The translations under genes and the position numbers were made by a program. From contig JAQVHY010000004.1 of the NCBI GenBank assembly GCA_028695935.1, positions 1 to 48,648 of the forward strand: 48,648 bases of DNA, read 5' to 3'. This document shows, piece by piece, positions 1-48,648 of the stretch (the stretch's first letter is position 1; every line of letters starts with the position of its first letter). Source of the DNA: Desulfobacca sp. GTDB taxonomy: Bacteria; Desulfobacterota; Desulfobaccia; Desulfobaccales; Desulfobaccaceae. The notes under the pieces were generated by a model. It was not told where the DNA came from, did no database searches, and saw only the letters and a program-made list of their open reading frames with translations.

Positions 1-122
1 GCCGCGCCTTGCTGTCCCGGGGCCACCAGGTACGGCTGCCGACCTTCCCGGGCCTGGAATTGCAGGAAGTGGCCGATGTCGCCGCGGCCCTGCGGACCCT
101 GTTTCCACCATTTAAATCTTAA
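1..122 (+). CDS. C-terminal end of a probable DegT/DnrJ/EryC1-family aminotransferase (partial)
   Basis: An open frame enters the window from the left (codons begin at base 3) and stops at TAA 120-122, leaving about 39 residues. The tail has a positively charged stretch, then LPTFPGLE and a helix EVADVAAALRTLF. In PLP-dependent DegT/DnrJ/EryC1/StrS sugar aminotransferases the C-terminus commonly reads P-x-(F/H)-P-x-L followed by a helix ending in V/A-x-A-L/I, so this is the best match I can offer. Only the tail is visible, so neither the catalytic lysine nor the substrate can be judged. The next gene lies on the opposite strand and converges on it. Confidence 0.45.
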   Translation, partial: RALLSRGHQVRLPTFPGLELQEVADVAAALRTLFPPFKS

Positions 123-220
123 GCTGAGCTTAGCGGATTAGGTATCTTCTCCTCTCCATCCGTGAAGTGGTTGAGAAGAGGGCAACACGGAGATTTAGCA
201 GAAAAAAGCCCTAAATACGC

Positions 221-266
221 CACCCCCACCCTGACCCTCCCCCATCCAGGGGGAGGGAAGTTCAGG
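221..266 (+). repeat. solo GC-rich palindromic repeat (B unit)
   Basis: The 196-base gap between the two convergent genes contains a run of the form CACCCCCACCCTGACCCTCCCCC followed by AGGGGGAGGGAA. Its 3' half folds back on the CCCTCCCCC tract. The same unit recurs at 7728-7774, 23269-23312, 28457-28493 (inverted) and 28838-28877. I see no gene in the rest of this gap. Confidence 0.75.
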
Positions 267-318
267 TTGTTATTAAGGTTATATGATACTAAGATGTAAT
301 GTTCGGTTTAAACCGCCA

Positions 319-1494
319 TTATCCTGGATAAATTAGATGTGGCTGCCGCATCTCCCGATATTCCTGCAACCCTGTCTGCCAGTCCTGCTCGATTTCGACC
401 ACTGGCCGACCCTGCTCCAGCCCTTCCCGGAGCGCCACATCCCCGGTGAGCAGATCAAAGGGCAGTCGTTCATATTCGTACTCATAGGGCGGCGGCCGCC
501 AGGCAAACTGCTCGGGATACAGTTCCCTAATGGCGGCGATCAGGCTCAAGGTGGTAAAATAGGGTTTAAAGGTCTGGCGGTCAGTTACATGGAGTTGAAA
601 ACCGCTGCAAACGTCCCCGGCCCATTTATGAAAGGTGGGCTGAAAACTGGCGGCCCGCAGCACTACCCCGGCTAAAGGCGATCTCCGCAAGCGGGCACTT
701 ACCGCCGCGGGGTCAATAAAAGGCGCGCCAAATAGTTCGAAAGGACGGGTAGTGCCGCGGCCTTCCGAGAGATTGGTGCCCTCCAGCAGCACCTGGCCGG
801 GATAGACTAGTGCGGTATCCAGGGTGGGGAGATTGGGCGAGGGCAGCACCCAAGGGAGACCGGTGTTATCAAAATATTGGGACCGGGACCAGCCCTGAGC
901 CGGGATGAGGGTCAGATCACAACCCAGCCCTTGGGTATCATTATAGTACTGGGCCAGTTCCCCCAGAGTCAGGCCATGGCGCATGGGTAGCGCATAAGGC
1001 CCGACGATCGACGCCATTTCCGGTTTCAGGCAATTGCCTTCGACCTGATGGCCGCCGATCGGGTTGGGGCGGTCGAGCACAACCACTTTTCTATGCTGTC
1101 GGGCCGCCTGGGCCATGGCATAAACCATGGTGGTGGCAAAGGTATAGACCCTGGTCCCGACATCGGGGAGATCAACCAGCAGGACGTCAATCAGGTCCAG
1201 CATTTCCGGGGTCGGGGCCAGACGCTCCCCGTAGAGGCTGAACACCGGCAGCCCCCAGCGCGGCTCGATAAAATCCGCCGAGGCTACCATGTTATCCTGT
1301 TTCTCACCCGCCAAGCCGTGCTGCGGGCCAAACAGGGCGGTGAGTTGATCAGGAAAACGTTGAGCGATCAGGTCGACGGCCGATTGATATCCAGCTCCGA
1401 CACTGGCCTGGTTGACTAACAACCCCAACCGGCTGCGGGCCAGCCAGGCCGGGGGTTGGGCTAACAACGCCTCCAGGCCGGTTTTAACGCGCAT
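319..1494 (-). CDS. namZ: NamZ-like exo-beta-N-acetylmuramidase (DUF1343)
   Basis: A 391-residue protein matching the DUF1343 family, whose characterised Bacillus subtilis member NamZ removes terminal N-acetylmuramic acid from peptidoglycan fragments. Visible family motifs: GPQHGLAG (about 56-63), DLPDVGTRVYTF (108-119), DRPNP (141-145), a SPNLPTL stretch near 220, and EGTNLSEGRGTTRPFE near 240. The start is ATG 1494, about 20 bases after the upstream GNAT gene ends, so the two are probably co-transcribed. The protein begins directly at the catalytic domain without a signal peptide, although family members acting on the wall are usually exported. A cytoplasmic recycling role is therefore possible (inference). 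Confidence 0.88.
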   Translation of the reverse strand: MRVKTGLEALLAQPPAWLARSRLGLLVNQASVGAGYQSAVDLIAQRFPDQLTALFGPQHGLAGEKQDNMVASADFIEPRWGLPVFSLYGERLAPTPEMLDLIDVLLVDLPDVGTRVYTFATTMVYAMAQAARQHRKVVVLDRPNPIGGHQVEGNCLKPEMASIVGPYALPMRHGLTLGELAQYYNDTQGLGCDLTLIPAQGWSRSQYFDNTGLPWVLPSPNLPTLDTALVYPGQVLLEGTNLSEGRGTTRPFELFGAPFIDPAAVSARLRRSPLAGVVLRAASFQPTFHKWAGDVCSGFQLHVTDRQTFKPYFTTLSLIAAIRELYPEQFAWRPPPYEYEYERLPFDLLTGDVALREGLEQGRPVVEIEQDWQTGLQEYREMRQPHLIYPG

Positions 1495-1514
1495 CTGTTC
1501 TTGAACCGACCCAG

Positions 1515-2084
1515 TTAAAATTCCATCTGGTCTTTGCGCACCACCGGGCGCATCATTAACACCACATCGTGAGTCATGCCGTCTTTGCGGATAAAATAGT
1601 CATCCAGGGTGCATTTGATCTCAAAATCTTTGGCCCGGAAGGCCTTCAGCACCTTTTTGTGATCGGTAATAATCTCCGCTTTGAGAATCTGTAGATTTAA
1701 TTTTCCGGCCAGATTGATCAATTCATCCAGCATCAGCGACCCCAGCCCCAGATTACGAAAGCCCCGCGACACAAAGATGCGAATCTCGCCGATATGCTTG
1801 GCAGCATGTTTGCCCCGATGCAAAGTAGCATCCGCAACCAGTCGCTCCTCTTCCAGATCCACCGCCACCAATGGCAGGACCTTCAGGTAATTAATGTGAT
1901 CTACCCAATAATTGATAAGCTTCAGGTCCTTCACGTCCTGCTTCAAGAAGCGGGTATCTTCTTCCGGGGCTTCCTGAAACAGCCGGATCAGGTTCTCTCG
2001 ATCCTGCTGGTTCAAAAACCTCAGCATCACCCGTTGGCCATTTTGCAGGGTGACAAATTTCCGGTAGGTGATGTAATTGAGCAT
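1515..2084 (-). CDS. GNAT-family N-acetyltransferase
   Basis: A 189-residue protein with the acetyl-CoA-binding signature of GNAT enzymes: a basic R-x-x-G-x-G motif in GFRNLGLGSLMLDEL (about 108-122), preceded by a beta strand IGEIRIFV and followed by LKAEIITDHKKVLKAFRAKDF, the usual late-helix region of the fold. The ATG at 2084 has a GAGG ribosome site 5 bases upstream. The acceptor substrate cannot be read from the sequence. It probably shares a transcript with the NamZ-like gene just downstream; no functional link between them is evident. Confidence 0.82.
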   Translation of the reverse strand: MLNYITYRKFVTLQNGQRVMLRFLNQQDRENLIRLFQEAPEEDTRFLKQDVKDLKLINYWVDHINYLKVLPLVAVDLEEERLVADATLHRGKHAAKHIGEIRIFVSRGFRNLGLGSLMLDELINLAGKLNLQILKAEIITDHKKVLKAFRAKDFEIKCTLDDYFIRKDGMTHDVVLMMRPVVRKDQMEF

Positions 2085-2264
2085 TCTGACCTCATAAGGG
2101 AAAAATTTTGGCTACCTGTTAATCTTAGCCCATTGCCCGGCTTTGTCAAGGCATGAAGGGCCTGTTCGATTGTCAGACTAGATTAACCAGTCATCAATCA
2201 GACCTTTATCTATCCGCCTCCAAACGACGGCTCCGTCCCAAGTATAAAAAATTAACTCTTATCG

Positions 2265-3185
2265 CTACTGATCTAACTTGCCGGAGACCCTGACATCAAA
2301 AACAGGTGGATCAACCAGTTGGAAGGTAGCGGAGGCCAGGGCGATGCCGTTTTGATCAAATTCCTCCAGGATACGGGTAAAAATTAGGTCTTTGGTGCGG
2401 CGACGGCGTTTATAATCCACGATATATCTTAGAGTGAATTCCATCCAATTGTCGTTACAGACCAGCATTACTACGGGATCAACCATGGCCTCATCAATCA
2501 TGTATCTTCTGACTACGTCTCTCCAGGACTGTTTGGCATAATTGGTATAATCCCGAACCACCTCGTTAATCACCTGATTTAAGAGCTGGCGAGCTAACTG
2601 GTGGTCCTCCCCATATTTAACCGGAACGCTGATTTCATCCCACAGAAAGGGGAAATCAGCCGAATAATTGAACACCGGTTCTCTAAAGACGTGACTGTTG
2701 CCGACGCGGACGATGCGACCGGTATATTGGTCGCCCCTGACCCACTCGCCGCATTCCATCAGCGCAGTCCGCAAGATCCCGATGTCTATAACATCTCCTT
2801 TAATCCCGCCGAGTTGGATGCGATCCCCAATAGCATAAAAATGGCCAAAAGAAATAGCTACCCAGCCGGCAATGCTAACTATCACCTCTTGCAGAGCAAA
2901 AGCAATGCCCGCCCCGGCGACCCCTAAGGCAATGGTCAGGCCCCCCAGATGGGTCCGGAATACTAAGGCAAAATATAACAGGGCTACCACATAGCCCACG
3001 AAGGTAACAAGTTTCCGGACCCGGTAACGGGTTTGGGCTTCGGTAATATAGGGGGCGAGATGGTGGTTAACTACGCTGATCAGAGCTCGGGTAAGCAACA
3101 GTCCCGCCACAGCCAGGGTGAACTTAATTACGGTGGGTTCAAAAAGCCATTGTTTGGTAATGGTTAGCACCTGCTCGACTTCCAT
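2265..3185 (-). CDS. MscS-family mechanosensitive channel / small-conductance ion channel
   Basis: A 306-residue membrane protein. Two N-terminal membrane helices (about 20-40 and 58-77) precede the pore helix. That helix is glycine/alanine-rich (GVAGAGIAFALQE, about 88-100) and continues into IAGWVAISFGHFYAIGDRI, the conserved MscS TM3b to beta-domain transition. The rest is the cytosolic beta and alpha/beta vestibule. Family members open under membrane tension to release solutes in osmotic downshock. The length is close to the 286-residue E. coli MscS. The C-terminal part contains an unusually basic DYKRRRRTKDLIF stretch near 250. Confidence 0.88.
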   Translation of the reverse strand: MEVEQVLTITKQWLFEPTVIKFTLAVAGLLLTRALISVVNHHLAPYITEAQTRYRVRKLVTFVGYVVALLYFALVFRTHLGGLTIALGVAGAGIAFALQEVIVSIAGWVAISFGHFYAIGDRIQLGGIKGDVIDIGILRTALMECGEWVRGDQYTGRIVRVGNSHVFREPVFNYSADFPFLWDEISVPVKYGEDHQLARQLLNQVINEVVRDYTNYAKQSWRDVVRRYMIDEAMVDPVVMLVCNDNWMEFTLRYIVDYKRRRRTKDLIFTRILEEFDQNGIALASATFQLVDPPVFDVRVSGKLDQ

Positions 3186-3311
3186 ACCATTTACCCTTTA
3201 TGCCATTGATTGAGACTATTGCTTTTATCCCCGTCAATGTTGGGACATGCTAATCCGCTCCCCCCAGCTTGGGCGTTAACCGTGGAGCTGGAAAGTTTAG
3301 CGCAGTCAGCG

Positions 3312-3554
3312 TTACGGTGAATCGTTGACCGAGGTCATTTTTTCAGTCGTTGTGTGAGTATGGGGTTTGGTAAGTAGTCTGGTGACGATAAAGCCAAACA
3401 CAAAACCAATGATTAGAGTCGCCACCGTAAAAATTATCTGGGACATACTTATTTTCCAGAGCAGCAGGTGCAGCGTGACCACCTGGGTGTTTTGAAACAG
3501 GATGACCAGGGCTAACAGGATCAACACAGCAATGACAATAGTTTTGACTTTCAT
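3312..3554 (-). CDS. LapA-domain (DUF1049) small membrane protein
   Basis: An 80-residue protein with two transmembrane segments: about 6-20, ending in the family hallmark FQNTQVVTLHLLLW, and about 38-60, rich in glycine (IIGFVFGFIVTRLL). This is the layout of the lipopolysaccharide-assembly LapA/YciS domain, which in E. coli works with LapB on LPS export control. No LapB-like TPR gene is next to it here. A good AGGAGAGG ribosome site precedes ATG 3554. The polar tail is threonine-rich. Confidence 0.8.
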   Translation of the reverse strand: MKVKTIVIAVLILLALVILFQNTQVVTLHLLLWKISMSQIIFTVATLIIGFVFGFIVTRLLTKPHTHTTTEKMTSVNDSP

Positions 3555-3775
3555 GGCAACACCTCTCCTTTTGGTTTAGCTGAGTTTCATATTACCTAAA
3601 TATTACGCGATTGAACATGTTTTAGCCCCAAAAAAGTTATTTTATTGAACACCGCCTCTGAAATTTTTGTGTCCCCTCAGATTATATCAGACGATCACAC
3701 CGATTAAATCGTGAGAAACAGAAGCTTTCGGTCCCAGCTCCCGGACTGCTTGGCATGTTTAAAGGATTTGTAAAT

Positions 3776-4792
3776 TTAAATATAGTAGGATAAATAAATG
3801 ATCAGTACCAGGACTATCAGCAGGGCCACCCAGATAATAATCGCCCAGCGAGTGGTCCGCCGGGCGATTTCCACTTCTCGCCAGAATAGGGGCCGGATCC
3901 CCTGAGCCAAAAAGGTTACCACCCCGGCCAGATTGACACAGATAACGTTGGTCAACAGCAACAACATGGCGCCCAGGGCTAATTTAAAATTTCCGGAGCC
4001 GAGCAACAGTCCCAGAGTCACCACCGGCGGCAATAAAGCTACCGCCACCATTACCCCGATCAGGATAGTCGACGCGCCGGTGGTAAAAGCCAAGGCGGCA
4101 GCGCTGCCCGAGGCCAGGGCCAAGGCCACATCTCCCAAACCGATATTGGTCCGGGAAGCAATTTCGGCAGTACCTGGGTTGACCGGTAAAAGCAGCCCGA
4201 ACAGCATAGACAGCGCCAGAGGTGAGAGTAAACCGATTACATTTGCCTTGATAGAACTTTTGGCCAGATCAATATCTCCCAGGGTAGTGGCCAGGGATAA
4301 GGAGACGTTGGGCCCCAGTAAGGGAGCAATCACCATGGCGCCAATGACCGCGGCCACATTGTTGTTTAAAATCCCAATGGCGGCGACGACGGCCGATAAG
4401 GATACCATCACCAAATAACCCTTAGATAGTTTTACGGTATCGCTGACCTGGGTATACAATTCTTCCCGGCTGACCCGTCCGGTTCGGCCCTCGGTGGGGG
4501 CGACAGGCTCCTTTCTAGCTTTATCTTTCCTTTCCTCGGTGGCTTCTATCCTCGGGATGGCAGCCGTTACCGGTAGTAGAACGATCCGGAAGCCATCCAA
4601 CATGGCATAATACTTCTCCAACCGGTCAATCAAGGCTTCGGTATCCTCAACTTGCACCAAAATTTTCACATAAGCCTGATTGCCGGAAATGGTATCATGC
4701 CAGACATCGATTCCACTATACTCTGCCAGTAACTCTTCAGCCTCGGTCAGGAGCTCTGCGGGCAATACCATTTCAATCAGACGCAAGGGCAT
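3776..4792 (-). CDS. DUF389 (TIGR00341-type) membrane protein
   Basis: A 338-residue protein. The N-terminal 100 residues look like a soluble regulatory domain (alternating strands and helices ending in IPRIEATEERKDKARKE). The C-terminal half carries at least five membrane helices, with the DUF389 signature GILNNNVAAVIGAMVIAPLLGPNVSLSLATTLGD at about 140-175. The function of the family is unknown. The gene stops 221 bases before the LapA-like gene starts and begins 17 bases after the upstream DUF202 gene ends, so DUF202 and DUF389 likely form one transcript of small envelope proteins. Confidence 0.85.
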   Translation of the reverse strand: MPLRLIEMVLPAELLTEAEELLAEYSGIDVWHDTISGNQAYVKILVQVEDTEALIDRLEKYYAMLDGFRIVLLPVTAAIPRIEATEERKDKARKEPVAPTEGRTGRVSREELYTQVSDTVKLSKGYLVMVSLSAVVAAIGILNNNVAAVIGAMVIAPLLGPNVSLSLATTLGDIDLAKSSIKANVIGLLSPLALSMLFGLLLPVNPGTAEIASRTNIGLGDVALALASGSAAALAFTTGASTILIGVMVAVALLPPVVTLGLLLGSGNFKLALGAMLLLLTNVICVNLAGVVTFLAQGIRPLFWREVEIARRTTRWAIIIWVALLIVLVLIIYLSYYI

Positions 4793-4808
4793 GGCGGTAT
4801 CTCAATCT

Positions 4809-5147
4809 TTAATCTTTTCTTTTACTTAGAGGACAATAACTTTCTATGCCCGCAATTGCCCCCCGCATCTTTTTATAACTCAAACTTCCCATGATCACCA
4901 GGATTATGCTAGCCGGGATAAATAGCCAGCCCAACCATGTTAGCCAGACGGAATCGAAAAACTGGATGAAAGTCACCCCGGCGGCAAAGAGCGTCAGCGC
5001 CGTCCTCAGGAAGGCCAGAAAAGTCCTCTGGTTGGCCAGCACCGTCCGCTCCACCGCCAGGCAATCACGGACCGGAATCTCTGGTTTCTGCTGCTCGAGT
5101 GTTACTTGATCCCAGGTTTTTTCCAAGTGCTTTAATTTTTCCAACAT
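4809..5147 (-). CDS. DUF202 (YidH-like) small membrane protein
   Basis: A 112-residue protein with the DUF202 signature ERTVLANQRTFLAFLRTALTLFAAG at about 33-57, running into the first membrane helix, and a second helix LGWLFIPASIILVIMGSL at about 73-90. Family members are two- to three-helix inner-membrane proteins of unknown function. It is followed 16 bases later by the DUF389 gene. The terminator at 5187-5221 separates it from the genes upstream, so a promoter is expected between 5148 and 5186, though I cannot point to a clear one. Confidence 0.82.
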   Translation of the reverse strand: MLEKLKHLEKTWDQVTLEQQKPEIPVRDCLAVERTVLANQRTFLAFLRTALTLFAAGVTFIQFFDSVWLTWLGWLFIPASIILVIMGSLSYKKMRGAIAGIESYCPLSKRKD

Positions 5148-5186
5148 CTTCGGCCCTTTTAAGTAACTACCGCCACTTTAACTGGT

Positions 5187-5221
5187 AAAAAAGATAGGGG
5201 TGGGCGGCTCCCCACCCCTAT
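5187..5221 (-). terminator. intrinsic terminator after the Tim44-domain gene
   Basis: On the minus strand a 10-11 bp GC-rich stem (plus-strand arms 5195-5204 TAGGGGTGGG and 5211-5220 CCCACCCCTA, 6-base loop) is followed by a run of six U (plus-strand A 5187-5192). It lies about 50 bases after the Tim44-domain stop codon and would end the tyrS/Tim44 transcript. Confidence 0.8.
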
Positions 5222-5268
5222 TTCTTGACGCTCCCGCCAACAACTTCCAGTAAAATGGTCAGGCAGGT

Positions 5269-6276
5269 TTAGGCCTGTTGGATGGCAGTCAATTTCCAGG
5301 GTTGGTCATTGCCACTGGGACGGACAAAAGTCCAGTATTCTTCAAATCTTACCGGTTCCGAGTCGCTACCGGCAATAACCCGGGAGGTTTGGGCATCCAC
5401 CACATAATCCAGGAGATTGGCTAAGAAGCCCACAGTGACATAATCTTTCCCGTCTTCCTGCCAGGCCTCGGAGATCTCCACCTGACGGATAGCAATGTTT
5501 TCCAGGCGATTAATCTGACCTTGGGCCTTCATTTGCTCCAGGTCATGGCTAAGCCCCGTGAACAATTCCTCAGTCATCAAGGGTCGCAGCAGGGCAGCAT
5601 CCTGTCGCATCCAGGCCCCCTGCAATTTAAAAAAGATATCCTGGGCCATCTCTTTGACGCGGGGGACATCAAGTTGGTATTCCAGCCCCGGAGTCGTTTG
5701 GATATCCGGCGCGCTTTCCGTCCCCATCTGCAAGGCTGGGAAATCCGATTCTCTCCACGCACTGGCACCGGGATTAGTGCCCCGATCAACCGGGGCTGAG
5801 TACTGCAGGTTGTTTTGCCGGCGCCGGAAGAATAAGCGATACCCCAGGTAGAGCAGACCGCCAATGAGCACCAGGTCTAAAAGTCCAAAAGATGAGCCAC
5901 CTCCGGCCGCGGCCCCGGCGGCATGGCCATGACCGCCAAACAGCATGGAGCCCAACATCCCGCCCAATAGACCGCCGGCCAACCCCCCGGCTAACCCGCG
6001 ACCGAAGCTACCGGCAGCCGGCTGGGGGCCAGGACTGGCCGCGCCGGGCTGGGGTTGTGGTTGCTTGGCGTCCTGAGGGGCTTTCTGGGGCTGGGGTTTC
6101 GTAGGAGCAGGAGATTTAGGAGTTGTCCGCGGCGGCGAATAGCTGCGGGAGCCCCTAAAGCCCATAGAACGTCCTCCACCCAGCCGGGCCTGGGCCAGAT
6201 CTACACTCATCAGGGAGAACCATAACAGCCCTCCCAGTAAACACAGCACACTAAATAACACTTTGTTTTTAATCAT
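5269..6276 (-). CDS. Tim44-like domain membrane protein
   Basis: A 335-residue protein. It starts with a signal peptide or membrane anchor (about 1-30, ending AQA). A proline/lysine/glutamine linker follows (45-90), then a glycine-rich block (GLAGGLLGGMLGSMLFGG, about 96-115) and a second membrane helix (about 131-150, LVLIGGLLYLGYRLFF) with a basic stop-transfer. A C-terminal Tim44-like globular domain (about 205-335) contains FFKLQGAWMRQDAALLRPLMT and DYVTVGFLANLLDYVVD. Bacterial proteins of this type are membrane-bound with an NTF2-like C-terminal domain; their role is not settled. Lies 51 bases after tyrS. Confidence 0.85.
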   Translation of the reverse strand: MIKNKVLFSVLCLLGGLLWFSLMSVDLAQARLGGGRSMGFRGSRSYSPPRTTPKSPAPTKPQPQKAPQDAKQPQPQPGAASPGPQPAAGSFGRGLAGGLAGGLLGGMLGSMLFGGHGHAAGAAAGGGSSFGLLDLVLIGGLLYLGYRLFFRRRQNNLQYSAPVDRGTNPGASAWRESDFPALQMGTESAPDIQTTPGLEYQLDVPRVKEMAQDIFFKLQGAWMRQDAALLRPLMTEELFTGLSHDLEQMKAQGQINRLENIAIRQVEISEAWQEDGKDYVTVGFLANLLDYVVDAQTSRVIAGSDSEPVRFEEYWTFVRPSGNDQPWKLTAIQQA

Positions 6277-6327
6277 AATTTCCTCTTGGTTATTGGTTTA
6301 CTGCCTTACGAACCTAAATCGGCTTAT

Positions 6328-7545
6328 TCAAGCTGCTTCTAAAGTGACCCGCTTGAACCGCCGTTTGCCGACCTGGAGCAGATAAGTCTGCCCGGCGGGT
6401 AATTCCAAATTGTCATCGGTGACCTTTTCGCCGTTGACCTGAACGCCCCCCTGACGCACCAAGCGCCGGCCTTCCGAGGTACTGCTGGCCAATCCGGCCT
6501 GCCGGAGCAGCTTCGGCAGCCACAGCGCCGGTTCGGTAACTGACATGGTAACGTCGTCAATCTGTTCGGGGGCCTTTTTCTCCCGAAATACCGCGGCAAA
6601 TTCTCGGGCCGCGTGCTTGGCCGCGGCAGGGCCATGATAGCGGGCAACGATCTCCTGGGCCAGCTCTTCTTTGGCCTGGCGGGGGTGCCGACTGCCATTT
6701 TCCAGAGACTGCCGCAGGTTGTCCAATTCGGCCTGGGACCGGTCGCTCAGCAATTCATAGTAGCGCAGCATCAGGGTATCGGAGATCGACATCAGCTTGC
6801 CGAACATTTCTTCCGGCGCTTCGTCAATGCCCACATAATTGTGGAGCGATTTGCTCATCTTGTTGACCCCGTCCAGGCCCTCGAGCAGGGGAAGAGTAAT
6901 GATCACCTGGGGTTCCTGGCCATATTCGCGCTGCAACTCCCGGCCCACCAGCAGATTGAACTTCTGATCCGTGCCGCCCAACTCCACGTCCGCCTGCAAA
7001 GCTACGGAATCGTAGCCTTGAATCAAGGGATAGAGAAATTCGTGAATGCCGATCGGAGTGTGTTTGACAAAGCGCTGGTGGAAGTCATCCCGCTCCAGCA
7101 TCCGGGCCACCGTGTGTTTCCCCGCCAACGTAATCAGCTCCTGGGCGCTCATCGGCTGCATCCAGCGGCTGTTAAAGTCGATAGTGGTCTTTTGAGGGTC
7201 CAAAATCTTAAAGATCTGGCGCTCATAGGTCAGGGCATTTTCCTTGACCTCGGCCGCAGTGAGCGGCGGGCGGGTCTCGTTCTTGCCGGAGGGATCGCCG
7301 ATCATCCCGGTAAAATCCCCGATGAGGAAGATCACCTGATGGCCCAATTGTTGAAAATGCTTGAGCTTGTGAATCAACACGGTGTGCCCCAGGTGCAGAT
7401 CCGGGGCGGTCGGATCAAATCCGGCCTTGACCCGCAAAGGTTGTCCACTAGTTAAGGATCGGGCTAGCTTGCGCTCCAGCTCCTCTGCCCGCAAGATTTC
7501 CTGAGTGCCCCGCTGGATCAGGGCCATCTGCTCCGCCACCGTCAT
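6328..7545 (-). CDS. tyrS: tyrosyl-tRNA synthetase
   Basis: A 405-residue class I synthetase that charges tRNA-Tyr. The ATP-binding HIGH-type motif is HLGH at 51-54 and KMSKS is at 229-233. The tyrosine-site signature [21 protein letters not shown] is at about 73-93, and a C-terminal S4 RNA-binding domain (about 340-400) ends in VGKRRFKRV. The compact spacing and GDPSGK motif fit the TyrRS subgroup typical of proteobacteria (TyrZ-like). ATG 7545 has a GGAG site about 11 bases upstream. The gap behind its start holds a composite repeat element. Confidence 0.95.
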
Positions 7546-7639
7546 CTGAGCTATTTACTCCTTATGTTTACTCAGTCTTATCGGGACGGCAAAACCCCGG
7601 CCCGACAGTGAACTAGATCTTTATAATATTTTAGATAAA

Positions 7640-7784
7640 TTTTATATGGAAACTCCCCCGCCCCTGGTGGGAGGGTGTTGGGGGGGGGCATAAATTAGAA
7701 TATATTGAAATTCTATAATATTTTTTTCACCCCCACCCTGACCCTCCCCCCTCAAGGGGGAGGGAAAAGTAGGTTTCCGGATGG
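7640..7784 (+). repeat. composite GC-rich dispersed element (A unit, AT-rich core, B unit)
   Basis: The 283-base gap between tyrS and selD is largely filled by one element. An A unit (about 7650-7689, ACTCCCCCGCCCCTGGTGGGAGGG then a G run) is followed by an AT-rich core (7690-7727, containing ATATTGAAATTCTATAATATTTTTTT). A B unit comes next (7728-7774, CACCCCCACCCTGACCCTCCCCC and its fold-back AGGGGGAGGG), ending near GGTTTCCGGATGGACA. The same order, with a clearly related core, is present at 23183-23335. The left end (ATATGGAAACTCC) and the inverted right end (CATCCGGAAACCTAC) resemble each other, like imperfect terminal inverted repeats. Confidence 0.72.
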
Positions 7785-7828
7785 ACATTAGATATTTTTA
7801 CCCTGGATATTGGTATTGTGTTCAAGGT

Positions 7829-8881
7829 TCAAGCTTCAAGCCGTAATCGTCCACACCCGGACGCGGTTACTGCGCCGATACGGGCCGCCGCGGTTATCCC
7901 CGCCTGGTGCAGGCGTTCCAATAAAATATCAGCATGCTCCGGAGCCACGGCAATCAGTAATCCGCCATTGGTCTGGGCGTCACTGAAGATATCCACCAGC
8001 ATCGGATCGAGCCCCGGAGCAATACCAAGGCAAGGTTCGCAGAAACGGCGATTGGCGTGACTGCCCGCCGGCACCAGTCCCAGGGCGGCATATTCCCGGG
8101 CCGGGCCCAGGATCGGCACCTGGGCGGCATAAAACGTCAGTTCCACCTGGCTGGCCGCGGCCATCTCCAGGGCATGGCCGAGCAGCCCGAAGCCGGTAAT
8201 ATCGGTCAGGGCGTGGACCGTCAAGCCCGCCAGACATTCCGCGGCCTGCTGGTTCAGGGCCACCATGGTCTGAGTCATGGCGGCTTCGGCCTCCGGGGAA
8301 GCCAAGCGCCCTTTGAGGGCTGTAGAGATGATCCCGGTGCCTAACGGTTTGGTCAGCAGCAATTGATCACCGACCCGGGCCCCGGCGTTGGTCAGCACCT
8401 GGTCCGGATGCACTATGCCGGTAACGGCCAGGCCATATTTCAGTTCCGGGTCTTCGACGCTGTGACCGCCCAGCAAGAGCGCCCCGGCCTCATGAATTTT
8501 GTCCAGTCCCCCGGCCAGGATAGCCTGGAGGTCCTGCGGGGGCACGGTCTGCCGGGGATAGCAGACAATATTCAGGGCGGTGATCGGCCGGCCGCCCATG
8601 GCATAGATGTCACTCAAGGCATTGGCCGCCGCGATCTGGCCGAAGGTATAGGGATCATTGACAATCGGCGTAAAAAAATCCACCGTCTGAATCAGGGCGA
8701 GGTCCGGCGTCAACCGGAGGACGCCGGCGTCATCGGCCCCTTCCAGACCCACTAACAGGTCAGGATGCGCCTGTAGCGGCAAGCTTTTTAAGATTTCCTC
8801 CAATTCCCCGGGAGGAACCTTGGAAGCTCAGCCCGACGCCCGTACCTGTTCGACCAGAGGCAGCTTAGCCTGATCAGTCAT
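7829..8881 (-). CDS. selD: selenophosphate synthetase, itself a selenoprotein (in-frame TGA read as Sec)
   Basis: SelD makes selenophosphate, the selenium donor for selenocysteine and selenouridine. Counting only from ATG 8803 would remove the catalytic N-terminus. The same frame continues upstream through one TGA (8828-8830) to ATG 8881, which has an AAAGG ribosome site, giving 350 codons. The peptide around the TGA reads VRASG-U-ASK-VPPGELEEIL. It aligns with the E. coli loop holding Cys17 and Lys20, placing Sec at residue 18 and Lys at 21. Sec at this site is known in many SelD proteins. The body carries family motifs such as QTVDFFTPIVNDPYTFGQIAAANALSDIYAMGG. The gene follows the nitroreductase by 25 bases. 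Confidence 0.93.
8795..8830 (-). promoter_or_regulatory. selenocysteine UGA codon with bacterial SECIS-like hairpin
   Basis: Directly after the TGA (8830-8828) and a 10-base spacer, the mRNA can fold into a perfect 7-bp stem. UUCCUCC (8817-8811) pairs with GGAGGAA (8801-8795) around a 9-base loop CGGGGAAUU, and three more pairs are possible below a small bulge. Bacterial SECIS elements recruiting SelB-GTP-Sec-tRNA sit within the coding region at this distance from UGA and carry a G in the apical loop. The fit supports recoding, but I have not calculated the fold. Confidence 0.75.
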
Positions 8882-8906
8882 TATTGCCTTTCTTGCTTCT
8901 TTATTA

Positions 8907-9476
8907 CTAAAAGCCCAGCCAGCGCACTTCCCGGTCTTTGCGAGGTACCACCGGCGGGGTTTTGCCCGGATAGCCGATAGGGGTAATCGCCAGTAGTTGC
9001 CGGTCTTCCTTACCCAGAAAAGACAGCAACTCGTTTTCCACATATAATACGCCGGTCATCCAGCAGGTCCCCAGACCTTCAGCTTCTGCAGCCAAAAGTA
9101 AATTTTGCATTAACGCCGCACCACTCTGGATCATATTTAGGCGATAAAAAGGATCTTCTTCTCGCCATACCGTTACCGCGATCACTACCGGCGCCCCTCC
9201 CAGGTTTTTAAAGAACTGGGCGGTAAATTTCTGCTGTTTTTCGCTAAACAATTTTTTGAGCAGGGGCATAACATGATCAATAGATTTGGCGCACAACGAC
9301 ACAAACTGGTCCCGGATCGAGCCGCTCATGACCGTTATTTCCCAAGGCTGTAAGTTGGTTCCGGAAGGGGCCCATAACCCGGCCTCAATCACCCGGGCCA
9401 GGACCTCCCGGGAGATGGCATCCGGTTTATAGAGCCGATGGCTCCGGCGGTTTTTAATGGCCTCATATACATCCAT
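8907..9476 (-). CDS. nitroreductase-family flavoprotein
   Basis: A 189-residue FMN-dependent nitroreductase-like protein. The N-terminal FMN phosphate motif is AIKNRRSHRLYKPD (about 6-19). This is followed by the active-site stretch LWAPSGTNLQPWEITVM (about 34-50) and the C-terminal GLGTCWMTG (about 134-142) and ITPIGYPGK (about 164-172) blocks. Such enzymes reduce nitro groups, quinones or flavins with NAD(P)H, and the physiological substrate is not predictable. The GGGAGGGGAAC site before ATG 9476 is strong. Likely co-transcribed with selD downstream; no known pathway link. Confidence 0.88.
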   Translation of the reverse strand: MDVYEAIKNRRSHRLYKPDAISREVLARVIEAGLWAPSGTNLQPWEITVMSGSIRDQFVSLCAKSIDHVMPLLKKLFSEKQQKFTAQFFKNLGGAPVVIAVTVWREEDPFYRLNMIQSGAALMQNLLLAAEAEGLGTCWMTGVLYVENELLSFLGKEDRQLLAITPIGYPGKTPPVVPRKDREVRWLGF

Positions 9477-9625
9477 TGTTCCCCTCCCTATGGCCGGTTA
9501 ACATCTTCTGGGCCGTTAACTCCACTCAGGCCAACCCTACATTAAATAATAAATATAACATTCTTGTTACCAGAAATCTTTAAAAAAAGGTGGCAGCCAG
9601 AATTGGGCCAGTTTGCCTTATGCAG

Positions 9626-9653
9626 TTGACATTACAGAATCAATGTTTATCCT
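9626..9653 (+). promoter_or_regulatory. candidate sigma-70 promoter for the EncFtn-like gene
   Basis: TTGACA (9626-9631), 16-base spacer, TATCCT (9648-9653) in the 263-base divergent gap between the nitroreductase and the ferritin-like gene. The -35 is a perfect match and the -10 matches 4 of 6. It predicts a leader of about 80 bases before ATG 9740. No clear Fur box was seen. Confidence 0.5.
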
Positions 9654-9739
9654 AAGAACAACTTGCCGCAATATCATTGGAACCAGGGTAGCATAATTAA
9701 TGTTTTGATAATTTACACACTAAAAATGGAGGGAGTACA

Positions 9740-10036
9740 ATGGGTTATGAAGGACATGGGGAACCTTTTGAGAAGCTGACCCCTAAAACCAGAGACCTGC
9801 GCCGGGCGATTCTATCGCTGATCGAAGAATTGGAGGCGGTAGAGTTTTATCAAGAACGGGTCGACGCCACCGAGGATGAGGCCCTGCGGAAAATTCTGGC
9901 CCATAATCGCGATGAGGAAAAGGAGCACGCCGCCATGATCCTGGAATGGATCCGGCGGCATGACGACCGCTTTGCCAAGGAATTGCAAACGTATCTGTTC
10001 ACTGACAAAGATATTACGGAGATCGAAGAGGATTAA
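9740..10036 (+). CDS. encapsulated-ferritin-like (EncFtn) ferroxidase
   Basis: A 98-residue two-helix protein. Its core closely resembles Rhodospirillum rubrum EncFtn as I remember it: EELEAVEFYQERVDA (29-43) and AHNRDEEKEHAAMILEWIRR (54-73), then LQTYLFT. EncFtn forms an annular decamer and builds a diiron ferroxidase centre between subunits. The known ligands Glu32, Glu62 and His65 correspond here to Glu30, Glu60 and His63, and the entry-site residues Glu31/Glu34 to Glu29/Glu32. All are present. The protein ends at about the point where encapsulin-targeted relatives continue into a C-terminal cargo peptide, and no encapsulin gene follows in this window. GGAGGG precedes the ATG. Confidence 0.85.
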   Translation: MGYEGHGEPFEKLTPKTRDLRRAILSLIEELEAVEFYQERVDATEDEALRKILAHNRDEEKEHAAMILEWIRRHDDRFAKELQTYLFTDKDITEIEED

Positions 10037-10071
10037 TTTCCGAGTGGTGATCCCAACAGGATTCTTCTGAT

Positions 10072-10097
10072 TGTAGGGGCGTGCTTTATCGCGCCCT
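10072..10097 (+). repeat. GTAGGGGC-type dispersed palindrome
   Basis: TGTAGGGGCGTGC..GCGCCCT: one arm of a GC-rich palindrome related to the longer copy at 31161-31215. It sits between the EncFtn-like gene and the small zinc-ribbon gene, next to the A-unit repeat at 10102-10132. Confidence 0.55.
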
Positions 10098-10101
10098 AAA
10101 A

Positions 10102-10132
10102 GGCTCCCCCTCCCACCAGGGACGGGGGAGTT
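10102..10132 (-). repeat. solo A-unit repeat (inverted orientation)
   Basis: Read on the minus strand it is AACTCCCCCGTCCCTGGTGG followed by GAGGGGGAGCC, the same unit as at 7650-7689 and 23190-23228 with minor changes. It is self-complementary (CTCCCCC... with ...GGGGGAG), so the mRNA between the two neighbouring genes can form a stable hairpin. Confidence 0.7.
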
Positions 10133-10188
10133 ATCGGCTGGAAACTAATTAAACTACTAGCAATCCTAACCAAAACAGTGGAGGCCAC

Positions 10189-10377
10189 ATGGAACCCCAA
10201 AAAACCATGGTCTGTATGTGCGAGAACTGTGGGAGTGAAGGCGAAATGACTATCAAGTGCGAGGAAGTTATACCCCCGCAAGCTTCGCCGACCGCCGAAC
10301 CTCAGCCTCAGAAGGTGAAGCGGACCGTAGTTTGTACCCACTGCGGCAATGAAGCGGAAATGATTGTCGACCTGTAA
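10189..10377 (+). CDS. 62-residue protein with a duplicated zinc-ribbon half-site
   Basis: A small acidic protein made of two similar modules joined by a proline/glutamine linker. Module one has C11-x2-C14-G-S-E-G-E-M (plus C9 and C24); module two has C49-x2-C52-G-N-E-A-E-M. The spacing suggests one zinc or iron site formed by the two CxxC knuckles, or one site each. GGAGG precedes ATG 10189. It lies 152 bases after the EncFtn-like gene in the same direction, in the place where an encapsulin shell gene would normally sit. I do not recognise a named family; zinc-ribbon regulatory or metal-handling functions are guesses. Confidence 0.72.
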   Translation: MEPQKTMVCMCENCGSEGEMTIKCEEVIPPQASPTAEPQPQKVKRTVVCTHCGNEAEMIVDL

Positions 10378-10407
10378 CCCCAGCCGTTAATCCTCGGGCC
10401 AGGCCTC

Positions 10408-11514
10408 TTACTCTACGGCGGGGGGCAGTTCTCCGACCCGAAGGTTCAGGTTAAGCATTTGACCGCCCCGAAAAACTTTAAGATTTACCTGTTTGCCGAC
10501 CGGGGTTAGAGCAGTCCGGCGTGGTAATTCCGCCATCTCCGGGATAGGATGGCCATCAAATTCCATGATGATATCCCCACGCCGGACCCCCGCGCGGGCC
10601 GCGGCAGTTTCTGGAATAACATCTCCGACCAGGGCCCCGGCCGGATTTTTTAAGCCAAACGAGGCGGCCAACTCGGGGGTAACTTTTTGCACGATAACCC
10701 CCAGAAAGCCCCGTATCACCCGCCCCTGAGTGGTTAACTGGTCTAAAATGGGGCGGGCCATGCTGCTAGGAATAGCAAAGCCGATCCCCTGACCCCGGGC
10801 CAGGATGGCCGTACTGATGCCTACCACCGCGCCTTGCAGAGTGACCAGCGGTCCCCCGGAATTGCCAGGATTAATGGCGGCATCGGTTTGCAGAAAATTA
10901 TCATAAGAGCCCGCGCCAATGACGCGGCCTTTGGCACTGATAATCCCCAAGGTGACGGTATTTTCCAGCCCGAAGGGATTGCCCAGGGCTAACACCCGAT
11001 CGCCCACCTGCACTTGCTCCGAGTCGCCCCAAGCTAGATAAGCTACCTGGGTCAGCGGATCGTCCAGTTTCAGCAGAGATAGATCTGTCTGGGGATCATC
11101 GCCGATGAGCTGGGCCGTGACTTTTTGACCCTGCCAACTGGTAACCACCAATTTCTGGGCCTGGCGCACCAAATGGTGGTTAGTAACCACGTGGCCTTGG
11201 GGATCTATCAGAAACCCCGATCCCTGGTTGTGCGAGGCGGTGGAGGGGGAACTGCCAAAATCCTCAAAACCTCGCGGAAACCCGAAAAATTTAAACCAGG
11301 GAGAAGTTTGCTCAAAAGTTATCGGGCCTTTGAAGGCCTGAATATTGACCACCGCGGGGCTCACCAGGCGCACCAGCTCGGCAATGTTGGAAGGAGGCTG
11401 CTTTTTGATCTGCTGACTTACCGATTCAGTCTTAGATTCACAGCCGCACAGTATAGAGCAGCAGGCCAGGATGACCAGGATTGCAAATAGCACATAATTT
11501 CTGGCGCCAATCAC
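10408..11514 (-). CDS. HtrA/DegS-type trypsin-like serine protease, lipoprotein, single PDZ
   Basis: A 368-residue envelope protease. The N-terminus has a hydrophobic stretch ending ILCGC with the lipobox cysteine at 25, so the protein is probably lipid-anchored. The S1C protease triad is His114 (VTNHHLV), Asp144 (DPQTDLSLLKL) and Ser219 (NPGNSGGPL). One PDZ domain follows (about 270-360, beginning GFLGV and with GVRRGDIIMEFDG). A single PDZ resembles DegS rather than DegP. HtrA proteases degrade or sense misfolded envelope proteins. It follows the M16 peptidase gene by 79 bases and may share its transcript. Confidence 0.9.
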   Translation of the reverse strand: MIGARNYVLFAILVILACCSILCGCESKTESVSQQIKKQPPSNIAELVRLVSPAVVNIQAFKGPITFEQTSPWFKFFGFPRGFEDFGSSPSTASHNQGSGFLIDPQGHVVTNHHLVRQAQKLVVTSWQGQKVTAQLIGDDPQTDLSLLKLDDPLTQVAYLAWGDSEQVQVGDRVLALGNPFGLENTVTLGIISAKGRVIGAGSYDNFLQTDAAINPGNSGGPLVTLQGAVVGISTAILARGQGIGFAIPSSMARPILDQLTTQGRVIRGFLGVIVQKVTPELAASFGLKNPAGALVGDVIPETAAARAGVRRGDIIMEFDGHPIPEMAELPRRTALTPVGKQVNLKVFRGGQMLNLNLRVGELPPAVE

Positions 11515-11593
11515 GGGCTTCTCCGAGGGTATGTTACCGCCGGCCGGTTTCCCAGAGCTATCCCCAAGGCCAGATTGAAGGTTAAGGCGTCAA

Positions 11594-12844
11594 TCATTGC
11601 AGCTCCTGAGGGATCTCGTTCTCAGTCATCGGCCCTAAGAATACCCGCGTCCAATTCGATGGGTCTAACAATTTCTGGGCCAGTCGGTTAATCTGAGGGG
11701 CAGTGACGGCCTGAAGATGGGCAATGATTTCCTCATAAGGGATGAAACAGCCGAAATTGATTTCGTTTTTGGCCAGCCGGATCATGCGATTATCATTGTC
11801 TTCGGCACTCAGATAGAGGGCCCGGCGGAGATATTCCTGGGCGGCTTGCAGGTCCTGGTCCGAGATCTCCTGGTCGGCCAGGCGGTTTAACTCGCCCCGG
11901 ATAATCTCCAACAAGGTTTTAAGGTTGTCCGGGCCTACCGCGGCATTGACCGCCAATAAGCCGGTATCGCTGTATGAACTGAAAAAGGAATAGATCGCAT
12001 AACACAAGCCGCGCTTTTCCCTGACCTCCTGGAAAAGTCGGGAACTCATATTCCCTCCCAGGATCAGGTTAAGCACAATGGCCACATAACGGTCCGGGTC
12101 GGCTGCCCGGGGAGCCGGCGTTCCCAGACAGACATGCACCTGCTCCAGATCCCGGGGAAAGAAATGGACCCCGGCCGAGGTGGAAACCAGCAAACGTTGC
12201 CGCGGCGGGCGTCCGTTGCGGAATCCCTCGAAATAAGGGCTGACCAGGTCCACCAGTCCTTGATGTTGGAGCCGTCCGGCCGCGGCAATAACTAACTGCT
12301 CGGGCCGATAGGTGTCCTGCCGATAATTTAGCAGCCCTGTCCGAGTCAGTTGACGCACCGTCTCCACTGAGCCGGTGATCGGTCGGCCAAAGGGGTTTTC
12401 TCCCCAGTACCGGAGGCTAAACAGCTCATGGATATATTCTTCCGGGGAATCCTCCTGGGTGAGAATCTCTTGCAAGATCACCTGACGTTCCCTTTCCAGC
12501 TCCTCGGGCTGGTACACGGGATTCAACAGGATATCGCTTAACAGATCGATCAGCCTGGGTAGTTGGTCGGCCAGCACCCGGCCATGGAAACAGGTATTTT
12601 CCTTGGTGGTGAAGGCATTGGCCGAGCCGCCCAGCTGATCGATCTCTCGGGCCAAGTCATAAGGGCTGCGGCGCTGGGTGCCTTTAAAGGCCAGGTGTTC
12701 CAGAAAATGGGCGCTGCCGTTTTCCGCGGCACTCTCATCGCGCGAGCCGGTTCTGACCCAGAAACCTACGGATACCGAATGAGAATGGGGAATCTCTTCG
12801 GTGATTACCTTGATACCCCCAGGCAATATGGTTTTTTGATACAC
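11594..12844 (-). CDS. M16-family zinc metallopeptidase (processing-peptidase-like)
   Basis: An inverzincin with the inverted zinc motif HFLEH (46-50 from the chosen start) and the distal glutamate in the ELERERQVILQEI helix, followed by the second M16 lobe. I chose GTG 12844, 13 bases after the pnp stop. The peptide from there (MYQKTILPGGIKVITEE) begins exactly as M16 proteins usually do, whereas an upstream ATG would overlap the pnp coding region by about 100 bases. That gives 416 residues, the usual size. An M16 gene directly after pnp is a common order in Gram-positive and delta-type genomes. Substrate unknown. Confidence 0.9.
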   Translation of the reverse strand: MYQKTILPGGIKVITEEIPHSHSVSVGFWVRTGSRDESAAENGSAHFLEHLAFKGTQRRSPYDLAREIDQLGGSANAFTTKENTCFHGRVLADQLPRLIDLLSDILLNPVYQPEELERERQVILQEILTQEDSPEEYIHELFSLRYWGENPFGRPITGSVETVRQLTRTGLLNYRQDTYRPEQLVIAAAGRLQHQGLVDLVSPYFEGFRNGRPPRQRLLVSTSAGVHFFPRDLEQVHVCLGTPAPRAADPDRYVAIVLNLILGGNMSSRLFQEVREKRGLCYAIYSFFSSYSDTGLLAVNAAVGPDNLKTLLEIIRGELNRLADQEISDQDLQAAQEYLRRALYLSAEDNDNRMIRLAKNEINFGCFIPYEEIIAHLQAVTAPQINRLAQKLLDPSNWTRVFLGPMTENEIPQELQ

Positions 12845-12857
12845 CGCCGGATTACCT

Positions 12858-14960
12858 TTAGTGGTGAACTTCCTCCGGGTTTTCCCCCAAGGCGGCTTTT
12901 CGGGACAGACGGATTTTTCCCTGTCGATCAATTTCCAGAACCTTGACCAGGACCTCGTCACCTTCTTTTAAAATATCGGTGACCTTCCGGACCCGTTGGC
13001 GGTCCAATTCCGAAATGTGCACCAGGCCGTCGGTGCCGGGCAAGATCTCCACGAAGGCCCCGAAGTCAACGATCTTTTTGACCTTGCCATGGTAGAGCTG
13101 ACCGACCTCGGCTTCTTGGATAATTTCCCGGATCATGCGAATGGCCTGATCCGCCGCGGCGCTATCAGGCGAGGCTATGTGGATCCGGCCGTCGTCCTCG
13201 ATATCGACTTTAGCGCCGGTAACCGCCACAATGTTCTTTACGGTCTTGCCGCCCGGACCGATGACATCCCTGATCTTTTCGGGATTGATAGTCATGATCA
13301 CGATCTTGGGAGCGTGTTCTTTCAGGGTGGCCTGGGGCTGGGCAATGGTTTCGTTCATCCGGCTCAGAATGTGAAGCCGCGCCTCCCGGGCCTGATGCAG
13401 GGCCTGAGCCATGATTTCTCTGGTCAGACCGGCAATCTTGATATCCATCTGTAAGGCGGTGATCCCCTGTTCGGTGCCGGCCACTTTAAAATCCATATCC
13501 CCCAGGTGATCCTCATCCCCCAAAATATCAGAGAGAATGGCTACCTGGTCGTCTTCCTTAATCAGACCCATGGCCACTCCGGCCACCGGCGCTTTGATAG
13601 GCACCCCGGCATCCATCAGGGACATGGAGGCCCCACAGACCGTGGCCATTGACGAGGAGCCATTGGAGGATAAGATCTCGGAAACCACGCGAATAGTATA
13701 AGGAAAGTCCTCGGCCGCCGGCAGCACCTGACTGATAGCCCGCTCCGCCAGCGCCCCATGGCCGATCTCCCGGCGTCCTGGGCCCCGCAGCATGCGGGTT
13801 TCTCCCACGCAATAGGGCGGGAAGTTATAATGCAGCATGAACGCTTTGAAGGTGTTACCGGTCAGGGTTTCAATGCGTTGCTCATCCGAGACCGTGCCCA
13901 GGGTAGTGACCGCCAGCGCCTGGGTCTCACCCCGACTGAACAGCGCCGAGCCGTGGGTCCGACTGAGCAGACCGACTTCACAGCAGATCGGCCGCACCTC
14001 GTTGTATTTCCGGCCATCCACCCGGCTCTGCTGGCACAGCACCAGATCCCGGACGACGGTTTTTTCCAGGTCATGAAAAATTCCGGCGATCTCGCGTTCC
14101 CGGCCTTCATATTCCGGCCCCAGATTGACCATGATCTCTTCTAAGAGGTTTTCCAAGGCCTTGCGACGGGATTGCTTTTCTTTAATGCTGACCGCGGGCA
14201 GAATGCGGTCTTGAACCAATTCCATCACTTTTTGGATTAATCCCGTATCCGGGGAAACTTCCAGACTGGGACGCTTGGCCTGGCCAATTTCGGTCCGCAT
14301 CCGGTCTTGCAAGGCTAAGATGGGTTGCATCTGCTCATGGGCAAAGAACAGCGCCTCCAACATCTCCTCTTCGGAAGCCATCGCCGCGCCGCCCTCCACC
14401 ATTACCAGCTCCTTGGCGGTCCCGGCCACAATCAGATTTAGGGTGCTGTCTTTGAGCTGGGTATTGGTAGGGTTGACGATCAGTTGTCCCTCTAACTTCC
14501 CCACCCGGACCGCAGCAATCGGCCCCTGAAAGGGGATATCGGAAATTTCCAGGGCTGCCGAGGCTCCGTTCAGGGCAATGATATCCGGATCATTTTCTAG
14601 ATCAACCGATAATACCGTGGCAATGATCTGCAATTCGTTAAAAAAGCCCTTGGGAAATAGCGGTCGGATCGGGCGGTCAATCAATCTGGAGGTTAAGGTT
14701 TCCTTTTCACTGGGCCGGCCAATTTCACGGCGGAAAAATCCCCCCGGAATGCGGCCGGCGGCATAGGCCATTTCTAAATAATCCACCGTGAGAGGCAAGA
14801 AATCGATGCCCTCCCGAAGGTGATCTGAGGCCACCGCGGTCACCAGGACGCCGGTTTCCCCATAGCGGACAAAAACCGCGCCATTGGCCTGTTGGGCCAT
14901 CTTGCCAGTTTCAAAGATCAGGTTACGTCCCCCAATCTCTACTTCAAATGTCTTCAGCAT
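12858..14960 (-). CDS. pnp: polynucleotide phosphorylase
   Basis: A 3'-5' phosphorolytic exoribonuclease of the RNA degradosome, about 700 residues. Two RNase PH domains flank an all-alpha linker; the first starts [18 protein letters not shown] and the second contains [16 protein letters not shown] domain follows ([18 protein letters not shown]) and then a C-terminal S1 domain ([33 protein letters not shown]). I place the start at ATG 14960: a GGAGG lies 13 bases upstream, and the alternative GTG 14981 would put that ribosome site inside the coding region. The gene sits 33 bases after rpsO; the rpsO-pnp pairing is the classic one. Confidence 0.96.
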
Positions 14961-14993
14961 ATTATTGTAAGTGCCTCCCACTTAAACTTTGCC

Positions 14994-15263
14994 TTAACGG
15001 CGCAATCCTAATTGTTCGATCAACGATCGATAGCGATCGATGTCTTTCTTCTTTAGATAATTAAGCAACCGCCGGCGCTGACCCACCAACTTGATGAGCC
15101 CCCGGCGAGAATGGTGATCCTTGGCGTGAACCTTAAAGTGATCGGTCAAATAGCCGATCCGTTCACTGAGAATCGCCACCTGAACTTCCGGTGAACCGGT
15201 GTCCGTTTCATGATGCCGGAACTGGTCAATTAATTCTCGTTTCCTTTCGGTTGATAGCCCCAC
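14994..15263 (-). CDS. rpsO: ribosomal protein S15
   Basis: 89 residues, the normal length, with the S15 signature [19 protein letters not shown], then [32 protein letters not shown]15 binds 16S rRNA early in assembly of the 30S platform. The start is GTG 15263 behind AAGGAGG with a 5-base spacer. In E. coli S15 represses its own translation through its leader; the AT-rich leader here (15264-15340) could host such control, but I cannot show it. Confidence 0.97.
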
Positions 15264-15348
15264 GAGCTCCTCCTTATTTAATAATCAGTTTCATATTTTT
15301 TTTATGATTCTGTTTTAATGGTTAACCCCTCTAAGCATAGCTAACCCC

Positions 15349-16275
15349 TCAACCCCCCTGACCAGCAGCAAAGACCCGTATCGGGCTTAAAGCGGGTTGG
15401 CAGGGTTCGCCTGACAGTTCCGCCACCGCCACCAGTTCCCGACCCTGTAGAACTCGCACCCGCTCGCCGACCGGCCGCCACTGATATGCCGCCTGACCGG
15501 GCCATTCCTGGAGATTTTGCCCCTGTCGGAGTCGCTGCGCCTCCTGGTCGGATACGGCGATAGCCTGCCAATTGGGCAAGGCATCGGCCAAGGGAATGAG
15601 GTGTGACCACAATTTTTCCGGGGCCTGAGGGTCGTCCCGCTCCGGCAGGGCTAGGGCCTGAGACAGGGAAAAGGGTCCGACCTGAAGGCGTCTGAGGGCC
15701 CGGAGATAGGCCCCACACCCCAGTTGTCGGCCGATATCCGCAGCCAGAGTGCGAATATAGGTCCCCTTGGAGCACGTCACCGTAAAGGTTACCTCCGGGA
15801 GGGAAATATCGCCGATTGCCAGGCGATAGATGGTAATCCGGCGGGGATTGACCTCCAGGGTCAGACCCTGGCGGGCCAGATGATAGAGCCGTTGTCCCTG
15901 GTAACGGAGCGCGGAATACATGGGCGGCACCTGGCATTGCTCGCCCTCAAAGCTCTTAATCACTGGGACAATGTGGTCCACCTCGGGCAGATCCGGGCAT
16001 TCCTTGATTATGTTACCACCTAAATCCTGCGTGTCGGTTTCCGCCCCTAACCGCAGGGTGGCCTGATAAGTCTTGGACTCCTCGATTAAGAACGGCACCA
16101 GCTTGGTCGCTTCGTTCAAACAGAGTGGCAACACCCCGGTGGCAAACGGGTCCAGGGTCCCCAGATGCCCGATTTTCTTGACCTTTAAGATTCGACGAAC
16201 GGCTTTTACCACTCCAAAGGAAGAGATTCCGGCCGGTTTGTCGATTACTATAATCCCCTGCCCCGCCGGTTTCAT
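15349..16275 (-). CDS. truB: tRNA pseudouridine(55) synthase TruB
   Basis: A 308-residue enzyme that makes the universal Psi55 in the T loop of tRNAs. Catalytic Asp42 lies in GHLGTLDPFATGVLPL (37-51), and the TruB-specific TYQATLRLGAETDTQD and GTYIRTLAADIGRQLG stretches follow. A C-terminal PUA-like region (about 245-305) has low complexity near its end. ATG 16275 overlaps the rbfA stop (ATGA), which is strong evidence for translational coupling. Confidence 0.95.
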   Translation of the reverse strand: MKPAGQGIIVIDKPAGISSFGVVKAVRRILKVKKIGHLGTLDPFATGVLPLCLNEATKLVPFLIEESKTYQATLRLGAETDTQDLGGNIIKECPDLPEVDHIVPVIKSFEGEQCQVPPMYSALRYQGQRLYHLARQGLTLEVNPRRITIYRLAIGDISLPEVTFTVTCSKGTYIRTLAADIGRQLGCGAYLRALRRLQVGPFSLSQALALPERDDPQAPEKLWSHLIPLADALPNWQAIAVSDQEAQRLRQGQNLQEWPGQAAYQWRPVGERVRVLQGRELVAVAELSGEPCQPALSPIRVFAAGQGG

Positions 16276-16661
16276 GAGGAATCCTTAGAGCCACCGGTTT
16301 CCGACTCTTCGGTCTGGAGCTGACGCAGGAGACGTTCAATCCGGTCGCCGCGTTGCCAGGATTCATCGTGGTAGAAGCTAATGGAGGGCATCACCCGGAG
16401 GATGTGTTCCCGGCCGATTTCCTGCTTGATGAAGCCGCTAGCCTTCTCTAAGGCCGCCTGAATGTAGGGCAAATCCGCCGCCTGCCGGGGCTGATAGAAA
16501 ACCCGGGCCTGGCGCAAATCTTTGCTAATTTCCACTTCGGTGATGGTCAGGGTGCTAAGGCGGGGATCCCGGCTTTTATGCAGTAAAATCAGAGCAATTT
16601 TTTCCCGCAACAGTTCGCTGACCCGGGCGCGACGCTGTGTGGTTCGACTAAGCGCGGGCAT
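16272..16661 (-). CDS. rbfA: ribosome-binding factor A
   Basis: A 129-residue KH-like protein needed for late 16S rRNA maturation and cold adaptation. RbfA hallmarks are visible: RVSELLREKIALILLHKSRDPRL near the start, ITEVEISKDLRQARVFY in the middle, and LRVMPSISFYHDES near the end. It overlaps truB by four bases. In many genomes a DHH phosphoesterase (nrnA) lies between rbfA and truB; here it is absent. Confidence 0.95.
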   Translation of the reverse strand: MPALSRTTQRRARVSELLREKIALILLHKSRDPRLSTLTITEVEISKDLRQARVFYQPRQAADLPYIQAALEKASGFIKQEIGREHILRVMPSISFYHDESWQRGDRIERLLRQLQTEESETGGSKDSS

Positions 16662-16747
16662 TAGTTACCCACTGCGTTATACCCAGTTTCCATGCCGCTG
16701 CCACCCGCTTTTCGCATAACATACCGCTTAGAATAATCATCTCGACA

Positions 16748-16775
16748 GGAAACCGAAAACCGGAAACCGAAAACT
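16748..16775 (+). repeat. short tandem repeat (2 x 14 bp)
   Basis: GGAAACCGAAAACC followed by GGAAACCGAAAACT between rbfA and the DUF503 gene. Two imperfect copies only; probably replication slippage, with no evident function. Confidence 0.6.
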
Positions 16776-16777
16776 TC

Positions 16778-17065
16778 TTATACATGCCAAACTTCTATCT
16801 GAGAATCGATGATCTGGGCTAAATGTTGAGCTTCCATATAGTTGATGATCTTGGTAAAACTGGAATCTAAGATTTTGGCATCATTGCTGATCAGCGCCAG
16901 ACCCAGCTTGGCCTGTTGCCACAGCTCATGGTCCTCGACTTCCGCAATGGCTACCGGGAACCGGTGTCTGACTTTTTCAATCAGACTCTTAACCACTTTC
17001 CGCTTGCCTTTCAGAGAATGATTTTCCGGAAGGTGGAGGGTAATGCGGGCGATCGCCACGACCAT
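16778..17065 (-). CDS. DUF503 (YlxP-like) protein
   Basis: A 95-residue protein matching DUF503: ITLHLPENHSLKGKRKVVKSLIEKVRHRFPVAIAEVEDHELWQQAKLGLALIS. The family sits almost always between infB and rbfA and is suspected to take part in ribosome assembly or translation, but its molecular role is not established to my knowledge. Its position here, 59 bases after infB and before rbfA, is the canonical one. Confidence 0.9.
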   Translation of the reverse strand: MVVAIARITLHLPENHSLKGKRKVVKSLIEKVRHRFPVAIAEVEDHELWQQAKLGLALISNDAKILDSSFTKIINYMEAQHLAQIIDSQIEVWHV

Positions 17066-17124
17066 GAGCTGTTTTTCTGCCTTCGGGTAATCCCGGTAGC
17101 GAGCCAGGCTGGTTAAACCGAGCC

Positions 17125-19974
17125 TTAACCCTGGCGACCAGGAAGGGGCTCTAAATGAGCCTTCACTTCTTCTAATCGATAGGCCTCCAGGATATCCCCC
17201 GCCTTTAGGTCATCAAATCTTTCAATGCCGATGCCACATTCATAGCCCGCCGCCACCTCTTTAACATCGTCTTTAAAACGTTTCAAGGAGTTGATTTTAC
17301 CATCAAAAATCGCGGTCCCGTCGCGGCGGACCCGGACCAAGGCGTTGCGTTCAAACTTACCCTCGGTCACATAGCAACCGGCAATCACCCCGACCTTGGG
17401 GATGGAAAAGAGCTGCCGGACTTCGGCCTGACCTAAGGGCCGCTCCTCATGAATCGGCTCCAGCAGGCCTTCCAGGGCAGAGTGAATATCACTGCTCAAG
17501 TGGTAAATGACGTCATAGAACCGGACATCGACATTCTCTTGTTCGGCCAACGCCTGGGCCTTGGGATTGATACGCACATTAAAGCCGATAACGATGGCAT
17601 TGGAAGCCGAGGCCAACATGATATCGCTTTCGACAATATCGCCCGTCCCGGCATGGATCACGCTGACTTTGATCTCTGCGGTGCCCAGTTCCGACAGGGC
17701 CTGTGTCAGGGCCTCAATCGAACCCTGGACATCGGCTTTAAGGATCAGGTTCAGTTCTTTGACCATGCCCTCCTGGAAGCGCTCATAGAGCTTTTCCAGG
17801 GTGACTTTACTCAGCCGGGCCAGGGCCGCTTCGCGTTGTTTCTGTTGTCTTAACTGTGCCACCTGTTTGGCGATCCGCTCATTTTCGAGCACCATAAACT
17901 CATCCCCGGCATTAGGAACGCCGCTGAAGCCCTGGACTTCCACTGGAATTGCCGGAGTCGCCTGCTCCGCCCGAACCCCGCGATCATCGAACAGCGCCCG
18001 CACCCGGCCATACTGCAGACCACAGACAAAAACATCACCGGTTTTTAAGGTTCCCTCCTGAACGAGTACCGTGCCCACCGGCCCCCGGCCTTTATCCAGC
18101 TTGGCTTCAATAATCCGGCCCCGAGCCATGCTGTCGGTACTGGCTTCGAGTTCCAGGATCTCGGCTTGTAACAGAATCTTTTCTAACAGCTCCTCAATAC
18201 CGATATGCTTTTTGGCCGAGATCTCGGCGAACTGCACATCTCCACCCCAGTCTTCGGGAACGATCCCATGTTCGGCCAGTTCCCGTTTTACCCGATCCGG
18301 GTTGGCATTAGGTTTGTCAATCTTATTGATCGCCACGACCAGCGGCACGCCCGCGGCCTTGGCATGGTTGATGGCTTCCAAAGTCTGGGGCATGACCCCG
18401 TCATCCGCGGCCACGATCAGGACCACCAGGTCGGTCACCTGGGCCCCGCGGGCCCGCATGGCAGTAAAGGCCTCATGGCCCGGAGTATCGAGAAAGACTA
18501 CGTCACCATGCGACAGTGACACCTGGTAGGCCCCGATATGCTGGGTAATACCGCCAGCCTCGGAATCAATCAAACGGCTCTGCCGGATGGCATCCAGCAA
18601 GGAGGTCTTGCCATGATCGACGTGACCCATAATAGTTATCACTGGAGGCCGGGGGACCCGATTGCCTTGTTCCTGGGGCCGTAATTCCAGAATATCTTCT
18701 TCGTGGGGGATGGCCCGTTCGACCTCATAACCGAACTCACTGGCCACCAGCACCGACGAATCATAATCGATAGGCTGATTAATATTGGCCATCACTCCCA
18801 AGCCCATGAGCTTTTTGATTATTTCACTAGACTTGATGCCCATGCGTTTGGCCAGTTCGCCGACGGTGATCGAGTCTCCGACTTTGATGCGTCGTTTAAT
18901 GGCCTTGGGTACGGTCAGCTCGGTTTTGGAAACCTTACGGATGGCTTTCTTGACGCCTTTTTTCTTGGAGACAAAACGGGAGTCGCCCTCGACCCCTTCG
19001 TATAATTCTGCCCCCTCACGTACTTCTTTCTTGCGAGCCGACTTTCTCTTGCTCACATCCTCGCTGGGAGCTTCCGCCACCCGCTTACCGCGTTTCTTCT
19101 TAGTCTTAGTTTTCTTTTCGTCTTTTTCTCCGGTTTCGGGAGCCGCGGGCCGCGGCTTGGCTACCTCAACAATTTTAGGTCGCGCCGCTGGCTTGGGAGG
19201 TGTCGCCACCTCAGACGGGGCCTCGGCTTCCGCCGCCGGCCGACTGATAATCCGGGCCGGCACTTCTTTCTTGGCTCTCTTGGCCTTTTGGCGGCGCAAG
19301 GCGGCTGAAGAATCAAACCCTTTGGCCTCGGCTTTGTCCACCGTCTTGGTAGTTTCAGCCATTGGTGCTTGTTCGGTCTCCGAGGTTGACTCAGGAGTTG
19401 GAGTCACTTCCGGGACCGGTGGCGCTACGGCGATCTCCGGCTCCACTGGTTCCGGGGGTGCCTCCGGTTCCGACACTGCCTCGACTTCCGGGACCGCCGG
19501 GGCGGAAGTCGCTTTTTCCGGCTCCGGCCAGGCAATTACCCGCGCCGCAGTTTTGGTTGGTTTCTTGCGAGTCCGAGTCTTAGGTGCAGGTTTGACTGCT
19601 TCAAGGGGTGCCGACTCCTCCGTCTCTGCCGGGGCAACCTCGGGATTACGGTCCGCTGCCGTAGTCTCCAAGGGTACCGAGGCCGGCGGCTCAACTGCTT
19701 CGCCTATTTCTGCTTCTAAAGCAGCCTCGGCCCGGGGTTCTGAGGTTCTGGTGGAAGTTAACCGGCGCCGACGCTTGACCCCGCTCCCCAATTTTCGTTC
19801 CTCGACCTGAGGCATGGTTTTCGCTAACATACTCCTGACTCGCGCAACATCTGGCTCATCTATTGAGCTCAGGTAATTTTCGACCTCCAGATTCATCTCT
19901 TTAAGGCGCTGCAGGAGATCTTTGACACCCATTTTAAATTCTCGAGCCAGATGTGATACTCTAGTTTTGGCCAT
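17125..19974 (-). CDS. infB: translation initiation factor IF-2
   Basis: A GTPase that brings initiator fMet-tRNA to the 30S subunit, about 949 residues from ATG 19974 ([13 protein letters not shown], the usual IF-2 start; an upstream in-frame ATG adds 21 unlike residues). An IF2-N domain comes first, then a long low-complexity P/E/A/K-rich linker (about 60-330), a second IF2-N domain, and the G domain with [24 protein letters not shown] and NKID. Domains II-IV contain the C-terminal fMet-binding module ([15 protein letters not shown]...). The extended linker is typical of delta-type bacteria. Downstream of nusA without an intervening ylxR. Confidence 0.96.
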
Positions 19975-20067
19975 AAATCTTTCTATCCCCGTAACAATAT
20001 AGCTTAGTTTATCTAAAAATTCGCTGATCCCCGACACAGGGGGGTGATCACCGCCAGACGCAGACCC

Positions 20068-21399
20068 TTAGGCCTCAACATCCTCTTCTTCTACCGCGAG
20101 ATCGGCTTCGATCGCCCCTGACATCGGCATCTCGGCGGTCTCTGGCGGTGTGGGTTTCTCTTTGGGGCCAGCCAACATCTCTTGGGCCGCGGCAATGATG
20201 CTGGCCGCTTTTCTCTCGTTTAACCCTGGGACCTGCAGCAAATCCTCCAGGCTGCTTTCGGTGACCTCGCGCGCCGAAGTAAATCCGGCTTCGTATAGGG
20301 CACTGGCGGTCATCTCTCCCACCCCCGGGATCTGCAGCAAGGACAGGTAGCTCTCCTTCAAGGACTTGGAATATTTGGTTTCACTCTTAACATCAATCTT
20401 CCAGCCGGTCAGTTTGGAGGCCAGGCGGACATTTTGTCCGCGCTTGCCAATCGCCAGCGACAACTGGTCATCAGGAACGATGACTTCCATGGACTGGTTG
20501 GCCTCATCCAGGATGATCCGGCTGACCTCGGCCGGGGCCAGGGCTTGCGTCACAAATTTAGCCGGATCCGGATTCCAGGGAATGATGTCAATCTTTTCTC
20601 CCCGGAGTTCCTGAACAATATTTTGCACCCGGGAACCCTTCATGCCCACACAGGCCCCCACCGGATCCACATCCGGGTCGCGCGAGGTTACCGCGATCTT
20701 GGCCCGACTGCCCGGCTCTCGCACACAGGCGAGAATCTGGACAATGCCCTCAGAGATTTCTGGAACCTCGTTTTCAAACAGCGAGGTTAAAAATTCCGGC
20801 CGCACCCGCGATAAAATAATCTGGGGTCCTTTGGAATGACGCTTGACCTCGGCGACATAGGCCCGGAGGCGGTCACCCTGACGGTAACTCTCCCGCGGCA
20901 CTTGCTCCTCCGGGGGCAACAGGGCTTCGGTTCGACCCAGATTAATAATAATACCGGACTTATCCTGACGCTGCACGATGCCGCTGATGATCTCGCCCTG
21001 ACGATCCTTATAATCCTCATAGACGACATCCCGCTCGGCTTCCCGCATACCCTGGATAATCACTTGCTTGGCAGATTGGGCGGCAATGCGGCCAAAGCTG
21101 CCGGCATCCAGTTTGATGCCCAGGACATCGCCGATTTGACATTCAGCATCCAGCTTCTGGCCTTCCTCCAGAGAAAGCTGCATATCTGGGTCAATTACCT
21201 CGTCAACCACCTCTTTGAATTGATAGACCTCAATTTCGCCGGTGTCCTCAGAAAAATTGACCTCTATATCCAGCTTGGGATCGTACTTCTTTTTAGCCGC
21301 CGAACGCACGGCTTCCTCGATGGTGGTAATCAACAACTCCTTGTTGATCCCCTTATCTCGACAGACCTGATCAATGATACGTTTCAGTTCCCCAGTCAT
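20068..21399 (-). CDS. nusA: transcription termination/antitermination factor NusA
   Basis: 443 residues: N-terminal RNA-polymerase-binding domain (about 1-125), S1 domain ([32 protein letters not shown], about 134-165) and two KH domains ([27 protein letters not shown] and [23 protein letters not shown]). A helix-hairpin-helix pair follows ([17 protein letters not shown] and [16 protein letters not shown], about 359-410), then an acidic tail. NusA modulates pausing, intrinsic termination and antitermination. It lies 32 bases after rimP and 30 before the longest infB frame. Confidence 0.96.
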
Positions 21400-21431
21400 G
21401 AAGTTTCTTGCTCTCCTGAAGGACAGGCAAA

Positions 21432-21896
21432 TTAAAAATCAATATCCAGCCGGGCCCGGGCAATGTCGTCTAGGAGAATCTGGTAAATCTGGTCTCCCTC
21501 TTTCAGTTTCACCCGGTCATCCTCCAAGCCTAACAGTTCCCCCCGAAAAATTTGACGTTCGCCGGCCCCGGCTCGGGTGGTAATTCGAGCCAGCCGCCCG
21601 ACATAACGCTGATAATCAGCCGGTTTCTTTAGCGCTCGGGTAAGTCCGGGTGAGGAGACTTCCAAAGTATAGGCTTGATCGATCAGATCATGAACGTCAA
21701 GCAACTCTCCCACTACCTGACTTACTCGGGCACATTCGTCCAAACTGATGCCCCCTGGCTTATCGACAAATAAGCGCAACACCCAGCGCCTTCCGGCCCG
21801 GACCATTTCCGTCTCCACCAACTCAACTTCCTGAGCCTGCAACAGGGGCGCCACCAAGTCTTCGACCTGGGCGATAATTTCTACCGGCTTATGCAT
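21432..21896 (-). CDS. rimP: ribosome maturation factor RimP
   Basis: A 154-residue RimP, required for 30S subunit maturation. Family features: EIIAQVEDLVAPLLQAQEVELVETEMVRAGRRWVLRLFVDKPGGISLDECARVSQVVGELLD, then AYTLEVSSPGLTRALKKPADYQRYVGR and a C-terminal SH3-like half. It is the first protein gene after the tRNA-Gly and intrinsic terminator, which suggests that expression of the whole operon depends on readthrough or on a promoter within 21897-21942. Confidence 0.94.
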   Translation of the reverse strand: MHKPVEIIAQVEDLVAPLLQAQEVELVETEMVRAGRRWVLRLFVDKPGGISLDECARVSQVVGELLDVHDLIDQAYTLEVSSPGLTRALKKPADYQRYVGRLARITTRAGAGERQIFRGELLGLEDDRVKLKEGDQIYQILLDDIARARLDIDF

Positions 21897-21942
21897 GCGG
21901 TTAATAATAAAAGGCTTTCGGCCCTCCTGGGCCTGCCTAGTT

Positions 21943-21968
21943 AAAAAAAAAGTGGGCTTTGCCCACTT
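21943..21968 (-). terminator. intrinsic terminator between tRNA-Gly and rimP
   Basis: On the minus strand AAGTGGGC, a short AAA loop and GCCCACTT form an 8-bp stem (arms 21961-21968 and 21950-21957) followed by a run of nine U (plus-strand A 21943-21951, overlapping the base of the stem). It lies about 150 bases after the tRNA and 46 bases before the rimP start, in the direction of both genes. Confidence 0.88.
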
Positions 21969-22090
21969 CCGTGAAATTCCAAGATCTTATCCATCTCGGG
22001 GCGCATCTTGGGCGCTTTCATCCACCTTCAAAGAAGCTTAAGCCCGATTACTGCTGGCTTTCAGTATCCTCGATAGGGGAAGCGGGTATG

Positions 22091-22114
22091 CGATGGGCGT
22101 TACCGCGCCCATCG
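22091..22114 (-). other. perfect 9-bp hairpin just 3' of the tRNA
   Basis: CGATGGGCG (22091-22099) pairs with CGCCCATCG (22106-22114) around a 6-base loop, ending 6 bases past the tRNA 3' end. No U-tract follows, so it is not a canonical terminator. It may be a processing or stability element of the tRNA-rimP transcript. The remaining leader (21970-22090) shows no gene. Confidence 0.55.
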
Positions 22115-22120
22115 AATTCC

Positions 22121-22196
22121 TGGAGCGGGCAACGGGATTCGAACCCGCGACACCAAGCTTGGGAAGCTTGTACTCTACCAACTGAGCTATGCCCGC
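22121..22196 (-). tRNA. tRNA-Gly (anticodon CCC)
   Basis: A 76-base cloverleaf on the minus strand: acceptor GCGGGC..GCCCGC, D arm AGCTCAGTTGGTAGAGT, anticodon stem CAAGC/GCTTG with loop TTCCCAA (anticodon CCC, reading GGG), T arm CGGGTTCGAATCCCG, and encoded CCA (22121-22123). It heads the rimP-nusA-infB transcript unit. Confidence 0.95.
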
Positions 22197-22208
22197 CCGC
22201 CTGATTTA

Positions 22209-22237
22209 ATTTTAAAGATAATCTGCGTAGTTGTCAA
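22209..22237 (-). promoter_or_regulatory. strong sigma-70 promoter for tRNA-Gly (and possibly rimP-nusA-infB)
   Basis: On the minus strand TTGACA (plus 22232-22237), a 17-base spacer, then TAAAAT (plus 22209-22214). The -10 ends 12 bases before the mature tRNA 5' end, the expected distance for a short tRNA leader. A GGCGGGCGGG tract lies at the start site. Confidence 0.85.
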
Positions 22238-22378
22238 CCCCAATCTTCCGGCCTGATCAAGACCCCAACATGAGGTGTATCATACCCCTTTGAAACACAG
22301 AATGATACCGGCACCGACGGATTGATCGCCGAGCTACGCCAATCCCGGCAGTAACGGTCGTTCAAAAGAAAATATAGT

Positions 22379-23131
22379 TTATTCCAGACCCTGGACCAAA
22401 GCCAGGGCGTTTTGGCCCAGATCGGGAAGGTAATACCCTCCTTCCAGCACCGCGAAATGGCGCCCCTGAGCAACGGCCTGGGATGCGGCTTTAATCCATT
22501 GGCCGATCTGGTGGTAGTCCTCGGTTAAGAGGAGTCCGCCCCAATCTTTCCGGTAGGTATCGAAACCCGCTGAAACCGCCAAAATATCAAGGGATCGGAC
22601 CTCGGCCAGAGTAGCTTGCACCTCGGCCAGATATTTATCCCGGGTTTTCTGGGTGATATTGATTACCGTCACTCCGGGTCGGTCTCTAAAGGCGTTGACT
22701 GTACCATCCCCATAATGCAGGTCGATGTCCAGAACCAGGGCCTGGCGGATCAGGTGTTGCACCCGCAGGCGTTCCAGGGCCAGGGCCAGATTATTGAAGA
22801 AGCAAAACCCCCAGTGGCTGAACGGACTGGCGTGGTGGCCGGGAGGCCGGAGTGTGGCAAAGGCCGGTTCACCCTGCAGGGCTAACTCCGCGGCCAAGAT
22901 GGCGCCGCCTGCGGCCAGGGTGGCCACTTCGTAAAGGCTGGAATCCTGCTTAACCCGGTCGATGAGCTCAGGGGTATGGATCAGTAAAAGGTCGGCCTCG
23001 GTCGCCGGCTCCGGCACCAACACCGGGTAAAGCGGGGACAGGGTCTCATAAATCGTCTTTACCCGCTCCGGCTGTTCCACACTGGCCGTAGGATAATCGG
23101 TCAGATATTTTTCATGGTAGATAATCTTCAT
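22379..23131 (-). CDS. histone-deacetylase-like (class II) zinc amidohydrolase
   Basis: A 250-residue HDAC/acetoin-utilisation-family protein. Visible are the start motif YHEKYLTDYP, RPPGHHA (His99, His100) and the metal-binding DIDLHYGDGT (Asp137 and His139; His and Asp here bind zinc in the family). SAGFD (Asp191) and the final LEGGY (229-233) follow. It is shorter than typical members (about 300-370 residues), lacking some N-terminal and loop segments, but all catalytic blocks are there. Bacterial relatives deacetylate polyamines or acetyl-lysine; the substrate here is not predictable. Confidence 0.88.
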   Translation of the reverse strand: MKIIYHEKYLTDYPTASVEQPERVKTIYETLSPLYPVLVPEPATEADLLLIHTPELIDRVKQDSSLYEVATLAAGGAILAAELALQGEPAFATLRPPGHHASPFSHWGFCFFNNLALALERLRVQHLIRQALVLDIDLHYGDGTVNAFRDRPGVTVINITQKTRDKYLAEVQATLAEVRSLDILAVSAGFDTYRKDWGGLLLTEDYHQIGQWIKAASQAVAQGRHFAVLEGGYYLPDLGQNALALVQGLE

Positions 23132-23182
23132 AAGTATTCAGTCGATGGTGGCCAGTTGCCAGTTAAAATAACTAACTAATTT

Positions 23183-23335
23183 TCATCCGAAAACTCCCCC
23201 GCCCCTGGTGGGAGGGGTTTGGGCGGGAGACGCTAATTTCAACATATTGAGATTATATAATATTTTTTCACCCCCACCCTAACCCTCCCCCCTCAAGGGG
23301 GAGGGAATAGTAGGCTCCTTTTGGACAATAGTATT
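23183..23335 (+). repeat. composite GC-rich dispersed element, second copy
   Basis: Within the 439-base gap 23132-23570, which holds no gene that I can find. A unit 23190-23228, AT-rich core 23229-23268 (ATATTGAGATTATATAATATTTTTT), B unit 23269-23312. The flank after B (TAGTAGGCTCCTTTTGGACAATAG) parallels that of the 7640-7784 copy (AAGTAGGTTTCCGGATGGACATTAG). The shared core shows the two are copies of one unit and not two independent pairs of simple repeats. Confidence 0.75.
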
Positions 23336-23352
23336 CATCAAAGGCTAACTAG

Positions 23353-23433
23353 TAATCATCCTTGAACTCCCCCGCCCCTGGTGGGAGGGGTTTGGGGGGG
23401 GAGGGGGAGGAAAACAATGGTTTCCGGATTGAC
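23353..23433 (+). repeat. shorter A-only element in tandem with the composite copy
   Basis: A further A unit (about 23364-23411, ACTCCCCCGCCCCTGGTGGG then a long G-rich run). It starts with an AATCATCC flank and ends with GGTTTCCGGATTGACC, the same right end as at 7770-7784. It looks like an internally deleted version lacking core and B unit. Confidence 0.65.
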
Positions 23434-23507
23434 CCTACCTAGGGAGAAAACGGTTTTCATCGCAAGATCAAGATATTATGGACAACCCCTGATTTTTCTT
23501 CAGTCTA

Positions 23508-23563
23508 CTAACCACTAACTACTAACTACTAACTACTAACTACTAACCACTGACCACTGACCA
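23508..23563 (+). repeat. heptamer tandem array (8 units)
   Basis: Eight head-to-tail 7-mers: CTAACCA, four CTAACTA, CTAACCA, then two CTGACCA, ending 8 bases before the polyferredoxin stop codon. It is a simple-sequence array, not a CRISPR. Confidence 0.85.
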
Positions 23564-23570
23564 CAAATCA

Positions 23571-24455
23571 TCACGCTTCTCTTTTGGGGAGCGACCGCGG
23601 CGGGGTCGCGGGGAGGCTCCGCATATTAAACGATAAGGCCCCAAACCGACAGGCCTCCAGGCATTTCAGGCAGCGGATGCAGTTGGTATCATCAGGATTC
23701 TGGTATGGCCGCACTCCCATGGGACATTGGCGATAACAGGCGTGGCAATGGACACATTTATCCTCGTCATAATTTAACCGTATCAGACTGTATCTATTGA
23801 ATAGCCCATAAAACGCGCCCAAGGGGCATAACACTCGACAGAAGGGCCGACTGGTGACTATACTCCAGCCTATAATTAAGATCAGTATGGTGACTTTATT
23901 CCAGAAATAGAAGCTCAGGGTCTGCCACAGGCTGGGCTTGACCAGGAGCAGGGGGAAAGCTCCCAATAGGGTCCCGGCCGGACAGATTAATTTGCAGAAC
24001 CAGGGGGTGCCGAGGCCAACCGGGTCCACCCAGAAAAGCGGCAAAATCAGCACTAATAGAACTAATACGACATACTTAACATGTTTTAGGAACTCAGGGA
24101 GCTTTAATTTGGGCACCGGAATTTTATAGAGCAGATCCTGGATCAGGCCAAAAGGACAGAGCCAGGCGCAGGGGAAACGCCCCACTAGAGAGCCGATGAA
24201 CCCCAGATACCCCACCACCACCGTCCCCAGTTGAGGCACCCCGGAGGCCAGGGACAGACGTATATTAGCCATGAAATTCTGGAAGGCGCCTATCGGGCAG
24301 CCCAACAGGGCCGCGGGGCAAGAATAGCAGTTCAGCCCGGGATGGCAAATCCCTTTTAAAGGGCCTTGATAGATTATTGGCCCGAAGGGAAACAACAGAT
24401 AGGCATTGGTCAACAGGGTGAACAGGACCTGAATCAGGCGACGGATACGGCTCAT
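23571..24455 (-). CDS. 4Fe-4S polyferredoxin membrane protein (NapH/CcoG-like electron carrier)
   Basis: About 294 residues from ATG 24455, which overlaps the stop of the upstream 44-residue gene (TAATG). Several membrane helices are visible, and cysteine pairs sit in loops: a CxxGxxCxxCP pattern near the N-terminus, then CAWLCPFGLIQD, CKLICPAG and CRVLCPLGAF. A C-terminal 2x[4Fe-4S] ferredoxin domain follows: CVHCHACYRQCP and CIRCLKCLEACR. The CP-(F/L)-G motifs are those of NapH/RnfC-neighbour type membrane ferredoxins that move electrons between quinol and cytoplasmic carriers. The partner is not known; the overlapping CXXC peptide may be a physical partner. Confidence 0.85.
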   Translation of the reverse strand: MSRIRRLIQVLFTLLTNAYLLFPFGPIIYQGPLKGICHPGLNCYSCPAALLGCPIGAFQNFMANIRLSLASGVPQLGTVVVGYLGFIGSLVGRFPCAWLCPFGLIQDLLYKIPVPKLKLPEFLKHVKYVVLVLLVLILPLFWVDPVGLGTPWFCKLICPAGTLLGAFPLLLVKPSLWQTLSFYFWNKVTILILIIGWSIVTSRPFCRVLCPLGAFYGLFNRYSLIRLNYDEDKCVHCHACYRQCPMGVRPYQNPDDTNCIRCLKCLEACRFGALSFNMRSLPATPPRSLPKREA

Positions 24456-24589
24456 TAGCCAATCCCGATGCAAGAGAGGCAGATAGTCACCCCGGTATTG
24501 AGGAGAATCTGCACCTCACCGCTATTTAGCCCAACAATAAATAACAAGGTAAAAAAAATCAGCAGCCAGAACGCAGTTGTACGTACCAC
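24455..24589 (-). CDS. 44-residue one-helix CXXC membrane peptide (CD1871A-like)
   Basis: A short gene with GTG start 24589 behind a strong GGGAGGT ribosome site (5-base spacer) and stop TAA 24455-24457, whose last bases are the start of the next gene. Residues about 7-20 (FWLLIFFTLLFIVG) form a membrane helix and the chain ends ICLSCIGIG. Small proteins with this terminal C-x2-C-I-G motif beside 4Fe-4S membrane proteins have been named CD1871A-family CXXC proteins; this assignment is from memory. The two cysteines could ligate metal or form a redox disulfide at the membrane face. Confidence 0.8.
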   Translation of the reverse strand: MVRTTAFWLLIFFTLLFIVGLNSGEVQILLNTGVTICLSCIGIG

Positions 24590-24856
24590 TGGACACCTCC
24601 CTGACTAGCATGAGTTCAGTTCATTATATGCCTTTTGTGTAGATAGGCAAAACAAAAGCACCAAAAAATCTTGTTGGCGGAAGGGACTGAAAAAGCAACC
24701 ATCCTGCCTCGATGGTGGCTCTGACCGCCCTCCCCTGCCCTACCCTACACCTTTCTGAGCTTTCCTTCCACCCCCGATTATTTTCATAAAATAATTGAAA
24801 TCAGCTTCATTCTGGTGTTATCCTAAACCCGAATTTCCACTTCTATGAGGAGCTAC

Positions 24857-25378
24857 ATGGAAAAGCCAGCCCTGATTGTGGCAGATATGTTACGAGATTT
24901 TATCGAGCCGGACGGAGCCTTATACGTCGGTGAGGCCGGGTTGCAGATTGTGCCCTTGATAGCTCAAAAGATCGCCGAAATGCGGGAGCAAGGGGCGGTA
25001 ATCATCTTCCTCTGCGATGCCCACGAACCGGATGATCGGGAATTTGCCCGTTTTCCCCCTCACTGTGTGCGCCACACCCCGGGAGCCGAAATTATCCCTC
25101 AGCTAGCGGTGCAGCCCGGAGATTATCGGGTCGAAAAAACCCGGTTCAGCGGTTTATATAATACGAATCTGGAGGACATCCTAAAACGGGAGCAGGTCAG
25201 CGCCGTGCATCTGGTCGGGGTCTGCACCTCCATCTGCATCATGGAAACGGCCAGTGACCTGTTGGATCGCGATTACCCGGTGATTGTTTACCGCCAGGGA
25301 GTGGCTGATCTGAACCCGCAAGACCATGAGTGGGCCTTGAAACGAATGGCCCAAATCCTGGGTGCCCAGGTGGTGTAA
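24857..25378 (+). CDS. cysteine hydrolase of the isochorismatase/nicotinamidase family
   Basis: 173 residues from ATG 24857; the AGGAG 5 bases before it would lie inside the coding region if the ATG at 24845 were used. The catalytic triad of the family is visible: Asp10 (IVADMLRDF), Lys94 (YRVEKTRFSGLYNTNLE) and Cys127 (GVCTSICIMETASDLLDRDY). FLCDAHEPDDREF resembles the metal-binding D-x-H loop of nicotinamidases, so NAD salvage is a reasonable guess. Monocistronic; the 267-base gap upstream shows no gene. Confidence 0.87.
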   Translation: MEKPALIVADMLRDFIEPDGALYVGEAGLQIVPLIAQKIAEMREQGAVIIFLCDAHEPDDREFARFPPHCVRHTPGAEIIPQLAVQPGDYRVEKTRFSGLYNTNLEDILKREQVSAVHLVGVCTSICIMETASDLLDRDYPVIVYRQGVADLNPQDHEWALKRMAQILGAQVV

Positions 25379-25381
25379 TAC

Positions 25382-25413
25382 CGTTTTCTGTTTTGAGTTT
25401 TCTGTTTTCTGTT
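25382..25413 (+). repeat. low-complexity GTTTTCTG repeat
   Basis: GTTTTCTGTTTTGAGTTTTC and the following TGTTTTCTGTTG form degenerate repeats of TTTTCTG right after the hydrolase stop codon. On the other strand this is a CAGAAAAC-type repeat. No hairpin; of unknown meaning. Confidence 0.45.
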
Positions 25414-25565
25414 GAAATGCTTGATTCAATCAATGTGTTATGTGATGGGTTTGTTGTAGTTGTATTTGGATGAAAACTTGGTATAAGACACCCGGGGGTG
25501 CTCGGCTGCTGGTAGGGTTCGGGCTAATTCAGAGCAATTTATCTCTCGATCTCTGGCGGTAAACC

Positions 25566-25593
25566 TTGACAGGACTAGGAAATTATTTATAAT
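25566..25593 (+). promoter_or_regulatory. consensus sigma-70 promoter of the yceD-rpmF...ribD operon
   Basis: TTGACA (25566-25571), 16-base spacer, TATAAT (25588-25593): both hexamers are perfect and the downstream DNA is very AT-rich. Transcription would start near 25600, giving a leader of 30-60 bases before the DUF177 gene. It is the best promoter I see in the window and fits the high demand for rpmF and fatty-acid synthesis genes. Confidence 0.88.
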
Positions 25594-25630
25594 TAATTGT
25601 TTTGAGATTTATATTTGAATTATATAATTT

Positions 25631-26215
25631 ATGCGTCCCGGCCGCAGTAGAGTGTATATGATTAGCCCTAAATTACTCACGATTCCTATTGAACGCATCC
25701 CCGCCGAGGGACTTGACCTGCCGGTGCTGCTAGGGGCCGAGTGGATGGCCCACTGGCGGGAGCGTGAACCGGGGTTGGAATTTTCCCTGGAGTCAACGTT
25801 AAGCGGCACTATCCATCTTGAAAAAGTTGACGGCTATATATTGGTTCGGGGGCTACTAAAAGGAGAGCTGCGACTTAATTGCAGCCGCTGTCTGGAAAGT
25901 TTTCTAGAACCATTGGAATGTCGGTTTGAACTAGTGCTCCGACCCGGCCCGCCCGTAGTGGCCGCCGAAGAAGTAGAATTGACGCGGGAAGAATTAGACG
26001 AAGATTTTTATTCCGGCGAGGAACTGGACTTAGAAGGGATAGTTCAGGAGCAGCTCTTGCTGGCAGTGCCGGTGAAACCCTTGTGCCAGGAGGATTGCCT
26101 GGGGTTATGCCCCTTTTGCGGGGCCAATCTTAATCGCGAAACTTGCTCCTGCCACCGCGGCAAGTTTAATCAACCTTTTGCCCTGCTCAGTAAATTGACC
26201 AAGACATCAAAATAA
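25631..26215 (+). CDS. YceD-type DUF177 protein (23S rRNA accumulation protein family)
   Basis: A 194-residue protein always found next to rpmF. Two cysteine sets suggest a zinc site: C-x2-C in LNCSRCLESF (about 87-90) and C-x3-C-x3-C-x2-C in CQEDCLGLCPFC, followed by CSCH. E. coli YceD and plant DUF177 proteins influence 23S rRNA accumulation. An acidic segment (EELDEDFYSGEELDLEG) lies in the middle. The start is uncertain: ATG 25631 has no clear ribosome site, and ATG 25658 (MISPKLLTIPIERIP) is equally possible and looks more like relatives. rpmF follows after 11 bases. Confidence 0.85.
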   Translation: MRPGRSRVYMISPKLLTIPIERIPAEGLDLPVLLGAEWMAHWREREPGLEFSLESTLSGTIHLEKVDGYILVRGLLKGELRLNCSRCLESFLEPLECRFELVLRPGPPVVAAEEVELTREELDEDFYSGEELDLEGIVQEQLLLAVPVKPLCQEDCLGLCPFCGANLNRETCSCHRGKFNQPFALLSKLTKTSK

Positions 26216-26226
26216 GGAGTTTTACC

Positions 26227-26409
26227 GTGGCCTTACCTAAACATAAAAAATCGATTTCCAAACGCAATATGCGGCGCTCGCATCAAGGTCTTACCCTGCC
26301 GCAGCTCTCCACCTGTCCGCAATGTAATGAATATCGGCTGCCGCACCATGCCTGCCCGCATTGCGGCTATTACAAAGGACGGCGGGTGCTGCCGCAGAGC
26401 GAGTCTTGA
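26227..26409 (+). CDS. rpmF: ribosomal protein L32
   Basis: 60 residues, standard length: ALPKHKKSISKRNMRRSHQGL at the N-terminus and a zinc-binding C-P-x-C...C-P-H-C-G pair (CPQC and CPHCGYY), so this is the cysteine-containing (C+) form of L32. The start is GTG 26227 behind AAGGAG. Stops 10 bases before the acyl-CoA dehydrogenase ATG. Confidence 0.96.
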   Translation: MALPKHKKSISKRNMRRSHQGLTLPQLSTCPQCNEYRLPHHACPHCGYYKGRRVLPQSES

Positions 26410-26419
26410 GGATCGGCAA

Positions 26420-27580
26420 ATGAACTACCTGCTGACCGAAGAACAGCAAATGCTCCAGGAGTTGGCCACGCAAATTGCCGAAGAGCGCATCAAACCAGTG
26501 CGGGCCGAACTAGACGAAGAGGAGCGTTTTCCTACTGAAATCGTTCAGGATCTGGCCCAATCCGATCTGTTCGGAGTCATCATCCCCGAGGCCTACGGCG
26601 GACTGGGGCTGGGGTGTCTGGAAAATTGCCTGGTGCTCGAAGCCCTGAGCCGGGCCTGCGTCGGGGTGGCCACCACCTATGCCGCCAGCTTTCTGGGGGC
26701 TTATCCGATCTTACTTTTTGGCTCGGAGGCTCAGAAAGGCCAGTATCTGCCGGAACTGGCCCGCGGCGACAAGCTGGCCGCCTTTGCCCTGACCGAATCC
26801 CAGGCCGGTAGTGACGCCGGCGGCATTCAGACCGTAGCGGTCAAAGATGGCGACGATTACGTTTTAGATGGCACCAAACAATGGATCACCAATGCCGGGG
26901 AAGCTGAGACTTACACGGTTATCGCCATAACCGATCGGGCCAAAGGGGCGCGCGGGGCCAGCGCCTTTATTGTGGAAAGTAGTGATACTGGCATCTCCTT
27001 TGGCAAAAAAGAGAAAAAGATGGGTATCCGGTCCTCGGCCACCCGGGAAATCATTTTTCAGAACTGCCGTATCCCCGCGGACCGGCGACTTGGCAAGGAA
27101 GGCCAGGGTTTTATCATTGCCCTCAAGACCCTGGACTATTCGCGGCCCGGTGTAGGAGCCCTGGCCGTGGGGCTGGCCCAGGGGGCCTTGGAAGAATCAG
27201 TCCATTTTGCCCGCCAGCGTCATCAGTTCGGAACCCCGATCATCTCTTTTCAGGCCATCCAGCATATGCTGGCCGATATGGCTACTGAAATCGAGGCCGC
27301 CCGCGCCCTGCTCTATGCCGTGGCCCGCTATATCGACAGTCAACCAAAAGATTTTACTAAACAATCGGCGATGGCCAAACTGTTTCCCACCGATGTGGCG
27401 ATGCGGGTGACCACTGACGCGGTCCAGATCTTGGCGGGCCACGGTTATATGCGGGAGTATCCGGTGGAAAAGATGATGCGGGATGCCAAGATCTTGCAGA
27501 TCTTCGAGGGCACCAATCAGATCCAGCGGAACATTATCGGCCAGGCGCTAAACAAAGAATTCAGCAAAAAAGGTAAATAA
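26420..27580 (+). CDS. acyl-CoA dehydrogenase
   Basis: 386 residues from ATG 26420 (MNYLLTEEQQMLQEL) with GAGG 8 bases upstream; an earlier in-frame ATG would run back through rpmF. FAD acyl-CoA dehydrogenase signatures: FALTESQAGSDAGG and KQWITNAGEA near the middle, RHQFGTPIISFQAIQHMLADMATEIEAAR, and the C-terminal QIFEGTNQIQRNIIG with the catalytic-base glutamate (EGT) in the short/medium-chain position. It transfers electrons to the ETF encoded next, and its direction (oxidising acyl-CoA or reducing enoyl-CoA) cannot be read. It lies where plsX is commonly found in this operon. Confidence 0.93.
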   Translation: MNYLLTEEQQMLQELATQIAEERIKPVRAELDEEERFPTEIVQDLAQSDLFGVIIPEAYGGLGLGCLENCLVLEALSRACVGVATTYAASFLGAYPILLFGSEAQKGQYLPELARGDKLAAFALTESQAGSDAGGIQTVAVKDGDDYVLDGTKQWITNAGEAETYTVIAITDRAKGARGASAFIVESSDTGISFGKKEKKMGIRSSATREIIFQNCRIPADRRLGKEGQGFIIALKTLDYSRPGVGALAVGLAQGALEESVHFARQRHQFGTPIISFQAIQHMLADMATEIEAARALLYAVARYIDSQPKDFTKQSAMAKLFPTDVAMRVTTDAVQILAGHGYMREYPVEKMMRDAKILQIFEGTNQIQRNIIGQALNKEFSKKGK

Positions 27581-27617
27581 ATTAGATAGTCGTCCTTCCC
27601 GACCCCCCATCCCCTTG

Positions 27618-28403
27618 ATGAAGATTATCGTCTGTATCAAACAGGTCCCTGAGACCCAGGAGATTAGGCTAGATCCGGTCACCCATACCCTGCTGCGGGA
27701 AGGGGTGAAAAGCATCATCAATCCTTTTGACCTCTATGCCCTGGAAGAGGGCCTGCGGGCCCGGGAGCGCCAGGGCGGCACCGTCACGGTGCTGAGCATG
27801 GGGCCGCCCCAGGCCGGGGACGCCCTGCGGGAAGCGCTGACCTATGGGGCGGATGACGCGGTGCTCTTATCCGACCGGGCCTTTGCCGGGGCTGACACCT
27901 GGGCCACGGCCTTTACCCTGGCCCGCGGCATCACCAAATTGGGCGGCGCCGACCTGATCCTGTGCGGCAAACAGGCCATTGACGGCGATACCGCGCAGGT
28001 CGGGCCGGAAATGGCTGCTTTCCTGGACCTCCCTTATGTGGCCTGGGCCCGCAAGTTGACCTTTGTCGATTCTGAGGTCTTACAGGTAGAACGGCTGTTA
28101 GACCACGGCTACGATGGCATTGAAGTACGCTTGCCGGCCTTGATCACCGTGGTCAAAGAGATCAACGAACCGCGGGTGCCGTCCTTTAAGGCCAAACTGC
28201 GGGCCAAAAGCCAAAAAATCCCGGTGCTGAGCCTCCCAGACTTAGAATTAGAACCCGATCAGGTCGGGTTGCCCGGCTCTTTTACCCAGGTGGTCAAGGT
28301 CTTCCCACCCCCGGCCCGGGGGGCCCGGGAGTTGTGGGAAGGAACCCCGACCGAGTTGGCTAACCGGTTGTGGACACGCTTACAGGAATTGAAGATAGGA
28401 TAA
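27618..28403 (+). CDS. etfB: electron transfer flavoprotein, beta subunit
   Basis: 261 residues from ATG 27618 (a TTG codon immediately before it could also serve). The family signatures KIIVCIKQVPETQEIRLDP, INPFDLYALEEGLRARE, DLILCGKQAIDGDTAQVGPEMAAFLDLPYVA and ITVVKEINEPRVPSFKAKLRAK are present. The DGDTAQVGP stretch belongs to the nucleotide (AMP or bifurcating FAD) site. Partner of the acyl-CoA dehydrogenase upstream and of etfA, from which it is separated by a 720-base insertion with its own nuclease gene. Confidence 0.94.
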   Translation: MKIIVCIKQVPETQEIRLDPVTHTLLREGVKSIINPFDLYALEEGLRARERQGGTVTVLSMGPPQAGDALREALTYGADDAVLLSDRAFAGADTWATAFTLARGITKLGGADLILCGKQAIDGDTAQVGPEMAAFLDLPYVAWARKLTFVDSEVLQVERLLDHGYDGIEVRLPALITVVKEINEPRVPSFKAKLRAKSQKIPVLSLPDLELEPDQVGLPGSFTQVVKVFPPPARGARELWEGTPTELANRLWTRLQELKIG

Positions 28404-28435
28404 TAAAAACGGGAAGATTCGGGTAATTAGATAAG

Positions 28436-28876
28436 GTGCAAAACAAGGAGATGGTTCCCTCCCCCTTGAGGGGGGAGGGTCAGGGTGGGGGTGACAATCT
28501 GTTGGACACCAAACTTATTAATTTAGCTAAAGATCTGCGAAGAAATCAGACTAAGGCGGAGACGTTATTATGGACAGTTTTGCGTAGTAAACAATTAAAA
28601 GGATATAAATTTAGAAGACAGCAACCGATTGGCAAATATATAGTCGATTTTGTGTGTTTTGAGAAGAACATCATCATCGAAGTAGACGGCGGACAACATG
28701 CAGTTGACAAAGAAAAAGATCTTAATAGAGATAACTGGTTAAGGGCAGAAGGCTTTAAGGTAGTAAGGTTCTGGAATAACGATGTCTTGCAGAATACTGA
28801 GGGTGTAGTAGCTGTAATAAGGGATAATCTCATGAATCACCCTCCCCTAACCCCTCCCCTCAAGGGAGGGGAATAA
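28436..28876 (+). CDS. DUF559 (Vsr/MutH-like fold) endonuclease-domain protein embedded in a repeat element
   Basis: A 146-residue frame (GTG start; the exact start is uncertain). Residues about 24-132 are a DUF559 nuclease: ETLLWTVLRSKQLKGYKFRRQQPIGKYIVDF, then FEKNIIIEVDGGQH with Asp71, Glu82, Asp84 and the Q-H pair of a PD-(D/E)xK-type site, then GFKVVRFWNNDVL. Residues about 8-20 (SPLRGEGQGGG) and 135-146 (HPPLTPPLKGGE) are encoded by inverted copies of the GC-rich B repeat. The middle is strikingly AT-rich compared with its neighbours. It interrupts the etfB-etfA pair, a sign of insertion. Confidence 0.85.
   Translation: MQNKEMVPSPLRGEGQGGGDNLLDTKLINLAKDLRRNQTKAETLLWTVLRSKQLKGYKFRRQQPIGKYIVDFVCFEKNIIIEVDGGQHAVDKEKDLNRDNWLRAEGFKVVRFWNNDVLQNTEGVVAVIRDNLMNHPPLTPPLKGGE
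28457..28493 (-). repeat. B unit, left end of the nuclease element (inverted)
   Basis: CCCTCCCCCTTGAGGGGGGAGGG then TCAGGGTGGGGGTG: the reverse complement of the B units at 221-259, 7728-7774 and 23269-23312, here within the start of the nuclease frame. Confidence 0.8.
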
Positions 28877-28877
28877 T
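28838..28877 (+). repeat. B unit variant, right end of the nuclease element
   Basis: CACCCTCCCCTAACCCCTCC followed by CCTCAAGGGAGGGGAA. It encodes the last dozen residues of the nuclease frame, which stops within it (TAA 28874-28876). Confidence 0.75.
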
Positions 28878-28998
28878 AATCTTTTATTATTCCATAAGTA
28901 TTCATTTGGTTATAGTTTCTATAAGATCGGGCGATTTGTTCCATTAGCAGATTTCCATAGGAAATTCCCACAGCAGATTCCCAAGATTTGCGATCCCT

Positions 28999-29043
28999 AA
29001 CTCCCCCTCCCCTCGTGGGAGGGGGTTGGGGGGAGGGGGGAGA
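28999..29043 (+). repeat. A unit variant between the nuclease gene and etfA
   Basis: AACTCCCCCTCCCCTCGTGG then GAGGGGGTTGGGGGGAGGG: an A unit like those at 7650 and 23364. The rest of the 248-base gap (28877-29124) is AT-rich and carries no gene that I can see. Confidence 0.7.
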
Positions 29044-29124
29044 TAAACTCTAACAACTGTATGTTTTTATTTTGACTTGATTGGACACCTTTATTCTGCA
29101 TATTTGAGAGTTGCGGCTAAGTAA

Positions 29125-30315
29125 ATGGTAGTTATCGTAGATCTAGATAAATGCACCGCCTGCGGCCTGTGCGTCGAGGCCTGCCCCTTTGGGGTGCTGC
29201 GGTTGGAAGGCGAGCGGCTGATCATCGGCGACGGGTGCAACCTCTGCGGCGCGTGCGTGGAGGTCTGTGAATTCGGAGCCTTGTCTCTGCCCGAAACCGG
29301 AGCGCCGGAGCCGCGGCCCGATGTTCCCCCCGACGGCATCTGGGTGTTTGCCGAGCAGCGTCTTGGCCGACTGGCCCCGGTAGTCTTGGAGTTGTTGGGA
29401 GAAGCCCGGCGCTTGGCGGAAATTTTACAGGTGCCGGTCAGCGCCGTGCTGTTCGGCCATCAGCTCCCGGACCTGGCCGCGGAGCTCACCGCCGCGGGCG
29501 CAGATAAGGTTTATGTGGTCGATCACCCGCGGTTGGCGGAATTCCTGGAAGAGCCTTATGCCCAAGCCCTGATCGAACTGGCCCGCCGTTACCGCCCGGA
29601 GATCATCCTGGCCGGGGCCACCTATCCGGGACGGGCCTTTATTCCGCGAGTGGCCGCAGCCTTGGACACCGGATTAACCGCGGATTGCACCGCTTTTGAT
29701 CTAGATTTAGAAAAACGTCTGTTGCTGCAGACCCGCCCGGCCTTTGGGGGCAATATCATGGCGACCATTGTTACCCCCCGCTCTTTCCCGCAGATGGCCA
29801 CGGTGCGGCCGCGGGTGATGAAACGGTTAGCGCCGCAGCCGGAGCGCAACGGCCAAGTGGTGCCCGTGCAGGTCGCCGCCCTGGAGGAGCCAGGTAAAAG
29901 CCGGTTCCTGCAGACCGTGGCCGAAATCACCGAGTCAATGCCCTTGGGCGAGGCCGAGGTGATTGTGGCCGGAGGCCGGGGCTTACAAGACGGCAAGCAT
30001 TTTAGTCTTCTGGAAGAATTGGCCGAACTGCTGGGGGGCGCCATTGGCGCCACCCGCGGCGCGGTCGATGCCGGTTGGATCTCCTATCCCCACCAGATCG
30101 GCCAGACCGGCAAGACCGTGGCCCCCAAGCTCTATATTGCCTGCGGTATCTCCGGCGCGGCGCAACATCTGGTCGGCATCCAGTCATCAGATTTCATTGT
30201 GGCGATTAATTCCGATCCCCAGGCCCCGATCTTTCAGATCGCTGATGTCGGTCTGGTCGGAGACTTATTTGAGATCATCCCGGCCCTGATTCAGGAAATC
30301 AAGGCCAGCCGATAA
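29125..30315 (+). CDS. etfA: electron transfer flavoprotein alpha subunit with N-terminal 2x[4Fe-4S] ferredoxin
   Basis: 396 residues. Two ferredoxin motifs occupy the N-terminus, C10-x2-C13-x2-C16-x3-C20 and C38-x2-C41-x2-C44-x3-C48, and an ETF-alpha body begins near residue 67 (GIWVFAEQRLGRLAPVVLELLGEARRLA). The C-terminal FAD domain shows GGRGL, RGAVDAGWISYPHQIGQTGKTVAPKLYIACGISGA and INSDPQAPIFQIADVGLVGDL. Ferredoxin-fused ETF-alpha is known from the caffeyl-CoA reductase complex CarE and other electron-bifurcating systems. The fusion therefore suggests ferredoxin/NADH-linked chemistry with the dehydrogenase upstream (inference). Confidence 0.93.
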   Translation: MVVIVDLDKCTACGLCVEACPFGVLRLEGERLIIGDGCNLCGACVEVCEFGALSLPETGAPEPRPDVPPDGIWVFAEQRLGRLAPVVLELLGEARRLAEILQVPVSAVLFGHQLPDLAAELTAAGADKVYVVDHPRLAEFLEEPYAQALIELARRYRPEIILAGATYPGRAFIPRVAAALDTGLTADCTAFDLDLEKRLLLQTRPAFGGNIMATIVTPRSFPQMATVRPRVMKRLAPQPERNGQVVPVQVAALEEPGKSRFLQTVAEITESMPLGEAEVIVAGGRGLQDGKHFSLLEELAELLGGAIGATRGAVDAGWISYPHQIGQTGKTVAPKLYIACGISGAAQHLVGIQSSDFIVAINSDPQAPIFQIADVGLVGDLFEIIPALIQEIKASR

Positions 30316-30324
30316 GGAGTGTCA

Positions 30325-31071
30325 GTGAGAGAGATCAAACGCGTGGCGGTCATCACCGGGGCCTCGCGCGGCATTGGCCGGGCCTGTGCCCTGGCCCTGG
30401 CCCAACCCCAGACCAAGATTTATCTCAACGACGTGGCCAACTGGGACGCAGCCGAGCAGACCCGGAAAGACGTCCAGAGCCGCGGGGCCGAAGCCGAGAT
30501 CATAAAATTTGACGTCTCTAATCTGGCCGAAGTCAACGCCGGTTTTGAGCAGATCACCAAAAGCAGTGGCCGTCTGGATATTCTGGTCAATAATGCCGGC
30601 ATTGTCCAGGACAATTTAGTAGTGCGGATGAAAGAAGAGCAGTGGGACCGGGTCCTGTCCGTCAATCTCAAAGGCGCCTTTAATTGTACCCGGGCCGCGG
30701 CCCGCCCCATGCTCAAACAGCACTATGGCCGCATTATTAACATGGCTTCCATCGTCGGCGTCATGGGCAACCCGGGACAGGCCAATTACGTGGCCTCCAA
30801 GGCCGGGCTGATCGGCCTTACCAAGGCGGTGGCCCGGGAACTGGCCTCGCGACAGATCACCGTCAACGCGGTAGCGCCGGGATTTATCGCCACCGAAATG
30901 ACCGAGGCGTTGTCGGAAAAGGTGCAGTCGGAAATGCTGGCCCAGATTCCCCTGAACCGCTTCGGCACCCCGGAAGAAGTCGCCGCGGTCGTGGCCTTTT
31001 TGGCCTCGGAAGCGGCAGCCTATATTACCGGCCAGGTTATCCATATTAATGGCGGCATGCTGATGGTATAA
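30325..31071 (+). CDS. fabG: 3-oxoacyl-ACP reductase
   Basis: A 248-residue short-chain dehydrogenase. The NADPH motif TGASRGIG is near residue 13, NNAG near 88, the catalytic Ser in NMASIVGVMGNPGQANYVASKAGL with the Y-x3-K pair, and APGFIATEMTEALSEK, typical of FabG. I chose GTG 30325 because AAGGAG lies 5 bases before it; the GTG two codons earlier would overlap the ribosome site. It reduces beta-ketoacyl-ACP in fatty-acid elongation, next to acpP and fabF. Starts 10 bases after etfA. Confidence 0.93.
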   Translation: MREIKRVAVITGASRGIGRACALALAQPQTKIYLNDVANWDAAEQTRKDVQSRGAEAEIIKFDVSNLAEVNAGFEQITKSSGRLDILVNNAGIVQDNLVVRMKEEQWDRVLSVNLKGAFNCTRAAARPMLKQHYGRIINMASIVGVMGNPGQANYVASKAGLIGLTKAVARELASRQITVNAVAPGFIATEMTEALSEKVQSEMLAQIPLNRFGTPEEVAAVVAFLASEAAAYITGQVIHINGGMLMV

Positions 31072-31160
31072 AACAGGTTGAACTTCTCAAGCTTTTTAAA
31101 GAAAATTACACATTCTATGGATTATACCGAGTTGCTTTCAGAAAACTATTTTCCCCTAAC

Positions 31161-31215
31161 GGTAGGGACGCAATTTATTGCGCCCGAAAGGACTTGATGA
31201 ATCAAGCCCCTACAG
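31161..31215 (+). repeat. GTAGGGGC-type dispersed palindrome, full copy
   Basis: GGTAGGGACGCAATTTATTGCG and the inverted CTTGATGAATCAAGCCCCTACAG form a composite palindrome in the fabG-acpP gap: CGCAA/TTGCG is an inner hairpin, CTTGAT/ATCAAG a second one, and GTAGGG/CCCCTAC the outer arms. A partial relative is at 10072-10097. Confidence 0.75.
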
Positions 31216-31287
31216 AAATATCCATTTGATTGCAAGTTAGCATTAGACTATTTCGCAAGCATATTCATATCGAGGAGGTAAGGACCG

Positions 31288-31521
31288 ATGGCGTCCATTG
31301 AGGAACGGATAGTGGAGCTGATCACCAATCAGTTGGGAGTGGAGAAATCTGAGGTCGTCCCCGAGGCGACCTTTGTTGATGACCTGGGAGCGGATTCTCT
31401 GGATCTGGTAGAATTGATCATGGCCATGGAAGAGGAGTTCGACCTCGAAATCGCCGATGAAGAGGCCGAAAAGTTGCGGACCGTGCAGGATGTGATTAAC
31501 TATATCAAGGCTCATGCGTAA
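31288..31521 (+). CDS. acpP: acyl carrier protein
   Basis: 77 residues, the normal size, acidic, with the phosphopantetheine attachment serine Ser37 in [24 protein letters not shown] lies shortly upstream of ATG 31288. It carries growing acyl chains for FabG and FabF, which flank it in the same operon. Confidence 0.97.
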
Positions 31522-31591
31522 CTGCTTGCCTCATGCTAGTTTTTTCCATACAATGGCTTTATGGATATTTTTTTAAGGGGAACCGGGCGGC

Positions 31592-32830
31592 ATGAGCGCT
31601 AGGGTGGTAATAACCGGTTTGGGGCTGATCACTCCGCTAGGCATCGGAGTGGAGGCGTCCTGGCAGCATCTGCTGGCGGGACACTCAGGCATCGGCCCGA
31701 TTACTCGATTTGACGCTAATGGTTTTGACACCACGATTGCCGGGGAAGTTAAAGATTTTCACCCGGAAGCCTTTATTCCGGCCAAACTTACCCGCCGCAC
31801 GGATCTGTTCAGCCAATTTGCCCTGGCGGCCTCGGTATTGGCCATGCAAGACGCGGGGCTGACCATTACTGATGAACTGAGTCCCCAGGTCGGCACCATT
31901 GTCGGCTGCGGGCTGGGGGGGCTGAATACGATTGAAAAGTATCACGCCGTTCTGCTAGCAAAAGGCCCCCGCAAGGTCAGCCCCTTTTTTATTCCGATGC
32001 TGATTGCCAATATGGCCCCGGGGTTAGTAGCCATCCATTTCGGGGTCAAAGGCCCCAATACCTCGACGGTGACCGCTTGTGCCTCGGGGGCGCATGCCAT
32101 CGGCGATGCCTTCAAGGTTATCCAACGGGGAGCCGCCAAGGTGATGATCACCGGCGGCGTCGAAGCCGTGATTACCTCCTTGGCGATCGCCGGATTCAAT
32201 GCCATGAAGGCCCTATCGACCCGGAATCACGAGCCACAGCGGGCCTCGCGGCCCTTTGACCGGGACCGGGACGGCTTTATCGTCGGTGAAGGCGGGGGTA
32301 TCTTAATCCTGGAAGAGTTGGAATTCGCCCGGCGCCGCGGGGCCAAAATCTATGGCGAAATCATCGGTTATGGCCTGTCGGGGGATGCCTACCATATGAC
32401 CGCCCCGTCTCCGGATGGCACCGGCGCGGTGCTGTGCATGCAACAGGCCCTGGAGGATGCCCGCATCAACATTGAAGAAGTAGATTATATCAATGCCCAC
32501 GGCACTTCCACCCAACTCAACGACCTGTCGGAAACCCTGGCTCTGAAAAAGGTCTTTGGCCCGCGGGCCTACCAGATTCCGATCAGCGCCACTAAATCCA
32601 TGACCGGCCATCTGCTGGGCGGGGCCGGGGCCATTGAGGCGGTCTTTACGGTGCTCAGCCTGCAACAGGGGATTTTGCCCCCGACGATCAATTACGAAAA
32701 TCCGGATCCCCAGTGCGACCTGGACTATGTGCCTAATCAGGCCCGGGAAGTGCCGATCCGGATTGCCATGTCGAACTCCTTTGGATTCGGCGGCACCAAT
32801 GCGGTGCTCGTCTTGAAGCGGTTTGAATGA
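31592..32830 (+). CDS. fabF: 3-oxoacyl-ACP synthase II
   Basis: 412 residues of a condensing enzyme with the Cys-His-His triad: Cys163 (VTACASGAHAIGDA), His303 (NAHGTSTQLND) and His340 (SATKSMTGHLLGGAGA), plus Lys335. The C-terminal SNSFGFGGTNAVLVL is the family's last motif. It elongates acyl-ACP with malonyl-ACP. Its stop overlaps the rpiB start by 4 bases (ATGA). Confidence 0.97.
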   Translation: MSARVVITGLGLITPLGIGVEASWQHLLAGHSGIGPITRFDANGFDTTIAGEVKDFHPEAFIPAKLTRRTDLFSQFALAASVLAMQDAGLTITDELSPQVGTIVGCGLGGLNTIEKYHAVLLAKGPRKVSPFFIPMLIANMAPGLVAIHFGVKGPNTSTVTACASGAHAIGDAFKVIQRGAAKVMITGGVEAVITSLAIAGFNAMKALSTRNHEPQRASRPFDRDRDGFIVGEGGGILILEELEFARRRGAKIYGEIIGYGLSGDAYHMTAPSPDGTGAVLCMQQALEDARINIEEVDYINAHGTSTQLNDLSETLALKKVFGPRAYQIPISATKSMTGHLLGGAGAIEAVFTVLSLQQGILPPTINYENPDPQCDLDYVPNQAREVPIRIAMSNSFGFGGTNAVLVLKRFE

Positions 32831-33309
32831 TTATGGAAACTATCGTTATCGGCTGTGATCACGCCGGTTACGCACTTAAGGCGGAAGTCCTCAAGTTCCT
32901 GAACAGCCTGGATGTTCCCTGCCAGGATGTCGGCTGCGACAACCAGGAAAACTCGGTTGATTACCCGGTCTATGGCCAGAAGGTCATCCAAGCGGTGCTG
33001 GCCCAACCGGAGGCGCGGGGTATCCTGATCTGTGGCACCGGCCTGGGGATGTCCATTCTGGCTAATCGATATTCCGGTATCCGGGCCGCGCTGTGCTACA
33101 ACATCTACGCCGCGATGATGAGCCGGCAGCATAACGATAGCAATGTGCTGGTATTGGGAGGACGGGTTATCGGTTCGGGGCTGGCCCGGGAGATTGTCCG
33201 GGTCTGGCTGACTACCCCTTTTGAGGGCGGTCGTCACCAGGAACGCCTGGACCTGATTGACCGCCTGTGTTGCCAATCCAGTGGCGGGAAACCAGGTACA
33301 GACCCATGA
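32827..33309 (+). CDS. rpiB: ribose-5-phosphate isomerase B
   Basis: 160 residues of the RpiB/LacAB fold: CDHAGYALK at the start, [20 protein letters not shown], and the active-site run [46 protein letters not shown]. It converts ribulose-5-phosphate to ribose-5-phosphate. The start is ATG 32827 overlapping fabF; ATG 32833 is also possible. It stops in a 4-base overlap with glyA, so fabF-rpiB-glyA are translationally coupled. Confidence 0.95.
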
Positions 33310-34556
33310 CTTCGTTAGCTCAGACTGATCCGGAAATCTATGCCGCGATTGAACAGGAACGCCACCGCCAGACTCACAAATTAGAGCTGATCGCCTCCGA
33401 AAACTTCGTCAGTGACGCGGTGTTAGAGGCCCAGGGGTCGATTCTTACCCACAAGTACGCCGAAGGCTATCCCGGCCGGCGCTATTATGGCGGCTGTGAA
33501 TACGTTGACCAGGCCGAAAACCTGGCTCTAAGCCGGGTCAAACAGTTATTTCAGGCCGACTATGCCAATGTGCAGCCCCATTCCGGCACCCAGGCCAATA
33601 TGGCGGTGTATTTTGCCGTCATGAGCCCGGGCGATACCATCATGGGCATGGATCTGGCTCACGGCGGACACCTGTCCCATGGCGCGGTCAAGAACTTTTC
33701 CGGCCAACTCTATCGCTCCGTTACTTACGGGGTCAGACGGGATACCGGCGAGGTCGATTTTGACGCCCTGGAAGCCTTATTGCGCCAACATCGGCCCAAG
33801 GTGTTGGTAGCTGGGGCCAGCGCCTATCCCCGCATCCTCGACTTTGCCCGGTTCGGACGCCTGGCCCGGCAATACGAGGCCTACTTGCTGGTCGATATTG
33901 CTCATATTGCGGGGATCATTGCTGCGGGTCTGCATCCCTCCCCAGTGCCGGAGGCTGACTTTGTGACTTCGACGACCCACAAAACTCTAAGGGGGCCGCG
34001 CGGTGGACTGATTCTGGCCCAGGAACGATATGGCAAAATCCTGGACAGCCAGATTTTTCCTGGTATTCAGGGCGGGCCGCTGATGCATACCATTGCGGCC
34101 AAGGCGGTGGCCTTTAAAGAGGCCCTACGGCCGTCCTTCAAATGGTATCAGCAACAGATTCTCACCAACGCCCGCACCATGGCCGAGGAGTTCAAGCAGC
34201 GCGGATATTCTCTAATCTCCGGTGGCACCGACAACCACCTGATGCTGGTGGATCTGACCCCTACTGACCTTACCGGGCAGGTAGCCGAAAAGGCCCTGGA
34301 TCAGGCCGGGATTACGGTGAATAAAAATGCCATTCCCTATGACCCCCGGCCGCCGATGGTGACCAGCGGCATCCGCATCGGCACCCCGGCAGTCACCACC
34401 CGAGGGATGAAAGAGGCGGAGATGCGGGTAATCGTGGAGCTGATTGACCAGGTATTATCCGACCCCCACGATAGTGACAGGCTGCAACGCATCCGCGCCC
34501 AGGTCAAGGATTTTTGCCACCAATATCCATTATTCTCCTCGGAGTGGGAGACTTGA
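33306..34556 (+). CDS. glyA: serine hydroxymethyltransferase
   Basis: 416 residues from ATG 33306 ([18 protein letters not shown]); a start further upstream would run deep into rpiB. PLP lysine Lys226 sits in [14 protein letters not shown], with [22 protein letters not shown] and [13 protein letters not shown] before it. It interconverts serine and glycine with tetrahydrofolate, feeding one-carbon units. No glycine riboswitch is expected or seen, since the gene is mid-operon. Confidence 0.97.
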
Positions 34557-34646
34557 GTCTGATTATGGCCGTTTATTTACTGACATCACTTATGCTTGCC
34601 GCGTTCGTTTCTCTAGACCAAAAAATCCATCGCCAGAGTTTTAGCC

Positions 34647-35126
34647 ATGCGTTGTCCTTATTGTCGTAGCAGTAGGATCCGAGTATTAGATTCGCGCATC
34701 AGCCGGGAGGCCAACGCCATCCGGCGGCGGCGGGAGTGTCTGGACTGTAAGCGGCGCTTCACCACTTACGAAAAGGTCGAAGACATAACCCCGCTGGTAA
34801 TTAAGAAGGACGGCCGCCGCGAGGCCTTCAATCGCAGCAAAATCTACGAAGGCATCAAAAAGGCCTGCGAGAAACGGCCGATCAGCATCGATGATATTGA
34901 GAATTTTATTGACGGTCTGGAGCGGGAACTCCAGGAAAGCGGCAAGAAAGAAGTGCCTTCCACGGTAATCGGAGAAAAAGTCATGTCCCAGTTGCGCCAA
35001 TGGGACGATGTCGCTTATGTGCGCTTTGCTTCGGTCTATCGACGTTTCAGTGATGTTACCGATTTCATGGACGAATTAAAGCACCTGTTAGAGAGCAAAA
35101 CCACCTCGACCTCCGAGTCCTCCTGA
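34647..35126 (+). CDS. nrdR: ribonucleotide-reductase transcriptional repressor NrdR
   Basis: 159 residues: a four-cysteine zinc ribbon (C3, C6, C31, C34) with the family's RVLDSR and RRRRECLDCKRRFTTYE motifs, then an ATP-cone domain starting VIKKDGRREAFNRSKI and ending YVRFASVYRRF. NrdR binds NrdR boxes upstream of nrd genes in response to nucleotide levels. No nrd gene or NrdR box was noticed in the window. Its TGA overlaps the ribD ATG (TGATG). Confidence 0.96.
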   Translation: MRCPYCRSSRIRVLDSRISREANAIRRRRECLDCKRRFTTYEKVEDITPLVIKKDGRREAFNRSKIYEGIKKACEKRPISIDDIENFIDGLERELQESGKKEVPSTVIGEKVMSQLRQWDDVAYVRFASVYRRFSDVTDFMDELKHLLESKTTSTSESS

Positions 35127-36232
35127 TGTCCTTCACCGACGCCGATCGCCGTTATATGGCCCAGGCCCTGCTGCTGGCCGCCAAGGGCGCCGGCTATACT
35201 TCTCCCAACCCCATGGTGGGAGCCGTGGTTGTCAAATGTGACCTGATAGTCGGCCAGGGTTATCATCACCAGGTGGGGGGTGCCCATGCCGAAGTCGAAG
35301 CCCTTAATGATGCGGGCCCGCGGGCTCGGGGGGCGACCCTGTATGTCACCTTAGAACCTTGCCATCACCAGGGCCGTACCCCACCCTGTACCGCGGCCAT
35401 CATCGCGGCGGGCATCAAACGGGTGGTAATGGCCACCAGAGATCCCAATCCCCAGGTTACCGGCGGTGGTGGCGAGTTTTTAAAGAGTCAGGGGGTCACC
35501 GTTGAAACCGGCTTGCTGGAAAAAGAAGCCCACCAGCTAAACGAGGCCTTTTTCAAGGCGGTGACTACCGGCCTGCCCTGGGTGATTGCCAAGGCCGCCT
35601 GTTCGCTGGATGGCAAAATCGCCACCTATACCGGGGATTCCCACTGGATTACCGGACCCAAGGCCCGGGCCCTGGTCCACCGTTTTAGACATCAGGTGGA
35701 TGCCATCCTGGTGGGGATTGCCACGGTGCTGACCGACGACCCGCAACTCACCACCCGCCTGCCGCGACGTCGGGGCCGCGACCCGATCCGGGTTATCCTG
35801 GATAGCAATTTACGCATTCCGCTGACCGCCCAAGTCCTGACGATCAGATCCCTGGCGCCGACCTGGGTAGCCTGTACTCGGGCCGCCGCCCCCGATAAAA
35901 TCGTCGCGGTCCAGCAAACCGGCGCCGAGGTCCTGGTAGTGCCTGGCGACGGCCCGCAGGTGAATCTGCCGGCCTTGTTAAAACTTTTGGGCCAACGCCA
36001 GGTTCAGAGCTTACTGGTGGAGGGCGGCGCCGAGGTGCATGGGGCCTTTTTTGATCAGGGCCTGGTAGATAAATTCCACTTCTTTTATGCCCCTAAATTT
36101 ATCGGCGGCCGCGGTGCCTTCAGCGTTCTGGCCGGTCAGGGGGTAGCCAGCATCGCCGACGCCTGGCCTGCCAAAAATCTGACTATTCGTCGCATTGGCC
36201 CGGACCTGCTGATCTCTGGTTACGTGGGCTAG
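35126..36232 (+). CDS. ribD: bifunctional riboflavin deaminase/reductase RibD
   Basis: 368 residues. The N-terminal deaminase zinc site is His54/Glu56 (HAEVEAL) with Cys79 and Cys88 (EPCHHQGRTPPCTAAI). The C-terminal reductase domain starts near 150 (KAACSLDGKIATYTGDSHWITG) and ends with GPDLLISGYVG. It carries out the second and third steps of riboflavin synthesis after GTP cyclohydrolase. The usual ribE-ribBA-ribH neighbours are not downstream; a Sir2 gene converges instead. Confidence 0.96.
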   Translation: MSFTDADRRYMAQALLLAAKGAGYTSPNPMVGAVVVKCDLIVGQGYHHQVGGAHAEVEALNDAGPRARGATLYVTLEPCHHQGRTPPCTAAIIAAGIKRVVMATRDPNPQVTGGGGEFLKSQGVTVETGLLEKEAHQLNEAFFKAVTTGLPWVIAKAACSLDGKIATYTGDSHWITGPKARALVHRFRHQVDAILVGIATVLTDDPQLTTRLPRRRGRDPIRVILDSNLRIPLTAQVLTIRSLAPTWVACTRAAAPDKIVAVQQTGAEVLVVPGDGPQVNLPALLKLLGQRQVQSLLVEGGAEVHGAFFDQGLVDKFHFFYAPKFIGGRGAFSVLAGQGVASIADAWPAKNLTIRRIGPDLLISGYVG

Positions 36233-36236
36233 AGGT

Positions 36237-36262
36237 TTTAGGGCGCGTCCTACGCGCCTAAA
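36237..36262. other. hairpin at the convergent ribD/Sir2 gene ends
   Basis: TTTAGGGCGCGT (36237-36248) pairs with ACGCGCCTAAA (36252-36262) apart from one bulged G. It overlaps the Sir2 stop codon (36250-36252) and lies a few bases after the ribD stop. GC-rich, with A/T at the base on both strands, so it may act as a weak bidirectional terminator despite the short U runs. Confidence 0.55.
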
Positions 36263-37017
36263 GTTGCTGCCACTAATTGCGGTAAAAGTTCTCCGGCCAT
36301 CCCCAGGAAGCTAAAATCAACCTGACCGGTCAAGGGGGTCGGTTCCAGGTTAAATTCGGCAATCAGCGCTCCCGCCTTTTGGGCCCAATAGGCAAAGGAG
36401 GCCGCGGGCTGAACCAGGGCGGAGGTGCCCACCACCAGCATCACCTGGGCCTGCTGCAAGGCTAGTTGGGCCTGGTTGAGAATATCGACATCCAGCGGCT
36501 CCCCGAACCACACCACGTTAGGCCGCAACAGGCCGCCACATTCCGGGCAATAAGGCAAGAGCGGTAACGGCACCCGCCGATCTTCAACTACACGACCACA
36601 GTCCAGGCAGCGCACCTGCCAGATATTCCCATGAATTTCTAACAGACGCCTGGAGCCCGCCAATCTATGCAAGCCATCGACATTTTGGGTGATTAAGGTA
36701 AATTCGGGGATACGGGCTTGCAGGGCGACCAGGGCGTAATGCGCCGGGTTGGGTTGTTTTGGCGCGATCAGACTGCGACGCCAATCATACCATTCCCATA
36801 CCAACCGGGGATTTTGGCGGAACGCCGCCGGAGTCGCCAACTCTTCCGGACGATAGCGCCGCCACAGACCTTCAGGGCCGCGAAAAGTAGGTATCCCGCT
36901 TTCCTGGGAAATTCCAGCCCCGGTTAGAACTACCACATGCGTCGCCTGTAGCAGGTGCTGGGCCAACTTTGACAGCCGTGTGGTTATTGATTGGTTAGAG
37001 TCTTGCGAAGCTGACAT
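36250..37017 (-). CDS. cobB: Sir2-family NAD-dependent protein deacylase
   Basis: 255 residues. The NAD site is GAGIS (33-37) with GIPTFRG, QNVD (111-114), catalytic His129, and zinc cysteines C137, C140, C157 and C160. The Y-x2-R pair (Tyr77, Arg80 in WEWYDWRR) is the class III feature that binds negatively charged acyl groups in SIRT5 and bacterial CobB, so desuccinylase/demalonylase activity is plausible in addition to deacetylation. Divergent from sppA across a 145-base gap. Confidence 0.93.
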   Translation of the reverse strand: MSASQDSNQSITTRLSKLAQHLLQATHVVVLTGAGISQESGIPTFRGPEGLWRRYRPEELATPAAFRQNPRLVWEWYDWRRSLIAPKQPNPAHYALVALQARIPEFTLITQNVDGLHRLAGSRRLLEIHGNIWQVRCLDCGRVVEDRRVPLPLLPYCPECGGLLRPNVVWFGEPLDVDILNQAQLALQQAQVMLVVGTSALVQPAASFAYWAQKAGALIAEFNLEPTPLTGQVDFSFLGMAGELLPQLVAATLGA

Positions 37018-37162
37018 CGGATCTTACCCCCTACCCTGTTTTGACTATATTAACATAAACCTGTTCAGGGCCAAAAAAGGTAAAGCTCAGTGTCAAATTT
37101 GCTTTTCATTCTGGAGCAAATAAGATTATAAAGGTTATGAAGACCAGCAGCATGAGGGAGAT

Positions 37163-38161
37163 ATGCCTGGCTTGCCAATGGGCTTGGTTAAATTTATAAT
37201 AATTTTGTTAGTCATCTGGGGATCAGCTACGGGCTGCGTGACCGTTAAGGTCTCTCTCTGGGAAGAGGCGGCACCCTTAGAAGAAAAGGTGATCTCCGGC
37301 CAGGGCCGGGATAAGATTCTATTGATGGATATCTCCGGGATGCTCCTGGAGCAATCACCTACCCGTTGGTTGGGTCTGGGGGGGCCGGTCAGTCTGCCCA
37401 GCCGGGTAAAGGAGGAGCTCAAAAAAGCCTCCGCGGATAAACGGATCAAGGCCCTGGTGCTGCGAGTGCACAGTCCCGGCGGGACGGTCAACGCCGCGGA
37501 CCTGATCTATCATGAATTGGTCCGATTCAAGGAAGAGCGTCAGGTCAAAATAATCGCCTGGGTGATGGGGCTAGCGGCCTCGGGAGGTTACTATGTGGCT
37601 CAGGCCGCCGACACGATTATCGCCCAGCCTACCAGTATTATTGGCTCCATCGGCGTGGTGGCCTTGAAGTTCAATGTCAAAGGTTTGATGGATAAAATCG
37701 GCGTGGACACCGAGCTGGTCAAGTCCGGACAATTAAAGGATCTGTGGTCGCCCTTTCGGCCCGCCAGTCCCGAGGAAGCCCGTCTGATGCAAGGCATCAT
37801 CGATGATTTCCATCGCCGTTTTGTGGGCCTTGTCGTCAAACATCGGCAGCTCAGCCGGGCCGAGGTGTTAAAGTGTGCCGATGGCCGCATTTTCACCGCC
37901 TCCCAGGCCTTGGCGCACCGACTGCTCGACTCTATCGGCTATCTAGATGAGGCCTTAGAACTGGCCAAAGACCAGGCTGGCTTGAAAGAAGCCCGAGTAG
38001 TAAGGTATCATCGCCCCGAAACTTATGTAAATAATATCTATTCCTTAATGCCGGGCGGTCCCCCAAGGTTTGGTTACCCGCGAGGGCAACTCGAAACCCG
38101 GAGCGCGGTACCAGTACCCGAGTTTTTTTATCTATGGGGTCTAGAACCGGGAGTCCCATAA
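37163..38161 (+). CDS. sppA: signal peptide peptidase SppA (S49), lipoprotein-type N-terminus
   Basis: 332 residues. A hydrophobic N-terminus with SATGC places a possible lipobox cysteine at 25. The S49 fold shows the nucleophile Ser140 (GLAASGGYYVAQAAD) and general-base Lys192 (SGQLKDLWSPFRPASPEE), 52 residues apart as in B. subtilis SppA. The HSPGG motif is at 103-107. It digests cleaved signal peptides in the membrane; the short form is the single-domain SppA. GAGGGAG precedes ATG 37163. Confidence 0.92.
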   Translation: MPGLPMGLVKFIIILLVIWGSATGCVTVKVSLWEEAAPLEEKVISGQGRDKILLMDISGMLLEQSPTRWLGLGGPVSLPSRVKEELKKASADKRIKALVLRVHSPGGTVNAADLIYHELVRFKEERQVKIIAWVMGLAASGGYYVAQAADTIIAQPTSIIGSIGVVALKFNVKGLMDKIGVDTELVKSGQLKDLWSPFRPASPEEARLMQGIIDDFHRRFVGLVVKHRQLSRAEVLKCADGRIFTASQALAHRLLDSIGYLDEALELAKDQAGLKEARVVRYHRPETYVNNIYSLMPGGPPRFGYPRGQLETRSAVPVPEFFYLWGLEPGVP

Positions 38162-38195
38162 TACCCCTTACGATGAGCAAAGTAGGAGAAAAATT

Positions 38196-38222
38196 TCAAG
38201 ATTTTCGACATTGAACCGATAA
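38196..38222 (+). promoter_or_regulatory. candidate sigma-28 (FliA) promoter of the flgM pair
   Basis: TCAAGATT (38196-38203), 12 bases, then CCGATAA (38216-38222). This is the spacing and -10 of the E. coli fliC promoter (TAAACTTT, 12 bases, CCGATAA), with a -35 differing at three positions. It sits 20 bases before ATG 38243. The flgM product inhibits sigma-28, so autoregulation is expected. Confidence 0.7.
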
Positions 38223-38242
38223 GTAAAGGTAAAGGGCCATAG

Positions 38243-38665
38243 ATGACCATCACCAGCTATCAGATTCAGAATGTGCTGCGGACCTATGGCCGGCAAGTGC
38301 GCCGGGCTCTGAGGCACCGCTATGCTGATGCTGGCGAAGCCAGGAGACCACAGCCAACCTGCCCAGAGCTCAAGCGGCACCAGGTGATCGAGCGAGTTGC
38401 GCGCGAAGTAATGAAAAAAGTCACCGTCGATGGCGTATTTAATGATACGGGGAAAGCGGCGCTCGCCAAGTTAATCCAGGAAGTAGGCCAGAATTTAGAG
38501 ATCGTTCCCGATGCGGAGGGTGAATGGCAGTTGAAGCTCAGCTCTCCCCAAAAAACTGGCGCCGCCACCGAAGAGCAATTGTCTTCTAATCGTCTAGACT
38601 CGTGGAAAGAACGCCTTTACCAAATTACTTACGAAATTATTAATCAGAATACCATAAGCAGCTGA
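38243..38665 (+). CDS. DVU0524-type FlgM-associated protein
   Basis: A 140-residue, mostly helical, soluble protein: ITSYQIQNVLRTYGRQVRRALR at the start and EREVMKK-like and GKAALAKLIQEVGQNLEIV stretches later. It precedes flgM by 16 bases. From memory, small proteins of this type in the same position in Desulfovibrio and relatives carry the name DVU0524-family FlgM-associated protein; their molecular role is not known. The sigma-28-like promoter directly upstream supports a flagellar link. Confidence 0.78.
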   Translation: MTITSYQIQNVLRTYGRQVRRALRHRYADAGEARRPQPTCPELKRHQVIERVAREVMKKVTVDGVFNDTGKAALAKLIQEVGQNLEIVPDAEGEWQLKLSSPQKTGAATEEQLSSNRLDSWKERLYQITYEIINQNTISS

Positions 38666-38681
38666 TTCAGGAGCAGCGGTC

Positions 38682-38984
38682 ATGAAAATCGAACAGGTGC
38701 AAAGCAACGGCATCGATCTTCTCCGAACCGATAAGACCAACCAGATTGAACCTCACCCCGAAACCAGCACTTCCCAGAGGTCTAACCTGTCTGAAATGGA
38801 TCGTATAGAGTTATCCAGGGAGTCAAAGCTGTTACAAAAGGCCAGTGAAGTGATTGCCCAGGCCCCGGAAGTCCGGGCGGAGAAGGTCCAAACTATTAGC
38901 CAGGCTATACAGGAAAATTCTTATCAGGTCGATAGTCATAAGGTAGCCAATGCCATAATTGCCAATGCCATCTTGGAACGCTGA
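38682..38984 (+). CDS. flgM: anti-sigma-28 factor FlgM
   Basis: 100 residues with the FlgM C-terminal sigma-binding region: DRIELSRESKLLQKASEVIAQAPEVRAEKVQTISQAIQENSYQVDSHKVANAIIANAIL. FlgM holds FliA until the hook is complete and is then exported. The N-terminal third is probably disordered. No flagellar structural genes are in the window. Confidence 0.9.
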   Translation: MKIEQVQSNGIDLLRTDKTNQIEPHPETSTSQRSNLSEMDRIELSRESKLLQKASEVIAQAPEVRAEKVQTISQAIQENSYQVDSHKVANAIIANAILER

Positions 38985-39067
38985 GCGGCCTTTCACCCTT
39001 AGACAACCCCAATCTTAAAAGACATACTAATCGCTGAGATCTTGCTCTACCCAAGGACCTGTCGAAG

Positions 39068-40657
39068 TTGGCCTTAAATCCCCAGCCGGAGCAGTTTGAG
39101 GGCCCAAGCCGGTTATCCCCTGGCGGGCTTTATCCAAAAGACACATGGATAACCTCCCTCCTCAGTATCTTGTTATTAACTTTCTTACTCTGTGGTCTTT
39201 CTAAAACCGTAGCTGATCCAGATCTTTGGGGCTACATGGGTTTCGGACGGTTATTCTGGCAGACCGGGAAATTCCCCTATCAGGATATCTTTTCCTATGT
39301 CCCCACTCTTGATACCTGGGTCTATCACGAATGGCTCACCGGGGTAATATTCTATCCCCTTTATCAAGCCTGGGGAGCCGCCGGTTTGCAACTCCTCAAG
39401 CTTGGTTTGGGGCTGGCCACTGCGGGTTTAATCTATCTTAGCGCGGTGCGACGCGGTGCCACTCCAGCCGCCGCAGCACTCATGCTATTTCTGGTTAGTG
39501 GCTTCTTACCCTTGGGCTACAGTCCGGTTCGGGCTCAGATTTTTACTTTCTTCTTTTTTGCTCTATCAATTTACCTTTTAGAAACCGCCCGGCTCACCAG
39601 GCGGTGGCGTTGGTTATGGCCCCTGGTGCTGATTCAGGTTCCCTGGTGTAATCTGCACGGGGGATTTGTGGCAGGGCTGGGATTATTGGCCCTCTATGCC
39701 TTGGGAGAAGCCTGCTCTCGCCGTCCTTGGTGGCCGTACCTGGGGATTCTGGGGCTGGCGGGGCTGGCCACCTTGATTAACCCTTACGGTTTGGAATATT
39801 GGCACTATATCATTTATGCCGTCACCATGCCCCGCCCCGAGATCACTGAGTGGGCCTGTTTGTTTAAAGCTTACCAGCAAGGTACCCTAGGCCCAGGAGA
39901 ACTGGCTTATTTCCTGGTTATAGTCATTTTCAGCGTTTTATTGGTGATATGGGCCCGCTGGTGGGAAATTACCGCGGGTTTGGTGGTGTTGGTAACGTTT
40001 TATTTAGGAATACAACATGTTCGTCATCTAGCGCTGCTGTTCATTGTATTAGGGGCATATCTACCGGTAATATTTACCGCCTTATTGGCACGATTTAGCT
40101 CTATCCCCTGGTTGCAAGCTATTTACCGGCGTTTAGGTTGGCAGACTGGGGTTTTATTATTATTATTATTATGTTTGATCGGCATCAACTCTTATCGCTT
40201 CCTCCACCAACGGCCTTTAAGTTTAACCATCCCGGCTCAGGCCGAACAACCGGACGGTAGCAAGATCAAGATGTATTACCCGGTCGGCGCGCTCGACTAC
40301 ATCCAAAATCACCGTTTATCTGGAAACCTTCTGACCTGGTTCGAATGGGGGGAGTATCTATTCTGGAATATTTATCCCCAATGCCGGGTAGCCTTGGACG
40401 GACGCTACGAAACCGTGTATCCGGAAGCTGTAAACCAAAAATATTTCGATTTCCTCCGTGGTCGTCCCAATTGGCAGCAGTTCTTATCACATTACCCTCC
40501 CGATATGATCCTCATCCGAGTCCCAACCAAAATATATGGACTTCTTAAAAATCACCAAGAGTGGCGTCAGGTTTATAGTGATTCCGGATGTGCCTTGTTC
40601 CTGCGCCATGATGGTCCCCCCCCGCCAGCCGAATTATTATCCCAGCATCACCGTTAG
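39068..40657 (+). CDS. large polytopic membrane protein, GT-C-like (putative glycosyltransferase)
   Basis: 529 residues, TTG start (AAGGA upstream), with about ten membrane helices. A loop after the first helix carries DPDLWGYMGFGRLFWQTGKFPYQDIFSY, then YHEWLTGVIFYPLYQAWG. An acidic D-x-D near the first external loop plus multiple helices and a soluble tail (about 420-529) resemble GT-C glycosyltransferases of the ArnT/PMT type, which use polyprenyl-phosphate sugars. The exact family is not recognised and no neighbouring glycan genes support it. A putative leucine run encoded by repeated TTATTA codons occurs near residue 360. Confidence 0.6.
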   Translation: MALNPQPEQFEGPSRLSPGGLYPKDTWITSLLSILLLTFLLCGLSKTVADPDLWGYMGFGRLFWQTGKFPYQDIFSYVPTLDTWVYHEWLTGVIFYPLYQAWGAAGLQLLKLGLGLATAGLIYLSAVRRGATPAAAALMLFLVSGFLPLGYSPVRAQIFTFFFFALSIYLLETARLTRRWRWLWPLVLIQVPWCNLHGGFVAGLGLLALYALGEACSRRPWWPYLGILGLAGLATLINPYGLEYWHYIIYAVTMPRPEITEWACLFKAYQQGTLGPGELAYFLVIVIFSVLLVIWARWWEITAGLVVLVTFYLGIQHVRHLALLFIVLGAYLPVIFTALLARFSSIPWLQAIYRRLGWQTGVLLLLLLCLIGINSYRFLHQRPLSLTIPAQAEQPDGSKIKMYYPVGALDYIQNHRLSGNLLTWFEWGEYLFWNIYPQCRVALDGRYETVYPEAVNQKYFDFLRGRPNWQQFLSHYPPDMILIRVPTKIYGLLKNHQEWRQVYSDSGCALFLRHDGPPPPAELLSQHHR

Positions 40658-40728
40658 TAGCACCTGATCAGCTGGGGACTTTGCACTCAAAGCGGCTCCG
40701 TTAGGCAGCGCCTGAGACCCGGTTTGAC

Positions 40729-40755
40729 TTGACAGAACCCCGATTCTTATATAGT
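40729..40755 (+). promoter_or_regulatory. candidate promoter of the mla-type operon
   Basis: TTGACA (40729-40734), 15-base spacer, TATAGT (40750-40755), about 40 bases before the MlaE start. The spacer is short, so this is a moderate candidate. Confidence 0.4.
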
Positions 40756-40791
40756 TATAGGTAAAATAGATATTTTTTCCGTTAGTTAGGA

Positions 40792-41583
40792 TTGAGTTTG
40801 CAGGATCGTGTTCTCCAACTTGCCGGCCATCAGGTGGTCCGCTTTGTGGACTATATGGGCCAGCTCACCCTGTTTTTTGTCGCGGCGTTTACGGCCTTAT
40901 TCCGCCCTCCGTGGTTCTTTCGGGAAGTCATCGCCCAGATGTTTCACCTGGGAGTAAAATCCTTGCCGCTGGTGGCGGTGGCGGCCTTTTCGGTCGGATT
41001 GGTGTTGGCTATGCAGACGGTGGGGGTGCTTTCCTGGTTCGGGGCGGCCAATTATATCGCGACCATCGTCGGGATGTCGATGGTCCGGGAACTGGGGCCG
41101 GTACTCACGGCCCTCATGGTGGTCGGCCGGGCCGGGTCGGGAATGAGCGCTGAACTGGGTTCGATGCGCGTCACCAGACAGATTGATGCTATGCGGGTTT
41201 CGGCGGTCAACCCGATGAAGTACCTGGTAGGCACCCGTTTACTGGCCTGTATGTTGGTTCTCCCCTTGCTGACCGGGGTCGCGGATATCCTGGGTATTTT
41301 AGGTGGTTGGGTGATCGGCGTTACCCAGGTCGGATTGACATCAAAATATTATTATCAACTTACCCTAAAATATATTAGTCTAAATGATGTGGTGCCGGGG
41401 GTGCTGAAGACCGTAGTCTTTGGGGCCATTATCGGCACGGTCGGTTGTTTTCATGGCTATCATACCACCCATGGCACCTTCGGGGTCGGTCAGTCTACCA
41501 AGGCGGCGGTGGTTTCCGGGTCACTTTTGGTATTAATCTCCGATGTCTTTTTAACCCGTATTTCTTTGCTAATTTGGCCCTAA
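40792..41583 (+). CDS. mlaE: MlaE-type ABC permease (lipid asymmetry transport)
   Basis: 263 residues with six helices and the family signature MVRELGPVLTALMVVGRAGSGMSAELGSMRVTRQIDAMRVSAVNPMKYLVGTR, followed by VPGVLKTVVFGAIIGTVGCFHGYHTTHGTFGVGQSTKAAVVSGSLLVL. It is the permease of the Mla system, which moves phospholipids between the membranes. The start is unusual: TTG 40792, or TTG 40798, which has an AGGA site at better spacing; no ATG lies nearby. Followed 15 bases later by the ATPase. Confidence 0.93.
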   Translation: MSLQDRVLQLAGHQVVRFVDYMGQLTLFFVAAFTALFRPPWFFREVIAQMFHLGVKSLPLVAVAAFSVGLVLAMQTVGVLSWFGAANYIATIVGMSMVRELGPVLTALMVVGRAGSGMSAELGSMRVTRQIDAMRVSAVNPMKYLVGTRLLACMLVLPLLTGVADILGILGGWVIGVTQVGLTSKYYYQLTLKYISLNDVVPGVLKTVVFGAIIGTVGCFHGYHTTHGTFGVGQSTKAAVVSGSLLVLISDVFLTRISLLIWP

Positions 41584-41598
41584 ACCGCCTGGGACTAG

Positions 41599-42402
41599 AT
41601 GGTGACTATTCAATCAGCTCCGACCCTAATCCTACCCCCCAAAGGCGAGCCATTGATCTGCTTCCAAGGCATCTACAAATCTTACAACCACAAGCCCGTA
41701 CTTCGGGGGGTCAATCTGGAGGTCCGTTGTGGCGAAACCCTGGTGATCTTAGGCCGCAGTGGGGCTGGAAAGTCGGTACTGACCAGCATGCTGGTCGGCC
41801 TGGAAACCCCGGATGCCGGGACCATTACCCTGGCCGGAGTGGAACTTACCGGATTGCGGACCGAAACCGAGTGGGATCGGCTGCGGCTACAGATGGGTTA
41901 TTTATTCCAAGGCTCAGCCCTTTATGATTCTATGACGGTAGGCGAAAATATCGCCTTCCCGCTGGTCCATCATCGTCGGCTGACCCTGAACCAGATTAAT
42001 CAGGTAGTCAAAGAAAAACTGGCCCTGGTGGGGCTCAAAGAGGTGGAGGGGCTGGAACCGTCGGCCCTTTCGGGCGGCATGCAGCGCCGCGTGGCCCTGG
42101 CCCGGACTCTGGCTTTAAACCCGCATATCATTATCTACGATGAACCAACTGCCGGTCTGGACCCGATTACTTCGGATGGTATTGCCCATTTAATCCGGGA
42201 TTTACAGAAATCTCTGGAAGTAACTTCGATCCTGGTCACCCATGATCTGCGCACTGCCAGATTTGTCGGCGACCGTCTGGCCCTGCTTTATGACGGGAGG
42301 ATTGTCTTTCTGGGTTCAAATCAGGAGTTGGAGGACAGTGACAACCCCGAGGTGAAAAGTTTCCTTTCGCCAATTTCCCTAACGGAATCAGAGGGTATAT
42401 GA
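41599..42402 (+). CDS. mlaF: MlaF-type ABC ATPase
   Basis: 267 residues: Walker A GRSGAGKS (52-59), signature LSGGMQRR (157-164), Walker B IIIYDEPTAGLD (177-188), then the H-loop THDLRTARFV. It drives lipid transport with MlaE and MlaD. Its stop overlaps the next gene (ATGA at 42399). Confidence 0.95.
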   Translation: MVTIQSAPTLILPPKGEPLICFQGIYKSYNHKPVLRGVNLEVRCGETLVILGRSGAGKSVLTSMLVGLETPDAGTITLAGVELTGLRTETEWDRLRLQMGYLFQGSALYDSMTVGENIAFPLVHHRRLTLNQINQVVKEKLALVGLKEVEGLEPSALSGGMQRRVALARTLALNPHIIIYDEPTAGLDPITSDGIAHLIRDLQKSLEVTSILVTHDLRTARFVGDRLALLYDGRIVFLGSNQELEDSDNPEVKSFLSPISLTESEGI

Positions 42403-43421
42403 GCCAGAAAAAGTATGAGACCATCGTCGGGGTCTTTGTGGTGGCCACTCTGCTGCTGCTCATGGCCATGGTGCTGGTTATCGCCCAACAAGAACGGTTA
42501 TTTGAGAAACGTTTGGAATATCGGACGGTGTTCAAAAATATCGGGGGACTAAAGGAAGGGGCGGAGGTGCGCCTGTCGGGAGTGACGGTGGGCAGCGTCA
42601 AAAAGGTTTCCTTTGATCGCCAGGGTAACATCATCGTAGGGTTTGAGGTGCTGGCCGAATATCGCGAGCGGCTGCGCGCCGACTCCAAGGCCACCATCGG
42701 TTACATCGGCCTTTTAGGGGACATGTGCCTGGACCTCACTAGTGGTTCCCCGGAAGTAGCGGTGCTGCCCCCCGGTAGCACAATTCCTTCCATAGAACCA
42801 CTGGCCCTGACTACCATGATCGAACGGGCCACCCCGTCTTTGGAGGAGATTCAAAAAATTTTGGCCAATCTCACTAAGATCACCACGGCCTGGGCCGATG
42901 ACCAAGGAACCTTGAACTGCATGATCAGCCAGTTAAAGGACATCACCACTAAGATTAATGCGGGCCAGGGTAGCCTGGGGCAGTTAGTCAATGATCCCGG
43001 TCTCTATAAAGATCTGAGACAGGCTATTTCCGGAACCGAAAAGATCATTGCCAGCCTCAATAGCCAGGAGGGGTTGATGGCTACCCTAATCCACGATCAA
43101 CAATTAAAGGCTGAGGCTCAAAAGTCTATGGCTGATCTTAAAGCCACCTTGGAAAACTTTCGTCAGGCTTCCAATAATTTCCGCCAATTATCGGAACGCC
43201 TGCCCGTAGCCGTTAAAAAAGGAGAGGATTTCATCGACCACCTAAACCGGGCTGGGGCCGGGTTGCCGGAACTAGTCACCAGTGGCCAGAGCCTCCTCCA
43301 TGATGCCGATGACGTGGCCCAGGCCGCGCAAAAGAGCTGGTTTTTGCGCCGTCATGTCCCCAAAAAAACCGAGAAGACCATCCGCATGGAACAGCAACTC
43401 CCAGGGGCGGGTAAACCGTGA
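42399..43421 (+). CDS. mlaD: MlaD-type MCE-domain substrate-binding protein
   Basis: 340 residues: an N-terminal membrane anchor (about 8-28, VGVFVVATLLLLMAMVLVI) and one MCE domain (about 38-118, YRTVFKNIGGLKEGAEVRLSGVTVGSVKKV ... GYIGLLGDMCLDL). A long helical tail follows (about 140-310, LGQLVNDPGLYKDLRQAISGTEKIIASLNSQEG), reminiscent of the LetB/Pqi-like tube or coiled-coil. It forms the periplasmic hexamer that carries phospholipid. The tail is longer than in E. coli MlaD (183 residues). Confidence 0.92.
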   Translation: MSQKKYETIVGVFVVATLLLLMAMVLVIAQQERLFEKRLEYRTVFKNIGGLKEGAEVRLSGVTVGSVKKVSFDRQGNIIVGFEVLAEYRERLRADSKATIGYIGLLGDMCLDLTSGSPEVAVLPPGSTIPSIEPLALTTMIERATPSLEEIQKILANLTKITTAWADDQGTLNCMISQLKDITTKINAGQGSLGQLVNDPGLYKDLRQAISGTEKIIASLNSQEGLMATLIHDQQLKAEAQKSMADLKATLENFRQASNNFRQLSERLPVAVKKGEDFIDHLNRAGAGLPELVTSGQSLLHDADDVAQAAQKSWFLRRHVPKKTEKTIRMEQQLPGAGKP

Positions 43422-44299
43422 GTCATACCGCGCTAGGAGCATTTAGCCGCGGTTTGATCGTCTTGCTGGTGCTGCTGCAGGGCTGTGCCGGGCCCGCGCC
43501 GCGACCGGGAGTGGGGCTGCGCCAGGATGCGCTCAACGCCAATGACCGCGGCTACCACTATTATGCCAGGGGAAACCTGGAACTGGCTCGGGAAAAGTTC
43601 GCTCAGGCCCTCAGACTCAACCGGCTCATCGACCATGTGCCGGGAATCGCGGCCAATCTCAATAACCTGGGGGCCATCTATCAGGAGCAGGGTCAATATT
43701 CCCAGGCCGAAGACTGTTACCAGGAGGCCCTGAAACTTAATCGACAGCAGGATGACACGGCTGGAATCATTGAAACTTTAAACAATCTGGGCACGGTCTG
43801 GCAGACCCAGGGTAAGCTCCGACAAGCGCGGGCAGCTTACACCGAAGCGCAGACCCAGGCCCAGCAGCCGGGTTTGGAGCCGCTCTTGGCCCTGACCCTG
43901 ACCCATTGTGGGGATCTGGCCCGCCAAGAGCAGCGCGATGATGAGGCCCTCAAGCTTTATCAACAAGCGCTACAATTAAACATCGCTCATCAAGCCGCCC
44001 AGGGACGCGCCGTCAGTCTGGAGCGCCTGGGTCGTATCCATCTCGATCTGGGGAATTTTGTCCAGTCTGAACAGGACTTAAAAACTGCCTTACAAGAATT
44101 TCGCCGCCTGGAGTCGGTGGGCGGGGTGATTGACGCCCTGGATGGTCTGACCCGCCTATACCTGGCTATGGGCAACCAGTGTGCAGCGCAAGACTACGGG
44201 GCGCGCTTAGCTCAGCTCTATCAAGCCCTGGGCAAAACTGATAAGTATCAAGCGCTGAGTACGCTTTTACCAGCCGCCCGGCAAAAGCCGCAAAAATAA
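43418..44299 (+). CDS. TPR-repeat lipoprotein of the Mla operon
   Basis: 293 residues; GTG start overlapping the MlaD stop (GTGA), so translationally coupled. The signal peptide ends LLQGC with lipidated Cys23. About five tetratricopeptide repeats follow, for example ANLNNLGAIYQEQGQYSQAEDCYQEALKLN and IETLNNLGTVWQTQGKLRQARAAYTEAQ. In many Mla/Pqi operons the last gene is a PqiC-type lipoprotein; here a TPR lipoprotein takes that place, and it may dock the inner-membrane MCE complex to an outer-membrane partner (inference). Confidence 0.87.
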   Translation: MSHTALGAFSRGLIVLLVLLQGCAGPAPRPGVGLRQDALNANDRGYHYYARGNLELAREKFAQALRLNRLIDHVPGIAANLNNLGAIYQEQGQYSQAEDCYQEALKLNRQQDDTAGIIETLNNLGTVWQTQGKLRQARAAYTEAQTQAQQPGLEPLLALTLTHCGDLARQEQRDDEALKLYQQALQLNIAHQAAQGRAVSLERLGRIHLDLGNFVQSEQDLKTALQEFRRLESVGGVIDALDGLTRLYLAMGNQCAAQDYGARLAQLYQALGKTDKYQALSTLLPAARQKPQK

Positions 44300-44322
44300 C
44301 CGCCATCGATTGGAGGACCGCC

Positions 44323-45042
44323 ATGAACGGTAAGAAAATCTGGGAAGCCTTGATCTTAGGTGCCTGCGTAGGTGTGGGTTTGATTGTTTTGGGATACTTC
44401 ATCTCTAGCAGTGTCACCCGGTTAAAGGCTCAGGATCGCACCGTCACCGTAAAAGGCCTGGCCGAAAGAGAAATGCCGGCCAACATCGCCATCTGGCCGA
44501 TAAAATTTACCGCGGCCGATGATGATTTGAGTAATCTGTTCGTGGTTATTCAACGCAATAATGCCTTAGTTATGGAGTTTCTGAAGAACAACGGTTTTGG
44601 CGCTGATGAAATATCCATATCCGTGCCTAGTGTCTTGGATCGCCAGGCCCAGGAATATGTCAATGCGGCCAAGGCCCAATACCGCTACTCGGCGTCTTCG
44701 GCCATCACGGTTTATTCTGCTAAAGTGGATAAGATCCGGGAAACTATGGGGAAGATCGTTGAACTGGTAAAACAAGGCATCGCCATTGCCGGGGGTGACT
44801 ATCAGAGTAAACCCGAATTTTTGTTCACCCAATTGAATGAGATAAAACCGGCCATGGTAGAACAGGCCACCAAAGAGGCCCGCCAAGTGGCCGAAAAATT
44901 TGCCAAAGATTCCGGCAGTCAATTAGGCAAAATCAAACGGGCCAGCCAGGGACAGTTTGAGATTAACGACCGGGACAGCAATACTCCCTATATCAAGAAA
45001 ATCAGGATCGTTTCTACCGTAGAATATTATCTTTCAGATTAG
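44323..45042 (+). CDS. SIMPL-domain (DUF541) envelope protein
   Basis: 239 residues: an N-terminal membrane anchor or uncleaved signal (about 6-28), then the SIMPL/DUF541 pattern RTVTVKGLAEREMPANIAIWPIKFTAADDDL, NNGFGADEISISVPSVLDRQ, and the end VSTVEYYLSD. Members are periplasmic or outer-membrane-facing proteins, some implicated in stress resistance or signalling; the function is not settled. A GGAGG-like site lies about 10 bases upstream of ATG 44323. Confidence 0.86.
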   Translation: MNGKKIWEALILGACVGVGLIVLGYFISSSVTRLKAQDRTVTVKGLAEREMPANIAIWPIKFTAADDDLSNLFVVIQRNNALVMEFLKNNGFGADEISISVPSVLDRQAQEYVNAAKAQYRYSASSAITVYSAKVDKIRETMGKIVELVKQGIAIAGGDYQSKPEFLFTQLNEIKPAMVEQATKEARQVAEKFAKDSGSQLGKIKRASQGQFEINDRDSNTPYIKKIRIVSTVEYYLSD

Positions 45043-45090
45043 ACCACGGTAGCTCGGAACCCCTTACGACAAAGCCACTAATATTTAACG

Positions 45091-46062
45091 ATGTTCTTTA
45101 AATCACCCCAACGCGCCGCGCTGCTGAGCATCATCTCCAACCTGACCCTGACCTCCGGCAAGGCCGGGGTGGCGGTGATGAGCGGCAGCACTGCCATTCT
45201 AAGCGAAGCTTTGCATAGCAGCCTGGATCTCTTGGCCTCGCTAATGGCCTGGATCGCCCTGAAATTTTCGGCCTCGCCACCGGACCGCGAGCATCCCTAC
45301 GGCCATGGCAAATTTGAAAACCTGAGCGGTTTTCTGGAAGGGCTATTGATCTTTGCCGTCGCTGTCGGTATTTTCTATCAGGCCGGTCAACGCTTGTTCC
45401 ACCCGGTGCCGGTGCGTTTTCTGTATACTGCCATGGGGATGATGGGGCTGTCAGCCGGGCTTAACCTGCTGGTCGCCACTTACCTCTACAAGGCTGCTCG
45501 CCGTTTTGATTCGGTAGCTCTGGAAGCCGATGCCGCCCACCTGCTGACCGATGTCTATACCTCGGTAGGAGTGCTGATCGGCCTGGTAGGTTATTATCTG
45601 AGTGGCCATCATCTGTTTGATACCATCCCGGCCCTGTTAGTCGGACTGGTGATTTTATACACCGCGGCCCGCATTACCTGGAAATCTCTATCCGGACTTA
45701 TCGATACCCGTTTACCGGAAACCGAAGAGCATAAGATCCGGGAATTGGTGCGGTCTTTTTCTCCTATACTAGAACTCACTAAACTAAAAAGCCGCAAATC
45801 CGGCCCGGTCCGGCACCTGGACCTGGTACTGCTGATCTGTGGCCGGGAATCCCTCACCAAGATCCACACCCTCTGTGATGACATCGAAGCCCAGATCAAG
45901 GCACAGTTTCCCGGGGCGCTGGTCCACATTCACCCCGAGCCTTGCCTGAAGGGCGAAAATCGCTGCCTCTCTGAGACCTGTACCTGTCCTTTCCGTCTGG
46001 ACATCACTCTACCGGCCTCAGAGCCCACGCCCCCAAGCCCGCGTCAGGATAATAACCGGTGA
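45091..46062 (+). CDS. cation diffusion facilitator (CDF) metal transporter
   Basis: 323 residues, six membrane helices, exporter of divalent cations by proton antiport. The two membrane metal-site pairs are H42-x3-D46 (SEALHSSLD) and H150-x3-D154 (AAHLLTDVYTS). The H-P-Y-G-H-G-K-F-E loop (68-76) is a CDF hallmark. His in both sites suggests a broad Fe/Co/Zn/Cd profile. The C-terminal cytosolic domain ends with an unusual cysteine-rich CLKGENRCLSETCTCPF stretch that could bind metal. Confidence 0.92.
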   Translation: MFFKSPQRAALLSIISNLTLTSGKAGVAVMSGSTAILSEALHSSLDLLASLMAWIALKFSASPPDREHPYGHGKFENLSGFLEGLLIFAVAVGIFYQAGQRLFHPVPVRFLYTAMGMMGLSAGLNLLVATYLYKAARRFDSVALEADAAHLLTDVYTSVGVLIGLVGYYLSGHHLFDTIPALLVGLVILYTAARITWKSLSGLIDTRLPETEEHKIRELVRSFSPILELTKLKSRKSGPVRHLDLVLLICGRESLTKIHTLCDDIEAQIKAQFPGALVHIHPEPCLKGENRCLSETCTCPFRLDITLPASEPTPPSPRQDNNR

Positions 46063-46097
46063 TTTTAAGTATAGTGGCGATATCTGCTGGTTGAAAG

Positions 46098-46190
46098 ATG
46101 AAAGGGCAAAAATTAAGATCGGAGATAGAGCAACTCGAAGCAATCGGAAATTTTGACGCCGACTTCAGTAGCTTAATCCGGCGGATTTAA
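46098..46190 (+). CDS. possible 30-residue peptide or gene remnant
   Basis: ATG 46098 to TAA 46190 reads LRSEIEQLEAIGNFDADFSSLIRRI. In another frame just upstream the DNA reads SGDICWLKDE. Together these faintly recall the C-terminus of type I modification subunits (WL-R/K-D-E, then a helical tail), so a frameshifted remnant is possible. No ribosome site is visible. Low confidence. Confidence 0.2.
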   Translation: MKGQKLRSEIEQLEAIGNFDADFSSLIRRI

Positions 46191-47125
46191 ATATCTAAGG
46201 GACGCCCATAGATCTGGCTGAGGATCTCTCGACCGCCGCGCTGGAGCAAGGTGTCGGCGAGGCTAGTTCCCAGGTCTTCGGCGTCTTCAGGGTCCCCTGT
46301 GAGCCGGTCTCGGAGCAGTAACTTCCCCTCGGGGTCGCTGATCAGGCCCTCCAGGGTCAGGCGGCCCTCGGCCAGCGATCCCAGTCCGGCCACCGGCACC
46401 TGACAGCCCCCCTCCAGCCGGGCCAGAAAGGCACGCTCGGCCCGGACCGCCACCCGGCTGGCCGGATCATCCAGACAGGCCACCAGGTTTAGGGTTTGGG
46501 TGTCCTGGCACCGTAGTTCCAATCCCAAGGCCCCCTGGCCGATGGCCGGGAGCATCTGCTCCGGCGGCAAGTAGCAAGTGATCAGATGCTCAAGCCCCAG
46601 TCGGTTCAGGCCCGCGACGGCCAGGATAATGGCGTCTAGATTCTCCCCGGCGAGCTTGCGCAGGCGGGTTTCGACATTACCCCGCAAGGGCAGGATCTCT
46701 AAGTCGGGGCGTTGATGGAGCAGTTGGGCCCGACGCCGCAGACTGCTGGTGCCGATCCGGCCTCCTCCAGGGATGTCGTCCAGTCGCTTATAACGATGGG
46801 AAATCAGGGCGTCCCGCCAATCTTCACGCGCCGTGATGGTGCTGATCATTAATCCATCGGGGAGTTCGGCGGGTACATCCTTCATACTGTGCACCCCCAG
46901 GTCCACCTCCCCGGCCCACAGGGCCTGCTCGATTTCCTTGGTAAACAGGCCCTTGCCGCCTACCTGGGCCAGAGGCACGTCTAGAATTTTATCCCCGGTG
47001 GTTTTGATGATGGTAAGACTCACCGTTAATTGGGGATGATGAGCCTCTAACTCGGCCTGGACCCAGCGGGCCTGAGCCAGGGCCAGGGGGCTGCCCCGGG
47101 TGCCGATGCGGAGCTGGGCGGTCAT
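46187..47125 (-). CDS. hemC: hydroxymethylbilane synthase (porphobilinogen deaminase)
   Basis: 312 residues. It polymerises four porphobilinogens in haem, sirohaem and cobalamin synthesis. Catalytic Asp83 lies in GVHSMKDVPAELP, and the dipyrromethane-cofactor cysteine Cys241 lies in LEGGCQVPVAGLG; RGNVETRLRKL and AIGQGALGLELR are present. The neighbouring RACo-like gene needs corrinoid, so a loose link through tetrapyrrole supply is conceivable, but they are separated by a repeat. Confidence 0.96.
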   Translation of the reverse strand: MTAQLRIGTRGSPLALAQARWVQAELEAHHPQLTVSLTIIKTTGDKILDVPLAQVGGKGLFTKEIEQALWAGEVDLGVHSMKDVPAELPDGLMISTITAREDWRDALISHRYKRLDDIPGGGRIGTSSLRRRAQLLHQRPDLEILPLRGNVETRLRKLAGENLDAIILAVAGLNRLGLEHLITCYLPPEQMLPAIGQGALGLELRCQDTQTLNLVACLDDPASRVAVRAERAFLARLEGGCQVPVAGLGSLAEGRLTLEGLISDPEGKLLLRDRLTGDPEDAEDLGTSLADTLLQRGGREILSQIYGRPLDI

Positions 47126-47178
47126 GATTGGTGGGTCACGCAGGCCATGATTGAGGTATTTTCTATCTTTTTCTATAT

Positions 47179-47241
47179 CTCTGTGCCTCTGTGCCTCTGT
47201 GGTAAGAGTTTTTTAACCACAGAGGCACAGAGACACAGAGG
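47179..47241. repeat. CACAGAGG inverted repeat between hemC and the RACo-like gene
   Basis: Left arm 47179-47203 and right arm 47217-47241 (25 bases, one mismatch) enclose a 13-base loop of AAGAGTTTTTTAA type. The arms are iterations of CTCTGTGC and CACAGAGG. Such (TTAACC)ACAGAGGCACAGAG sequences occur as dispersed repeats in many bacteria; I see one copy here. Confidence 0.8.
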
Positions 47242-47243
47242 CT

Positions 47244-48648
47244 TTAGGATGACGCCAAACTTTTCAGGCGCTGTTGGACGTTGGGAAAGTACTCGGCCTT
47301 GGTATGCGGCAAAAACAGGGCGGCGACGTACTGGTCCATAAAACCGGGGGTTTCCGAGAGTTCAAAATTGGTCATCATCAGGGCCACGCGGCGCTCTTCC
47401 TCCAGCATCTCCCGGGAGAAGGCCACGCAGGTCGCCCCTAACAGAGAACCATTGCCGACAAAATGAAATCTATCCAGCGGCAGATCGGGCATCAGACCGA
47501 TGGTAATGGCGTTTTCGATATTGATGAAGTTGCCGAAGGCCCCGGCCAGAATTACCTGTTCCACATCCTGGATACTCAGCCCGATGTTCTCCAGCAAGGT
47601 TAGGTAGCCGGCATACATCGCTCCTTTGGCCCGCATCAGATTATCAATATCCACTTCGGTCAGGGTCAGGTCCTGGTCGATCTGGGTATCAGCCGCCCAG
47701 GCCAGGACATATTCCCGGCCATCTTCGCCCACCCGCAGGCGGGGGGTGTCCAGGTCTTCCCGAAATTTGCCATTGGGGTCGATCAGCCCGGTTTCCATCA
47801 GGGCAGCCAGGATATTGATCAGGCCAGAACCGCAGATGCCCTTGGGTTTGACCATGCCGATGGTCATCAACATCGGTTCGGCATTAGCCGGATTAATGCT
47901 AACATCCTCAATCGCCCCCTGGGTGGCGCGCATGCCGAAACGGATGCCGCCCCCTTCAAAGGCGGGGCCGGCGGAACAGGCCGCACAGGCCATCCATTCC
48001 TGGTTGCCGACCACGATTTCACCGTTGGTGCCGATATCGATGAACAGAGTTAACTTGCTCTCCTGATACATCCCCGAACCCAGCACCCCCGAGACAATAT
48101 CGCCGCCCACGTAGCTGGACACCGAACTGATACAATAGACAAAGACATGATCAGCAACATCCAGACCCAGATCCCGGCCCCGGACCGGCGGCACCATACA
48201 GGTGGCCGGGGTATAAGGGGCCAGGCGGATGTATTTCGGCTCCAGCGCCAGGAAAAGATGGGTCATGGTGGTATTGGCGGCCAGAGTCAGATGGGAAATA
48301 TCCTGCCGCGCCACCCGGTGTTGTTTTAACAGGCTGTTAATCACCTGATTGATGGTGCTGACCACCAACTTTTGCATCTTGTCCAGACCCTCGGGCTTCT
48401 GGGCATAGACGATACGGCTGATAACATCTTCGCCATAGCTGATCTGGGCATTGTAATCCGCGGCTTCCCCGATGATCTTACCTTCGGTCAGCTCCAGCAA
48501 CTGGCCCCAAACCGTGGTGGTACCGATGTCGATGCTAATGGCATAGTGATGACCAGTGGTATCACCGGGCTCGACATCGACCAACCGGGGTTTGCGGGAG
48601 CGCCGCTGGGCAAAATCAAGGACCGCGGTAACCTCAAAATTCTGGTCC
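47244..48648 (-). CDS. RACo-like ATP-dependent corrinoid-protein activator, C-terminal part (partial)
   Basis: The frame runs off the right edge of the window and stops at 47244, leaving about 467 residues. An ASKHA-type ATPase core starts at ISIDIGTTTVWGQLL. It continues with TLAANTTMTHLFL, the switch SSYVGGDIVSGVLGSG, LFIDIGTNGEIVVGN, CAACSAGPAFEGGGIRFGM, KGICGSGLINILAALM, and a final QVILAGAFGNFINIENAITIGL. This is the domain (with DUF4445) of RACo, the reductive activator of corrinoid iron-sulfur and corrinoid methyltransferase proteins. Full-length relatives have an N-terminal [2Fe-2S] ferredoxin domain, which would lie outside the window. Confidence 0.9.
   Translation of the reverse strand, partial: DQNFEVTAVLDFAQRRSRKPRLVDVEPGDTTGHHYAISIDIGTTTVWGQLLELTEGKIIGEAADYNAQISYGEDVISRIVYAQKPEGLDKMQKLVVSTINQVINSLLKQHRVARQDISHLTLAANTTMTHLFLALEPKYIRLAPYTPATCMVPPVRGRDLGLDVADHVFVYCISSVSSYVGGDIVSGVLGSGMYQESKLTLFIDIGTNGEIVVGNQEWMACAACSAGPAFEGGGIRFGMRATQGAIEDVSINPANAEPMLMTIGMVKPKGICGSGLINILAALMETGLIDPNGKFREDLDTPRLRVGEDGREYVLAWAADTQIDQDLTLTEVDIDNLMRAKGAMYAGYLTLLENIGLSIQDVEQVILAGAFGNFINIENAITIGLMPDLPLDRFHFVGNGSLLGATCVAFSREMLEEERRVALMMTNFELSETPGFMDQYVAALFLPHTKAEYFPNVQQRLKSLASS

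Follow-up and report, generated by a model that had tools for sequence, protein, structure and literature searches.

A tail-less EncFtn-family ferritin-like protein of Desulfobacca sp. belongs to a short form that occurs apart from encapsulin genes

Encapsulated ferritins (EncFtn) are cargo of encapsulin shells, and a homologue that carries no cargo tail and has no encapsulin gene beside it raises the question of whether it works without a shell. Such a gene lies at positions 9740–10036 (+) of the 48,648-nucleotide stretch of Desulfobacca sp. DNA analysed here (the window). The open reading frame has exact boundaries, starts with ATG and comprises 98 codons; a probable ribosome-binding site, GGAGGG (9728–9733, +), lies 6 bases upstream of the ATG, and its GGAGG block is kept in the two genus-mates of the host (G001 and G002). 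Purifying selection acts on it across the three genus members (dN 0.03–0.06 versus dS 0.45–0.80). The protein matches PF22277 (EncFtn-like) with 129.2 bits against a cut-off of 27 (E 4.9e-38), which places it in this superfamily, and TIGR04535 with 126.3 bits, barely above the cut-off of 125. The top match in a PDB sequence search was 3k6c (NE0167 of Nitrosomonas europaea, E 1e-32), followed by R. rubrum EncFtn. The score against NF058679, the M. xanthus EncB/EncC family, was 76.8 bits and thus under the family cut-off of 90 bits, and PF00210 (ferritin/bacterioferritin/Dps) gave no match to the protein at E 0.01. It is not a classical four-helix closed-cage ferritin; the protomer is of the EncFtn type, built of two long helices and one short helix.

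Residues E29, E30, E32, E60 and H63 align with E31, E32, E34, E62 and H65 of R. rubrum EncFtn, and Y37 corresponds to Tyr39. All six are invariant across 91 aligned relatives, so that both the ferroxidase residues (E32, E62, H65 and Y39 in R. rubrum numbering) and the entry site (E31/E34) are present. The full conservation of the ferroxidase residues claimed in the earlier note was therefore correct, including its residue numbers. At the site that corresponds to R. rubrum Trp38, the host protein has Phe36, G001 has Leu and G002 has Trp. An AlphaFold2 model of the monomer, built with 32 related sequences, had a mean pLDDT of 91.8 and predicted helices at residues 15–43, 47–74 and 76–85. Foldseek superimposed this model on R. 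rubrum EncFtn (5da5) with a target-normalised TM-score of 0.94 (rmsd 1.0–1.3 Å) and on 3k6c with a TM-score of 0.93 (rmsd 1.1 Å). The prediction covered the monomer only; since the likewise tail-less NE0167 is reported to be a decamer in crystals (3k6c; PMC11202242), the 98-aa protein may form a decamer as well.

The protein stops 11 residues past the sequence YLF, and the end near residue 98 without a cargo tail had been read correctly before. No targeting-peptide motif was found in any of the three frames between the EncFtn stop codon and the next gene, which rules out a tag hidden by frameshift or readthrough. The gene is followed not by an encapsulin gene, as had also been noted, but by a 62-aa zinc-ribbon-like open reading frame (+) and a trypsin/PDZ protease gene (−). 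The genome-wide search for an HK97-fold gene that the earlier note had suggested was carried out on the host genome (G000; 3.17 Mb, 201 contigs, 99.29% complete, not closed). PF04454 (family 1 encapsulin) matched nothing in G000, G001 or G002 and PF05065 (capsid) matched nothing in G000, while control genomes were matched in both cases; PF19307 (family 2 encapsulin) gave no match, but neither did it in the control genomes. Hence, neither of the marks of an encapsulin cargo (FLP-TP), a targeting peptide and an encapsulin gene adjacent or elsewhere, was detected.

To relate tail form to the presence of a shell, PF04454 was searched in 89 genomes, comprising 79 genomes of relatives, the three genus members and seven further genomes of the same phylum with an EncFtn match. 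The relatives were taken from the best 80 in the GTDB collection, which are 61–70% identical and belong mostly to Gamma- and Betaproteobacteria, while Acidobacteria and Aminicenantes contribute a few; in nearly all relatives the C-terminus lies 6–14 residues past YLF. Eighty-one genomes contained the tail-less form only, and none of these had an encapsulin. A longer-tailed form was present in seven genomes, namely those of Halochromatium (G070), Sulfuricella (G080), GSL.Bin27 (G106), two Acidobacteria gp5 (G091 and G092) and two members of the window's phylum (G161 and G196), and in all seven an encapsulin gene directly adjoined it (Fisher test for 7/0 versus 0/80, 1.7e-10, uncorrected for kinship and calculated before the tail-less-only tally reached 81). 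The tails of G070, G080, G106, G161 and G196 bear motifs such as LTLGSLK, LTVGAMK and SLGIGSLK, while that of G091 has no canonical motif and that of G092 is masked. At the Acidobacteria gp5 loci L078 and L112, EncFtn immediately precedes the encapsulin gene, and its 29-residue tail, which ends in TTGGRRWNG and has no canonical targeting peptide, overlaps the encapsulin start. G070, G080 and G106 possess a second, tail-less copy elsewhere, and encapsulin adjoins only the tailed one. G242, of the same phylum as the window, has a truncated EncFtn remnant only (locus L131) and no encapsulin. Because the shell gene and the packing tag are missing in the host and in the other tail-less-only genomes, proteins of the tail-less-only class, including that of the host, most probably work free in the cell. 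Of the two possibilities raised in the earlier note, a free EncFtn without a shell is thus the better supported, whereas a shell encoded elsewhere finds no counterpart in the PF04454 and PF05065 searches or in the 81 tail-less-only genomes.

The earlier note also implied an oddity, a lone cargo protein that had lost its shell. This was not borne out, as the tail-less form is a widespread and already named class (PMC11202242, PMC5012862). Short tail-less forms were termed 's-FLP' in a 2024 review, which treated them as possibly encapsulated and proposed that the short C-terminus might contain an undefined binding sequence (PMC11202242); He and co-workers (He et al., 2016; PMC5012862) had split off a related 'Non-EncFtn' group, and the two are apparently the same. 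With 98 aa, no targeting peptide and 3k6c as top match, the host protein is a member of this known class. It resembles NE0167 (3k6c) in length (98 versus 95 aa), fold, ferroxidase residues and lack of a targeting peptide, but identity is about 63%, the acidic C-terminus of the host copy is slightly longer (ITEIEED), and NE0167 comes from Proteobacteria whereas the host protein is found in Desulfobacterota-type relatives. With R. rubrum EncFtn (Rru_A0973, an FLP-TP; 5da5) it shares the fold, the ferroxidase site, the entry-site glutamates and Tyr39; the R. rubrum protein, however, has a long tail with a targeting peptide, which the host protein lacks, as its genome lacks an encapsulin, and Trp38 is replaced by Phe. 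To EncB/EncC of M. xanthus (NF058679) the likeness is that of a two-helix ferritin-like fold at the level of sequence profiles, but the host protein falls below the cut-off and has neither encapsulin nor targeting peptides. That tail-less forms and encapsulins part at the level of genomes, and that the tail-less gene has a place in rubrerythrin clusters (see below), appears to be unstated in the open-licence literature, although earlier reports may exist elsewhere.

Among 395 genomes of the window's phylum, which gene content and relatives indicate to be Desulfobacterota, nine carry EncFtn genes of close similarity, and this patchy distribution suggests horizontal transfer. In a tree based on only 87 columns, in which many forks were unresolved, the genus branch joined Aminicenantes-like sequences (support 97/73), and this group joined the tailed forms of the R. 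rubrum type (92/77). The Aminicenantes contig L032 and a contig titled Clostridiales (L034) have a common arrangement around the tail-less gene, with genes for a 366-aa protein and a NUDIX-like protein upstream; the MAG titled Clostridiales is probably misnamed or misbinned. Order-mates of the host carry instead a divergent EncB-like protein of 95–97 aa (MLSQIPIDLSKV...), which is likewise tail-less and lies below the family cut-off. Besides the order-mates, further genomes of the phylum have this second short family (L004–L027), which is nearly universal in family f2. PF04454 was found in none of 33 relatives tested, 26 of which are at least 90% complete.

Within the genus, the EncFtn gene lies between a divergently transcribed gene of the nitroreductase family (8907–9476, −; PF00881, 1.1e-35), whose syntenic counterparts in G001 and G002 share 92% identity with it, and the gene of the 62-aa protein (10189–10377, +), which has two CxxCGxExEM half-sites and syntenic counterparts as well (87% in G001, 82% in G002), with a dN/dS of about 0.08–0.12. 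No Pfam family, rubredoxin included, scored above cut-off with the 62-aa protein, and its PDB matches were dismissed as chance. As no terminator was found on the + strand between them, the two same-strand genes are possibly co-transcribed. The order of the three genes is fully syntenic within the genus, and the neighbours are absent outside it; the tie to the zinc-ribbon protein indicated in the earlier note holds as conserved synteny in the genus, but a zinc-ribbon partner as a general feature was ruled out because the gene is absent near all other relatives. A probable sigma-70 type promoter, TTGACA-N16-TATCCT, is located at 9626–9653 (+; 10/12 in the promoter scan), in a region that is among the longer intergenic blocks conserved in the three genus members. 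The spacer region of this promoter contains a short dyad, ACATT-N8-AATGT (9629–9646). As the window has a single copy of this dyad, and chance alone would yield about 0.7 matches when up to 2 mismatches are allowed, the idea of an operator regulon was dropped. Elsewhere in the window, the gene for SelD (selenide, water dikinase; 7829–8881, −) has an in-frame TGA at 8828–8830 in the context VRASG-U-ASK. SelD is therefore probably a selenoprotein itself, and the standard open reading frame call begins too late.

In some other lineages, the surroundings of the tail-less gene point to oxidative stress. At 11 of 80 loci (L033, L035, L036, L054, L055, L062, L068, L070, L079, L087 and L107) the gene belongs to a same-strand cluster with genes for DUF3501 and a CCG-domain Fe-S oxidoreductase; 10 of these 11 loci also include rubrerythrin. 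The RBR-RFO-DUF3501 set has been linked to oxidative stress in a study that makes no mention of encapsulin-type proteins (PMC5114695). In Sulfuricella, the tail-less copy is located inside a rubrerythrin/RFO/DUF3501 cluster and the tailed copy separately, together with the shell. The two commonest 'neighbour families' of the tail-less gene were discarded, as they were antisense reading frames over the gene itself. No PF12007 (DUF3501) protein was found in the host genus, and rubrerythrins are encoded elsewhere in the host genome. Each of the three genus genomes has two full-length rubrerythrin matches and one partial match, and none has a ferritin, bacterioferritin or Dps above the Pfam cut-off of PF00210. 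The sole weak PF00210 match in the genus is this same partial one, which lies within a larger protein with a cyclase-like domain (judged by eye). At positions 1525–2370 of locus L119 (contig C100 of G000), an N-terminal rubrerythrin-like segment is followed by an adenylate/guanylate cyclase-like domain, again judged by eye; matching segments are present in all three genus genomes, and the protein is a possible candidate for a di-iron sensor.

Family, fold and intact ferroxidase residues of the host protein are established, and so is the absence of tag and shell. We consider it reasonably probable that the protein acts as a free, ring-shaped EncFtn ferroxidase that detoxifies Fe(II) independently of a shell. 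The di-iron ferroxidase site would be made up by two chains, and the assembled protein would be an open decameric ring that is free in the cytoplasm. At a site like that of R. rubrum EncFtn, Fe(II) would be oxidised with O2 or H2O2, leaving less iron and peroxide for Fenton chemistry, and the role would be detoxification rather than large-scale storage. Without its shell, R. rubrum EncFtn acts as a ferroxidase but mineralises no iron, and Fe(III) precipitates in vitro (PMC5012862). Fe(III) set free by a ferroxidase outside a shell would precipitate likewise, which counts against this explanation, as does the exchange of Trp38 for Phe in the host copy. Moreover, the rubrerythrin/DUF3501 context is missing in the host genus and in most relatives, and hence a detoxifying role is proposed by analogy. 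A wider reading can be put forward more tentatively and seems to us rather doubtful: tail-less EncFtn proteins might constitute a large class with a function of its own, namely ring ferroxidases/peroxidases that serve the oxidative-stress response without a shell, have a conserved position in the rubrerythrin-RFO-DUF3501 cluster in some Proteobacteria and replace all classical ferritins in the host genus.

Instead of detoxifying iron, the ring might be a buffer or chaperone that binds and oxidises a little iron and passes it to an acceptor, be it Fe-S assembly or an unrecognised store, for example a ferrosome. The R. rubrum EncFtn decamer binds only about 10–15 irons (PMC5012862), and as none of the three genus genomes encodes a PF00210 protein above cut-off, some other protein may be required to handle iron. 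However, iron-transport or Fe-S assembly genes do not recur beside the tail-less gene at the 80 loci, where stress genes stand out most clearly among the recurrent neighbours, and we regard this role as unlikely. Clustering of the EncFtn gene with those for rubrerythrin and RFO, an Fe-S protein, in other lineages would also suit a rubrerythrin-like peroxidase fed with electrons by the adjoining two-half-site protein, which might bind iron in the manner of a rubredoxin. The gene for this 62-aa protein adjoins EncFtn in all three genus members, with both genes under purifying selection, but since the whole region is syntenic in the genus this adjacency is weak evidence. The protein scores below the cut-off of every rubredoxin family and is absent near all relatives outside the genus, which makes such a peroxidase quite improbable.

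Encapsulation after all would imply an encapsulin gene missed by the assembly, or an unrelated shell. The 201 contigs of the unclosed host assembly and the undefined binding sequence envisaged for the short C-terminus (PMC11202242) speak for it. Sampling gaps cannot explain, however, why three genus members and all 81 tail-less-only genomes are devoid of encapsulins, and where an encapsulin exists, it adjoins another, longer-tailed copy. The genome survey has largely refuted encapsulation, which we now hold to be very improbable.

The preferred reading, a shell-independent ferroxidase, raises the question of the fate of iron oxidised by an enzyme that has no store, notably in a genus without a recognised ferritin. 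The useful part of this case is the evidence for shell-independence. As the survey splits the two forms, with 81 tail-less-only genomes free of encapsulin and all seven tailed genes beside one, this separation leads to a claim open to test: a large subfamily of EncFtn would at no time make use of a shell.
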